Source of the DNA: Chitinophagaceae bacterium
Lineage (GTDB): Bacteria > Bacteroidota > Bacteroidia > Chitinophagales > Chitinophagaceae
Direction of reading: 5' to 3'
Assembly (NCBI GenBank): GCA_024707305.1
Contig: JANPZZ010000018.1
Coordinates: forward strand, 124,001-188,000
DNA length: 64,000 nt
Notes under the pieces: generated by a model
The model's input: only the letters and a program-made list of their open reading frames with translations
Database searches by the model: none
What the model was told of the DNA's origin: nothing
Made by a program: the position numbers and the translations under genes
Shown here: in pieces, positions 1 to 64,000 of the stretch
Layout: every line of letters begins with the position of its first letter
How positions within the stretch are numbered: position 1 is the first letter of the stretch

Positions 1-2419
1 TCCGCCTTCACATACTTCGCAGCGACCTGCTTTTACGTTAAACGAAAAACGACCGGCATTATACCCGCGGATCTTTGCTTCAGGAACTGATGCAAACAGC
101 GTTCTTATCTCTGTGAAAAAGCCACAATAAGTTGCAGGATTACTCCTCGGTGTACGACCGATCGGCGACTGGTCAATTTCAATCACTTTATCAATATGCT
201 CCAGCCCCTTTACATTTTTATAAGGTAATGGTGAAACCCGTGAACCATACGCATGCGTGGAAAGAATGGGATAAAGCGTTTCATTGATTAGTGTTGATTT
301 GCCACTACCACTCACACCCGTAACTACAATAAACTTTCCCAACGGAAACTTAGCAGTTACATTTTGCAGGTTATTACCCGATGCACCTTTCAACTCCAAC
401 ACTTTTCCCAAACCTTTTCTTCTTTCAGCCGGAACTTCAATTTTGAGTCTTCCGTTTAGATAACCTGCCGTGAGTGTATCGAGTGTTAACATCGACTCAG
501 GTTTACCCTGCGCCACCACTCGCCCGCCATGATAACCCGCTTTGGGACCAATATCGATCAGATAATCAGCCGCCATCATAATGTCCTTGTCGTGTTCAAC
601 AACAATCACACTATTCCCAATATCACGTAAATTCTTCAAAGCTTCTATCAACCGATGGTTATCGCGTTGATGTAACCCGATCGACGGTTCATCCAAAACA
701 TAAGTGATACCTTGCAGTTGTGAACCAATCTGCGTGGCCAGGCGTATCCGTTGTGATTCACCACCACTCAATGTTCGTGATGGACGGTTAAGCGTAAGAT
801 AAGTGAGCCCTACATCCAGCAAAAACTGAAGACGCTCACGAATTTCTTTCAACAGATCGCGGGAAATTACTTTTCTTTTATTGTCGATCCGCAGTTCAAG
901 CCCGTCCATCCATGCTGCCAGGTTGTCGAGGTTCATGTTACTGAGCTCGGCAATATTGCGATCATCTACTTTAAACCAGAGGCTCTCCTTCTTTAATCGT
1001 GCACCGCCGCAACTCTCACAAGGTTGCAGTTGCATGTATGATTCTGCCCATTCCCGCAGCCCTTCACTATGGCCATTATTGAACCATCGCTTCAACATAT
1101 TCACAATCCCTTCGTACGGCGCGTAGGGATCAAACTTCATGTTCTCAAAATCAATCTCTGTTTCCACGCCTTCTTCATTACCATACAACAGGATGTTGAG
1201 TGATTTCTCGGGAAGAGCACTCAATGGTTTGGTCAGCGAGATTTTATTCTTTTTGGCAATCTCCTGCGCCTGGCGATAAACATGCGCCTCGCGTTCTTCA
1301 CCCAAAGGCGCAATACCACCTTCGCTGATGCTAAGTGTATTGTCTGGAATTACCGCTTCCATGTTTACATGAAAGGTAGTACCCAGCCCACGACAAACGG
1401 GACAGGCACCATAGGGCGAGTTAAAGGAAAATGCATTAGGTGAAGGTTCTTCGTAGCTGATACCAGTGTCTTCACACATCAATAACTTACTGTATTGAAC
1501 GAGCTCTCCTGCTTTTTTCTTCAAACAGCCCGCCATTCGATTTGGCGGATGGTTTCTTTTTACCTGCTGCCGACTTACCGCTGCCAGTTGCAGCGTCGGG
1601 TTCTGTTAGCAAAAACATCAATTCTTTTCCCAACTTCAATGTTTGCTGTACACTCTGGCTCAAACGAGCACGCAGATCTTCCGTCACCTGGAGACGATCA
1701 ACCACCAGTTCAATATCATGAATCTTATAACGGTCAACCTGCATTTTCGGAACCAACTCCTGCACTTCACCATCCACGCGCACACGCAGGTAACCTTTCT
1801 TACGCATGTCTTCAAACAATTCACGGTAATGACCCTTGCGGCCACGCACCAATGGCGCCAGTAAACTGATACGACGGCCCTGAAAACGTTCGAAGATGTT
1901 GGCTACAATTTCTTCCTCGCTCCACTTCACCATTTTCTTTCCTGTGTTGTATGAATAGGCTTCGCCAATACGTGCATACATCAGGCGGATAAAATCATAA
2001 ATCTCCGTGATGGTACCGACAGTTGAGCGTGGATTTTTGTTGGTTGTTTTTTGTTCAATGCTGATTACAGGTGAAAGGCCGGTGATCTTGTCAACATCGG
2101 GCCGTTCCATATCGCCGATAAACTGACGGGCATAGGCACCAAAAGTTTCCATATACCGCCGCTGGCCTTCACTATAAATGGTATCGAATGCCAGCGACGA
2201 TTTACCACTCCCGCTGATACCAGTGATAACCACCAACTGATTTTTGGGAATAGAGATATCTATATTCTTCAGATTGTGTACCCGGGCACCGTATACTTCA
2301 ATGGCGTCGCTACGACCTTCCTGTTGGATGGAATCCGGTAATGAAACGGGTGCGGAATCTTTCTTCTTGCTTTTTGTACTGCTCATGGGGATGCTCTCAC
2401 ATGTTTTACACGACAACAC
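1..2419 (-). CDS. uvrA: Excinuclease ABC subunit A (UvrA), C-terminus runs off the left edge; frame interrupted near 1508-1520
   Basis: GISGSGKSSLAFDTIYSEGQRRYMETFGAYARQF is a UvrA N-terminus. After the ORF stop at 1487 the coding continues in another frame (AGELVQYSKLLMCEDTGISYEEPSPNAFSFNSPYGACPVCRGLGTTF). The shift sits at an A6 homopolymer. Confidence 0.93.
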
Positions 2420-2717
2420 CTTTTGCAGGTGTTAAATGTCGGATAGCAAATTTACTGAAACGGCGAGTGGAAAAACGAAAGAGTAAAGCAGAAAGCAGGG
2501 AACGCAAAGCGAATTAACAGGTTGCTTCATAAAATTTACAAATAGAAATGAAAGCCAAAATAAGGACACGACGAAAAGACACAACATAAACTATTCACAA
2601 TCAAATCATTACAAAAAGCTCAAGAAGATTTTTTTTTATTTTTTTTCTACAAAATCTGTTTTTGGCATAGAATTTAAAGAGTGTTGGGCAAAACACCCAG
2701 GTATCAAAAATCAAAAA

Positions 2718-3401
2718 GTGAATTTTATGAAAAAGACCACACTCATAGCGGCGGCAGCCTTTTTGCTAACTACTGGCGCCTTTGCTCAAACTGAACCTAC
2801 TCCAACCCCTGCTCCAGAACAAAAACCTGTACAGGAGGAACCTCAAACAGAAGTACCTCAAACAACAACCAGCGATAAGTATAACAACTGGACAGCTGAA
2901 ACCTATAAGTTGCAGCCTATGCCGGAAGCGCTTACAGTTGAAAAAATCTTCCCTGCTATTGGTAAGTATGAAATCACTGCAGCAGATGGCACTACTAAAA
3001 CGGTTACAATTTCTCTCGATGAAACCAATAAAGGTCTCGTATGGATAGAAGGTCTTGAAGCAGGAACTATCAAAGCAAACCTGCGCAAATCACCAGCCGT
3101 TTATAAAATCCCTGCACAAAAGCTGGGTGAAGAAAAAGACGCGAAGTCGGTAGCTGAAGGCGTAATGATTTACGACCGTGAAGCAAACGTGCTGAACATT
3201 TGCCTGGGTTGCACTTACAATGCGGAAGATCCTGCGATTGCATTTGTACCCGCTGCTGAAGCTGAAGAAGCTCCTGTAGCTGATGCAAAAACTTCAAAGA
3301 ATAAAAAAGCAGAAGCTCCTAAAGTTGCAAAAGTTAAGCCTGTACACTATACCGGTACTAAACTGATCGAAACAACTGCAGCAAACGTGAATGTGCAGTA
3401 A
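2718..3401 (+). CDS. Secreted hypothetical protein (signal peptide, Pro/Thr/Glu-rich N-terminus)
   Basis: ORF with N-terminal signal sequence MKKTTLIAAAAFLLTTGAFAQ, followed by an intrinsic terminator. Confidence 0.7.
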   Translation: MNFMKKTTLIAAAAFLLTTGAFAQTEPTPTPAPEQKPVQEEPQTEVPQTTTSDKYNNWTAETYKLQPMPEALTVEKIFPAIGKYEITAADGTTKTVTISLDETNKGLVWIEGLEAGTIKANLRKSPAVYKIPAQKLGEEKDAKSVAEGVMIYDREANVLNICLGCTYNAEDPAIAFVPAAEAEEAPVADAKTSKNKKAEAPKVAKVKPVHYTGTKLIETTAANVNVQ

Positions 3402-3420
3402 TCAGTTCCAGGATTTATAA

Positions 3421-3460
3421 AAGAGAAGGTCTGCTCCAGGGCAGACCTTCTCTTTTATTT
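3421..3460 (+). terminator. Rho-independent terminator
   Basis: 14-bp perfect stem AAGAGAAGGTCTGC/GCAGACCTTCTCTT with 6-nt loop, followed by TTTTATTTTAT. Confidence 0.85.
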
Positions 3461-3551
3461 TATATTAATTTACGATTGAGCGTTAGTCTTCCATCACATT
3501 AATATGGTAGTGGAATTCTTCACTAAATTTTTCTTGTATGCAAAAACTCCC

Positions 3552-3559
3552 TATTTTTG
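3552..3559 (+). promoter_or_regulatory. Bacteroidota -7 promoter element (TATTTTTG) upstream of the SAM riboswitch
   Basis: Matches TAnnTTTG; a TTG lies about 19 nt upstream; the riboswitch starts about 20 nt downstream. Confidence 0.55.
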
Positions 3560-3577
3560 CGCCAGTTCTTTAGATAA

Positions 3578-3685
3578 CTTATCAAGAAAGGCTGAGGGTT
3601 ATGGCCCTTTGAAGCCTTGGCAACCTCTCCTGAGTGATCAGGAAAAGGTGCCAAATCCATCCCGGTAATTATCGGGGCAGATAAG
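3578..3685 (+). ncRNA. SAM-I (S-box) riboswitch aptamer
   Basis: CTTATCAAGAAAGGCTGAGGG...GGCCCTTTGAAGCCTTGGCAACC...AAAAGGTGCCAAATCC...GATAAG: S-box core with P1 CTTATC/GATAAG, upstream of methionine biosynthesis genes. Confidence 0.93.
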
Positions 3686-3724
3686 TCAGATTTCAAGCTT
3701 TAAACATTGAACACAATCATATTT

Positions 3725-3761
3725 AATAGCCCGTCTGACTTTCAGACGGGCTATTTTTTTA
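3725..3761 (+). terminator. Riboswitch expression-platform terminator
   Basis: AATAGCCCGTCTGA-ctt-TCAGACGGGCTATT followed by a T-run. AGTCAGA just after P1 (3684-3690) is complementary to TCTGACT in the terminator 5' arm, a plausible antiterminator. Confidence 0.85.
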
Positions 3762-4083
3762 TGGTACGCGCGAACCATAACCGATTAGCCGCCTGAAAAA
3801 ACTGTTTATTCAATCACGCACTCCATGTGCAAACAAATGTTTATTCACAATGAAAAATGGCATCGGACACAACAATCAATTCTCCCCTCCACAGCGAAGC
3901 TGTGCGCTCGCGATTTGTAGCAGAAATCCTTTTTACAATCTTTTGGAACAAATCATGCGAATGGCACAACGAATCAACAGCTCCTGGTGATTCACTCCAA
4001 TTTAACAATTAGAAGAACAGTTGTAAGCGCATAAGTCTACTATCTTTATAGAGTAAATTAATTACAACAGCAAGAAATCTTAA

Positions 4084-5436
<1,353 letters not shown>

Positions 5437-5437
5437 G

Positions 5438-6502
5438 GTGACATCCATTTTCCAATATAATCAACCATTTCGGTTAGAGTCAGGGGTAACCCTTCCGGGT
5501 TACCACCTGGCCTATACCACACATGGCAAGCTCAATGCTGCGCGCAACAACGTGGTCTGGATATTTCATGCACTCACTGCCAATGCCAACCCGATGGAAT
5601 GGTGGCCCGGACTAGTGGGTGAAGGAAAATTTCTGGATCCGCAGCAATACTTTATTATTTGTGTAAACAAACCGGGCAGTCCTTATGGAAGCATCTCGCC
5701 TTTATCCGTGAACCCGGAGACGGGTGACGCATGGTATCACGATTTTCCTGTGTTTACCATTCGCGATATGGTGCGAACTTATCAGCATCTGCGTTCGGAA
5801 CTTGGCATCAACAGCATCCTGATCGGCCTCGGCGGAAGTACCGGTGGTATGCAATTGTTAGAATGGGCAATTGAGGAACCCGAACTTTTTGAGAACATCG
5901 TTCCGATCGTTACCAATGCAGCGCTTTCTCCATGGGGCATCGCCTTCAATGCATCGCAGCGCATGGCGATTGAAGCAGATGGAAGCTGGCTGGAACGAAA
6001 ACCGGATGCAGGCCAGAAAGGACTGGCAGCGGCAAGATCCATCGCGCTGCTCTCCTATCGCCATTATAACGGATACGATATCACACAAGCGCGCGATAAA
6101 GCATTTGTTCCGTTGCAACACAACACACTGTATGCTGCAGATAACTACCAGCGCTACCAGGGTCTGAAACTGGTAAACCGATTTAATGTAATCAGCTATT
6201 ATCGTCTCACGCAGGCGATGGATAGCCATGACGTTGGCCGCGACAGAAATGGACTCGTTGCAGCATTGAACCGTATTACTGCTCGCAGCCTGGTTATAGG
6301 AATAGACTCTGACGTTCTTTATCCAATTCACGAACAAAAGTTTTTGCATGACCATATCCGCAATTCAGCTTTCCTGAATATCACAAGTGATTTTGGGCAT
6401 GATGGCTTCCTGCTCGAATACGATCGTATTGAAAAAGCATTACGAACTTTCCTGGAACCGCATGAAGGTTATGGGTTTGGAGGCTGGCTGAAAAAAGCAT
6501 AA
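5438..6502 (+). CDS. metX: Homoserine O-acetyltransferase
   Basis: Alpha/beta hydrolase with LGGSTGGMQLLEWAIEEPELF and HDGFLLEYD; GTG start directly after metY. Confidence 0.9.
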   Translation: MTSIFQYNQPFRLESGVTLPGYHLAYTTHGKLNAARNNVVWIFHALTANANPMEWWPGLVGEGKFLDPQQYFIICVNKPGSPYGSISPLSVNPETGDAWYHDFPVFTIRDMVRTYQHLRSELGINSILIGLGGSTGGMQLLEWAIEEPELFENIVPIVTNAALSPWGIAFNASQRMAIEADGSWLERKPDAGQKGLAAARSIALLSYRHYNGYDITQARDKAFVPLQHNTLYAADNYQRYQGLKLVNRFNVISYYRLTQAMDSHDVGRDRNGLVAALNRITARSLVIGIDSDVLYPIHEQKFLHDHIRNSAFLNITSDFGHDGFLLEYDRIEKALRTFLEPHEGYGFGGWLKKA

Positions 6503-6539
6503 ACATTTTAATAGTAAAACAACAATAATAAATACCGAA

Positions 6540-7796
6540 ATGGATTCTCATAAACAGTTAAAGATTGGTCTCTTTGGATTTGGTGTGGTCGGCGAAGGGC
6601 TTTACCGCGTATTGCAACAAACACCCTCCTTAAAAGCAGAGTTACGCCGCGTTTGTATCAAACATTCCGGCAAAAAAAGAAACGCACCTGAATCTTTATT
6701 CACAACAGAAAAAGATTTATTGCTTAATGATCCCGAAATAAATGTAATTGTAGAAGTGATTGACGATGCGGATGCAGCTTTTGATATTGTTAGCACGGCA
6801 TTATTAAATGGGAAAGATGTAGTGAGTGCCAGTAAAAAAATGATCGCGGAACACCTGGAGGAATTGCTCGAATTACAGGCGAAAACAGGTCGCTCATTGT
6901 TATACGAATCTGCTGCATGCGCTTCTATTCCGGTTATTCGCAACCTAGAAGAGTATTACGACAATGATCTTTTGCATTCAATTAAAGCGATTGTAAACGG
7001 TTCAACGAACTTTATCCTCACAAAAATATTTGAAGAAGGTCTTGATTTTAAACAGGCGTTAATTCTTGCGCAACAATTGGGATTTGCAGAAAGCAATCCG
7101 GTTTTGGATGTGGAAGGTTATGATGCTGCGAATAAATGGACCTTCCTGCTCACACATGCCTATGGCATTAAGGTAAAACCGGAAGAATTGTTGTTTAATG
7201 GCATTCAGCATATCCATGCCGGCGATGCGCAGGTAGCACGTTCACGCAATCAGCAAATCAGATTGGTGGCACAGGCACAGAAATTACAGAACGGAGAAGT
7301 AGCTGCTTTTGTCCTTCCTCAGTTTGTGAAAGACGATGACCATTTATCATTTGTAAAGAATGAATACAATGGTGTGGTAATCGAAAGTGGATTTGCCGAC
7401 AAACAATTTTTCTATGGAAAAGGCGCAGGAAGCCTGCCCACTGCATCGGCAGTATTGAGTGATATTGCTGCGTTGCGTTATCAATACAAATACGAATACA
7501 AAAAATTATATCACCACAAACCACACCAGCTCGCAAAAGATACATACCTGCGTGTATTTGTAAGTTTTGACGACCTGAAACATATTCCCCGCGAGAAATT
7601 TGAATGGATTGAAGAATGGCATGCGCAGGAGGAAAGAAAATATCTCGTAGGCGTGATTGCCTTCCGTGAATTGCAGGAAAACAACTGGTGGCGCCAAAAC
7701 AATAATTCCCTCATCCTTGCCGCCGATCCGGTGATTGAAGATGTGGAGATCAGAAAGTTGAAGAAAAGAAGCCTGGAACTTGCGGGTGTCTTCTAA
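6540..7796 (+). CDS. hom: Homoserine dehydrogenase
   Basis: GFGVVGEGLYRVL NAD-binding motif; IVNGSTNFILTKIFEEGLDF; GYDAANKWTFLLTHAYG. Confidence 0.9.
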   Translation: MDSHKQLKIGLFGFGVVGEGLYRVLQQTPSLKAELRRVCIKHSGKKRNAPESLFTTEKDLLLNDPEINVIVEVIDDADAAFDIVSTALLNGKDVVSASKKMIAEHLEELLELQAKTGRSLLYESAACASIPVIRNLEEYYDNDLLHSIKAIVNGSTNFILTKIFEEGLDFKQALILAQQLGFAESNPVLDVEGYDAANKWTFLLTHAYGIKVKPEELLFNGIQHIHAGDAQVARSRNQQIRLVAQAQKLQNGEVAAFVLPQFVKDDDHLSFVKNEYNGVVIESGFADKQFFYGKGAGSLPTASAVLSDIAALRYQYKYEYKKLYHHKPHQLAKDTYLRVFVSFDDLKHIPREKFEWIEEWHAQEERKYLVGVIAFRELQENNWWRQNNNSLILAADPVIEDVEIRKLKKRSLELAGVF

Positions 7797-7802
7797 ATAA
7801 TA

Positions 7803-7921
7803 TGTAAATGTGAAAATGAGGAAATGAGAAATGAGAAATGAGGAAATGTGGGAAATGTGGGAAATGTGGGAAATGTGGGAAATGTGGAAATGTGGAAATG
7901 TAGGAAATGTGGAAATGCGTT
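7803..7921 (+). repeat. Low-complexity AAATGTGG(G)-type tandem repeat
   Basis: gaaatgtggg repeated about 5 times plus degenerate copies; complementary CATTTCCTCATTTTCTC tract at 8055-8085. Confidence 0.9.
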
Positions 7922-8126
7922 TAATGCATCCAAAAAACTCATAAAAAGATTGTGACAGCAGAATACTTTAGAAATCTTCCAAATTCTAAATTGTCACATT
8001 GCCACACTTTTATATTAGCACATTTTGCATAGGCTTGAGGGTAACCTCACATCTGCACATTTCCTCATTTTCTCATTTTCTTTCCCGTTTTCCGTTTGTC
8101 TTATCTTTGCGTACCAAACGCCAAAG

Positions 8127-9083
8127 ATGCACATTTTAATAACGGGTGGAGCCGGTTTCATCGGAAGTAACCTGATCAAACATTTACTGCAACAAAATCC
8201 GGAAGCCCGGATAACGTGTATTGACAACTTCGATCCTTTTTATTCCCCTGATCTGAAATATCAACGCATCCGCGAATTTGAGCCTTTTGCAAATTTCAGG
8301 ATGCTGGAACTTGACCTGGCAGAAAATAATGCAAACCTGCTGGCACTGGCGGTAGAACAACCCGTTGACATCATTGTACATCTCGCCGCAAAGGCAGGAG
8401 TAAGGCCAAGTATTGAAAACCCCGAAGCCTATGTAAAAGCAAATGTGTTGGCACTACAGCACTTGTTGGATTTTGCCCGTATCAAAAATGTGCCGCAGTT
8501 TGTTTTTGCATCCAGCAGCAGCGTGTATGGCATCAATCCCGATCTTCCCTGGACAGAAGAACAGAAGCTGCAGCCCATCAGCCCCTACGCTATGACAAAA
8601 CTTTCTGGCGAAATGATGGGTCATGTTTATCATTCACTGTATAGCTTCCGTTTTATTGCGCTGCGTTTCTTCACTGTATATGGCCCCGGACAGCGTCCTG
8701 ATCTGGCCATTAACCAGTTCACGGATAAAATGATGAATGGAAATCCCATCAACATATATGGTGATGGGACCACATCGCGCGATTACACATACGTGGAAGA
8801 TATTGTAAGGGGCATTGAAGCTGCAATGTATTACGACAGGAGCGGATTTGAAATTATCAACCTCGGTAATCATGATACCGTATCTTTAAAAGACCTGATC
8901 AGTACAATCGAAGAAATAACGGGCAAAAAAGCAATCATCAATCATTTACCCGAACAACCCGGCGATGTACCACATACGTATGCCGATATATCAAAAGCAA
9001 AACGTTTGCTGAATTATACTCCTGGTACCAGTATTAAGGATGGAATCAGGAAGTATTATGAATGGAAGAAACGCGAAGCGTGA
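8127..9083 (+). CDS. NAD-dependent epimerase/dehydratase (UDP-glucuronate 4-epimerase-like)
   Basis: MHILITGGAGFIGSNLIKHLL, SSSSVYG, YAMTK, GRP-type C-terminus; upstream TATCTTTG promoter element at 8102-8109. Confidence 0.85.
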   Translation: MHILITGGAGFIGSNLIKHLLQQNPEARITCIDNFDPFYSPDLKYQRIREFEPFANFRMLELDLAENNANLLALAVEQPVDIIVHLAAKAGVRPSIENPEAYVKANVLALQHLLDFARIKNVPQFVFASSSSVYGINPDLPWTEEQKLQPISPYAMTKLSGEMMGHVYHSLYSFRFIALRFFTVYGPGQRPDLAINQFTDKMMNGNPINIYGDGTTSRDYTYVEDIVRGIEAAMYYDRSGFEIINLGNHDTVSLKDLISTIEEITGKKAIINHLPEQPGDVPHTYADISKAKRLLNYTPGTSIKDGIRKYYEWKKREA

Positions 9084-9085
9084 GA

Positions 9086-9282
9086 AAAAATGTGTAAATA
9101 TGTAAATGAGAAAATGTGAAAATATGTAAATGTGGAAATGTGAAAATATCCGACATTTTACCTGTTGACTATTTCCTCATTTCCTCATTTCCTCATTTTC
9201 TCATTTCCTCATTTTCTCATTTCCTCATTTCCTCATTTCCTCATTTCCACATTTTCTCATTTCCACAATTCCTCTTTTTCCT
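9086..9282. repeat. Inverted low-complexity arms between convergent genes
   Basis: Left arm aaatgtggaaatgtgaaaat (9086-9150) and right arm repeated tttcctcatttcctcattttctc (9170-9281) are largely complementary. Confidence 0.8.
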
Positions 9283-10220
9283 CATTCCTTCCCTCGAACA
9301 ACTTTCCTTACCGTATATGTTTTTTTATTCTGCGATTCGAAATACGTTCGAATATTAATGTCGGCAATGATACCAATAGTTACTAGCTGAATTCCACCCA
9401 ACACAAGAATTAATCCAAGGATTAACAAAGGTCGATTCCAGATATCGTGCCCCATTATCTTGATGATAAGAAGATATAAATTAATCAACACACCCAGACC
9501 AAAACTCACAAAACCGATGGTGCCAAAAAGGTGCATGGGTTTTTGAAGATATTTACGGAAAAACACCATCAGGATAAGATCAGCCATTACTTTAAAAGTA
9601 CGGTTGATGCCATACTTACTTTTTCCAAACTGACGTGCATGGTGTTTTACATCTACCTGTGTAATCCTTGCTCCCTGCAATTTTGCGAGCACAGGAATAA
9701 AACGATGCAGCTCACCATATAATCCTAACTCCTCTGCGATCTCGCGACGGAATAATTTCAAAGTGCAGCCGTAATCTTTTATATATACACCTGTCATGCG
9801 ACGGATCAACGCATTGGCGATGCGGCTGGGAATTTTCCGCAGAAACATACCATCTTTCCGATTCTTCCTGTTGCCGGCAACAACATCCCAGTCCTCATTT
9901 ATCAGCAGATCCAGCATTGCCGGAATATCAGTTGGATCATTTTGCAGGTCACCGTCCAGCAACGCTACGTATTTACCCGTACTATGATCAATACCGGCAG
10001 TCATCGCCGTACTTTGGCCATAATTTTTACGGAGCTGCACCAGCACGGTTCGGTCATCACTGTTGGCAAGAATCTGCTGAACGGTTTTGTCAACCGAACC
10101 GTCGTCCACCAGGATTACTTCATAATCAATATTTGCAAGAGCCGACCTGACAGCAGTCAGCAGAGGTGGAATATTTTCCTCCTCATTCATCACTGTAATA
10201 ATAACCGATAATTCGCGCAT
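9282..10220 (-). CDS. Glycosyltransferase family 2 (dolichol-phosphate mannosyltransferase-like, C-terminal TM helices)
   Basis: SVIITVMNEEENIPPLL, VDDGSVDKT, ALLDGDLQNDP and two C-terminal hydrophobic helices. Confidence 0.88.
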   Translation of the reverse strand: MRELSVIITVMNEEENIPPLLTAVRSALANIDYEVILVDDGSVDKTVQQILANSDDRTVLVQLRKNYGQSTAMTAGIDHSTGKYVALLDGDLQNDPTDIPAMLDLLINEDWDVVAGNRKNRKDGMFLRKIPSRIANALIRRMTGVYIKDYGCTLKLFRREIAEELGLYGELHRFIPVLAKLQGARITQVDVKHHARQFGKSKYGINRTFKVMADLILMVFFRKYLQKPMHLFGTIGFVSFGLGVLINLYLLIIKIMGHDIWNRPLLILGLILVLGGIQLVTIGIIADINIRTYFESQNKKTYTVRKVVRGKE

Positions 10221-10234
10221 GGCTGCGAAGGTAA

Positions 10235-10298
10235 GAAGATTCGATGGTCGATGATCGATGATCGATGGTCGATGGTCGATGGTAGATGGTAGTTGGTC
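10235..10298. repeat. GATGGTCGAT/GATGATCGAT simple repeat
   Basis: Consecutive gatggtcgatgatcgatgatcgatggtcgatggtcgatgg units. Confidence 0.8.
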
Positions 10299-10422
10299 GA
10301 TTTCTGCGGTGAGAGAAAATGTTTCTCTCTAGCCCCCCCGTCGGGGGGGGGTGGGGGGCATGGGGGTTGGGTGCAGGCGGCTGATGGATGATGGCCGAAT
10401 AACCATTAAATTTGCCACGCTT

Positions 10423-13237
10423 ATGAAACTCCTGTTGTCGCCTTATAAATTAGCTGAAGATTTCCTGTTGCTGGAAGCGGTGGAAATGATGAAAACCAAT
10501 AAGGGACCGCAGTTATTGAGCCACGAGCCATCGGCACATTTTCTCCGGAAGGAGTTCCCCTCTATGCCCAAAGAAGCACGTGATGCACTCTCCTTCTTTT
10601 CCAAAGCCGAATTACTCAGCACCAAAGCACAAATAGACAAAAACGCAAAAGCCACCGGTGGCGATTATACCTATCGCCGCCAGACTCTACTCCGAAAGGC
10701 CTACGATGAATTACTGAACCTAAAACCCTATCTCGGACTTTGCCAGTGGATGCATCGTATTAAATTAGATGCAGGCCGTTTCCAAACTGGCCCCTGCAGC
10801 TTTAGCTCCTTCCGCCCAATTCTTAGTTTTGAGGTAACTAAAGAAGGCGATCTTTTTTCCTTGATTTGTTATGTTGAATTGAACGCGGGAAAATATCTGC
10901 TTTCCGATTTCACACGCAATGAATTTCTGCTGCAGAGCAAGAACGAATATTTTTTATTGACCTGGCGCGATTACCAGTTGCTGGAGTGGCTAACCCAACA
11001 ACAATTACCAGCAAGCGCAGAAACCTTCCAGCAAAATATTCTCGGTCGTATACAATCGGATTACTCCGTAGATACAGGAAAACTGATACAGGCCGAGCGA
11101 ATTGAAGTGAAACCGCGTTTCCAGGTGTTACTCAGCGAAATCAGTAACAACTTTCTGGTTTTGACTCCTCAATGGAACTATGACGGATTCATAGCAGAAG
11201 GACCATTCACCAACGAGTTCGAAATAACTCGTGCTGGTCATTCATACGTTGTTGTTAGAGACAATAACGAAGAATCACCGCTTCGGGATTTCCTTTTGGG
11301 GTTACATCCAAACTTCCAGAAACAGTTAAATGGATATTATTATCTCTCATTTGCAGATGCACAAAAGAAGCAATGGTTTGCAAAAACGTATCACCAACTG
11401 CTCGATCGCGAAATTGATGTGGTTGGGATGGATATGTTGAGTCATTTCAGGTATTCTTCTGAAAAGATTCAGACGAAAATGGAAATACTTGAGCAACTCG
11501 ACAGCCATCTCGTGATTGGAATGGAAGTGAGTTTTGGAAAAGAACGTGTTCCGCTGAATGAGCTGCAGAAGATGTTATGGGCCGGGCAAAAAGCGGTGTT
11601 GTTGAAAGATGGAAGTCTTGGTTTAATAACAGATGAATGGCTCGATCAATATGGTCAGTTGATGAAACATGGCAAGCCTGATAAAAACACGATACGTGTT
11701 GGTTCCTGGATTGCCTTGAATGGTGAGATCGACAGCAGCCAGAAAGTGGTGCAGAAAGAATGGTGGGCGAAATGGAATCGCTGGCGAACAGAAGAACATG
11801 TAGCACTGTTTCCCCTCCCCGATTCTGTACAGGTGGAAAGCTTGCGCCCTTATCAGCAAAAGGGATATGAATGGTTGCGATTATTGTCGGCCGCAAATGC
11901 GGGCGGCTGTCTTGCGGATGATATGGGACTTGGTAAAACGCTGCAAACGATTTGTTATCTCGCTTCGCGACTGGAAGAAAATCCCCTGACAACGCACCTG
12001 GTGGTTTGCCCGAGTAGTCTTTTGTACAACTGGCACCAGGAATTAAAAAGGTTTGCACCCAGTCTTCGAATAAAAGTTTATCACGGTCCGCAACGCGATC
12101 GGGCAGAATTGAAAAATCCGGAAGGCCACATATTGATTACGAGTTATGGCACACTGCGAAGTGATATAGAAGAGATCAAACAGGTTGTCTTCGACAGCAT
12201 CATCGCAGATGAAAGCCACAACGTAAAAAATCCATCATCGCTTACAGCGCGTGCGTTGTATGAGCTCACAGCACGTTCGCGTTTTGCCCTGAGCGGAACG
12301 CCGATTATGAACAATACGTTCGACCTGTATGGTCAGTTTAGTTTCATGCTGCCGGGTATGTTTGGAAGTCGCGAATTCTTTAAACGCGAATATGCCGACC
12401 CGATCGACCGATATGCAGAACCAGAGAAAATTAAGGCATTGCAGAAGCTGACGGCACCTTTCATCCTGCGACGTACCAAAGAACAGGTGGCAACGGATCT
12501 GCCTGAAAAAAATCGAATCGATACTTTGGTGTGAAATGGGAACGGAGCAGCGCCTGGCCTATGAATCGATTCGTGATCAATTGAAATCAAATTTATTCAT
12601 ACAAATAAAAGAACAGGGGCTGGAAGCTGGAAAGCTTTCCGTATTACATGGAATCCTCAAATTGCGCATGGCCTGCAATTCATCAGAGCTGATTAAAGAT
12701 GAAGCGCTATTTAATTATGATTCAGTAAAAACGCAGGTGCTGATGGATGAGTTGCAAAATCTTCCCGCAGGAAGTAAAGCGCTGGTGTTTTCCCAATTTA
12801 CCAGCATGCTTGATTTGCTGGAAAAAGAATTTGTTGCCAACAACATGTCATTCTTCCGCCTCGACGGAAGTACGAAAGTGGACGAGCGCCAGGAGCGGGT
12901 AAATGCATTTAACTCGGATGAAACAGATGCCCGTGTGTTTTTATTAAGCCTGAAAGCGGGGAATGCAGGTCTGAATCTTACTTCAGCCGATTATGTGTTC
13001 CTTTTTGATCCCTGGTGGAACCGGGCGGTGGAGCAGCAGGCGATTGACCGTACGCACCGGATTGGACAGACCCGCAGCGTTTTCGCCTACCGGATGCTTT
13101 GCCGCGACAGCATTGAGGAGCGGATTTTGCAGCTGCAGCAACGCAAATCCAAAGTAAGCGAGGAATTGATCGGCGCCGAAGATGCCGGCTTTATCCAGCG
13201 CCTGACCGAAGATGAATTAGCATTTTTGTTCAGTTGA
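10423..13237 (+). CDS. SNF2-family DEAD/DEAH-box helicase, split by a frameshift near 12530
   Basis: DDMGLGKTLQTICYLAS (Walker A), IADESHN, ALSGTPIMNN; second ORF gives FSQFTSMLDLL, DRTHRIGQTRSVFAYR. Frames join as RIDTL-CEMGTEQRLAYES after dropping one base. Confidence 0.92.
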
Positions 13238-13321
13238 TAGGTCGAAAATGGGGTTGGGGATAAAGATTTGAGTATTATGGCTTTAATTAAAAACGGTTCT
13301 AATTACTCAACCCCCGCTTTA

Positions 13322-13414
13322 GCGGGAAGACAGGATTAGCTTCGCTGAGATTGTTCGAACCTGCGACCCCCTGCTCCCAAACCAGGTGCCCCGCCATGGC
13401 GGGGCTACTTCCCA
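13322..13414 (-). pseudogene. tRNA-Pro-like chimera, copy 3 (palindromic D-arm, 18-nt T-loop insertion)
   Basis: Minus-strand GGGAAGTAGCCCCGCCATGGCGGGGCACCTGGTTTGGGAGCAGGGGGTCGCAGGTTCGAACAATCTCAGCGAAGCTAATCCTGTCTTCCCG; same modules as the tRNA-Pro at 21275-21348. Confidence 0.8.
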
Positions 13415-13699
13415 GCTATTAACTCTTTAAAAGCCTTTCCGCCTTTCCATGATTTAATTTGTTTTTCTCGCGCCAGCGCTTCGAATTTAGAAATATATTC
13501 CTCGTAATGAACCAGACGAAACGGAATTCTATGTCGCGTAGATCGCTGAAGTCCAGAATTATGAAACTGTAATCGGGCCTTTACATCGGTCGAATAACCG
13601 ATATAATATTTCTCCTCTTTTAAACTTTGCAGCACATAAACGTAATGAGACATAAAAAAAGAGGCCCTAATTTCTTAGAGCCTCCTTGTTAGTCGGGAC
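13323..13699 (-). repeat. Left direct repeat (GIY-YIG/tRNA-Pro cassette) bracketing the MbnP/MbnH island
   Basis: Near-identical to 20552-20928, including the 18-nt T-loop insertion and the AGGCTCTAAGAAATTAGGGCCTCTTTTTTT terminator. Confidence 0.8.
13405..13653 (-). CDS. GIY-YIG nuclease family protein (copy 3)
   Basis: 82 aa, MSHYVYVLQSLKEEKYYIGYSTDVKARLQFHNSG...YISKFEALAREKQIKSWKGGKAFKEL. Confidence 0.88.
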   Translation of the reverse strand: MSHYVYVLQSLKEEKYYIGYSTDVKARLQFHNSGLQRSTRHRIPFRLVHYEEYISKFEALAREKQIKSWKGGKAFKELIAGK

Positions 13700-14001
13700 G
13701 ACTGGACAAATGTCGAACCAGTTTATTAATGATTTGAGAGAATTAGCGACATTAGGTGGTAAAGACTGATTCAAATAGGACATTCAGTTAATGGCAGTCC
13801 GTTTGGGGTATTCGTCTTACGATTCACATTGTCTCCAACTTTATTCAACTAACTCTTTTAATCTTTTCGCCAAGGTAATGTCTACTTAGTCAAAAGTGGT
13901 ATCCACTACCGATGAGGAATATTAGGGTGCCATTTGATAGCATTGGCTTTGCGATAATGTACTGACACCGATTTTTTTTACTAATAACCCAACCACTCTT
14001 C

Positions 14002-14346
14002 TTACTTTTTTACAGGAAGTAGTTTTATGTATGTTGCCTTGAAACGATTATCAACTATTTCACCCTGCACCTCTGCATTACGTATAGCGTTGCAAAAGCC
14101 CATCTTCCCGTGAGCATCGCCAAAATCATCAATATTCGCACCATCTACAAAATAGGCTTTGCGTTTAATACGTACAGCAAGGTCGCAGCTTTTCCCTTTA
14201 AGATTAAATTTACATTGACCGCAGGAAAGTTCAACTACTTCAATTTTTTTAGCCGGGTCAGGTTTTGAAATATCTGCCTGTCTGTTTTGAGCATTAGCGG
14301 TCTGAATTGCAAGTGAGATAACAAAAAAAATGGATAATGTTTTCAT
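14002..14346 (-). CDS. Small secreted protein (possible DUF6370-like)
   Basis: MKTLSIFFVISLAIQTANAQ signal peptide; conserved-looking ELSCGQCKFNLKGKSCDLAVRI and cysteines. Confidence 0.6.
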   Translation of the reverse strand: MKTLSIFFVISLAIQTANAQNRQADISKPDPAKKIEVVELSCGQCKFNLKGKSCDLAVRIKRKAYFVDGANIDDFGDAHGKMGFCNAIRNAEVQGEIVDNRFKATYIKLLPVKK

Positions 14347-14419
14347 AAAAGTATTAAAACTGTGATTTAATTTTCTTTTCAACACTCTTTAAAACCTTAT
14401 GGTAAGGATCGTGTTTTTA

Positions 14420-15338
14420 TTAAAATGAATAACTTATATGCGCCATTCCTCTGTTTTTGGACTCTACTTTCTTTTCTCCCAAATTCTGTGACAAAGGAGT
14501 TTGAAAGTTGGCACCTATACTAACCCTTCCAAAGTTCAATTCTGCTCCTATAGTGCCAATTAGAGATCGCCCGCCTGTTTCCCAAACCTGAATATCTTTT
14601 GTTTTCCAATCCTTTGAAGCCGTTTCAAACAAGACACCCGTATTAGGAGTAATAGCTAGTTTGTCGTTCACTGTGAAGCGGTAGTACCCCAGCATATTCA
14701 AGGTAAATTTATTGCCATACTGGTAGTCATATTTATTTGACGTATTAATCTTATAGCTACTATTGACATTTACACCAACATTCTGAAGCCTTATATCATA
14801 CATCGCATTCAAAGAAAAATCCAAGCTCCCTGTACCCAATTGGAAAGTATTCAATGAGGATTGACCTATATTTTTTTCTTCCGGATTGTAAGTACCTGTA
14901 GGGGCTTTTATTCCTCCACCTAACCATAAAGTTTGCGAAAGGGTCTTGTTCTTTATAACACTTTCTTTATTGAAAGCCTGGTAGTATCCAATAGCGGACA
15001 TATCGCCAATCCCGTTGGTTCTGGCATTTTCCTTTTGATTGGTTCGTTCTATAAAATTATAAGGAATAAATACGGCAAGCCTGAAACGTTTACCGATGTT
15101 CGTGGCACCCCATAGCTCGGTTATTTTGAACCGCTCTGTTGTTGTAAGGTGAGTTGATGCCCCCTGGTCCTATATGATATCTTACTCCACTTTGCTGATA
15201 GCGTAAACCAATAAACCTATTTTTAAACTCAGGTAAAATTCCCATATAAGAGCTACCAGGGCCTGCACCACATATATCGCAGGCATTAGCAAAAAAAACT
15301 GTTGTCAAAGCACATAAGCCCAGTATCACTTTTTTCAT
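14420..15338 (-). CDS. Outer-membrane beta-barrel/transporter family protein, frameshifted near 15095
   Basis: MKKVILGLCALTTVFFANACDICGAGPGSSYMGILPEFKNRFIGLRYQ, then in another frame LSQTLWLGGGIKAPTG...SIGANFQTPLSQNL...ISYSF (C-terminal aromatic). Confidence 0.6.
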
Positions 15339-15395
15339 TCTTATTTTGCTTTAAATGGTATAATAATTTTAATTTTCTCCCATCGCATTATAACA

Positions 15396-15968
15396 CTACC
15401 GGAATTTTTCTCCGCTTGCATCGACTGAATAGGTCAGCCGCTGCATCATGGTATCATTTTCTGGTTTTACCGAAAACCGGAGAATATCATCTTTTTCATT
15501 GTACTCATCAGCCAGGTGCTGATTATAATGGGAGTTGAGGATAACCTGCCATGTTTCCTTTCCAGGAATGGAAAACAAAGCATAGGTACCTGTAGGTATT
15601 GTCTTACCTTCTATTTCTACGGGTTTATAGAAACGGATGGTTGTTGCAGCATGTGCCCCTGTAACCCACACCTTATCATACGCTACCAAACCGCCCCAAA
15701 TGACCCTTCCCTTGACGCCGGGTGAACTATATTCGATATGTACATGTGTGCCATTGATGGTATTCATGGCTGTACGATGTGGGCTCCCTTTTAGTGTATC
15801 TTCCGCAATCAACCCGCTGTTGACACTATCTGCATAGCTATTGCTCCCTCCAATCATCTGGTGCAAGGAGTGATCTTCGGCTGTAGTTTTATCCGAAGGC
15901 TTCTTTTCACTGTTACAACTTACCATCAATAGTAGCAATGAAAAGTTGAATATGATTTTTATCATCAT
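15396..15968 (-). CDS. DUF2911-like lipoprotein
   Basis: Lipobox MVSCNSEKK; HVHIEYSSPGVKGRVIWGGLVAYDKVWVTGAHAATTIRFYKPVEIEGKTIPTGTYALFSIPG. Confidence 0.72.
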   Translation of the reverse strand: MMIKIIFNFSLLLLMVSCNSEKKPSDKTTAEDHSLHQMIGGSNSYADSVNSGLIAEDTLKGSPHRTAMNTINGTHVHIEYSSPGVKGRVIWGGLVAYDKVWVTGAHAATTIRFYKPVEIEGKTIPTGTYALFSIPGKETWQVILNSHYNQHLADEYNEKDDILRFSVKPENDTMMQRLTYSVDASGEKFR

Positions 15969-15979
15969 TTTTTATCTTT

Positions 15980-17003
15980 TTATTGTTCAGCGAGCAACGG
16001 GTTTGAAATAAACTTCCGATCGCTCAACGTTCTTAAAAAGGATAGAAGTTTTGTCTTATCATCAGCGGTTAATGGGATGCCTAAAGTTCCTGACTGGTTA
16101 AGTACCGAATCAAGATTGGGAGTATTTTGTACCTGGCCGCTATAATGATCTAACACGGCTGCCAGAGTATAAAAATCTTCCGTCATGCATATAGGGAGCC
16201 GTAAACTGAACGTTTCTTAAACTGGGTACTTTGAACTTATAGCGATCCAGTGGATTTAAGGTTACTTCAGAGCGGCCTTCATCATTGTTAAGCCCAATAG
16301 CGATACCATTATTCCGGAATGCGTTATCTGTAAACAAAGGTTCCGAATGACAACTATTGCATTTTTGTTTAAAAAGAGTATAGCCTGCCTGTTCTTCAAC
16401 CGTGAAACTCGATTTTCCCCTCATCACGCTATCGTACTTTGAATCACTGCTGATGCACATGATCATGAATTGCGAAAGGGCTTTCATCGTAGTAGCCGTA
16501 GTGATCTCACTGGAGCCAAATGCCTTTTGATATAATCCCGGGTAATCTGTGTGGCTCCGTAGCTTATTAAGAATATTCGGTATTGTTTCATCCATTTCCT
16601 CATGTGCCGTAATCGGCACGATTGGCTGTAAATCCAGATCAAATACACCACCATCCCACATGAAAGCAGGCATCCATGCCAGGTTCATTATTGGAGGTGA
16701 ATTACGTCTGCCCAGCCTGTCATCAATACCATGGCTGACATCGTGCCCATGCTGGGTAAATGCGGAGGATTGTATATGGCAGCTACCGCAGGAAACTGTG
16801 TTGTTTCGTGATAGCCGAGGCTCATAAAACAGCTTCCTTCCTAGCTCAAAGGCTTCCTTAGTAACTTCATTACCCGCTATATTATAGACCGGTTCAGGAA
16901 AATTTACAGGTTGCTGAAAACCGGCAAACCGGTCAATCATTTCCTTTGAACAGGCCAGTACACCAAATAGCCCAATAATAACTATCCAGTATTTTTTGTT
17001 CAT
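15980..17003 (-). CDS. Cytochrome-c peroxidase family (MbnH/MauG-like di-haem), frameshift near 16180
   Basis: CGSCH and CNSCH haem motifs, FMWDGGVFDLDLQP; C-terminus DFYTLAAVLDHYSG continues in another frame. Confidence 0.85.
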
Positions 17004-17008
17004 TATGA

Positions 17009-17813
17009 TTAATTTTCTGTATGATCGTGATAAAACATCCCCGTGTAATTGTTGGCAATATTTACACTGTAGTCACTAAACATAACACTGGGATTAGCTG
17101 CAATACTCACATTAGTGGTTCCATTCAATACCTTCATTAAATCAACCAGGTAATGAATGTTAGCTGTCCTTCCCGTACGAGCCTGAGCAATACCGGAAGC
17201 CGTAAGGTCAGTGGTAATCGTTTTAATGTTATTGATCGTTGGAGCAGAATACCCGCCAAAGCCTCCAATGTGAAAACGGTACTTTCGTTGGCCACTTGGG
17301 TCTACAGGGGCCATCGCAGAAGTTCCTTCCAGCTTTAAAAATATATACCCGCTGTTCCATCCCCAATACATGCCGTCATCCATTCCACCCGCAGGGTCTA
17401 AAACACCGGTACGTTTGGTGATATCCATAGTGCTGCGCAGACTATCTACGCCTACAATAAAAGATAGTTGATGATAATTACCCACCGGTACTTTAAACCG
17501 GGCAAAACGGGTTGCAGGATCACTTTCTTTTATCAGGAAATAGCTGCTATCCTGCGGTACTGTATATTCTGTACCATCTGCTTTACGCAACTTGATATTA
17601 CTGATATAATACTGCGCCAGAGAAACTGTGAACGGCTCGCCAATTGCATTTGTATAAGTAACGGCATTCAAAAATAAATTCTGTCCGCCCATAATATTAT
17701 CAAACTCTATGGTCATTTCGGTCATCTCTTCGCTATTCTGAGGCGGCTTTTCTTTTTTTGCAGGAAAACAACCCTGCTACTAACACTATCCGTAAAAAAA
17801 ATCGTATCATCAT
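17009..17813 (-). CDS. MbnP-family copper-binding-like lipoprotein, copy 1 (frameshift near 17725)
   Basis: LSFIVGVDSLRSTMDITKRTGVLDPAGGMDDGMYWGWNSGYIFLKLEGTS, MbnP-type MxWxWxxGYxFxKLEG; signal and lipobox GLFSCKK in the upstream frame. Confidence 0.75.
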
Positions 17814-17820
17814 TTTCTGT

Positions 17821-18875
17821 TTAAGGTTGTGAAAAGTTTTTGTTCGAAATAAAACTCGTATCAGACAATGTTTTTAGGTAACTGATAACGGCTTGCTTGT
17901 CGATTTGCGATAGATCGATTCCCGTCTCACCATTACTCTTTTTTAACCTGGCATCTAAAGTCGGAGAGTTCTTTATGCCACCGGAATAGTGTTCCAGTAC
18001 ATCCATGATGGAACCAAAGCGTCCATCGTGCATATAGGGGCCCGTCCAAAAAGATTACGCAGTGACGGCGTTTTGTATTTGCCCAGGTCTGCGGGATCAC
18101 GGGTAACCCTGAACCTGCCTTGGAAAATGCCTTCAAAATCTTCATTAGAGAAATCTCCATCCAGTCCGTTGTTATGGTAAAGATTATCCGTAAATAATGC
18201 TCCCTGGTGACAGCCCATACATTTCTCCTGCACTATTTGTAATCCACGTCTTTCTTCCTCATTCAACATCCCTCCCTTTTCACCTCTGATAAATTTGTCA
18301 TACCGGGAATTGCCAGATATTAATGTTCGTTGAAATTGCGCCAGTGCACGAGCGATATAACCTGTTTTTATTTCAGTATCATTAAAAACAAATTGGAATC
18401 GGTGTCTGTAATCCGGATCAGCCTTTAATTCATCTACCAACTCAAATAGGTTTTGGTGCATTTCGTCTGGATTAGCCAGTGGTGCAAAAGCCTGTGATTC
18501 CAGGTTGGTGGAACCACCTTCTCAAAATAAACCATTCGTTACCCAGGCCATATTAAACAAAGCCGGGGCATTTCTATGAAGAAACTTACCAGAAGCACCG
18601 ATATTGCTAAAAGCAACCCCGTCTGCAAAGGCAAGATCCTGTTGGTGACAACTGGCGCAGGAAATATTATTTAAACCAGATAGTCGTTTATCATAAAAAA
18701 GCTTTCTACCCAGTTCTACTCCTTCAATGGTCATCGGGTTATCAGGCATACTCGGAAAAGCCGGAAAATTTGCCGGGACCGCAGGCACAAGCGGCCTTGG
18801 TCCACGGCTCAATTCCGATTTCGTGCAGGCAATGAAGATTGCTGTTACTAAAAATATAATGCAGGCATACTTCAC
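17821..18875 (-). pseudogene. Second cytochrome-c peroxidase (MbnH-like); in-frame TGA plus frameshift
   Basis: CASCH (118-aa ORF), CMGCH (162-aa ORF). ORFs join across GLF-TGA-EGGSTNLE, where homologous enzymes have LFWDGG; further shift near 18030. Confidence 0.75.
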
Positions 18876-19650
18876 TACTTTGCACTGTTTACAGTCAATG
18901 CTCCGCTGAAATTAGTGGTCAGTTGTGCCATCACTGCTGATTGTGCAGCACCAACCGTAGGTGTCGTGATCAAATCAATACCGGTTAACACTTTTTCAAT
19001 ATCTAAGGTCAAGGCAACAGTCGTTGATTTTGCTGAACTGATCTTTACAGGTTGGGGAAGGTTTAAGGAAACTGTTTTATAATTGGTATTTGTTCCTGTC
19101 TCTGCTTTGAAAGTCTTGGTAGTAGTACCATCTGTTACGGTTCCCTGCAAAGTGGTGAAGATGTAACTGGTATGCCACATCCAGGAAACATTCGTCATCC
19201 CGCTTAATTGTGAAAGCTCGCCTGCCTGCAGGCTGAGATTTTCATTATGCGCTGCATCTACACCAATAGCAAATTTGATCTGTTTGTATTCCGCTACCGG
19301 TATATCTTTTAAAAGAACATCCTCTCTTTTTTTAGCAGGATAGGTGTAAGCGCCATCTTGTACAGTTACAGCATTTGTTTCTTCCAGCAGGTAATAAGAG
19401 TTGGGAATGGCAACCTCGCTACCATCGCTTTTTACCAATACTACATTACTTACCCAATAGCGCAAATTTTTGAAATTGTAAGTACGTCCTCCAATGGTTG
19501 TATTTTGGTTTAAGTTAAAAAAGCAGCAGCACCGACTTTTGCATCAAACTGAATAGTCGCTTCACCATTATGTTCTGAGATGATCGTTTCTTTTTTGCAG
19601 GAAGTGAACAAAGCAGTAGCTAAGGCTGCTATGCCTAATACTTTTTTCAT
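18875..19650 (-). CDS. MbnP-family protein, copy 2 (frameshift near 19520 at an A/T homopolymer)
   Basis: [21 protein letters not shown] lipobox start; [46 protein letters not shown]. Confidence 0.72.
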
Positions 19651-19862
19651 TATATCTTTTTTATTATTTGAAAATTTTTGTCAATATGCTGATAATCCAG
19701 TCATGCTGAAGGAATAGAATAACCGCCCATACTATCCATGTAATGATAGTAAGAGTAATACGCATCCTCCTGATCAGCATGGCTTCATACCATTGGTATT
19801 TTTTAACCATCTGTCAATTGTTTGAGCATGTAGAATCACTTCGCTTTTAACACGAAGAATTA

Positions 19863-20250
19863 CTAATAAAGGATTAAGCAACATCCGGGGGATGAAAGAA
19901 AAAAGGAAGGACGGTCTATCGGGGAACCCGAATTAGTTACGAAATAAACTGTTTTACTGCTATAAGTAAAAACCTCCTTGAAGTCGGGGAAAAATGATTT
20001 TGACGAGATTACTTCTGCTTTATTAGCGAGTTTCATTTGCGGAGCCTGTTCCTGTTCTTTCTTCTCCTGCTCCTGTATCCTTTTCATTAAAAGACACTTA
20101 CCATTACATTGAAGCTTTGGACGGCTTTTGTTTTCGCACTTGGCAAGGTACTCCGCTTTGTCAATCAAATAGTCCAAATAGTACACTCCCTGGCTGAAGG
20201 TTTGACATAAAAAAGGCGAAGAGTAATATTATCGAAGCTATCTTATGCAC
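19863..20250 (-). CDS. Small Cys-containing membrane-anchored protein of the MbnP locus (frameshift near 20190)
   Basis: N-terminal hydrophobic stretch then YLIDKAEYLAKCENKSRPKLQCNGKCLLMKRIQEQEKKEQ. Confidence 0.5.
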
Positions 20251-20504
20251 AATGGCACAAAGGTACATAAAATAAGTTATTAATTATAACATCATCGTAA
20301 GAATCTATCTTCAATTGATTGAAAATGAAGATCGGCAAAGATTAGCATATAAGTGCTTATAAAATAAAAACAAATATGCAATAAAGCCATAGACCTGAGT
20401 AGGTCTGTTTTTTATAAATAAGTTCCTGCCGATTTTTAGCGAAAGTGTAAGCTTTCATATTCACCTGTTTATCTAAAAGTCGTCTGATAGGAAAATTTCG
20501 AACT

Positions 20505-20537
20505 AAAAAAAGGCCTTCAATCTAATGATTTGAAGGC
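20505..20537 (-). terminator. Rho-independent terminator downstream of tRNA-Pro-like chimera 2
   Basis: Minus-strand GGGCCTTCAAATCATTAGATTGAAGGCCTTTTTTT. Confidence 0.75.
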
Positions 20538-20550
20538 CCTTACAATTTTG

Positions 20551-20643
20551 TCGGGAAGACAGGATTAGCTTCGCTGAGATTGTTCGAACCTGCGACCCCC
20601 TGGTCCCAAACCAGGTGCCCCGCCATGGCGGGGCTACTTCCCA
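20551..20643 (-). pseudogene. tRNA-Pro-like chimera, copy 2 (palindromic D-arm, 18-nt T-loop insertion)
   Basis: Acceptor arms cgggaag (20552-20558)/cttccc (20637-20642); anticodon arm CCTGGTTTGGGACCAGG intact. Confidence 0.8.
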
Positions 20644-20882
20644 GCTATTAACTCTTTAAAAGCCTTTCCGCCTTTCCATGATTTAATTTGTTTTTCTCGC
20701 GCCAGCGCTTCGGATTTAGAAATATATTCCTCGTAATGAACCAGACGAAACGGAATTCTATGTCCAGTAGATCGCTGAAGTCCAGAATTATGAAACTGTA
20801 ATCGGGCCTTTACATCGGTCGAATAACCGATATAATATTTCTCATCTTTTAAACTTTGCAGCACATAAACGTAATGAGACAT
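20634..20882 (-). CDS. GIY-YIG nuclease family protein (copy 2)
   Basis: 82 aa, near-identical to copies at 20987-21235 and 13405-13653. Confidence 0.88.
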   Translation of the reverse strand: MSHYVYVLQSLKDEKYYIGYSTDVKARLQFHNSGLQRSTGHRIPFRLVHYEEYISKSEALAREKQIKSWKGGKAFKELIAGK

Positions 20883-20921
20883 AAAAAAAGAGGCCCTAAT
20901 TTCTTAGAGCCTCCTTGTTAG

Positions 20922-20996
20922 TCGGGAAGACAGGATTCGAACCTGCGACCCCCTGGTCCCAAACCAGGTGCCCCGCCATGGCGGGGCTACTTCCCA
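20922..20996 (-). pseudogene. tRNA-Pro-like chimera, copy 1 (palindromic D-arm; T-arm intact)
   Basis: GGGAAGTAGCCCCGCCATGGCGGGGCACCTGGTTTGGGACCAGGGGGTCGCAGGTTCGAATCCTGTCTTCCCGA on the minus strand. Confidence 0.8.
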
Positions 20997-21235
20997 GCTA
21001 TTAACTCTTTAAAAGCCTTTCCGCCTTTCCATGATTTAATTTGTTTTTCTCGCGCCAGCGCTTCGGATTTAGAAATATATTCCTCGTAATGAACCAGACG
21101 AAACGGAATTCTATGTCCAGTAGATCGCTGAAGTCCAGAATTATGAAACTCTAATCGGGCCTTTACATCGGTCGAATAACCGATATAATATTTCTCATCT
21201 TTTAAACTTTGCAGCACATAAACGTAATGAGACAT
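20987..21235 (-). CDS. GIY-YIG nuclease family protein (copy 1)
   Basis: 82 aa GIY-YIG protein; tandem with copy 2 at a 353-bp period. Confidence 0.88.
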   Translation of the reverse strand: MSHYVYVLQSLKDEKYYIGYSTDVKARLEFHNSGLQRSTGHRIPFRLVHYEEYISKSEALAREKQIKSWKGGKAFKELIAGK

Positions 21236-21240
21236 AAAAA

Positions 21241-21270
21241 AAGAGGCCCTAATTTCTTAGAGCCTCCTTG
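21241..21270 (-). terminator. tRNA-Pro terminator directly upstream of the GIY-YIG start codon
   Basis: Minus-strand GAGGCTCTAAGAAATTAGGGCCTCTTTTTTT followed at once by ATGTCTCATTACGTT. Confidence 0.7.
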
Positions 21271-21274
21271 TTAG

Positions 21275-21348
21275 TCGGGAAGACAGGATTCGAACCTGCG
21301 ACCCCCTGGTCCCAAACCAGGTGCGCTACCGGCCTGCGCTACTTCCCG
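21275..21348 (-). tRNA. tRNA-Pro (anticodon TGG), apparently intact
   Basis: Minus-strand CGGGAAGTAGCGCAGGCCGGTAGCGCACCTGGTTTGGGACCAGGGGGTCGCAGGTTCGAATCCTGTCTTCCCGA: 7-bp acceptor, GGTTCGAATCC T-arm, TTTGGGA anticodon loop. Confidence 0.95.
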
Positions 21349-21579
21349 AACAAAATTTTTAATCGATCCCAAACCAGGTGTCCCGCCATGGCGGGGCTAC
21401 TTCCCGAACAAAATTTTTAATCGATCCCAAACCAGGTGTCCCGCCATGGCGGGGCTACTTCCCGAACAAAATTTTTAATCGATCCCAAACCAGGTGTCCC
21501 GCCATGGCGGGGCTACTTCCCGAACAAAATTTTTAATCGATCCCAAACCAGGTGTCCCCAATGGCGGGACTACTTCCCG
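21348..21579 (-). repeat. 4 x 58-bp tandem array of tRNA-Pro 5'-half-like units
   Basis: Forward unit gaacaaaatttttaatcgatcccaaaccaggtgtcccgccatggcggggctacttccc repeats at 21348, 21406, 21464 and 21522; last copy degenerate. Confidence 0.92.
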
Positions 21580-21607
21580 AACAATGTCTTTACCGGTTCA
21601 AGTTCTG

Positions 21608-21699
21608 CGGTGAGGGGAGGGATTCGAACCCTCGGTACAACTTTAAGGTCGTACGACGGTTTAGCAAACCGTTGATTTCAGCCACTCATCCACCTCACC
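21608..21699 (-). tRNA. tRNA-Ser (anticodon GCT)
   Basis: Acceptor GGTGAGG/CCTCACC, long variable arm, GGTTCGAATCC T-arm, anticodon loop TTGCTAA; about 92 nt. Confidence 0.93.
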
Positions 21700-21888
21700 G
21701 AGCTGAAATATTTTGCGATAAGAACTTCCCCCTTTTTTGCAAGGGGTGGCAAAAATAGTAAGAACCGGCAAATTATCCCAAAAAAAGGTCTAATTGTTTT
21801 ATTATTAATCGTTGGCGAATCGGCCCCCAGATATCGGAAAAAACCAAAATATCCGCCCGATCGAGATATCAATATCCAAAAGGTCTCT

Positions 21889-22209
21889 CGTCCCGAAGGG
21901 ACGAAATATCTGTAGCAATCAGACAACACCCTGCCATAGTCCCGAAGGGACGACATGTGGATGTTTGAACAATTCATCCGTACGCAGGCATCACAACCCG
22001 TCCTGTCGGGACGGAGAGGATTTTTTCCGCATTCGTGCTAACCACAACGCGTCCCTTCGGGACGCCCAACCCGACGTTGTAACTGTCCATTCACATATTT
22101 CCACATTTACGTATTTCCACATTTTCACATTGTTTCCGTTGTAATTGTCCATTCACATATTTCCACATTTTCATACTTCCACATTGTTTCCGTCCCGAAG
22201 GGACGGAAA
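21889..22209. repeat. Five REP-like palindromes (GTCCCGAAGGGAC family)
   Basis: cgtcccgaagggacg 21889-21903; gtcccgaagggacg 21939-21952; ccgtcctgtcgggacgg 21998-22014; gcgtcccttcgggacgc 22049-22065; tttccgtcccgaagggacggaaa 22187-22209. Confidence 0.85.
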
Positions 22210-22254
22210 ACCGATGACCTATTTCCGGCCCAACGATATCCACGTAAACCCCAA

Positions 22255-22970
22255 CATGAGATATCAAATGATTTCGAACCGATAGACCTGGATATTTATC
22301 CTGGCTACGGCGATAACCTGCTTCAGTTGTAAGAAGAGTAATGACAGCGGGGGATGCCCGAAAGATGTAAAATTAAGAGGCGGGTTCACCAAAACGTCGA
22401 ATGGCGGTTATCAATACCGATCGAGCGGAGGCGGCACTTTTATAATAAAAACCGACTTCAACGGCATCAACGTAAAACATGATGATTACAACGGCTTCAG
22501 TGTTTCATTCTGGGGAGATACCGATGAGGAGGGCGATCAATGGAATACGTCCGCAAACCATGAGTCTTTAAATGGAAAACATATTAAAGACCGCGTTGGT
22601 AATGTGCGCAGCTTCATTTTCCCCCGACGGAGCTAAAATGACCATAGTTGCCAGCGGAGAGTATCTACCTGTTATCCAAATAAGCGTTTATGAAGGAAAC
22701 GAATGCCATCGCATAATCGCTGACTGCCTCTACGCCTCCATCAGCAGCACTGGTGATGCAGCAAAAGCCAAACAAATGGACGATGCCGAAGCCGATGGCG
22801 AAACCAGCACCATCGAATTTTTAACCAATGGTTTGCTCTGGTTAAACATTTATACGGAAAATACCCCGGGAAATAAAATAATGAATCGCGTACCACTTGG
22901 TGAACTCGACAAACTCAATCCTTCAAACGTACATGACCATTATGATGACCCGCGGTTTGGTCACACTTGA
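22255..22970 (+). pseudogene. Lipoprotein gene with an in-frame TAG near the start and a +1 frameshift at a C5 run
   Basis: MRYQMISNR-TAG-TWIFILATAITCFSCKKSNDSGGCPKDVKLRGGFTKTS...KDRVGNVRSFIFP, then shifts to DGAKMTIVASGEYLPVIQISVYEGNECHR. Confidence 0.6.
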
Positions 22971-22971
22971 A

Positions 22972-23127
22972 CAATGAGGAAATGAGAAAATGTGGAAATG
23001 AGAATATGAGAAAATGTGGAAATAAAATAAGTTCACTACATGTTACTTGTTTACCGCATTGTCACACTGTCATTATCATATTTTCTCATTTTCTCATTTC
23101 CACATTTCCTCATTTACACATTTTTAT
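22972..23127. repeat. Inverted low-complexity arms between convergent genes
   Basis: aatgaggaaatgagaaaatgtggaaatgag (from 22972) versus attttctcattttctcatttccacatttcctcatt (to 23127). Confidence 0.8.
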
Positions 23128-23675
23128 ACTGGCACTGCTACTTGCTGCTTTACAAGTTGTATATCACCCTGTATTTTCACCTCCTCACCTAATGCAAGTC
23201 CTCCCGTATCAAGTACCGAATTAAACGTAAGACCGAAATCATTGCGATTGATTTTCCCCGAAACCATAAAACCTGCACGCGCGTGTCCCCAGGGATCCTT
23301 TTGAATTACACCACTAAACTCAACATTCAACTGCACCGGTTTTGTAATACCTCGCAACGTAAGGTCGCCATTCAGCATGAAATGTTCATCATCCTTCGTT
23401 TCAATAGATGTTGATTGAAACAACACCTCCGGATATTTTTCCACTTCAAAAAAATCACTGTTACGCAAATGTTCATCGCGTTGATCGTTTTTTGTATTGA
23501 TAGATGCCGGATCAATCTTCGCGATGATTTTTGCATCTGTAAAATTATCCGACGTTGTATCTACCGAAATATCGAATTTCCCAAACGATCCCGATACATT
23601 CGAAATCATCAGATGCCTGATTTTAAAACCGAGTTCACTGTGAAGAGGATCAACTGCCCAACTTGTCTTTGCCAT
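23124..23675 (-). CDS. YceI family protein
   Basis: TSWAVDPLHSELGFKIRHLMISNVSGSFGKFD and LTLRGITKPVQLNVEF. Confidence 0.92.
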   Translation of the reverse strand: MAKTSWAVDPLHSELGFKIRHLMISNVSGSFGKFDISVDTTSDNFTDAKIIAKIDPASINTKNDQRDEHLRNSDFFEVEKYPEVLFQSTSIETKDDEHFMLNGDLTLRGITKPVQLNVEFSGVIQKDPWGHARAGFMVSGKINRNDFGLTFNSVLDTGGLALGEEVKIQGDIQLVKQQVAVPV

Positions 23676-23779
23676 GATTTTTTGTTTTATAGTTCTAAAA
23701 ATTTGTGTCTGCGAAAAGATCTTTTCAAACTTTGCATGCAATGCTGACAACAAAAATACCTACCTTCGATTACAAAAGG

Positions 23780-23794
23780 TTAGTACTATACTAA
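23780..23794. promoter_or_regulatory. Candidate HxlR operator palindrome
   Basis: TTAGTA-cta-TACTAA in the yceI/hxlR divergent promoter region, with repeated AAGGTTAGTA around it. Confidence 0.4.
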
Positions 23795-23836
23795 AGGTTA
23801 GTAGTTACCTTTTGGTTACTGTTAAATTTTTCAACT

Positions 23837-24226
23837 ATGGTCGCAGGTAAAAAAGTGCGGTATCCCGCCAATGAGTCGGAATGTAAAGCAAGCCTTGCAT
23901 CGATAGCGGATGCGTTGTATGTGATTGGAGGCAAATGGAAACTCAGAATCATCGTTGCCTTAAAAGAAGGCGACAAACGCTTTAATGAGTTGCAGCGAAC
24001 CATTACTGGCATTTCTGCGAAAGTGCTGTCGAGCGAACTGAAAGACCTCGAAATGAATGGTTTTATAAAACGCAATGTATTCACCGGTTCACCGGTGGTG
24101 GTTGAATACGAAGCCACTGGTTATTGTGATACACTCAACGATGTACTTTTTGCGCTCAACGATTGGGGAGCAATGCATCGGGAGAATGTGAAAAAAAGCA
24201 TGCGGAAGAAATCAAACAAAGATTAA
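23837..24226 (+). CDS. HxlR-family winged-helix transcriptional regulator
   Basis: ALYVIGGKWKLRIIVALKEGDKRFNELQRTITGISAKVLSSELKDLEMNGFIKR. Confidence 0.92.
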   Translation: MVAGKKVRYPANESECKASLASIADALYVIGGKWKLRIIVALKEGDKRFNELQRTITGISAKVLSSELKDLEMNGFIKRNVFTGSPVVVEYEATGYCDTLNDVLFALNDWGAMHRENVKKSMRKKSNKD

Positions 24227-24358
24227 TGTTCAGGCAACATGTGGAAATGTGATTATGAAGATAGTGCTCTGAAAATATTTTCATCTCACTCATGTTTCAC
24301 GCATCACGCCTCACTGGTTTTACGCTTCTGGCAACATTTTCGCATATCGCTATATGCT

Positions 24359-25372
24359 ATGCTACAATTCAAACGAGAGGGAATTTATTGCACACCCGGC
24401 AACTTTTATATCGACCCGTGGCGGCCAGTTGATGCGGCCATCATTACCCATGGGCATTCCGATCATGCCCGCCCCGGCATGAAGAAATACCTCTGTCACC
24501 ATTCCACTGTTCCAGTATTAAAAGCTCGCCTTGGATCCGAAATTAATGTACAGGGCATTGCTTACAATCAACCACTATCTTTAAACGGAGTGAAAATCTC
24601 ACTTCACCCTGCAGGACATATCATCGGCTCCGCACAAATCCGTATGGAATATAAAGGCCGCGTAGTAGTTGCTTCCGGCGACTACAAAACGCAGGATGAT
24701 GGCCTCTCCACTCCATTTGAATCTGTACGTTGCCACGAATTTATTTCTGAAAGCACATTTGGTTTACCGATCTACAACTGGCTTCCTGTAGCACAACAGA
24801 ATGAACAACTCCGCAACTGGGTTTTGCAAAATCAATCGCAGGGAAAAACCTCTGTATTTGTTGGTTATTCATTAGGCAAGGCACAACGCATCATGAAAGC
24901 GCTGGAAGGAATGGGACAATTGAATGTTCACTATTCAATTGGTAAACTAAACAGAGCATATGAAAGTGCAGGCATTCTACTACCCGCATACACCGAACTC
25001 GATCTTCGGGAAGATGTAAAAAAGATTGATCAGTCCATCGTGATTGTACCTCCTTCCCTACTCGACTCAAACATTATTCGAAAAATACCCAACATGGCAA
25101 ATGCACTTTGCTCAGGCTGGATGCAGGTTCGTGGCGCACGCCGCTGGAGAAGCGCTGATGCCGGCTTCGCCATCAGCGATCATGCCGACTGGAACGGATT
25201 ACTCCAGGCGATTAAAAATACGGGCGCAGAAAAAATATACATCACACACGGACAAACTGCCGTCTTCAGCAAATACCTCCGTGAATTGGCATTGGATGCG
25301 GAAGAAGTAAAAACAGAATTTGGTACAGAAGACGAAACGGTGGAACAAAATACAAATGCAGTTGCTGAATAA
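24359..25372 (+). CDS. Ligase-associated DNA exonuclease (metallo-beta-lactamase/beta-CASP-type)
   Basis: IITHGHSDHARPGMKKYLCH, HPAGHIIGSAQI, VVASGDYKTQDDGLSTPFE, AISDHADWNGLL; next to ATP-dependent ligase. Confidence 0.88.
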   Translation: MLQFKREGIYCTPGNFYIDPWRPVDAAIITHGHSDHARPGMKKYLCHHSTVPVLKARLGSEINVQGIAYNQPLSLNGVKISLHPAGHIIGSAQIRMEYKGRVVVASGDYKTQDDGLSTPFESVRCHEFISESTFGLPIYNWLPVAQQNEQLRNWVLQNQSQGKTSVFVGYSLGKAQRIMKALEGMGQLNVHYSIGKLNRAYESAGILLPAYTELDLREDVKKIDQSIVIVPPSLLDSNIIRKIPNMANALCSGWMQVRGARRWRSADAGFAISDHADWNGLLQAIKNTGAEKIYITHGQTAVFSKYLRELALDAEEVKTEFGTEDETVEQNTNAVAE

Positions 25373-25388
25373 ACTATAACGAAATCAA

Positions 25389-26972
25389 ATGAAGGCTTTC
25401 GCAACATTGGTAAACGCTCTGGACAGCACCAACAAAACCGGTTTAAAAACCGAGGCTGTCATACAATTCCTGAAGGAAGCCGACGACAATGACAAACTCT
25501 GGCTTCTGGCATTGTTTACGGGTAAACGGCCCAAACGAAATATCAATACTGCGTTATTAAAAACATGGGCAATGGAGATCGCCAATATCCCCGAATGGCT
25601 TTTCCAGGAATCTTATTCTTCCGTAGGCGATCTTGGGGAAACCATTTCGCTTGTATTACCTCCGCCTTTAAATCAAAAAGAGGCAAGCCTCTCAGCATGG
25701 ATGGAAGAAATCATTCAACTGAAAAGAGCGACAGAAGAAGAGAAAAAAGAATTTGTATTAAAAGCATGGGCTTCACTTGCAGGAACCAGCCGGTTTATTT
25801 TTAATAAACTCCTGGGCGGCAGTTTCCGATTAGGCATTTCTTCAAAAACCTTAATACAGGCATTATCAAAACACTATAAAATTGATCCCAGCGTGATAAC
25901 CCATAGCATCATGGGTAACTGGGATATCCAGAACGTTACGTTCGACAAGCTTGTGCAGGGCGCATACACGGACACGCGCATTTCACAACCATATCCTTTC
26001 TGCCTAGCTTATGCACTGGAAAAAGAGCTGGAAGACTTAGGCGAGGTAAAAGAATGGCAGGCAGAATATAAATGGGACGGCATTCGTGGACAATTCATCA
26101 AAAGAAATGACCAGGTCTTTATCTGGTCGCGGGGTGAAGAACTGGTGACTGATCAATTTCCTGAAGTAAAAAATACATTGCTACAATGGAAAGGAAATTT
26201 TGTGATCGATGGAGAGTTGCTTGTTGTTAAAAATAACACAGTTGCAAATTTTAGCGAGCTGCAAAAAAGGTTGAACCGGAAAACGATCACTAAAAAAATG
26301 ATGGAAGAATATCCCGTTGCAGTGTATGCATATGACTTACTTGAATACGAAGGAGAAGACTGGCGATATTATGAACTTAAACAACGAAGAAAGAAACTGG
26401 AAGAATTAATATCTGAAAATGTTGTTGCCAACATCACCATTTCTCCCATTATACACACTGAAAACTGGAAAGAAATGGAGCGCATGCGTGAGAATGCCCG
26501 ACTGCTAAACAGTGAAGGGCTGATGCTTAAATCACTTTCATCACCCTATCACACCGGACGTAAAAAGGGTGACTGGTGGAAATGGAAAATTGATCCACTC
26601 ACCATTGATGCCGTTCTCATCTATGCGCAAAAAGGTAGTGGACGAAGAAGCGCTTTTTATACCGATTACACGTTTGCCGTAAAAAAAGGCGAAGAGCTGG
26701 TAACCATCGCCAAAGCCTATTCGGGACTTACGAATAACGAGATTCAGGAAATAAGCAGGTTCGTCAACAAACACGCCATTGAAAAATTCGGGCCTGTACG
26801 TACCGTAAAACCGGAACTTGTTTTCGAAATTGCTTTCGAAGGCATCAGCTTCAGCAACCGACATAAGTCTGGTGTGGCTTTGCGATTCCCCCGCATTCTT
26901 CGTTGGAGAAAGGACAAAACCGTTTCTGAAATTGATGATATCGAAAACATCAAAAAACTGATCAAGCCTTAA
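25389..26972 (+). CDS. ATP-dependent DNA ligase
   Basis: EYKWDGIRGQ active-site motif; VIDGELLVV; EGLMLKSLSSPYHTGRKKGDWWKWK. Confidence 0.92.
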   Translation: MKAFATLVNALDSTNKTGLKTEAVIQFLKEADDNDKLWLLALFTGKRPKRNINTALLKTWAMEIANIPEWLFQESYSSVGDLGETISLVLPPPLNQKEASLSAWMEEIIQLKRATEEEKKEFVLKAWASLAGTSRFIFNKLLGGSFRLGISSKTLIQALSKHYKIDPSVITHSIMGNWDIQNVTFDKLVQGAYTDTRISQPYPFCLAYALEKELEDLGEVKEWQAEYKWDGIRGQFIKRNDQVFIWSRGEELVTDQFPEVKNTLLQWKGNFVIDGELLVVKNNTVANFSELQKRLNRKTITKKMMEEYPVAVYAYDLLEYEGEDWRYYELKQRRKKLEELISENVVANITISPIIHTENWKEMERMRENARLLNSEGLMLKSLSSPYHTGRKKGDWWKWKIDPLTIDAVLIYAQKGSGRRSAFYTDYTFAVKKGEELVTIAKAYSGLTNNEIQEISRFVNKHAIEKFGPVRTVKPELVFEIAFEGISFSNRHKSGVALRFPRILRWRKDKTVSEIDDIENIKKLIKP

Positions 26973-26981
26973 ACAGCATTT

Positions 26982-27489
26982 CTATAAATCGAGGGTACCT
27001 GATCGTCCCACATCCATCTTTGCCCCCGTAACGGCGCTTGTGGCCATTTTTAAAAATGTAACGAGCTTATTGGTTTTATTATCCCAGTAATGTCCATCGT
27101 TGGTGGTCACTTTTAACACACGAATGGTGGGGTCTTCTTTTCCTTTTTCAAACCAGGCTTCGTTCATTTTGTTCCAGTATTTTTTCAATGCGCTCCTGAT
27201 CCCGGGAAACTTCTGCGTGTCCATCAATAGAAAGAAAATTGTAATTCTTAATATCTGAGAAAATCAGGGTAACGTGTTTGTTGCTCTCGAGATTTTTATA
27301 CGTCTCGCTCTCACTAGAGCAAAGAAACCAGATATTTCCTGCATCATCTACTTCCTGGCGGCTCATTGGTATTGCGTGCAATTTATTTGAGCCCGGCATA
27401 TAGGTACAAAGAATACCAATATCAATTTTGTCAACAAGTGTTTTCAGTTTCTCGATTGCTTCCTGATCGCTTAAGTTTTCAGTGCTCAT
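26982..27489 (-). CDS. Pyridoxamine 5'-phosphate oxidase family / general stress protein, frameshift near 27190
   Basis: IGILCTYMPGSNKLHAIPMSRQEVDDAGNIWFLCSSESETYKNLESNKHVTLIFSD; continues as YWNKMNEAWFEKGKEDPTIRVLKV in another frame. Confidence 0.8.
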
Positions 27490-27732
27490 AGTTAAATGGT
27501 TTAGGGTTTATCAATATTTTACCTATTGATTCAAATCAAAGTCCATTCCAATAAAAATGAGTGAACAATTCTCCTCACGCAAACACTTGTTCGCATCATA
27601 AAACCAATCACAATTTCTTAGTGACCTGTTTACCTTTCAACTGAAATCTATTAATATGGTGTATTATTCGTATTCAGCTTTTTGATTATAAAAAATTTCA
27701 AGGTATTTTGCGAGGGTTAAATGCGCTGAAGG

Positions 27733-28344
27733 TTGAATATTAATAAAGAGGCTCTTGATGATAAACGTATGTTCCTGCAGGTCGCTGCGGGAAACGAAGC
27801 CGCTTTCAGGCAACTTTTCCACAAGTACACCCCACTATTACATCCTGGTGTTTTGCAAATGGTAAAGCATCGCGAGGTAGCGCGCGAAATTGTACAGGAG
27901 GTTTTTCTCAAACTTTGGTTGCAAAAAGAGCAGGTCGGCAACATGGATCGACCGGAGGCCTGGATGTTCCGCGTGGCGTCGAATCTCGCGATCAGTCATT
28001 TGCGCAAGACATCTTCCCATATCCGATGGCTTGAAACGGTTCGGGCCAACGATGTTGAACCCGGTACCGCAGTGGAGCAGCTTTCGATGAAAGAATTACA
28101 GCAACTGGTTTATGAGGCGGTGGAAGCGTTACCGGATAAACGACAAAAGATTTTCCGACTCAGTCGTGAACAAGGCATGACTATTGACCAGATCGCATTG
28201 CATTTAAACCTTTCCCGCTCCACTGTAAAAAACCAAATCAGCATTGCGCTGAAGTTTGTTCAATCCTATATCTATAAAGGCACTTCGCTTTATTTCCCCC
28301 TTTTCCTCTTGAATTCACTTTTTTTTAATCCCGGACGGTACTGA
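27733..28344 (+). CDS. RNA polymerase ECF sigma factor (locus 1)
   Basis: FHKYTPLLHPGVLQMVKHREVAREIVQEVFLKLWLQ; C-terminal HTH LSRSTVKNQISIALKFVQSYI. Confidence 0.88.
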   Translation: MNINKEALDDKRMFLQVAAGNEAAFRQLFHKYTPLLHPGVLQMVKHREVAREIVQEVFLKLWLQKEQVGNMDRPEAWMFRVASNLAISHLRKTSSHIRWLETVRANDVEPGTAVEQLSMKELQQLVYEAVEALPDKRQKIFRLSREQGMTIDQIALHLNLSRSTVKNQISIALKFVQSYIYKGTSLYFPLFLLNSLFFNPGRY

Positions 28345-28385
28345 CCGCAACCTTGCGCGTTATACCTATACGGACCTTCCTGTTT

Positions 28386-29599
28386 ATGACTGAAAAAAAG
28401 AACAAATCCGGCTGTTGCTGGAAAAATATTTTTTGGAGACTGCCTCTGACGAGGAGTTGCGGGAGCTGTTTGCGCTGATAGAGTCCTATCCAAAAGAGGA
28501 AGATCTGGAAGATCTTTTCATTCCTGTTTTTGAACGCATCAAAAAAGATGTGGATTACAAACCGGAAGAATGGGAATCTGTTGTTGCAGATATACTCAAT
28601 ACCAGGAATGTAGTTCCCATCACTGCACGTCGTTCTGTATGGCAGCGCTGGTGGGTAGCAGCATCTGTGGCCGCAATTGCACTTTCACTTTTCCTCTGGC
28701 TTCCCTGGAAGAATGACCCGGCACCCAAACCCGGGTTGGTGATGGTGCCAGCAGAAATTCCACCCGCAAGTGATGGCGCGATGTTGACACTTGCAGATGG
28801 CTCGCAGATTTTACTCGACACAGTAAAAGATGGACCACTGGTATTACCCGGTGGCGTGGTTGCGAAGGTATCGGGAGGAAAAATTGTTTATGAAGGCAAT
28901 AGTGAAACAACTACCTACAATACCGTCACAACACCGAATGGCCGCCAGTTCAGGGTTGTATTACCCGACGCTTCAGTGGTGTGGATGAATACTTCAAGTT
29001 CTTTAAGATACCCCACACGTTTCACTGAATCAGAACGCAGGGTGGAACTATGGGGCGAAGCTTATTTCGAAGTGAGTGAAGATGCCAAAAAGCCTTTCTA
29101 TGTATCTATCAACAATGAATCGGAAGTGGAAGTACTGGGAACAAAATTTAATGTAAACGCATACGACAACGAGCCGATGATTCAAACCACATTATTACAG
29201 GGAAAAGTGCGGGTGAATGCCAGAAGCATTGCAAACGGAAGCCGTCAGCTAATGTCGCAGGCAGTATTAACTCCCGGACAACAGGCACAAATAGAAAAGA
29301 AAAAAGTGAACAGTCGCGGTGAGCCGGTATTGGTAGTTGAAAGACATGCAAACCTGGAACAGGTGATGGCCTGGAGAAATGGCGTATTCCATTTCGACGG
29401 CATGTCATTAGCACAAGTGGCAAGACAGCTTGAGCGGTGGTACGATGTGGAAGTGCAGATACAAAAAGGCATGCAGGATATTCGTTTCGGCGGCAGTATA
29501 TCTAACCAGATTTCTTTACAGCAGTTGCTAAAAGAACTGGAGTTTATGGGTATACGCGGCAGGCTCGAGGGAGAAAGGACCCTGATTGTTTCGCCATAA
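28386..29599 (+). CDS. FecR-family anti-sigma factor (locus 1; homopolymer frameshift near 28393)
   Basis: TTYNTVTTPNGRQFRVVLPDASVVWMNTSSSLRYPTRFTESERRVELWGEAYFEVSED; N-terminus MTEKKEQIRLLLEKYFLET recovered by one base. Confidence 0.9.
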
Positions 29600-29639
29600 T
29601 ACCTTATCAAAATCGTTCGAATTAATGAACCGCTTTCGG

Positions 29640-29672
29640 AAAAAAAGCCAGTGATGGTGAAGCATCACTGGC
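29640..29672 (-). terminator. Minus-strand intrinsic terminator in the fecR-susC gap (locus 1)
   Basis: GCCAGTGATG-gtgaag-CATCACTGGC; minus strand ends in TTTTTTT. Confidence 0.75.
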
Positions 29673-29731
29673 GGAAGTCCGGGAGATGGAAAACCTGTAC
29701 GTATAATATAGACTTTACTCATCAACCAAAC
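29640..29731 (-). ncRNA. Predicted susC-leader antisense RNA (locus 1)
   Basis: Minus TAAATTTG promoter motif at 29736-29743 overlapping susC ATG; terminator at 29640-29672; nothing else explains either. Confidence 0.45.
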
Positions 29732-29742
29732 ACAGCAAATTT

Positions 29743-32700
29743 ATGCTAAAAACTGCTCACTGCGTGTGGTGGCCACCCGGACGTGGTTCCCGCCGAACCA
29801 AAACAATTGTACTGATGAAAGTATTGGGAATCTTTTTATGTCTTGCCAGTATGACGATCTGCGCGTCGGGCAACTCCCAGGTTGTTTCTATGTCGGGGAA
29901 AAACCTGCCTTTACGAACGGTTTTTGATTCTGTAAAACACAAAACCGGCTATTCTGTTTTTTTCATTCAAAATGAAATTGAAAATGCATCCACAGTAGAT
30001 GTGAATGTAAAGAATATGCCGCTGACAGATTTTATGGAACTTGTTCTCCGGAATCAGCCACTAAGTTTCCGGATTTCGGCGCAGACCATTTTCATTTCTG
30101 CTAAACGCTTTTCTGCAACCACAACAGACGCTTCGGGAATGATGGAAAAAGCCGAAGAAATCAGAAAAGATACACTCAAAATACGGGGTGTTGTAATCAA
30201 TGAAAAAGGAGAAAGCCTCACAGGGGCATCCGTTTCAGTAAAAGGTACACGTAATGTAGTTGTTGCCGGTGACGACGGCCGCTTCAACCTCGACAATGTA
30301 CAAAAGAATGCAACGCTTGTAATCACATTCGTTGGATACCAGACACAGGAAGTCGCAATCAGGGATCGTGAATTCTTCGAGGTGAAAATGATTGCCACCA
30401 CTTTCGGTCTGTCTGATGTCGTAATCAGCAATGGTATGTTTACCCGCAAAGCGCGATCAATATACAGGTGCTGTAAGCAGCTTTTCCGGAGAAGAATTGC
30501 GCACCATCGGTGTACAAAACATCGCCAAAAGCCTGAGTGTCCTCGAGCCTTCTATGCGTATGTTCGATAACATCGAAATGGGATCAGATCCCAATCGTCT
30601 TTCCCGAAATCGCATTGCGCGGCTCTTCAGGCATTCCCGACCTGCAGGCTTCTTATCAGAACGCACCAAATCTTCCATTGTTCATCCTTGATGGATTTGA
30701 AACCACAGTTCAACGCATCTATGATCTCAATATGGAACTGGTAGAACGCGTAACAGTGTTGAAAGACGCATCTGCAAAAGCAATCTATGGTTCTAAAGCA
30801 GGTAACGGCGTAATTGTTGTTGAAACAAAACGTCCTTCTGCCGGCGCACTTCGTGTAGGATACAACGGTGGTATTACCATTTCAGCACCTGACCTTACCA
30901 GTTATAACCTTGCCAATGCACAGGAAAAACTGGATGCGGAAGTGCTGGCAGGCGTATACCGCAACAACGTTCCAAACCGTCAGTTTCCATTAATCGCTAC
31001 TTACGGCCAGATACAAAAGGATATCGCTAGTGGTGTGAATACAGACTGGCTGGCGCAACCCGTACAAAACGGAATTGGCCAGCGCCACAACGTTACATTA
31101 GATGGTGGCGGTGAAGGCATGCGCTATTTCGTTTCTCTCAACTACAACAAGATTACCGGTACCATGAAAGGTTCTGACAGAACAACTGCTACTGGTGTTG
31201 TAAACCTTGAGTACCGAAAAAATAAGTTTGCATTCCGCAACAACCTCAGCATCGACAACAACAAAGGCATCAACAGTCCTTATGGTTCTTTTACACAGTA
31301 TGCGAGAATGAATCCTTACTGGAGAATTCATGACGACAATGGCGAGTTGATTAAATCTTATCACAGCGGAAATACACCAAACCCGTTGTATAATCTTCAA
31401 TTTAAAACGAAAGATTTTTCAACTTATACTACCATCACCGAAAACTTCTATGCTGAGTGGACACCCGTAAAGTCGCTGCGTTTTACAGCACGCACGGGCT
31501 TAAGTCTTTCGAATAGTGGAACTGAATTTTTCATTCCCGCGCAGCATACGCGTTATGCCACCATTCTTCCCACATCTGACCAATACCTGAAGAGAGGTGA
31601 ATACACCATCACGAATGGTAAATCGAATATGTTCAGTACCGATCTCGGTGCCTCCTACTCTGTTGAGAAAAACGGGCACCAGGTTTTCACCAACCTGATC
31701 TATAGTATTCAGCAAACATCCAATGCCATGACAGGAATGAGTATGGTGGGATTCCCCAACGATCGCATGGATGATATTTCAATGGGACTGGAATACAAAG
31801 AAGGTACAACAGCACAGGGAAGTGAACAAACGTCTCGCACCGTAGGTGTTACGTCTGCCATTAACTATTCTTACCTGAATAAATATCTCGCCGACTTCTC
31901 TTACCGTGCAAGCGGAAGCTCACAATTTGGTGCAGACAACCGCTGGGGTTCTTTCTGGTCGGCTGGTGCAGGCTGGAATGTACACAATGAAGCATTCGCC
32001 AAAGGAATAAAAAACCTGAATCAATTACGCATCAGGGGTAGCATCGGTTCTACCGGTACACAAAACTTTAGCGCTTACCAGGCAATTGCCACTTACAACT
32101 ACATCACTTCACAAGCCTATGACGGCGAACTGGGTAACGTGTTGATGGCACTGCACAATCCCAATTTAAAATGGCAGGAAATTTTTGATAAAAATATCGG
32201 TGCAGATATCACTTTATTCAATAAGCTGACCATCCGTTTCGATCTCTATTCAAAAATCACAAAGTCACTGTTGTCTGATCAAACAACAGCACCATCAACC
32301 GGTTTCAATGTTTACAGGGAAAACATTGGCGAAACGGTGAACAAAGGCTATGAAGTTGGATTGTCGTACAAAGTAATCAGCAACTCCGCGCGTCGTACTT
32401 ATGTAACTGTTTTTGCCAATGCTGCGCATAACGAAAACAGGATCCGCAAGGTTTCAGATGCCCTTAAGTCGCTAAACGAAGCTCAGGATTCCCGTCTTTT
32501 AGGTAACAGCGCAGACGCGTCAAGACCTGTAACACGATTCCAGGAAGGTCAGTCACTTACTTCCATCTGGGCCGTTACATCACTTGGCATTGACCCCATT
32601 ACTGGTAGTGAGATATTCCTGACAAGAGATGGCAACATCACCCATATCTGGAATGTGGACGACCAGGTAGTTGCGGGTGATATGCTTCCATCACTCAACG

Positions 32701-33140
32701 GAACATTTGGTGTGAATGCAAGAATTAAAGGCTGGAGTTTTAACATAGCCATGATGTTCCAGTTTGGAGCGCAGATTTACAACACAACCCTGGTGCAGAA
32801 AGTTGAAAATGCGAGCATGGATTTCAACGTCGATCGTCGCTTCCTGTTGGAACGTTGGAATACTCCGGGCCAGTACAGTCTCTTCAAAAACATCGCTGAC
32901 AGAACTGTTACAAAACCTACTACCCGTTTCGTTCAGGATAATGATGAAATGATTCTTTCTTCTATCACTGCTGCATACGATTTCGGCGCAAGTAATATGA
33001 TGAAACGAATTGGTTTGAAAAATTTCCGTGTCAATATGACGCTCAATGATCTTGTTCGTGTTGGAAAGATTCGCGCAGAGCGCGGAACCTTATATCCATT
33101 CGCGCGTAACTTCTTAATGGGTCTTCAGTTTAACTTTTAA
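29743..33140 (+). CDS. SusC/RagA TonB-linked outer-membrane receptor with STN domain (locus 1; frameshifts near 30445 and 30605)
   Basis: STN region LPLRTVFDSVKHKTGYSVFF; IRGVVINEKGESLTGASVSVKGT; AKAIYGSKAGNGVIVVETKRP; C-terminal MGLQFNF. Confidence 0.92.
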
Positions 33141-33152
33141 TTGAAACGTAGT

Positions 33153-34563
33153 ATGAACAAAATACTGATAGCCGTCCTGCCGCTTTGCCTGCTGCTGGCA
33201 TCCTGCAAGAAGTGGCTGGACGTGAGTCCAAAAACACAGATTGAATCCTCTGTGAACTTTGCCGGTGAACAGGGATTTAAGGACGCACTTACGGGCGTAT
33301 ATCTTACGCTGAATGGTGCCGATTTATATGGGAAAGACATGACCTACGGTTTTGTGGATGCACTGGGTCAACAACACACGCAGATCACACAGGTAGCACC
33401 AGACTATTATTATGCCGGGCAATACATGTATACAGAAGAATCGGTTGTAAATAAGATCAATTCTGTTTGGTCGCGCATGTACTTTGCGGTAGCCAACCTG
33501 AATAACCTGTTGAAAGCGTTGGAGTCGAAAGATTCTACCAGCTTTAGTGACTATACTTACAATGTTGTAAAAGGTGAAGCACTGGGATTGAGAGCATTTC
33601 TCCATTTTGATTTGCTTCGTCTTTTTGCACCTTCTCCCGCATCGAAAGGAATGCAGGCAAAGGCGATCCCCTATCGTCTGAATTATTCTGCCATTCCTGA
33701 ACCACGCCGCAATGTTGGTGAAGTTTTGAACCTGGCATTAAAAGACATCAACGATGCGTTGCCACTGTTGAAATACAGCAGATCCACTGGTTGCCGGAAC
33801 AACAGTTCCAACAACCACAACAGGATATTTGCGTAACAGAACACTTCGTTTTAACTATTACGCGGTACTCGCATTAAAAGCAAGAGTTCACCTGTATGCC
33901 GGCAATCTGGATTCTGCACGTATTGCGGCGCAGGAAGTTATCAGCTCTGCTAAATTTCCAGCAACAGCATTGTCTGCAATCTCTGGCGGCAACAGAACTT
34001 TCTCTACTGAAGTAATCTTTAACCTGAATGTAAATGATATCGCCATTCTATATGCAGGATTCTTTAATACTTCAGTAAGGGCAACCAAGAGTGTGGACCA
34101 GTGGAACAGTTGGTTTGAAATTGCGGCCGGAGGTTCTGGCGATTATCGCTACCTGTATCAGACGGCACTGAACGGTGTATATCGCCTTCCAGTAAAACTC
34201 GATGGTGCGCTTAACACCAACGCTGCTGCAGCGAAAAAAGTTCCATTGATGCGCCTTACAGAAATGTATCTCATTGCAGCTGAAGCGCAATTGGGCACAG
34301 ACAACGCTGCTGCGTTAACATTGGTAAATACAGCTCGCAGAAGCCGCAACCTTACCGATCTGCCTGGCACACTTACTACACCGCAGATTCAACAGGAAAT
34401 CATCAAAGAATACCAGAAAGAATTGTTATGCGAAGGACAAATCTTTTATCTCTACAAGAGACTGAATTTGTCGGAGCTCCCTTACGACTTCAGGAGTATG
34501 AATGATGAGCAGTATGTGTTGCCGCTGCCTGATGATGAACTCACTTATGGACGTACTAAATGA
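33153..34563 (+). CDS. SusD/RagB-like lipoprotein (locus 1; frameshift near 33795)
   Basis: LLLASCKKWLDVSPKTQIESSV lipobox; EALGLRAFLHFDLLRLFAPS; MYLIAAEAQL. Confidence 0.9.
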
Positions 34564-35324
34564 TTTTAGATATGAAACTGACAAAAATATTATCAACCCT
34601 TTGCTGCATCAGTAGTCTGGCTTTCACGATGACTGCCTGCGAAAAGATGGATCCCATATATGTGGATGATGCGCGGGTCAATTTCTGGGTGTTACAGGAT
34701 ACGTTTAATAATACTGGAAGCAAAGTGTACACGACGGGTTATACGTTTGCCGCAAGACCCGACAACGTAAACGTTGATACCATTTATCTGCGCGTAAAAA
34801 CAATGGGACCCATTACACAATCGGATCGTCATTTTGCGGCAGTAAAAGATACAGCTGCCACTACCACTGCAATAGAAGGAACTGACTTCAAAATCCTCGA
34901 TGGATTTGTTCCGGCTGGGAAATATGTAGGATACCTTCCTGTGGTGCTTTTCAGAACGCCCGTGTTAAAAACGACCACAAAAACCCTGGGTATTGTGCTT
35001 TCAGACAATGGCACATTCAAACCCGGCGTAAAAGAAGATATGAAGTACACTATCTATTTCAACGATGGTTTAGTGATGCCTTCAAACTGGGATGTGTTGA
35101 GCACTTACTTCGGCACCTATAGCGAAGTGAAATACCGGTTCATCATTAGTGTGCTTGGAATCTCTGATTTTCCAGTAGCTACAAGTACATACCGTCTTGG
35201 ACAATTTACACATTACCAGATGCTGGATTTTAAAAACCGGATGAAGGATGCGTTAACAGAATACAACAATACGCACCCGGAGCCAATGAGAGACGAATCA
35301 AACGTTTTGATCACTTTCCCTTAA
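34560..35324 (+). CDS. DUF4843-like lipoprotein
   Basis: Lipobox TACEKMD; position after SusD; short-chain PUL-associated lipoprotein architecture. Confidence 0.65.
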   Translation: MILDMKLTKILSTLCCISSLAFTMTACEKMDPIYVDDARVNFWVLQDTFNNTGSKVYTTGYTFAARPDNVNVDTIYLRVKTMGPITQSDRHFAAVKDTAATTTAIEGTDFKILDGFVPAGKYVGYLPVVLFRTPVLKTTTKTLGIVLSDNGTFKPGVKEDMKYTIYFNDGLVMPSNWDVLSTYFGTYSEVKYRFIISVLGISDFPVATSTYRLGQFTHYQMLDFKNRMKDALTEYNNTHPEPMRDESNVLITFP

Positions 35325-35335
35325 AAATATTTTTC

Positions 35336-36875
35336 ATGAAAATAATTTCATCACGTTACTTACAGTTATTGGTGCTTTTGGCATCTGTATTCCTGTACTC
35401 GTGCAAGAAAGATACCGGCAACTACGATTACAAGTCGGTGATCGTTCCCGATCTGTCTGAAATTGGCCTTGCAGGCACCTATCGGGTCAACCAGAACGAG
35501 AACTTATATGTGGATCCTAAAGTTTTGTATGAAGGCGATACGGCAAAACTGGCTTACGAATGGATTTGTTATCCCAACGCTGGCCTCATCGCTTATTCAG
35601 GGCCTACCGATTTTTTATCGAACCAGCGGATCCTGAATGTTCCGATTACATTCAAACCTGGCAATTACTACATTGAATTAATCGTAACAGATGAATCAAC
35701 GGGGTATAAAACCAATGCGCGTGCAGCACTCGTAATTGTTGCTGGTATGGAATCAGGACTGATGGTCTTGCATACCAAAAACAACCAGAGCGATGTCGAC
35801 TTCATTCTTACGCGCTCCATTCTTCCATCAGTTGTAGATAAACACGATCGTAATCTGTTTGCTACCCTGGTAGGCTCGCCTATGAATGGTGAAGGAAGAT
35901 TTCTCGGGCAAACCCGTCGCTCAAATTCTGATTTCAATTTTATCAACGTAGCTACGAACAATTCCTTCCAGCGTATGCACGGGTTTACATTCAGCTTTAT
36001 AGCTGCCAACCAGGAACTTTTCAGAAGACCGGTTGCCACCATAAACCCACAGGCGCATATCAGCAACTCTACCTATGAGTTTCTGATCAATGATGGAAAA
36101 TTGTATTCAGGTTATATGTCAGCAATTCAGGACGCATTCTATTCCGCTCCTTATCGCGGCAACTATTACCTGGAACCTTACATGACGTTTTTTTTTAATT
36201 ACAATATTTATGGCGCCGTGGTATATGATCGTCTTCAAAAAACGATTCATGTATTCTACTACCGCGGCCGCGCAGGAATTGGATTTTGCCTATTTTAAAG
36301 ATGCTATAGGTGCAAATCCCTTGTTTAACCTGAATAATATTGGCATGGATTTGCTATATATGGAAACAGGTTTTTCAAACTACACTTATGCATTCTTTAA
36401 AAATGGCAGCGATTACAAATTGCATGTGTTCACGCTTGCAAGAGCGGACGATGGTGATCTCGCTGTTGCTTCGTATGATATGAGCAATCTCCTGAGATTG
36501 CACAGGCGAAGTACTTTGATGTTGGAACCATTGGCAACGTAGCACTTTATGCAACTGACAAAAAAGGTGTACCGCTACGATTACTCCGGCACAAACGATG
36601 CATATGTTCAACTGGATGGGTTTGCTGGAAACGAAAACATCACCGGAATCAGGCTGTTTAAAGCGACGCTGAATTCGAACAATAGTGTTGCCGACTTCAA
36701 CAACACAAACAACACCGTTCTTTTTGTTTCTACCTGGAACGGATCAGAAGGTAAAGTATATGAATATTCCATCAATGCTGCAAGTGGTGTAATTAATCCC
36801 ACGCCAGTAAAAACTTATACTGGCTTTGGAAGAGTGGCAGACATGATGTTCAAATTCAGAGGTCCGGGAACTTAA
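35336..36875 (+). CDS. PKD-like family lipoprotein (frameshifts near 36275, 36490 and 36550)
   Basis: LYSCKKDTGNYDYKSVIVPDLSEIGL; coding continues across three ORFs (QELDFAYFKDAIG..., KKVYRYDYSGTNDAYVQLDGF). Confidence 0.65.
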
Positions 36876-36910
36876 TCCCGGCCTCTACAAAACATTTTAC
36901 AAAACACACT

Positions 36911-37835
36911 ATGAACGCATCGGTTATCTCAATAGAGAAATTATCACATCGATATCACCGACAATGGGCCATCAAGGATATTAGCATTACAGTTGAGAAA
37001 ACAGGTATTTATGGATTGCTCGGCGCCAATGGCGCCGGCAAATCCACTCTCATGAATATTCTTTGTGGCGTAATAGCACCAACATCAGGAATGGTGCAGA
37101 TTAAAGGAGTGAACATTCGATTGCAGCCTATAGAAGCAAAAAAACACATTGGCTTTCTCCCACAAAACCCACCGCTGTTAAAAGAGCTAACGATTCGGGA
37201 ATACCTGGGATTTGCAGCAGACCTTCGTTTTATTCCTGCATCAAAACGTGCAGCAATGATTGAGGCTGCAATGGAAAAATGCCATCTTACACATTACCAA
37301 AACAGGCTCATTAAAAACCTTTCTGGTGGCTTTCAGCAACGCGTAGGTATTGACACAGGCCATCATCCACGAACCAGCATTTGTTGTACTCGATGAACCA
37401 ACCAATGGACTAGATCCGGTGCAGATTCTCGAAATCAGAAAGCTGATTAAAGAAATTGCACAGGAACGAACCGTTATTCTTTCCACTCATATTCTTCAGG
37501 AAGTACAGGCATTGTGTGATACAATCTGGTTGTTAAAAAATGGAAAACTCATCTTCTCCGGAACGGTTGATGAATTTGAAGGAAATCTGAATTCAGCTGT
37601 ATATGACACAGTCTGGTTAAGAAATCCAGATCCTGCTCAAATAAAAATGCTGACGGGGATCGTAAATGTGGAACAGGTAGAGAAAGATGCATTTAAAATA
37701 TATACCGACGGAACCACAGCCGCACTTGAAACACTTGTAACCGCAAGCGTGCGTGAAAACTGGGGACTTGTGCAATTAAGCCCGGAAAAACGATCGCTGG
37801 AAACAGCCTTTTCACAATACACTCATTCCGATTAA
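36911..37835 (+). CDS. ABC transporter ATP-binding protein (frameshift near 37349)
   Basis: GLLGANGAGKSTLMNILCGV Walker A; NLSGGFQQRVG; VVLDEPTNGLDPVQ. Confidence 0.93.
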
Positions 37836-37846
37836 CTCATTTTTTT

Positions 37847-40066
37847 ATGCGAAATATTTTAAAGTTTACCAGGACGGCTTTCCTGGTGCAGCTTCATACG
37901 CCCGTTTCTTGGCTGGTAGTGCTTGTATTCCTGGTTCAAACAGGCGTAATTTTCTGTGATAGCATGGATCAGTTTGTCAGGAACCAATTGTTGAAATACG
38001 GTACTGCCGACATTTCCTTTCAGCTTTTCTCATCGTCATCAAACGGTTTGTTTGTAAAAGTGCAAAGTTATCTCTACCTGTATGTGCCGCTTCTTACCAT
38101 GGGCATATTCAGCAGGGAATTCAGCACGGGTTCAATCAAACTCCTCTATTCATCGCCTGTTTCTAATTTCACGATTGTCCTGTCGAAGTTTCTTTCACTG
38201 GTGTTGATTGGCCTGGTGTTGATTGGGATATTACTCATCTATGTTGTGATTGCAATCCTGGTGATAGATGTTCCAGATACTGCTGCCATATTTTCAGGCT
38301 TGTTGGGTCTATTCCTGTTGCTGGTTTCGTATATCGCAATAGGTATGTTTATGTCGTCGCTTACATCCTATAGTGTGGTGGCAGCATTGGGCACATTGAT
38401 CGTTTTTGCAGTACTCAATTTTGCAGGCACCCTTTGGCAGGATGTTCCGGTGGTGCAGGATATCTGCTACTGGCTTGTATTAAAAGGAAGAGCAGATACA
38501 TTCATCAATGGAATGATCACCACCGAGGACTTGCTCTACTTCATTTTCGTTCCCGCAATGTTCCTTGCGTTCACTTATTGTGGTCTGCAGGCACATACCA
38601 ACAACAGGCCGTTGTTTCAAAAAATATTACGATATAGCGGCGTGTTTTTAATTACGGCATTGGTGGGTTTTATCAGCAGCAGGCCGTCGGTAAAAAAGTA
38701 CTTTGATCTTACTGAAACCAAACGCAACACACTTTCGCAGGCGAGTTTGAAAGTACTGAGTGGACTCGATAAAAAAGTCACGATTCATACTTATGTCAAT
38801 ATGCTTTACCAGGGTTTTCTGGTATTGCCTGTCGCCTATAAGACAGATGAAAAACGATTTGAACAATACCTGCGATTTAAACCAGAAACAGAACTGAAAT
38901 ATCATTACTATTCCAAACTGCCTGAGAACTCAGTGTATCGTAGCCGTTATCCGAAATTATCGGAAAATGATATCTACGATACATTGAAACTGATCAACGA
39001 CTGGAATGTGAAGTTGAAGCCCGTTGCTGAATTGCCACATCTTGAAATTCTGGAACAGGAGGACTATGCATTTCTCCGTGTATTAGAATATGAAGATGGA
39101 TCAACTGCAGTTGTTCGCACATTTAAAGACCTGATCAGGTTGCCAAAAGAACTGGAAATTTCCACCGGGTTCATGGGATTGTATGAGAAACCTGCAAGGA
39201 TTTCTGTTTACCAGAAAAACGGAGAGCGATCTTTGTACACCGAAAGAGGCGATGGAATTGGCACCGCACTTTCTGAGAAGACCTCCCGCACAGCGCTGGT
39301 GAACCTTGGGTTTAGTTGCGATGAAATTGATCCTTACCTGCCCATTCCTGAAACAACAGACATCCTGTTGATTGCAGACCCAACTGTCCCTTACACGGAT
39401 CAGACATTAGAATATATCGATGAATTCTTTGCCCGTGGTGGCCACGTGATGGTTCTTACAGAAAGCAAACAAAGTTCATGGATGAATGAATGGCTGAGCA
39501 AATACACCGTTACCATCGGTTCTGAAATCCTGTTGCAACAAAATCCCAAATTGAAGGATGAAGAGTTGATTGTTTATACCGCCGGTCCACAGGAGGAAAT
39601 GGGCCCGTATTATCAGTCAATGGGGGCTGCAGGACTTGGTGTGATAACACCCGGTGCGGCGGAAATCAGGATTGATTCCGCAAGTCCTTTCGAAGTGAAG
39701 AAACTATTGCAGCATACGGACACAACAGGAACGGTTCATACCACTGCAGTGGCGATCACACTTCCCGGAAAACCCGACGGACCAAAAATGTTGGTGATGT
39801 CGGATGCCGATTGGCTCACCAATGAAGAAATCAATAAACAAAGGAATGGTGTAAGAGCTGTAAATGCTTTGATGTTGAAAGCAACAATGGGATGGCTTTC
39901 CAATAATCATTATCCCATCAACATTGAGCGCCCGATTCCTTCCGACAGGAAATTAAATATTCAATCGGGCACCTGGAAAAAAGTACAGGCCGGCATACTC
40001 TACATTCTTCCACTTTTACTCGCCGGAGCCTTTGTATGGATTTTTGTACGAAGAAATCGAGTATAA
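37847..40066 (+). CDS. ABC transporter permease fused to a GldG-like auxiliary domain
   Basis: N-terminal ABC-2 hydrophobic helices; SVKKYFDLTETKRNTLSQASLKVLSGLDKKVTIHTY (GldG-like); ILLIADPTVPYTDQTLEYIDEFFARGGHVMVLTE; C-terminal TM. Confidence 0.85.
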   Translation: MRNILKFTRTAFLVQLHTPVSWLVVLVFLVQTGVIFCDSMDQFVRNQLLKYGTADISFQLFSSSSNGLFVKVQSYLYLYVPLLTMGIFSREFSTGSIKLLYSSPVSNFTIVLSKFLSLVLIGLVLIGILLIYVVIAILVIDVPDTAAIFSGLLGLFLLLVSYIAIGMFMSSLTSYSVVAALGTLIVFAVLNFAGTLWQDVPVVQDICYWLVLKGRADTFINGMITTEDLLYFIFVPAMFLAFTYCGLQAHTNNRPLFQKILRYSGVFLITALVGFISSRPSVKKYFDLTETKRNTLSQASLKVLSGLDKKVTIHTYVNMLYQGFLVLPVAYKTDEKRFEQYLRFKPETELKYHYYSKLPENSVYRSRYPKLSENDIYDTLKLINDWNVKLKPVAELPHLEILEQEDYAFLRVLEYEDGSTAVVRTFKDLIRLPKELEISTGFMGLYEKPARISVYQKNGERSLYTERGDGIGTALSEKTSRTALVNLGFSCDEIDPYLPIPETTDILLIADPTVPYTDQTLEYIDEFFARGGHVMVLTESKQSSWMNEWLSKYTVTIGSEILLQQNPKLKDEELIVYTAGPQEEMGPYYQSMGAAGLGVITPGAAEIRIDSASPFEVKKLLQHTDTTGTVHTTAVAITLPGKPDGPKMLVMSDADWLTNEEINKQRNGVRAVNALMLKATMGWLSNNHYPINIERPIPSDRKLNIQSGTWKKVQAGILYILPLLLAGAFVWIFVRRNRV

Positions 40067-40122
40067 TTCGATTTGCATTATCAACGTTTTCTCTAGTCTT
40101 AGTTTTAGTCGTAGTTGACACA

Positions 40123-40151
40123 CCACCCCTGGATTTTGGGGTGGTTTTTTT
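40123..40151 (+). terminator. Rho-independent terminator
   Basis: CCACCCC-tggatttt-GGGGTGG followed by TTTTTTT. Confidence 0.85.
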
Positions 40152-40159
40152 ATGCTATC

Positions 40160-41173
40160 TTATTTGCCGGAATTGATCTCCTGCATGATTTCTGCAAAGA
40201 GTTGAGCAGATTTGATTCGATCTTCGTGGTGATACATAGTAGAGGCGGCGATCAGTTCATCCACGCCAGTTTCATCTAAAAATACTTTTACCTGTTTTTT
40301 CACTGTTTGCTTACTTCCAACAAACGAGTATTTCAACATCTGGTGTACACTGGGATGTTGAAGTATTTGTTTGAGGTCGTCGGTTAAATCGGTTGGCGGT
40401 TGCAGCGGCTCCGATTTACCTGTTAAAACGCCGAGGAACATCCTGATGAGTGATGTAAAAATGCGATTGGCTTCCTCGTCGGTATCGGCAACAATTACAT
40501 TTACACCCGCCATGATGTAGGGTTCAAACAATACATCGGATGGTTGAAATTCGCTGCGGTAGATATCTAAAGCGCTGAACAAATGTGTTGTTGCGAAATG
40601 GCTGGCAAATGCGTAGGGCAATCCTTTTGCTGCTGCCAGGTGGGCACTGTCGGTACTTGAGCCCAGGATAACAATGGGAACGTTCTGACCTTCTGCAATA
40701 GCAGCCCTTACACGAGTAGTTTTATTTTCTACGGAAAAATAGTTTTCTATTTTTTCAACTTCCGCCGGGAATGAATGTGCTGCCATCATAAAATCGGAGC
40801 GAATAGCCTGTGCGGTGATCTGGTCGGTTCCCGGCGCCCTGCCAAGCCCCAGGTCGATGCGGTTTGGATATAGATGAGCAAGTGTTCCGAATTGTTCGGC
40901 GATGATCAACGGCGAATGATTGGGAAGCATGATGCCCCCCGAGCCCACGCGAATGCGGCTCGTATTTTCAGCCACATATCCGATCAGAATAGATGTGGCA
41001 CTGCTGCCGATGGCCTCGGAATTGTGGTGCTCCGCAAACCAAAAGCGATTGTAGCCGCTCGCTTCCGCCGCTTTGGCAAGATCCAGCGAGTTGTTGAGTG
41101 TCTGTTTAAAACTGTTTCCCTGCGATACAATTGCCAGCTCAAGGATGGAGTAGGCTACCCTGTTCTTCTTCAT
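40160..41173 (-). CDS. LLM-class flavin-dependent oxidoreductase (luciferase-like)
   Basis: YNRFWFAEHHNSEAIGSSATSILIGYVAENTSRIRVGSGGIMLPNHSPLIIAEQFGTL, DLGLGRAPGTD. Confidence 0.92.
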   Translation of the reverse strand: MKKNRVAYSILELAIVSQGNSFKQTLNNSLDLAKAAEASGYNRFWFAEHHNSEAIGSSATSILIGYVAENTSRIRVGSGGIMLPNHSPLIIAEQFGTLAHLYPNRIDLGLGRAPGTDQITAQAIRSDFMMAAHSFPAEVEKIENYFSVENKTTRVRAAIAEGQNVPIVILGSSTDSAHLAAAKGLPYAFASHFATTHLFSALDIYRSEFQPSDVLFEPYIMAGVNVIVADTDEEANRIFTSLIRMFLGVLTGKSEPLQPPTDLTDDLKQILQHPSVHQMLKYSFVGSKQTVKKQVKVFLDETGVDELIAASTMYHHEDRIKSAQLFAEIMQEINSGK

Positions 41174-41337
41174 CTTCCAAGTTATTAGTGAAAACGGCCT
41201 GTCGACCGATTATGAAATGATATTACAATTGAGAAGGCAATTGGTTGAGAAAAATGTGGAAATGTGACAATGTGACAATTGGGAAATGAGGGAATATTTA
41301 TGCGAATGCCCAATTTTCATTGCGCAAAAATCTGCGT

Positions 41338-41460
41338 ATAAATCAGTGCAGATCTGAGTGAACCCCTTTTCCGTTAGTAGGTTGCTGTAACATGGTGGAG
41401 GTTTCACACAGATTTACACGGATTTGGACACAGATTGCACAGAATCTGTGTAGCATTTTA
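41338..41460. repeat. Interspersed inverted-repeat element, left copy
   Basis: gatctgagtgaacccc...ccgttagtaggttgctgtaacatggtgg...aggtttcacacagatttacacgg; related to 57600-57775. Confidence 0.75.
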
Positions 41461-41578
41461 CCAATATCTTGTAAGAAATTATCACAACCGAATAAACAAT
41501 AATTCTCACGCTCTATTATTTGACAAAAAAATAGTTTTTCAATACATTTAATTTTCATTTCTCTTTTAATGTTAAGGC

Positions 41579-42169
41579 TTGCCTGAGAATCGTTTCCATA
41601 CAAATGATACACAATTCTTATTCCAGAAATTAGCGCATGGAGATGAAACGGCTTATACAGCGTTGTTCCACCTGTTCACGCCGCGGCTGATTCCATACAT
41701 GATAAAAATCACTCGTGATGAACAACTGGCAAAAGAATTATTGCAGGAAACATTTTTAAAACTTTGGACAAACCGGTTAGACCTTCTACAGGTTCGTGAA
41801 CCTACCGCATGGCTGTTTCGAATTGCAGCTAATAATTGCTACATGTACCTCCGAACGCAGGCCAACAGGTTAAAAATTCTCGATCAACTTCCGAACATTG
41901 ATACAGAAAACCACGATGTGGCGCAATACGCAGAAGGCAAAGAGCTACAGAACATTATCCGTAAGGCGATCGAAAAACTTCCCCAGCGTCGCCGACAGAT
42001 TTTTCAAATGAAAACTGAAGAGGGATATAGTATCCAACAGATTTCCGAAGCGCTTGGCATTTCGGCCCAAACAGTTAAGAATGAAATCGGCATTGCGCGT
42101 AAATCAGTACATATTTATTTGCAAAAAAGATCTCGGCATTTTCGCGGCCCTTTTGCTGCTGTTGTCTGA
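41579..42169 (+). CDS. RNA polymerase ECF sigma factor (locus 2)
   Basis: LFTPRLIPYMIKITRDEQLAKELLQETFLKLWTN; LGISAQTVKNEIGIARKSVHIYLQ. Confidence 0.9.
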   Translation: MPENRFHTNDTQFLFQKLAHGDETAYTALFHLFTPRLIPYMIKITRDEQLAKELLQETFLKLWTNRLDLLQVREPTAWLFRIAANNCYMYLRTQANRLKILDQLPNIDTENHDVAQYAEGKELQNIIRKAIEKLPQRRRQIFQMKTEEGYSIQQISEALGISAQTVKNEIGIARKSVHIYLQKRSRHFRGPFAAVV

Positions 42170-42294
42170 CTGTTAATATGCAAATCTTATTGTTGTTTTA
42201 TAAGGCCGGTGTTTAAACTCGAAAAAAAATTCCGGGCCGGACAGTACTTTTTGTATTCTCAATCATCATTCATCATTATAACCAGGATTATCGC

Positions 42295-43491
42295 ATGGAA
42301 GAACGTTTAGGACGATTATTAAAAGGGTATCTCGACGATAGCCTGACAACTTCGGAAGAAGAAGAGCTCTTTGATCTCCTGCGCTCGGATAAGGAGGAGG
42401 AAGCATGGGTCAACATCATCGAAAAAATGATGGCTAATGAACCGGCAATGGCCTCATACGATCCTTCAAAGTGGGAACCGGTTGTAGACGAACTTAAAAG
42501 AAGAAATGCGGATCGGGCACCCGTCGTAAAAATGAAATCACAGCGCCGTTTTACCTGGTGGGCCGCTGCTGCAGCAGTGCTACTCATCGCCGGATATATC
42601 GGATTACAGACCCATAATGTACAGGGTCCGATGGCCGATACGCCAACGCCTGTCATTCATGACCTGCCGCCCGGTTCTAATAAGGCAGTGCTCACAACCT
42701 CCGATGGAAGCACAATCATACTGGACGATGCGTCGATCGGAGTATTGTCGAAAGAAGGAAATACGGAAGTGGTAAAACTCGCAGATGGACAACTAGCCTA
42801 TAAAACCGGGAAGGACGCAACAGATGCGATTAGTTACAATACGATGAGCACGCCGCGTGGGGGGCAATATCAGTTAATACTCCCCGACGGTACCGCCGTT
42901 TGGCTGAATGCAGCTTCTTCTATTACTTATCCAACTGCATTCGCAGGAGATAAACGGGTTGTAAGTATAACAGGTGAAGCCTATTTTGAAGTAGCCAGCC
43001 AGATGAACAAATCCGGAAAGTCAAAACTTCCATTTATTGTTGAAATAAAAGATTTGAATACCTCTATCGAAGTATTGGGTACGCACTTTAATGTGAATGC
43101 TTATACCGACGAACCATCGATCAAAACCACATTGCTGGAAGGCGCTGTAAAGGTTTCGAGTGCAGGCATCAGCGAAAAATTAGGTCCGGGACAGCAAACG
43201 CAAACTTTCAGAGATGGACGAATGAAATTTCTGGGAAAAGTAAATACGAAAGAAGCAGTCGCCTGGAAAAACGGTGGATTTTATTTTGATGGAGCGGATA
43301 TCCAGACAATCATGCGTCAGATTGAACGATGGTATAATGTGACGGTGAAGTTTAATGGAGATATTCCGCAGGGACATTATAAAGGACAGCCATCCAGAAA
43401 TCTGTCATTATCGAAAATGTTGCAGGTGTTGAAATATAGTGGACTGAAATACGAAATTGAAGGAACGACGATCACCATATTGGAAGACTAA
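42295..43491 (+). CDS. FecR-family anti-sigma factor (locus 2)
   Basis: SYNTMSTPRGGQYQLILPDGTAVWLNAASSITYPTAFAGDKRVVSITGEAYFEV. Confidence 0.92.
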   Translation: MEERLGRLLKGYLDDSLTTSEEEELFDLLRSDKEEEAWVNIIEKMMANEPAMASYDPSKWEPVVDELKRRNADRAPVVKMKSQRRFTWWAAAAAVLLIAGYIGLQTHNVQGPMADTPTPVIHDLPPGSNKAVLTTSDGSTIILDDASIGVLSKEGNTEVVKLADGQLAYKTGKDATDAISYNTMSTPRGGQYQLILPDGTAVWLNAASSITYPTAFAGDKRVVSITGEAYFEVASQMNKSGKSKLPFIVEIKDLNTSIEVLGTHFNVNAYTDEPSIKTTLLEGAVKVSSAGISEKLGPGQQTQTFRDGRMKFLGKVNTKEAVAWKNGGFYFDGADIQTIMRQIERWYNVTVKFNGDIPQGHYKGQPSRNLSLSKMLQVLKYSGLKYEIEGTTITILED

Positions 43492-43576
43492 AAAAAGGAG
43501 GAAAATGAACTAATATTTTGTCCGAATGCATACTGTTCAGAAATATTTTATGAACAGTATCAGTTGGTTTAATCTG

Positions 43577-43612
43577 AAAAAAAATGCCGGAAGCGTTGGA
43601 AGCACTTCCGGC
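43577..43612 (-). terminator. Minus-strand intrinsic terminator in the fecR-susC gap (locus 2)
   Basis: GCCGGAAG...CTTCCGGC; minus strand ends in A then TTTTTTTT. Confidence 0.72.
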
Positions 43613-43693
43613 AGGTAATTACTGTAACAATAATTACATCGGGTTAACCCAAAAAATACAATTCTAGCGAAACTGCTTATTAGATAACCCAAC
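43577..43693 (-). ncRNA. Predicted susC-leader antisense RNA (locus 2)
   Basis: Minus TACTTTTG motif at 43698-43705 overlapping susC ATG; terminator at 43577-43612. Confidence 0.4.
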
Positions 43694-43704
43694 ACTACAA
43701 AAGT

Positions 43705-46700
43705 ATGCAAACTAACGCTCTTTGTAAGGGGAATGATTATGCCATATTGAATGCGCCACTGCCCCCTGCCGGCAGACCAGTAATCAGGCTCCGCAACATC
43801 ACCAAAACTTTGCTTGTCATGAAACTCACTGTGCTCTTTCTCGTCATAAGCATGATGACCGCCAGCGCCCGGGGATTTTCACAGGGAATCAGTATTTCCG
43901 GGAAGAATATTCCAATTGAGAAGGCTTTTCAGACGATCGAAAGTCAAACCGATTTTACGTTTTACTATAAGATCGAAATACTACAGAATCTGAAAGTCTC
44001 CGTGAATCTTAAAAACGCGAGGCTCGAAACGGCGTTAGCTGAACTACTGAAGGATCAGCCACTCACCTACCATATAATCGATAAGAACATTGTAGTTAAC
44101 CTCAAGCAACGTGGTGCGCCCACCACTACGCCTGAGTTACCCAGCATTCCCTTTGCTATAATTATAACCGGTCGTGTAACATCCGAAGATAATACGCCGC
44201 TGCACGGCGTAAGCATCACCATAAAGGGTACGGATGCCGGAACAACGACAGACGAGTTCGGCACCTACCGCATTTCCGTTCCTTCCGAAGAATCGATCCT
44301 CGTGTATAGTATGGTCGGCTATACACAACAGGAAACCAAAGTGGGCAAACGGACTTCGATACCCATTAAACTGAAGGTCTCGGATAAAGAGATGGACCGG
44401 GTCGTTGTGATTGGTTATGGCGAATCAAGAAAAAGGAGATTTAACAGGTTCCGTTGCCCAGGCAGATGTAAAAGAAATGAGCAAAGCTCCGGTTCCAACT
44501 TTTGATCAGGCGCTGGCAGGTCGTATTGCCGGTGTGCAGGTTTCGGGAAATGACGGACAGCCCGGTGTGGCAAACACGCTCGTGATCAGGGGTAATAACT
44601 CTCTGACACAATCCAACGAGCCGCTCTACGTAATCGATGGATATCCCATCGAATCATTTGAAGATTTACCGATCAGCCCGTCCGATATTGAATCCATTCA
44701 GGTATTAAAGGATGCATCGGCAACATCTATCTACGGCTCGCGCGGTGCGAATGGCGTTGTTATTATCACCACAAAAAAAGGCGTCGCGGGGAAACCTGCT
44801 ATTTCGGTCAATACTTATTACGGCGTGCAGAAAGTTGCGAAGCGAATGGAAATGATGTCGCCCTACGAGTTTGTGAAATACGAAAATGAATTAAATCCGG
44901 CAACTACAGAGCGAATTTATTTGCAGGAACGTACACTGGAAGATTACAAAAATATTAAGGGTTATAATCTTCAAAACGAACTCTTCCAGTCGGCCCCCAT
45001 TTTCAATGCAGATATCGGTTTTCGCGGAGGTAATGACGGTACACAATATTCTGTTTTCACAAACATCTTAAGATCCGAAGGCGTGATCATTAATTCAGGG
45101 TATAATCGTCTTCAGGGAAAATTCAGTTTATCACAACAACTGAGTAAGAATATTAAAGGTTATATCAATACCACATTTACAAAGTCTAAAACTGACGGGT
45201 CTATTATTTCTGAAAATACGGGCGGTATTGCAAGCTTGAGTAAAATTTATAGCACATTGGGTTATAGACCCGTAAATGGCACCGAAGACGGGCCCGATTT
45301 AACGGAAGAATTTTATGACCCCGTGGTACTCGACGAAACACCAACAGACTACCGCGTGAATCCTGTGATTTCATCCCGCAATGAAATTAATAGCCGCATC
45401 CTGACCAGTACCGTAATCAATGGTTATTTCGACTTCAAATTGAGTAAAAACCTGTTGTTGAAAATCAGAGGTGGCCTCACCGAAAACTCTATGAACAGGG
45501 AATCGTTCTACAACTCAAAAACACAGAAAGGGAACCCCAATTATCCCACTTCACAGGGGACAACCGGCGCAGTTTCTGAGTTAAAAACGCAGAACTGGCT
45601 CAATGAAAACACATTGAGTTACACTACCAAAATCAATAAACATAAAATCAATGCACTTGCTGGTTTTACGATGCAGGAAAACCGGTTGTTTTATTCCGGA
45701 TTTGAAGCCAGCTTTATTGAAGACGAGTCGATGGGCATTGATGGAATTGATCTGAGTGCGACCCTGACTCCAACGGTTTACAAAAAAAGAATGGGGTCTT
45801 GCATCTTTCCTGGGTCGCGTAAATTATACGTATAAGGACAAATTTCTGCTGACGGCCAGTTTCCGTACGGATGGCTCTTCAAAATTCCGGGGAGAAAATC
45901 AATGGGGATATTTTCCATCAGGCGCTTTTGCGTGGGTAGTAACGAAAGAAAAATTCATGAAAAAGATCCGGCCGATTTCGGATCTGAAATTTCGCGTGAG
46001 TTATGGAACCACCGGCAACAACCGGGTAGATGAATATGCTACTTATTCAGGCGTAATTTTTCCGTTCACCGCACATTATTCATTTAATAATGGTACCCCC
46101 ATCAGAGGTGCTTCGCTCCGTACCAGCGCCGGTACAACCGATTTACGTTGGGAAACGACTACGCAATTCAATACCGGCATTGATCTGAATTTGCTGAACG
46201 ACCGCATCAACCTGGTTTTCGATTACTACAACAAAACAACAGACGATCTCTTATTAAACGCGAATCTTCCTTATACGAGTGGTTATCTCAATGCCTTTCA
46301 GAACATCGGAAGTGTAAGGAACCAGGGCCTTGAGTTTACATTGCAAACACAAAATATTAAACGTAAAAATTTCACCTGGAATACGTCGTTTAATATCAGC
46401 TTTAATAAAAATAAAGTTTTAAAACTGCAAGACGATCAGGCCTACAGGTTGTCAACTGTTCCATTCGCAGGCGGGTTTACCAACATCGCCCCATATATAG
46501 CCAAAGTAGGCGAACCCATGGGATTAATGTATGGCGCAGTTGCCGACGGACTGTACCAGTACAGCGATTTTGACCAATTGCCAAATGGAACTTATGTGCT
46601 GAAAGATGGTATACCCGACAACGGTCGTACGCGTAACACCATTCAGCCAGGCGATATGAAGTTCATCGACCAGAACAATGATGGAACGATCAACTCTGAA

Positions 46701-47226
46701 GATTACACAGTTATCGGTAACGGAAACCCACTCCATATCGGCGGCATGCTCAACAACTTTACATTTGGCGATTTCGATCTGAGCATTTTCCTGCAATGGT
46801 CATATGGAAATGATATCGTGAATGCCAACAAACTTTATTTTGAAGAGAATACATTACAGCTCTACAACTTCAACCTGTACGCTTCTGCGGCTAACCGATG
46901 GACTCCTGAAAATCAAAACACAAATATCCCGCGTGCCCGCCACGTATCACCAAGTATCTATCATTCTAACATAATTGAAGATGGATCTTACCTGCGTTTC
47001 AAAACAATCTCACTGGGATATCAACTTCCGGCAAAACTGATTCGCCGTGTAAATATGAAAGCTGCACGGGCTTACCTGTCGGTACAAAAACCTACTAACG
47101 ATTACCGGTTATTCAGGCGTCGATCCGGAAGTGTCAACCCGCAATTCTGCTTTGACTCCTGGATTTGATTGGTCGGCCTACCCGAGAGCAAGAACAGTTA
47201 CCGTTGGTTTAAATGTATCATTCTAA
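43705..47226 (+). CDS. SusC/RagA TonB-linked receptor with STN domain (locus 2; frameshifts near 44440, 45795 and 47092)
   Basis: ITGRVTSEDNTPLHGVSITIKGTDAGTTTDEFG; DASATSIYGSRGANGVVIITTKKG; ends TVTVGLNVSF. Confidence 0.92.
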
Positions 47227-47238
47227 ATTTTTATCATC

Positions 47239-49093
47239 ATGACAAATAAAATATATTTTGTTATCATACTGGTGTTATTTTCCGGATGTAAAAAATTCCT
47301 GGAAAAGCTACCCAGCGATTTCGTGAGCCCTGATGGTTATTACAAAACGGCTGGAGAACTTGAAACAGCCCTGATTGGCGTTTACGACATGTTGAGCCAG
47401 GAATATATGTACGGAAAATGGTACCAGTTGGAACTGGCTGTTGGCACTGACGAAACGTATAAGAATGGCCAGCAGGCTGCTGGTTCTTCTGCTACTTATC
47501 AGCATGCACCATCGAATACTTATGTTCAGAATCTTTGGCGTTACCTGTATTTTGGGATTGAACGCGCGAATAATCTGATTGCGAGTATCAATAAGCCGAC
47601 GATGGATGAAGAACGCCGAAAACATATACTGGGTGAAGCGTTGTTTTTGCGTGCGTACTACTATTTCGTGCTCGTGACGCACTATGGCGATGTACCGTTA
47701 AAGTTGGAACCCACTGCTTCATTTAATAATACCGACATCGCGCGTACAGATTCACGAATTGTTTATGAACAAATCATCAAGGACATGAAAGAAGCCGAAG
47801 TCCTACTGGCGGATCAACGCGCCACACAAATTGGATTTGGCGGAAAAGTAAGTTTAACAGCCGTGCAGGGAATACTTGCAAGAGTTTATCTGCATATGGC
47901 CGGTGCGCCACTGAATGATCACCAGAAATATGCCGATGCGAAAGATTATGCTTTCAAAGTGATCAGTTCAGGTGAACACGCATTAAATCCCAGCTTTGAA
48001 CAAATATTTATCAACTATGCCCAGGACCTGTACGATGTAAAAGAAACCATCTGGGAAGCCGAAAATTGGGGCAACCGCTACAACTCTTATGTTGAAACCG
48101 GACAACTTGGTAGCATTTCCGGCCCGGTTGCAGGTGATCCTGAAATCGGAAAAAGTGGTGGAAATATCAGAATCACCGGGTTGTTGTTTAAAACATATGA
48201 AGCAGATTCCAGCACCACAACCACATTGCGCTATTCGCCCGATTTGAGACGCGACTGGACCTGTGTACAGTATACGTATGGCACTGCTGCAAGTAACCCC
48301 AACTGGAACCGGACTGCTACTACTGGTATTTATGATATGGGAATGGGAAAATGGAAACGTGAATTTGAAACATTAACTCCCAAGAATCCTACCTATACCC
48401 CGCAAAATTTTCCCCTACTTCGTTTCTCCGATGTTTTATTGATGTATGCCGAAGCAGAAAATGAAATTAGTCCTCTTTCGCAAAGCGCAATCGATGCGGT
48501 AAATCTGGTGAGAAGCAGGGCATACGGAAAAAATGCAGGCTGGTAATCACATCAAAGAGATAACGGTTACTGCTGGTGGTACCGGTTATGTTACTGCAAC
48601 ACCTCCCAAGGTGGTGATATCAGGTGGCGGGGGAACAGGAGCCGATGCAGTTGCTGTTGTTTCTGGAGGCCGGGTTACACAGATAGTAATGACCAGGCAT
48701 GGTAAAAATTATACTTCTGCGCCAACCGTTAGCTTCACAGCGGCAAGTGGATCTGGTGCGGTTGCCACCGCTGTGTTGATTAACCCGCAGGATGCAAACT
48801 CGGACCTGAAAGCAGAAGACCTGGTTTCACAGGAGAGTCTGCGCAACGCCATCAAACGTGAACGCATGCTGGAATTTGCCGGAGAATGTTTACGCAAACA
48901 AGATCTCATCCGTTGGGGTGATCTGATCTCAAGATTACAACTTGCTGCCAGCGACATCAAACAAAATGCACCAAGTGGCAGACTGTATACATCACAAACC
49001 GGTGACAATGTTTCTCCACGTGACGTGTTGTTGCCCATTCCGGAATACGATCTGAATTTAAACAAACTACTTACACCCAATCCGGGTTGGTAA
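47239..49093 (+). CDS. SusD/RagB-like lipoprotein (locus 2; frameshift near 48535)
   Basis: [56 protein letters not shown]; ends [18 protein letters not shown]. Confidence 0.92.
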
Positions 49094-49222
49094 GAGAGTA
49101 AGCCCTTTTTTGTTGGTAAAATACCTGCGTCGGTTTTCCGCCGACGCAGGACAGGGCTTCTATTACCAGTTATGTAAATCAAACTTAAATAAATCCCTGT
49201 TCTCGACTTTTAAATTTCGTTT

Positions 49223-50398
49223 ATGAAAATAATAACAAGTGCGCTCGTCCTGCTGATTTCCCTGCATTCAATGGCGCAAAGTGGACCGAGATACGATAAG
49301 GTTCCAGGCATTCCGGTTGTTCATTCTCCCAAATCAACCGGCATATATGTGGGCACGCCAACTATCGCAATTATGTCAAATGGAGATTACATACTGGGTC
49401 ACGATTTGTATGGCGACCCCATCAAACCTCGTCGCCTGGTACATATATACTATTCGAAAGACAAAGGTCAGACCTGGCAATTTCAGGCAGAGGTTGATAG
49501 CATTCACTGGGCTGGTTTATTTGTCATAAGAGATACCGTTTATCTATTGGGGCGCGAAGGAAAATCGCATAGCATGGCGATTTCCCGGTCAACTGATCGC
49601 GGTAAAACCTGGACAAGCTTATCTATACTGAAGAAAAGGCAGAAACATGGATATCATGGCTCTTCAACTCCGGTTGTTTTTCACAATGGAAGAGTTTATA
49701 AGGGATATGATCATCACGTGCCCGACAAAAATGATCGATGGATGTCAGACAACTATTCTTTCATCATGTCGGCGTCTACAGATGCCAATTTATTGGATTC
49801 ATTATCCTGGACATTCAGTACGGAAGCGATGAAACCCTATTCAATTGAGGGAACGGGATGGTTGGAAACAAATGCAGTACTGGGAAGAGATGGGCTGATT
49901 AAAGGAATCACACGTATCGCCAGTGAGCAGGGGTTTCATGCAGGCTATTATTCCCTCTCTGATGATGCCACAATCGACACCAGCACGATTGGCAAGATCG
50001 ATTTCATCGGCGGTGCCACAAAGTTCAATATCATGTGGGACCCTAAAACAAAAAAATACTGGGCGCTGGTCAACTATCCTTCCCTGGTAGTGCGCAAACT
50101 GAAAAAGCGAGCCGGCGGAATGCGAAGTATTCTCGCGCTTACATCTTCCAAAGATCTGAAAAAATGGAAAGTGGAATCGATTGTGCTTGCAACGGAGGAT
50201 GTACACTTTCATGGATTTCAATACGTGGACTGGCAATTTGATGGCAATGATATTGTATTCGCATCACGCACCGCTTATGACGATGGCCTGGGTGGTGCTT
50301 TTAATTATCACGACGCTAATTATATCACTTTTCATCGCATCAGCAATTATAAAAAAGCCAAAGTGCCAAAGATCTTTAAATACCTGTTGGAAGAATAG
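49223..50398 (+). CDS. Sialidase-fold / exo-alpha-sialidase-like secreted protein, paralog 1
   Basis: Asp-box motifs SKDKGQTWQF and STDRGKTWTS; signal peptide. Confidence 0.75.
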   Translation: MKIITSALVLLISLHSMAQSGPRYDKVPGIPVVHSPKSTGIYVGTPTIAIMSNGDYILGHDLYGDPIKPRRLVHIYYSKDKGQTWQFQAEVDSIHWAGLFVIRDTVYLLGREGKSHSMAISRSTDRGKTWTSLSILKKRQKHGYHGSSTPVVFHNGRVYKGYDHHVPDKNDRWMSDNYSFIMSASTDANLLDSLSWTFSTEAMKPYSIEGTGWLETNAVLGRDGLIKGITRIASEQGFHAGYYSLSDDATIDTSTIGKIDFIGGATKFNIMWDPKTKKYWALVNYPSLVVRKLKKRAGGMRSILALTSSKDLKKWKVESIVLATEDVHFHGFQYVDWQFDGNDIVFASRTAYDDGLGGAFNYHDANYITFHRISNYKKAKVPKIFKYLLEE

Positions 50399-50466
50399 CC
50401 CTACTATTTCATCCAGACAAAAAATCAATTCGAATCCCGTAGTAGTAATACAAAAATCAATAGAGT

Positions 50467-51830
50467 ATGAGTCATTCCAATAGAAGAAAATTCATTCAGC
50501 AACTTACCACCGGACTTGCCGGCGCTGCGTTAGTGCCAGGCATCGCGAAAGCAGATCAACGCATTCTTTTAAAAAGAGAAAACTGGGATCCCGCGACGCG
50601 ATACGATCTGAACAATCATATACAAATCGCGCTGATAGGCGCAGGTGGCATGGGTTTTTCGGATGCCAATTCAGCAATCCGGGTGCCTGGGGTGAAGTTG
50701 GTGGCCGCCTGTGACTTATACGACGGTCGTCTTGCAGAAGCAAAAAACGTTATGGCAACGATATTTTTACAACCCGGGATTACCGAGAAATTTTAAACAG
50801 AAAAGACATTGATGCGGTGATTGTAGCAACCTCCGATCACTGGCACAAAGACATCTCGGTAGATGCGATGAATGCTGGCAAGGCTGTGTATTGTGAAAAA
50901 CCAATGGTACACGATATATCAGAAGGCAGCGCAGTTGTGGAAGCACAACGCAAAAACAAAGTGGTGTTTGAAGTGGGGAGCCAGGGAGTCAGCTCTCTTG
51001 GGAATGAAAAAGCAAAGGAACTGCTGGCGTCTGGTGCAATTGGAACCCTGAATTATGCTGAAGGATTTTGGGCACGCAATAGTCCCGAAGGAGCATGGCA
51101 GTATACCATTCCCCCAGATGGCAATGAAAAAACGGTAGACTGGAAACGCTTCCTGCACCGCAACCCATCCCGTCCTTTTGATGCAAATCGTTTTTTTCGC
51201 TGGCGTTGTTATAAAGATTATGGAACCGGAGTTTCGGGCGATCTGTTTGTACATCTGTTCTCAAGTCTGCATTTTATTACCAACTCAAACGGCCCACAAA
51301 AAATCATGGCAATGGGTGGACTCCGTCATTGGAAAGATGGACGTGAAGTACCGGATGTATTGATGGGAATGTTTGACTATGCTGAAACGGCGCAGCATCC
51401 TGCATTTAATTTATCCCTTCGTGTAAACTTCGCCGATGGTACCGCAGACAGTACCTACCTGCGACTGGTAGGAAGTGAAGGAAGCATGAATGTAGAATGG
51501 AATAAAGTAACCTTATTCCGTAACAGAGTTAAAGAAGATAAAGATGATCCACTCGCAGATACTAAACTCGGGCAGGTTAATGCACTAACTTATCAGCGGA
51601 AAAAGATGTTGCCGCCCGAAACAACGGTATTCAGTGCCGAAGCCGGATACAAAGGCGCCCATTTCGATCACTTCTATAATTTCTTTACAGCCATTCGAGA
51701 AAAGAAAAGTGTTGTGGAAGATGCTTTATTCGGCTATCGCGCAGCGGCCCCTGCCCTTCTTTGCAACGACAGTTATTTCTCAAACAAACCCGTCATGTGG
51801 GATCCCGAAAAGTTAAAAGTCGCAGGATAA
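50467..51830 (+). CDS. Gfo/Idh/MocA family oxidoreductase with Tat-like signal (frameshift near 50745)
   Basis: NRRKFIQQLTTGLAGAALVPG; IALIGAGGMGFSDANSA; VIVATSDHWHKDISVDAMNAGKAVYCEKPM. Confidence 0.9.
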
Positions 51831-51871
51831 AAACCCATACACTAAACATTATTTAATAAAAATCAAATACC

Positions 51872-52612
51872 ATGCGCAAAATTTTATTCAGCGCGATTTC
51901 GATGCTCTTATTCAGCTCACTTATTTCATCCTGCAACGAAGCGCAAAGCAATTCAAGTGAAGAAGAAAAAGTCAATGTTCTCACCACTGCTGAAAAAGAA
52001 GAAGGCTGGCAGTTGCTATTCGATGGAAATAGTTTGTCTGGCTGGCGAATTTATCAAAACAAGCCGGCCGATTGTTGGGATGTAAATGACGGGCTGCTTT
52101 ATTGCAAAGGCAGCAAGACCGACAAGAGCGATTTAAGAGCAGATATCATAACGGAAGAACAGTTTGAAAATTTTGAATTATCGATTGAATGGAAAATTGC
52201 TCCCAAAGGTAACAGCGGGATTATGTACCATGTAAGTGAGGATTCATCCACTGCTTTTTTAACCGGACCTGAATATCAGTTGATTGATGATGAAGGTTTC
52301 CCAAAACCATTGCAGGACTGGCAAAAGACCGGAGCTGATTATGCGATGCATACAACAACGCATCGCCCTACGAAACCAGTAGGTGAATTCAATCATACCC
52401 GGATCATAGTAAACGGTTCGCACCGCGAACATTGGCTCAATGGAGAAAAAATCCTGGAATTTGAAGCATGGACAGATGACTGGAACAAACGTAAATCGGA
52501 AGGGAAATGGAAGAACACGCCCGCCTATGGCATGAACAAGCAGGGACATATTTGTCTACAGGATCACGGCAGCGGCGTATGGTTCCGAAATATCAAGATC
52601 AAAAAGTTATAA
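51872..52612 (+). CDS. DUF1080 (3-keto-disaccharide hydrolase-like) lipoprotein
   Basis: EEGWQLLFDGNSLSGWRIY...GNSGIMYHVSED...GPEYQLIDDEGF...WLNGEKILEFE...GHICLQDHGSGVWFRNIKIK. Confidence 0.9.
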   Translation: MRKILFSAISMLLFSSLISSCNEAQSNSSEEEKVNVLTTAEKEEGWQLLFDGNSLSGWRIYQNKPADCWDVNDGLLYCKGSKTDKSDLRADIITEEQFENFELSIEWKIAPKGNSGIMYHVSEDSSTAFLTGPEYQLIDDEGFPKPLQDWQKTGADYAMHTTTHRPTKPVGEFNHTRIIVNGSHREHWLNGEKILEFEAWTDDWNKRKSEGKWKNTPAYGMNKQGHICLQDHGSGVWFRNIKIKKL

Positions 52613-52632
52613 CGACACAACCAAATCGCGAT

Positions 52633-53845
52633 ATGAAAAAGATTTTAATCGTATTCCTGCTTTTCGCGTTGCATGCTGGTGCGCAGGAGCCGCTGCGGTA
52701 TAAAAAAGTACCCGGCGTTCCAATCGTACATTCACCGAAGTCAACCGGCGTTTATGTTGGTTCACCATCAATCGTTATTTTATCAAATGGTGATTATGTT
52801 GCCAGTCATGATTTCTTTGGCAATCCAGATGGCAACCGGCAAAGCGAACTCGCTGGCGACACACTTATTACCCGTGTTATGGGTCAGCATATTTATCTTT
52901 CGAAAGACAAAGGAAAAACCTGGCAATTCCAGACGGAAGTAGGTTATATCCACTGGGCAGGACTATTTGTTGTTCGCGACACCCTGTATTTATCAGGGAT
53001 AGAAGGAATCAATTATAGCCTCGTGATTACCCGCTCGGCAGACCGCGGCAGGACCTGGGAGAAATTATCCGTTTTAAAAAAAGAAAGAAGGACATTTCTT
53101 TCACGGATCCACCACGCCGGTTGTATTTCATCGCGGACGCATTTATAAAGGATACGATAATCATGTTCCAGACAAAACAGGTAAATGGGTTCCCGACAAC
53201 AATTCATTTATCATGTCGGCAGCGGTTGACGATGACTTGTTGAATCCAGCTTCCTGGACGTTCAGCAACGAAGCGAAAAAACCGGGTTATCTGCCCGGCA
53301 GTGGTTGGCTGGAAACGAATGCCGTATTGGGCCGTGATGGCTACATAAAAGGCGTACTACGAATAGCGGCCACCAATGGCTTTGTGGCAGGATATTATTC
53401 ACTGGGTACGGATTCAACAATCGACGCCAGCACAATCGGGCAAATTGATTTCATCGGAGGCGCAAGCAAGTTCAACATACGTTGGGACCCGGTTACCAAA
53501 AAATACTGGGCACTTACCAATTATCCATCGCCGGTTATTCATCCCCCGAACAAATCGGCTGGAGGCATGCGCAGCATTCTCACCTTGATCTCTTCTAAAA
53601 ATCTGCGTAAATGGGAAATTCAATCAATCGTGCTGGCAACCGAGGATGTAAACTTACATGGGTTTCAATACGTAGACTGGCAATTCGAAGGGGAAGACAT
53701 TGTATTTGTTTCGCGAACCGGGTATGATGACGAATACGGCGGTGCGAAGAGCTATCACGATACCAATTTTATCACATTTCACCGAATAAAAAACTATCGA
53801 AAATCAAAAACGCCTAAAAAATTCAGGTACCTGCTTCAACATTAG
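52633..53845 (+). CDS. Sialidase-fold / exo-alpha-sialidase-like secreted protein, paralog 2 (frameshift near 53095)
   Basis: Strong colinear similarity to 49223-50398 (VPGVPIVHSPKSTGVYVGSPSIVILSNGDYVASHDFFG). Confidence 0.75.
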
Positions 53846-53876
53846 AAACTAAATTTCTCTGAATTAAAACTACACG

Positions 53877-54527
53877 ATGACTTTTTTTAGAAAACTTCAA
53901 AGAACAATATATATCCTGTTCGTGCCATTAACCATTATATCCTGTAAACAATCCGAGAAAAATTCAGACGTACGTAAATGGAGTGAAGAAAAAATTAATG
54001 AATGGTACCAGAACTCGCCATGGACAAATTTATTGCACTTAAAACCCGATGCTGGAATTGATAAGCGATTGTTTGTTGAACAGGTATTGCTCAATCCTAA
54101 ATCCTGGGATCTCGCATTCCGGTTTATCCGCGACTCAAACGCTGCTGAAATGGCACCGGGAATTTATCAACTTGAGGATGGCGGCGCCTATGCAACCGTT
54201 CGCGACTACCGCACAAAAGATAGCTCTCACTTTGAAGCACACCGGAATTTTATTGATGTTCAAATGATTTCAAAAGGACAGGAATATATTCTGGTAAGTA
54301 CCATTAATAATGAAGGGCGAACCGAAGTACACCCTTACGACGAAGAAAAGGATATCGAGTTTTTTGATAAAGACAATTATGAGCGCCGGTTACTAACGCC
54401 GGGAACATTTATGATCTTTTTTCCAATAAATGCACATCAACCCAATATGATGGTAGATTCTGTGGAAGAGGTTAGAAAAATCGTTATCAAAATACCGTAT
54501 GTGAAACCGGAGATCGAAGTAAACTAA
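53877..54527 (+). CDS. YhcH/YjgK/YiaL family lipoprotein
   Basis: LEDGGAYATVRDYRTKDSSHFEAHRNFIDVQMISKGQEYI...GTFMIFFPINAHQPNMMVD...VRKIVIKIPY. Confidence 0.88.
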   Translation: MTFFRKLQRTIYILFVPLTIISCKQSEKNSDVRKWSEEKINEWYQNSPWTNLLHLKPDAGIDKRLFVEQVLLNPKSWDLAFRFIRDSNAAEMAPGIYQLEDGGAYATVRDYRTKDSSHFEAHRNFIDVQMISKGQEYILVSTINNEGRTEVHPYDEEKDIEFFDKDNYERRLLTPGTFMIFFPINAHQPNMMVDSVEEVRKIVIKIPYVKPEIEVN

Positions 54528-54565
54528 CAAACCATATTTAAAATTTCTAAATAGAATACTAAACC

Positions 54566-55940
54566 ATGACGTCCAACGAAAACACATTTTTAAGAAGTGA
54601 GGATCAAAAATTACCGGTATTTGATGACGTGGACATTTGCGTTCTGGGCGGAAGTTGTACCGGTGTATTTGCAGCCATTCGCGCGGCGCGCCTTGGAGCA
54701 AGAGTGGCGATCATAGAAAAGCAGGGGGTCTTTTGGTGGTGTTGCTACTGTCGCGAAAGTCAACACCTGGCATTCTCTCAGGAACACCGATTTTAGTAAA
54801 CAAATTATCGCCGGCCTCACACAGGAAACGCTGGAGCGGCTGGCAAAACGAGGTGCCGTTGTAGATTCAGGTCGTAATCCTGAAGACAAAAAGATATATC
54901 GCACGCAGGAGATAAAAACATTCAATGCAGAAGAGTTGAAAATTGAGTTGGATGAAATGGTGCTGGAGGCAGGCGTCAAACCTTATTTGCATACTCTTTT
55001 TTCCGAACCCTGCCTTGATAAATCGGGAAAACTGGTGGGGGTAATTGTAGACGGGAAATCGGGTCGTGGGGTGATCAGAGCAAAATACTTCGTTGATGCT
55101 ACTGGCGATGGCGATCTCTGCTATCGCATGTGCTTTGAAACCTATGAAAGCCCACGGCGACAGCCTCCAACCACCTGCGTGTACCTGGAAGGTTGGGACA
55201 GCGAACGTTTTCATGATCTACTGAAAGCTCACCGGCATGAATTTAATATACCGGAGGGATATGCCTGGGGCGCGAAAATTCCGGGAACAGAAATATACAT
55301 GCTTGCGGGTACCCGAATTTATGGCGTAAACTGTGCAGATATTAATGATTTGACGAAAGCAGAAATTGAAGGTCGCAGACAGATACGTGCGATGATGGAT
55401 CTCGTTCGAAAATATGGGGGAGATTATAAGATGGGCCTGGTGAGTTTGCCGGCAACGGTGGCCATTCGTGAAACCCGACATGTAAAATGTCAATACCAAA
55501 TATCCGATGAAGATGCAATGACCGGGCGACTGTTTCATGATGCAATCGCAAATGGCAGCTATCGTCTCGACACCCATCACCAGGACAAACCCGGACTTAC
55601 ATTTAAATACCTCGACGGAACTGAAGTGTACGAGCGCACTGGTTATCCAAGGGAAATTGGACGATGGCGCGATGTAACACCTGTGAATCCCACGTTTTAT
55701 CAGGTACCACTCCGGGCATTGATTCCACAAAACAGTACGAACGTAATTATTGCCGGCCGCATGTTGGATGCAAGTGAGATTGCTTTTTCAGGCATTCGGG
55801 TAATGGTAAACATGAATCAAACGGGAGAAGCTGCAGGTGTTGCGGCATATCTCGCACTCCACAAGAACATTTCCGTTTCGGAATTAAGCAGTGAGGATGT
55901 CCGTCAAACATTAACGAAGGGTGGATCCATAATTATATAA
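54566..55940 (+). CDS. FAD-dependent oxidoreductase (frameshift near 54725)
   Basis: DVDICVLGGSCTGVFAAIRAARLGARVAIIEKQGG; ATGDGDLCYRM; IIAGRMLDASEIAFSGIRVMVNMNQTGEAAGVAAYLAL. Confidence 0.88.
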
Positions 55941-55943
55941 TAA

Positions 55944-57536
55944 TTGCTCATGTTGAATTTTAAACTCATACTGGGTATCACCCATTCTGCGGGACGACTG
56001 CATGTTGTTGACTACATCATCATTTCATTATCGTTGTTGATGGTGTTATATTTCGCGTTCCGATTTTCGAAGAAACAGGATACAACTGAAAATTACTACA
56101 TCGTTGGAAAAAAACTGCCCAATTGGGTGTTGGGTTTATCATTGTTGGCAACCATCGTTAGCAGTATAACATTCCTCGCCTACCCTGGTGCAGGCTATTC
56201 TGGAAGCTGGATTTTACTGGTACAGGGGATTGCAGTAACGGTTGTTTTGTTCGCCATCATCCGATTCATTGTACCATTATACAGAAATGCAATTGGCATC
56301 AGCGCGTATGAATATTTTGAAAAGCGATTTGGTTACTTCGCGCGGTTATACGGCGCTTTGGGATTTATTGCTGCATATCTTTCTAAAATGGGAACCATCA
56401 TGTTTTTGTTGGGAACAGCATTAAACGGGATTTTAGGAATTGATCCACTCCTGGTTATTTGGGTTGTAGGAATTCTTATTATCATCACTACGTTGTTTGG
56501 AGGTATGGAAGGCATTATCTGGCTCGATGTAGTTCAGGTCTTTCTACTCATCGGCGCAGGTCTTGCTGTTTTTTTCATTTTGTTGTTTTCCATCGAAGGC
56601 GGTTTCAGTACTATTCTTTCTGTAGCAAAAGAAAACAATCGAATTGGATTCGGCTCGACCGATTTCAACTTTACCGAATTAACAGTTTGGGTGATGGCCA
56701 TTAATGGCGTTTTCTTTGCGATTCAGAATTATGGAACCAATCAGCTGATTGTACAACGGTTTCTCACTGCAAAATCCAGTCGCGATGCAATTCGTTCTTC
56801 GTTGATGGGTATCTTTCTGAGCTTACCACTCTGGGCTTTGTTTATGTTTATTGGTACGGCGCTGTTCGTTTACTACGAAGTAAATCCAGGTGTACTTGCA
56901 GAAGGAACGAAACCGGATGCAGTGTTTCCGATATTCATCATCAGTGAATTACCTGTTGGCATCACCGGACTGGTGATTGCAGGACTGATTGCAGCGGGCT
57001 TTTCGAGCGTAACTGGCGAATTGAATAGCGTGTCTGCTGTACTCACCACCGATTTTTATGGTAGGAGTAAGAAAGCACGCACCGATAAGCAGAAACTCTA
57101 TTTTGGAAAGATCACTGTTATAATAACAGGATCGATCGCGTTAACGATCGCATCTATTTATACAATCATCGGATCAGAAGGCGCGCTTGGCCTGGTATTC
57201 CTGTTGTATTCAATTGTATCGGGAGGTGTGGCTGGTATGTTTCTCCTCGGTTTGTTCTCTACCCGCGCTAATAAGCAGGGGCTGTATATCGGACTGCTTG
57301 CCTGTGTCTTTTTTACTGCATATGCGGTGCTTACTTCTACACAAATAGATGGCATTTTACTTCTCGACCTCGGAAGTTGGAATTTTACGCACCATAAATT
57401 TATGCTGGGAGTTTATAGCCACGTTATTGTTTGGGTGGTTGGCTATTTTGCAAGTTTATTCTTCAAACCACCTTTGGTTGACAGCACACTTGTGATCAAC
57501 CGCAGCAAAATGAGAAGGATGTTACGAATATCGTAA
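55944..57536 (+). CDS. Sodium:solute symporter (SSS family)
   Basis: ENYYIVGKKLPNWVLGLSLLATIVSSITFLAYPGAGYSGSWILLVQG; about 13 TM pattern. Confidence 0.92.
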   Translation: MLMLNFKLILGITHSAGRLHVVDYIIISLSLLMVLYFAFRFSKKQDTTENYYIVGKKLPNWVLGLSLLATIVSSITFLAYPGAGYSGSWILLVQGIAVTVVLFAIIRFIVPLYRNAIGISAYEYFEKRFGYFARLYGALGFIAAYLSKMGTIMFLLGTALNGILGIDPLLVIWVVGILIIITTLFGGMEGIIWLDVVQVFLLIGAGLAVFFILLFSIEGGFSTILSVAKENNRIGFGSTDFNFTELTVWVMAINGVFFAIQNYGTNQLIVQRFLTAKSSRDAIRSSLMGIFLSLPLWALFMFIGTALFVYYEVNPGVLAEGTKPDAVFPIFIISELPVGITGLVIAGLIAAGFSSVTGELNSVSAVLTTDFYGRSKKARTDKQKLYFGKITVIITGSIALTIASIYTIIGSEGALGLVFLLYSIVSGGVAGMFLLGLFSTRANKQGLYIGLLACVFFTAYAVLTSTQIDGILLLDLGSWNFTHHKFMLGVYSHVIVWVVGYFASLFFKPPLVDSTLVINRSKMRRMLRIS

Positions 57537-57599
57537 CGCCTCTGTCGGCAGGCGGCAAACGGCAAACCTGAAAGAAGAGCAGATAGCTTAAATTTCGGG

Positions 57600-57775
57600 G
57601 TACAAAAAATCCGTGTAAATCTGTGTCCAAATTCGTGTAAATCAGTGTATGTATCCGTGTAAATCAGTGTATGTATCCGTGCAAATCCGTGTGAAACCTC
57701 TCCGGTTAGTAAGTTGATGTAACATGGTGGAAGTTTCACACAGATTTACACAGATAAATACACAGATTTTTAAAG
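57600..57775. repeat. Interspersed inverted-repeat element, right copy
   Basis: GTGTGAAACctctccggttagtaagttgatgtaacatggtggaaGTTTCACAC flanked by gtgtaaatctgtgt / acacagatttacac repeats. Confidence 0.78.
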
Positions 57776-57905
57776 CAGATGGAACGGGTCATAAGCCGCA
57801 AAAAAAAGCCGACACCATAAGACTATGGCAGTCGGCTAAGCCTGCATATTACTCTCAAAACTTAACTCGTTTCAGCGCCTCATCATCGAACATCGGTCAT
57901 CGCTC

Positions 57906-58301
57906 TCACAATCCATCCCTTCGCATTCCGGGTTTCTGGTATTTCTCCCAAAGATTGTCACGCTTTAGTTCTGTATTTGTTTTGGAATCCCATAATTTCT
58001 CCTCTCTCCATGCACTTCGTCCATTGTCGAGACGATAAGAGTTGTTATCCCAGAGGAGATAATTATTTACAATGTAAAAACCGCGGCTCGATACGGTGTC
58101 ACCGGTATTGTTCAGGAAAAAATCAACTGGCTTACCTGTAGAAGTATTATACAGTGTACCTGTAGTTGAATCATACCTCGCTGCAAATGGCGCGCGCGTT
58201 TGTATATCAAAAAATAAATCATTATTCTTTTGCGTGGGCACCTGCGCATCTGCTGCGTTTGCGAAGCAGATCAATGCAAGCGCTGTTATAATCGTTTTCA
58301 T
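57906..58301 (-). CDS. Small secreted hypothetical protein
   Basis: MKTIITALALICFANAADAQ signal peptide; 131 aa. Confidence 0.6.
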   Translation of the reverse strand: MKTIITALALICFANAADAQVPTQKNNDLFFDIQTRAPFAARYDSTTGTLYNTSTGKPVDFFLNNTGDTVSSRGFYIVNNYLLWDNNSYRLDNGRSAWREEKLWDSKTNTELKRDNLWEKYQKPGMRRDGL

Positions 58302-58450
58302 GAGTATGAGTTTAGTTAATTAAATCGTTCTACTAAACCCCTTCAAGCTTCAGGCCATTCGCTAAACAGGCAGGAATCTCCGATGGTGGGCGCAACAACA
58401 CTGCCCCGAATGAGGCAGGATTGCCCATTTTGGGGAAGAAGGGAGAATCG

Positions 58451-58675
58451 ATGGACGATGATCGATGGCCGATGGCCGATGATCGATGACCGATGACCGA
58501 TGTCCGATATCCGATGGTCGATGGTCGATGTATGATGCGAACGCGAAGATCCTCTCTTAATTACAGGATCGGAACACCTGCTCTTTAACCATACTTCGAT
58601 AATCGATCATCGATCATCGGCCATCCACCATCTCCCATCCACCATCCACCATCTCCCATCCACCATCCACCATCC
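58451..58675. repeat. GATCGATGGCCGATG-type simple repeats and CCATCCACCATCTCC tandem repeat
   Basis: gatgatcgatggccgatggccgatgatcgatgaccgatg (58457-58530) and ccatccaccatctcccatcca units (58620-58675). Confidence 0.85.
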
Positions 58676-58729
58676 AAATTTTGATCCCTCTCATAAAACT
58701 GGTATGTTTGTTTGGAAAGTGTGCTCTGA

Positions 58730-59320
58730 TTGGGAAACGATTGTCAATATTTGGAGGAGGAACTGCTGAGAAAAATTGCGGAGGCAGACGAAAAGGCGTT
58801 TGCACGTCTTGTGGCTCATTATGCCCCAATCATTTACGCGCATATACTTTCCTACATAAAAGATCCGCAACAGTCGGAAGAAATTACCCAGGATATATTT
58901 GTAGGTATTTGGAATGTAAGAACCACGCTGCCTGACATTGTCAACTTCCGTGCTTATATTTTCAGGGCAACGCGTAACCGTACCATCACTGCCCTTCGGC
59001 AACAACTCAGTCATGAATCACTGGCAGGCCGTGATGAATGGGAGGATACCCTCTCGAACCCCGCCGAAAAAATGGAACTCAGAGAACTGAACCAGGTCAT
59101 TATGGCTGGAATTGAGCTACTTCCTCCCCGTCGCCAACAGGTTTTTAAAATGAGCCGACTGCAGGGTTTGAGTTATGATGAAATCGCAGCCGAACTCAAT
59201 ATTTCAAAAAGCGCCGTTAATCAGCATATAGTAGAGTCACTTGTATTTCTGCGCACACATCTGAAGGGCAAACTTCCCCTTTGGATCCATCTTTTCCTGC
59301 CACTGGCCCTGCTTCAGTAA
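58730..59320 (+). CDS. RNA polymerase ECF sigma factor (locus 3)
   Basis: LVAHYAPIIYAHILSYIKDPQQSEEITQDIFVGIWNVR; LNISKSAVNQHIVESLVFLRTHL. Confidence 0.9.
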   Translation: MGNDCQYLEEELLRKIAEADEKAFARLVAHYAPIIYAHILSYIKDPQQSEEITQDIFVGIWNVRTTLPDIVNFRAYIFRATRNRTITALRQQLSHESLAGRDEWEDTLSNPAEKMELRELNQVIMAGIELLPPRRQQVFKMSRLQGLSYDEIAAELNISKSAVNQHIVESLVFLRTHLKGKLPLWIHLFLPLALLQ

Positions 59321-59438
59321 TTTTTTTTCGATTTTTTTCTGGTCCGACCTGATTGCGCACTTCAAATCTGTGTCTTCTTTATTGAATGCCATATGTTGCC
59401 CAATTTGGGTTCGTCATGGTATTTATTAAAAAATACAC

Positions 59439-60632
59439 ATGACACCCGACCAATTCAAGCAGCTTGTTGACCGATACATAACCGGTGATTGTAGCGCAGA
59501 GGAACAGGAACAACTGAAGTGGCTCCTGGAAGACCCGGCCTACATAGAACAACTGGCAACCATCATGGATCAGCAACTGGAACAGTTGCAGGCAACCGAT
59601 TCGGATTTTCCGGAAACAACCAGCCGCATTCAGGAAGCAGTGGTGGCGCGCATTTCCAATTCGCAGGCGGAGGAAACAGAAAATCAAAAACGTGGTATCG
59701 TTTACATGATCCGCAAATGGGCTGTGGCCGCCAGCATCATTGCCGCACTTTCAGTGCTGGCATTTTTTCTTTTTAATAAATCCTCAGATACTTCCCCACT
59801 CGCCCAGCAACCTACGGGCGAACCTTCCACCATAGAGGCAGGTAAGGATGGTGCCATTCTCACACTCGTAGATGGCAGCACGGTTGTGCTCGATAGCATG
59901 GGAAATGGGCTGGTGACTACACAAAATGGCACCAAGGTTTTACTAAGAAACGGACAACTTGTATACGACCAGGCGAATAGCGATGTTGTAATAAACGGCT
60001 ACAATAGTATGTCAACCCCGAAAGGACGGCAGTTTAAAATGGTATTACCCGATGGAACGAAAGTGTGGTTGAATGCAGCATCTTCTATTCGTTATCCCAT
60101 TGTATTTACAGGCAATGACCGGAAAGTGGACATCACCGGTGAAGCTTATTTTGAAGTGGCCAAAAATAAAAACAAACCTTTCATTGTAGCCACGCACAGC
60201 GGAACTGAGATAGAAGTACTCGGTACGCATTTCAACATTAATTCTTACGACAACGAAGAAACCATCAATACCACATTGCTGGAAGGTTCTGTGCGTGTAT
60301 CGAATAAAGAAGGAAGAATTGTATTGACGCCTGGACAGCAGGCGCAATCAACCAACACGGCACTTACAGTGAAAAAACAGGTGAATGTAGCACAGGTGAT
60401 GGCATGGAAAAACGGGCAGTTCGACTTCAACAATGCCTCGCTGCGCGAAGTGATGCGCCAGCTTGAGCGCTGGTATAATATTGAAGTGGAATATGCGCCG
60501 GGTGTAAAGAATTATGAGTTTGTGGGAAAGATGGATCGTGAACTTTCATTGCAGGAAGTATTGAAGGGATTGGAAATGTCGGAAGTGCGATTTGAGATAA
60601 CCAATGAGCGAAAAATTATTGTAAAACCATAA
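59439..60632 (+). CDS. FecR-family anti-sigma factor (locus 3)
   Basis: YNSMSTPKGRQFKMVLPDGTKVWLNAASSIRYPIVFTGNDRKVDITGEAYFEVAK. Confidence 0.93.
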   Translation: MTPDQFKQLVDRYITGDCSAEEQEQLKWLLEDPAYIEQLATIMDQQLEQLQATDSDFPETTSRIQEAVVARISNSQAEETENQKRGIVYMIRKWAVAASIIAALSVLAFFLFNKSSDTSPLAQQPTGEPSTIEAGKDGAILTLVDGSTVVLDSMGNGLVTTQNGTKVLLRNGQLVYDQANSDVVINGYNSMSTPKGRQFKMVLPDGTKVWLNAASSIRYPIVFTGNDRKVDITGEAYFEVAKNKNKPFIVATHSGTEIEVLGTHFNINSYDNEETINTTLLEGSVRVSNKEGRIVLTPGQQAQSTNTALTVKKQVNVAQVMAWKNGQFDFNNASLREVMRQLERWYNIEVEYAPGVKNYEFVGKMDRELSLQEVLKGLEMSEVRFEITNERKIIVKP

Positions 60633-60659
60633 AACGAACTGAAGAACCACCACCCTTCC

Positions 60660-60690
60660 AAAAAAACCGCCGGGATGGCAGTCCCGGCGG
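60660..60690 (-). terminator. Minus-strand intrinsic terminator in the fecR-susC gap (locus 3)
   Basis: CCGCCGGGA-tggcag-TCCCGGCGG; minus strand ends in TTTTTTT. Confidence 0.78.
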
Positions 60691-60759
60691 CACCCAAAGG
60701 GCTGTGTTGGTTCGATCATAAATGCTTTGTCGAGCTATCCTTTATTAACAAACCAAACA
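60660..60759 (-). ncRNA. Predicted susC-leader antisense RNA (locus 3)
   Basis: Minus TAAATTTG motif at 60764-60771 overlapping susC ATG with CTTG at -33 spacing; terminator at 60660-60690. Confidence 0.48.
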
Positions 60760-60770
60760 TTTTCAAATTT

Positions 60771-63700
60771 ATGCTAATTGCTGCTTCAAGCAAGCGGATG
60801 CAGGCTAAATGGCCGCACCGGTTGCGCGGGGCCGGCGAATCCCGATCGAGGATCCGGGTGCTGCCAGCGCTCTCATTCAAAACACTGCTTACGATGAAAC
60901 TAACGCTTCTTTTCCTGTTAGCAGGTCTGTTTAGCGCCCACGCAGAGGGCTTCAGCCAGACCATTACCTATTCGGGCAGAAACGTCGCCATCACGAAAGT
61001 TTTTGCTGCCATTGAGTCGCAAACGGGCTATTCCGTTTTTGCCAACAAAGAACTGTTGCGGGAAAGCAAACCCGTAACTCTTTCAGTGAAGGAAATGCCG
61101 CTGCAGGAATTCCTGCAACAGATGTTTCAAAACCAACCACTGGATTTTGAGGTGAACAACAAAACCATTTTTCTGAAAAAGAAAAAACAGGTAATACAAC
61201 GCCTCATGGCTCCCGAAGAGAAAAAAGAAACACCACCCCCTCCTACTATTACGGGTGTGGTTCTCGACTCCGCGGGCAACGCACTGCAGGGCGCATCCGT
61301 TGTTGTAAAAGGTACCAATGTATCTGTAACAACCAATGCGGAAGGGCGCTTTACCATCGAAGCTGAAACGAACCAGACACTGGTGATTTCTTATATCGGT
61401 TATAAAACTACCGAAGTCGCACTGGGAGGTCGCACTTCAGTAACGGTTCACATGGAAAAACAGGTCAACGAAATTGAACAGGTAGTCGTTACCGCCCTGG
61501 GTATTCCACGTAAAACAAAAGCACTTACTTATAACGTACAGGAAGTAAAAGGCGAAGAAGTGCTGCGCGTACGCGATGCGAACTTTGTAAACAGCCTTAC
61601 TGGTAAAGTTGCCGGTATCACCGTTAACAGTTCAGCTGCCGGTATCGGTGGTTCATCCCGCGTAGTAATGCGTGGTACAAAATCGCTGTTTGGAAATAAC
61701 AATGCACTGTATGTGGTGGATGGTATTCCCCTGCCAAACCTGCAGACCAATCAGGCCAGTGATATCTTCACCGGATCTGGCATGTCGGGCGATGGTATTT
61801 CAAATATCAATCCTGATGATATTGAAACAATGTCGGTACTTACAGGACCTGCTGCTGCAGCACTGTATGGTAGCCAGGCTGCGAATGGTGTAATCCTGAT
61901 CAACACTCGTAAAGGTGAAGCAGGTAAATTGAAACTGAGTGCTTCTAACAACACCAGCTTCTTCAGTCCTGCGATCCTTCCTGAGTTCCAGAATACATAC
62001 GGTTCTCCAACCGGTAGCTATTACAGCTGGGGCGATAAACTGGCTACACCATCATCATACGATCCTGCCGATTTCTTCCAGACAGGTGTAAACGTTACCA
62101 ATTCAATTACGCTGAGCACAGGCAATGAGAAAAAATCAGACTTATTTCTCTGCTGCAAGCGTACAGGCAAAAGGCATCATCACCAACAACGAACTGGATC
62201 GTCTGAACTTCTCCGTTCGTAACACAGCCAACCTGCTCGACAACAGGCTGACCTGGGATGTGAATGCGATGTACGTTAATACAGAAGAACAAAACATGTT
62301 CTCACAGGGTCAATACTTCAACCCGCTTATTCCCATCTATCTCTTCCCATTGAGCGATGATATTGAGCGCTACAAAGTTTTTGAACGCTTTGATCCTACA
62401 CGCAACTTTAATACACAGTTCTGGCCTTACGGTGATATGGGCTTCCAGATGCAAAACCCATACTGGATCATTCACCGCAACCTGTTCCAGGTGAAAAAAG
62501 ACCGCTTCGTAATTGGAACCGGTTTGAAATACAAGATCAACAGCTGGCTGGATGTTGCAGGTCGTGTACGTCTTGATCAAAACACAACATCTGGCGAGCG
62601 TAAATTCTTCGCATCTACTTCGGGGCTTTTTGCATCTGAAGCTGGTGCTTATTACAAGAATACCGCTATTACACGCCAGATGTATTCTGATGTACTGGCT
62701 ACCGCTACAAAAGATCTTAACAATGATCTTACGCTGAGTGCAACGGTGGGTGCATCTATTATGGATGTACAGTACAACATGGAAAACTATGGCGGTAACC
62801 TGCTGAGTGTTCCTAACCTGTTTGCTTATCAAAACGTAAACCAGACACAGGCAACCGTTCAACAGGAACGCTTCCGCGATCAGACGCAATCTGTTTTTGG
62901 AACTGCGCAATTGAGCTATCGCAATATGGTGTTTGTGGATGTTACGGGTCGTACCGACTGGTCATCCGCACTTGCTAACACAACAGCCAGCTCAATCGTA
63001 TATCCTTCAGTAGGTGCATCAGCCATCCTGACCGACCTGTTGAAGTTCCGTTCACCCATTTTGTCATTTGCAAAAATCCGCGGTACGTATAGTGAAGTAG
63101 GTAATGCTCCTTCCCGTTTTGTGAGTATTGCCACCTACCCCATCATTGGTGGATTCCCCACAACAACATCATATCGTCCGGCAACAAGCTTACGTCCTGA
63201 AGGAACACGTTCAGTGGAACTCGGTCTGAACCTGCGTTTCCTGCGTAATAAAATCAACCTGGATGTAACGGTTTATCGTTCCAACACCTTCAACCAGCTC
63301 TTCAACCCCACCCTGGCACCCAGTACAGGCTTTAGCAGCTTCTACATTAATGCCGGTGAAGTGGTTAACAAGGGTATTGAGGTTTCACTCGGTGGAAGCA
63401 TGAAGCTCGGTGCCGTTGACTGGAGTTCCAACGTAACGCTTGGATTGAACAGAAACCGTATCAACAAGTTGCTGGCTAACTACAAAGACGAGCTGACTGC
63501 TGAACCCATCAGCGTTGATAGCCTGAGCATGGGTGGAACAGGCAGCTACATGATGGCCCTGGTTAAAGGCGGCAGCATGGGTGATATTTATGTGAATTCA
63601 CTTGCAGTAGATGAGCATGGTTTCATTAAAGTGGGACTGGTTTCCCAAACGGTAACTGCAAACTCGAATCATTATATCAAAGCTGGTAATGCAAACCCAC

Positions 63701-64000
63701 GTTACAACCTGGGCTGGCGCAACAGTTTCCGTTATAAAGATTTCCAGCTTGATCTTTTGGTAAATGCACGTATTGGTGGTGTTGGCGTATCGGTTACACA
63801 GGCCATCATGGATCGCTTTGGTGTTTCTAAAGCATCTGCTGATGCACGTGATGCTGGTGGTGTTATCATCAATGGCGAAAAACTGCCTGCACAACCTTAC
63901 TACGAAGTTGTAGGTGGTGGTGTTGCTGGTGTTGGTTCACGTTATGTGTACAGCGCCTCCAACGTTCGTCTTGCAGAAGCATCGTTGAACTACAACCTTC
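60771..64000 (+). CDS. SusC/RagA TonB-linked receptor with STN domain (locus 3), runs off the right edge; frameshift near 62133
   Basis: ITGVVLDSAGNALQGASVVVKGTNVSVTTNAEGRFTI; GPAAAALYGSQAANGVILINTRKG; reading continues to 64000 in a second frame. Confidence 0.92.

Follow-up and report, generated by a model that had tools for sequence, protein, structure and literature searches.

A predicted antisense RNA gene in the fecR-susC gap of a Chitinophagaceae bacterium, with a terminator and a start-codon promoter box that recur in its relatives

Does the short gap that separates an anti-sigma gene from susC hold an RNA gene of its own, read against the operon? The question arose from an initial annotation of the window (the whole stretch of 64,000 nucleotides analysed here, from a Chitinophagaceae bacterium), which placed a minus-strand intrinsic terminator with a 10-bp perfect stem and a T7 tract in the fecR-susC gap of locus 1, noted a minus-strand TAnnTTTG element with the A of the susC start codon as its last base, and predicted from the two a cis-antisense RNA of ~90 nt in a DonS-like arrangement. 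Both elements are confirmed at the positions given in Table 1. In our judgement the gap probably holds a dedicated antisense RNA gene of DonS-like anatomy, most likely one that represses susC, and the evidence for this reading comes largely from the other junctions at which the same elements are found.

Table 1. Coordinates of the genes and of the observed and predicted elements at the three fecR-susC junctions of the window
Feature	Position	Strand	Remarks
ECF sigma factor gene	27733..28344	+	upstream of fecR
fecR anti-sigma gene	28415..29599	+	FecR, FecR_C domains
Antisense terminator T7 tract, locus 1	29640..29646	-	A7 on the plus strand
Intrinsic terminator hairpin, locus 1	29647..29672	-	10 perfect pairs, 6-nt loop
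Predicted antisense RNA, locus 1	~29731..29640	-	~92 nt; start inferred from -7 box, end from terminator
Sigma-A type -7 box, locus 1	29736..29743	-	TAAATTTG (TAnnTTTG); overlaps susC start codon
susC, first part	29743..30570	+	STN, CarbopepD_reg_2; frameshift, then frame resumes 30537-33140
Antisense terminator hairpin, locus 2	43585..43613	-	11 pairs, then T tract
-7 box, locus 2	43698..43705	-	TACTTTTG; overlaps susC ATG at 43705
Antisense terminator hairpin, locus 3	60666..60691	-	then T tract
-7 box, locus 3	60764..60771	-	TAAATTTG; overlaps likely susC ATG at 60771

At locus 1 the minus strand reads GCCAGTGATG-CTTCAC-CATCACTGGC from 29672 to 29647, followed by TTTTTTT at 29646-29640, and the resulting hairpin, with a folding energy of -16.1 kcal/mol, ranks first in the list of terminator-like sites returned by a scan across 20 kb. 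A plus-strand terminator was sought in the same gap and none was found, and the Rfam 15 covariance models gave no match to positions 29600-29760. The -7 box is the complement of CAAATTTA, which occupies 29736-29743 and shares its last base, 29743, with the first base of the susC start codon. With the transcription start placed 5 nt past the box, following the geometry measured in Flavobacterium psychrophilum, where the -7 box lies at -12 to -5 (PMC9723704), the predicted RNA attains the length listed in Table 1. No TTG is present at the -33 position, and locus 1 is therefore among the weaker examples of the arrangement. Indeed, a lone TAnnTTTG in a gap of ~100 bp is weak evidence and locus 1 by itself makes a modest case; the case against chance is made by the recurrence of the unit across other fecR-susC junctions.

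The genes 3' of the gap are susC, susD, DUF4843 and PKD_2, and there is no carbohydrate enzyme among the locus 1 genes tested. The susC gene (29743-33140) lies in several reading frames, with a break at ~30450-30600, and susD at this locus (33141-34563) and susC at locus 2 (43705-47168) are each likewise broken into several frames, reflecting either sequencing errors or pseudogenes. Elsewhere in the window, a SAM riboswitch (RF00162) is found at 3576-3687, and the region 20755-21348 is a duplicated module: its two tRNA genes carry identical 30-nt terminators downstream, and the promoter-like sites next to one gene recur next to the other.

Both remaining fecR-susC junctions in the window share the locus 1 layout, with predicted RNAs of ~117 nt at locus 2 and ~101 nt at locus 3. 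For the third susC, the start of the longest ORF (60675) falls within the antisense terminator hairpin, and the likely true start is 60771. In the remainder of the genome, one junction has a hairpin with an exact box, one a hairpin with a one-mismatch box, one a hairpin without a box, and two are without a clear hairpin or box. The hairpin was also considered as a dispersed repeat, and a DNA search gave one 27-nt, 96% match in the genome as well as a weak match in one relative; loci 2 and 3 are without such a match, and the locus 1 hairpin is thus not a member of a repeat family. The match in the genome pairs 29645-29671 with G000:C21:101876-101902 (L003:1501-1527) at 26 of 27 bases and lies within the coding sequence of another susC, the mRNA of which the predicted locus 1 RNA would complement; a coincidence or a copied fragment are both possible.

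To extend the comparison, gaps were taken from related genomes via FecR matches, with sampling started from the FecR of the window, which yielded 146 fecR-susC gaps, mainly from the window's own family and with paralogues included. An energy-based scan, which admits longer loops and was adopted because hairpins with long loops in family f25 escaped a loop-limited scan, found a minus-strand terminator in 124 of the 146 gaps and a plus-strand terminator in 9, versus a minus-strand terminator in 38 of 260 control gaps, control genes and gaps being drawn from two of the same genomes only. The strict scan, applied to gaps of at least 60 nt, gave 97/142 on the minus strand and 5/142 on the plus strand (dinucleotide shuffles, 0.6%), and found no such terminator at the 11 susC genes without fecR directly before them. 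The placement of the hairpin is also constrained, in that its distance to the ATG has an interquartile range of 65-78 nt, that from fecR to the hairpin being 36-101, and the predicted RNA, computed across loci for transcription starting 13 nt ahead of the ATG, has a median length of 90 nt (5-95%: 72-115). The initial annotation, in implicitly treating the arrangement as a feature of one locus, was too narrow; the antisense unit is lineage-wide.

A terminator of this kind would suffice on its own to halt stray antisense transcription from susC before it reached fecR and the sigma factor gene, and the gap might then serve as an insulator only, without promoter or regulatory RNA, an explanation to which the lack of an exact -7 box at 100 of 166 susC starts lends some weight. 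We nevertheless consider it unlikely, as the terminator is missing at susC genes without fecR upstream, the distance between box and terminator is constrained, and the box occurs in a single register and together with the terminator. The sequence CAAAnnT, which is TAnnTTTG on the minus strand, stands right before the ATG at 66/166 susC starts after fecR versus 0/351 control starts from the two control genomes (Fisher 6e-38), start codons being inferred from ORF length, and terminator and box co-occur (50/97 versus 16/69, p = 0.0004), p-values that overstate certainty because the loci, often paralogues from few genomes, are not independent. At susC starts without fecR upstream, CAAAnnT is found once in 11. 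Exact minus-strand boxes within 60 nt of the ATG are in the start-codon register in 50 of 58 cases, and no exact plus-strand box occurs within the same distance.

Conservation at the susC starts is high at positions -5, -4 and -1; the 'nn' positions, -3 and -2, are poorly conserved. This is the pattern of a promoter box. Translation starts in Bacteroidetes lie in A-rich regions (PMC7366714), and CAAAnnT could on this ground be a translation-start context, with the hairpin, which folds on the plus strand too, serving the stability or processing of the sigma-fecR or susC mRNA. This sense-strand explanation appears distinctly improbable to us. The A positions reported for such starts, -3, -6 and -11 to -15 (PMC7366714), differ from the conserved -5, -4 and -1, and a translation signal thus explains the box poorly; moreover, CAAAnnT is absent from the control starts and from all 26 fecR-susC starts of family f42, and the asymmetry of the T runs (124:9) points to a minus-strand RNA. 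The same strand is indicated by the stems themselves: with symmetric scoring, the imperfect stem pairs would form G.U wobbles in the minus-strand RNA in 68 cases and in the plus-strand RNA in 13 (34:3 in the other families), an asymmetry that favours the antisense RNA as the folding strand.

The stems are also diverse, in that among 97 hairpins there are 78 distinct 8-nt stem arms, which vary between loci yet pair at 7.9 of 8 positions (3.9 on re-dealt arms), a comparison that is partly circular in that the scan selects pairing. Many of the loci are paralogues in few genomes, and it might be supposed that the motifs are chance features, inherited as decoration after recent duplication of a single locus. 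We give this explanation very little credence, and it is already contradicted by the occurrence of the antisense unit in several families and by stem arms that mostly vary while keeping their complementarity; in addition, the FecR matches are just ~35-48% identical to those of the window.

In its distribution, as assessed from energy-scan minus-strand terminators at -10 kcal/mol or better, the antisense unit is frequent in two additional families (f25, 23/26; f23, 5/5), in Pedobacter (Pedobacter sp. MC2016-24, 10/11) and in Parachryseolinea (Parachryseolinea silvisoli, 5/7), is present at half of the gaps of one other family (f35, 5/10, with a TAnnTTTA-like box), and is nearly absent from f42 (3/20, with no exact box), a family that offers a natural comparison. 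The f42 fecR-susC gaps (L295, L298, L299 and L307) without the antisense unit hold GGAAGCGCTTTT or a close variant instead, which is possibly an operator. The closer orthologues of the locus 1 SusC, in Prevotella-type genomes, are mostly without fecR directly upstream and without the antisense unit, and the Parachryseolinea orthologue has a hairpin and a TAnnTTTA-type box. One Pedobacter genome contains 118 FecR_C matches, of which a few are receptor STN regions.

Taken as a promoter, the proposed box is the same canonical TAnnTTTG -7 box as that of Bacteroidota sigma-A promoters (PMC7366714, PMC9723704) and, unlike these, is set within the opposing gene's start codon, with a -33 box that is weak or missing. 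TTG is enriched at -33 with a 19-nt spacer (11 of 50 loci with the box), an enrichment that is confounded by conserved codons and was set aside as promoter support. When the stretch from hairpin to ATG was searched for a sense (ECF) promoter motif common to the loci, the enriched words AGACTG and GCTTAT emerged and no clear two-block promoter; the lack of a common motif would be expected were each sigma factor to recognise a different sequence.

The antisense reading of the gap suggests how the unit may operate. A housekeeping sigma-A promoter, its -7 box within the susC start codon, would fire away from susC and give rise to an RNA of ~90 nt that would stop at the intrinsic terminator before fecR. 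Such an RNA would be complementary to the susC mRNA leader ahead of the start codon, and the polymerase making it would cross the region in which the ECF-dependent susC promoter must lie, for which reasons susC is probably held off when no substrate is at the receptor, by leader pairing, by collision with sense transcription, or by both. Once FecR frees the ECF sigma factor, sense transcription could overrun the antisense promoter and lift the block, making the switch sharper. Repression of susC is the most likely outcome, the sign of the effect not being assured because the 32 PUL-associated antisense RNAs annotated in B. thetaiotaomicron include positive as well as negative correlations with their PUL (PMC10994844).

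A broader reading, which we regard as doubtful, makes the antisense RNA a regular third component of the sigma/FecR/SusC switch across much of the phylum. In this reading each RNA would, beyond its own susC, pair in trans with further susC leaders, giving rise to a nutrient hierarchy. Trans pairing is proposed because the susC leaders of one genome (positions -40 to -8, compared among paralogues) share blocks of at least 9 bases in 10-19% of pairs in five genomes versus ~1% when shuffled; if it occurs, dozens of receptors would mutually restrain one another and set that hierarchy. If the units are transcribed, antisense control would be built into most ECF/FecR/SusC modules of other Bacteroidota too, with RNA as a further level of control in a system commonly depicted as protein signalling alone, and the promoter-on-start-codon layout would be a simple rule predicting hundreds of such RNAs that can be tested together.

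Among the papers searched there was no report of such antisense RNAs in Chitinophaga, and the nearest known systems have been described for the gut genus Bacteroides. The FopS sRNAs are paralogous, multicopy RNAs of 65-70 nt that act in trans on several susC genes (PMC11697453); they resemble the RNAs predicted here in being short and in repressing susC through pairing near the start codon, as our RNAs would, and differ in that the unit described here is cis-encoded at each susC. The DonS family comprises PUL-associated cis-antisense RNAs of Bacteroides fragilis, with DonS-like members in B. thetaiotaomicron (PMC7366714, PMC10994844, PMC11697453). The DonS context is a host (mucosal) glycan PUL, host-derived glycan PULs being typically under the control of ECF sigma/anti-sigma pairs (PMC11697453); locus 1 has the SusC, SusD, DUF4843 and PKD_2 gene set. 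The unit analysed here belongs to another lineage and is predicted from DNA, and its resemblance to DonS is one of anatomy. That anatomy agrees as follows: the predicted RNA lies opposite a susC homologue and runs divergently from it, with a promoter box that ends on the susC ATG; an ECF sigma/anti-sigma pair lies directly upstream; and the predicted length at locus 1, like the median across loci, falls within the 78-128 nt of the DonS family (PMC7366714). The DonS-like arrangement first proposed for locus 1 is thus supported by the co-conservation of the -7 box and a terminator set at a constant spacing from it, by the strand-specific G.U wobble in the stems, by the lack of the terminator at the susC genes without fecR before them, and by predicted RNA lengths inside the DonS range.
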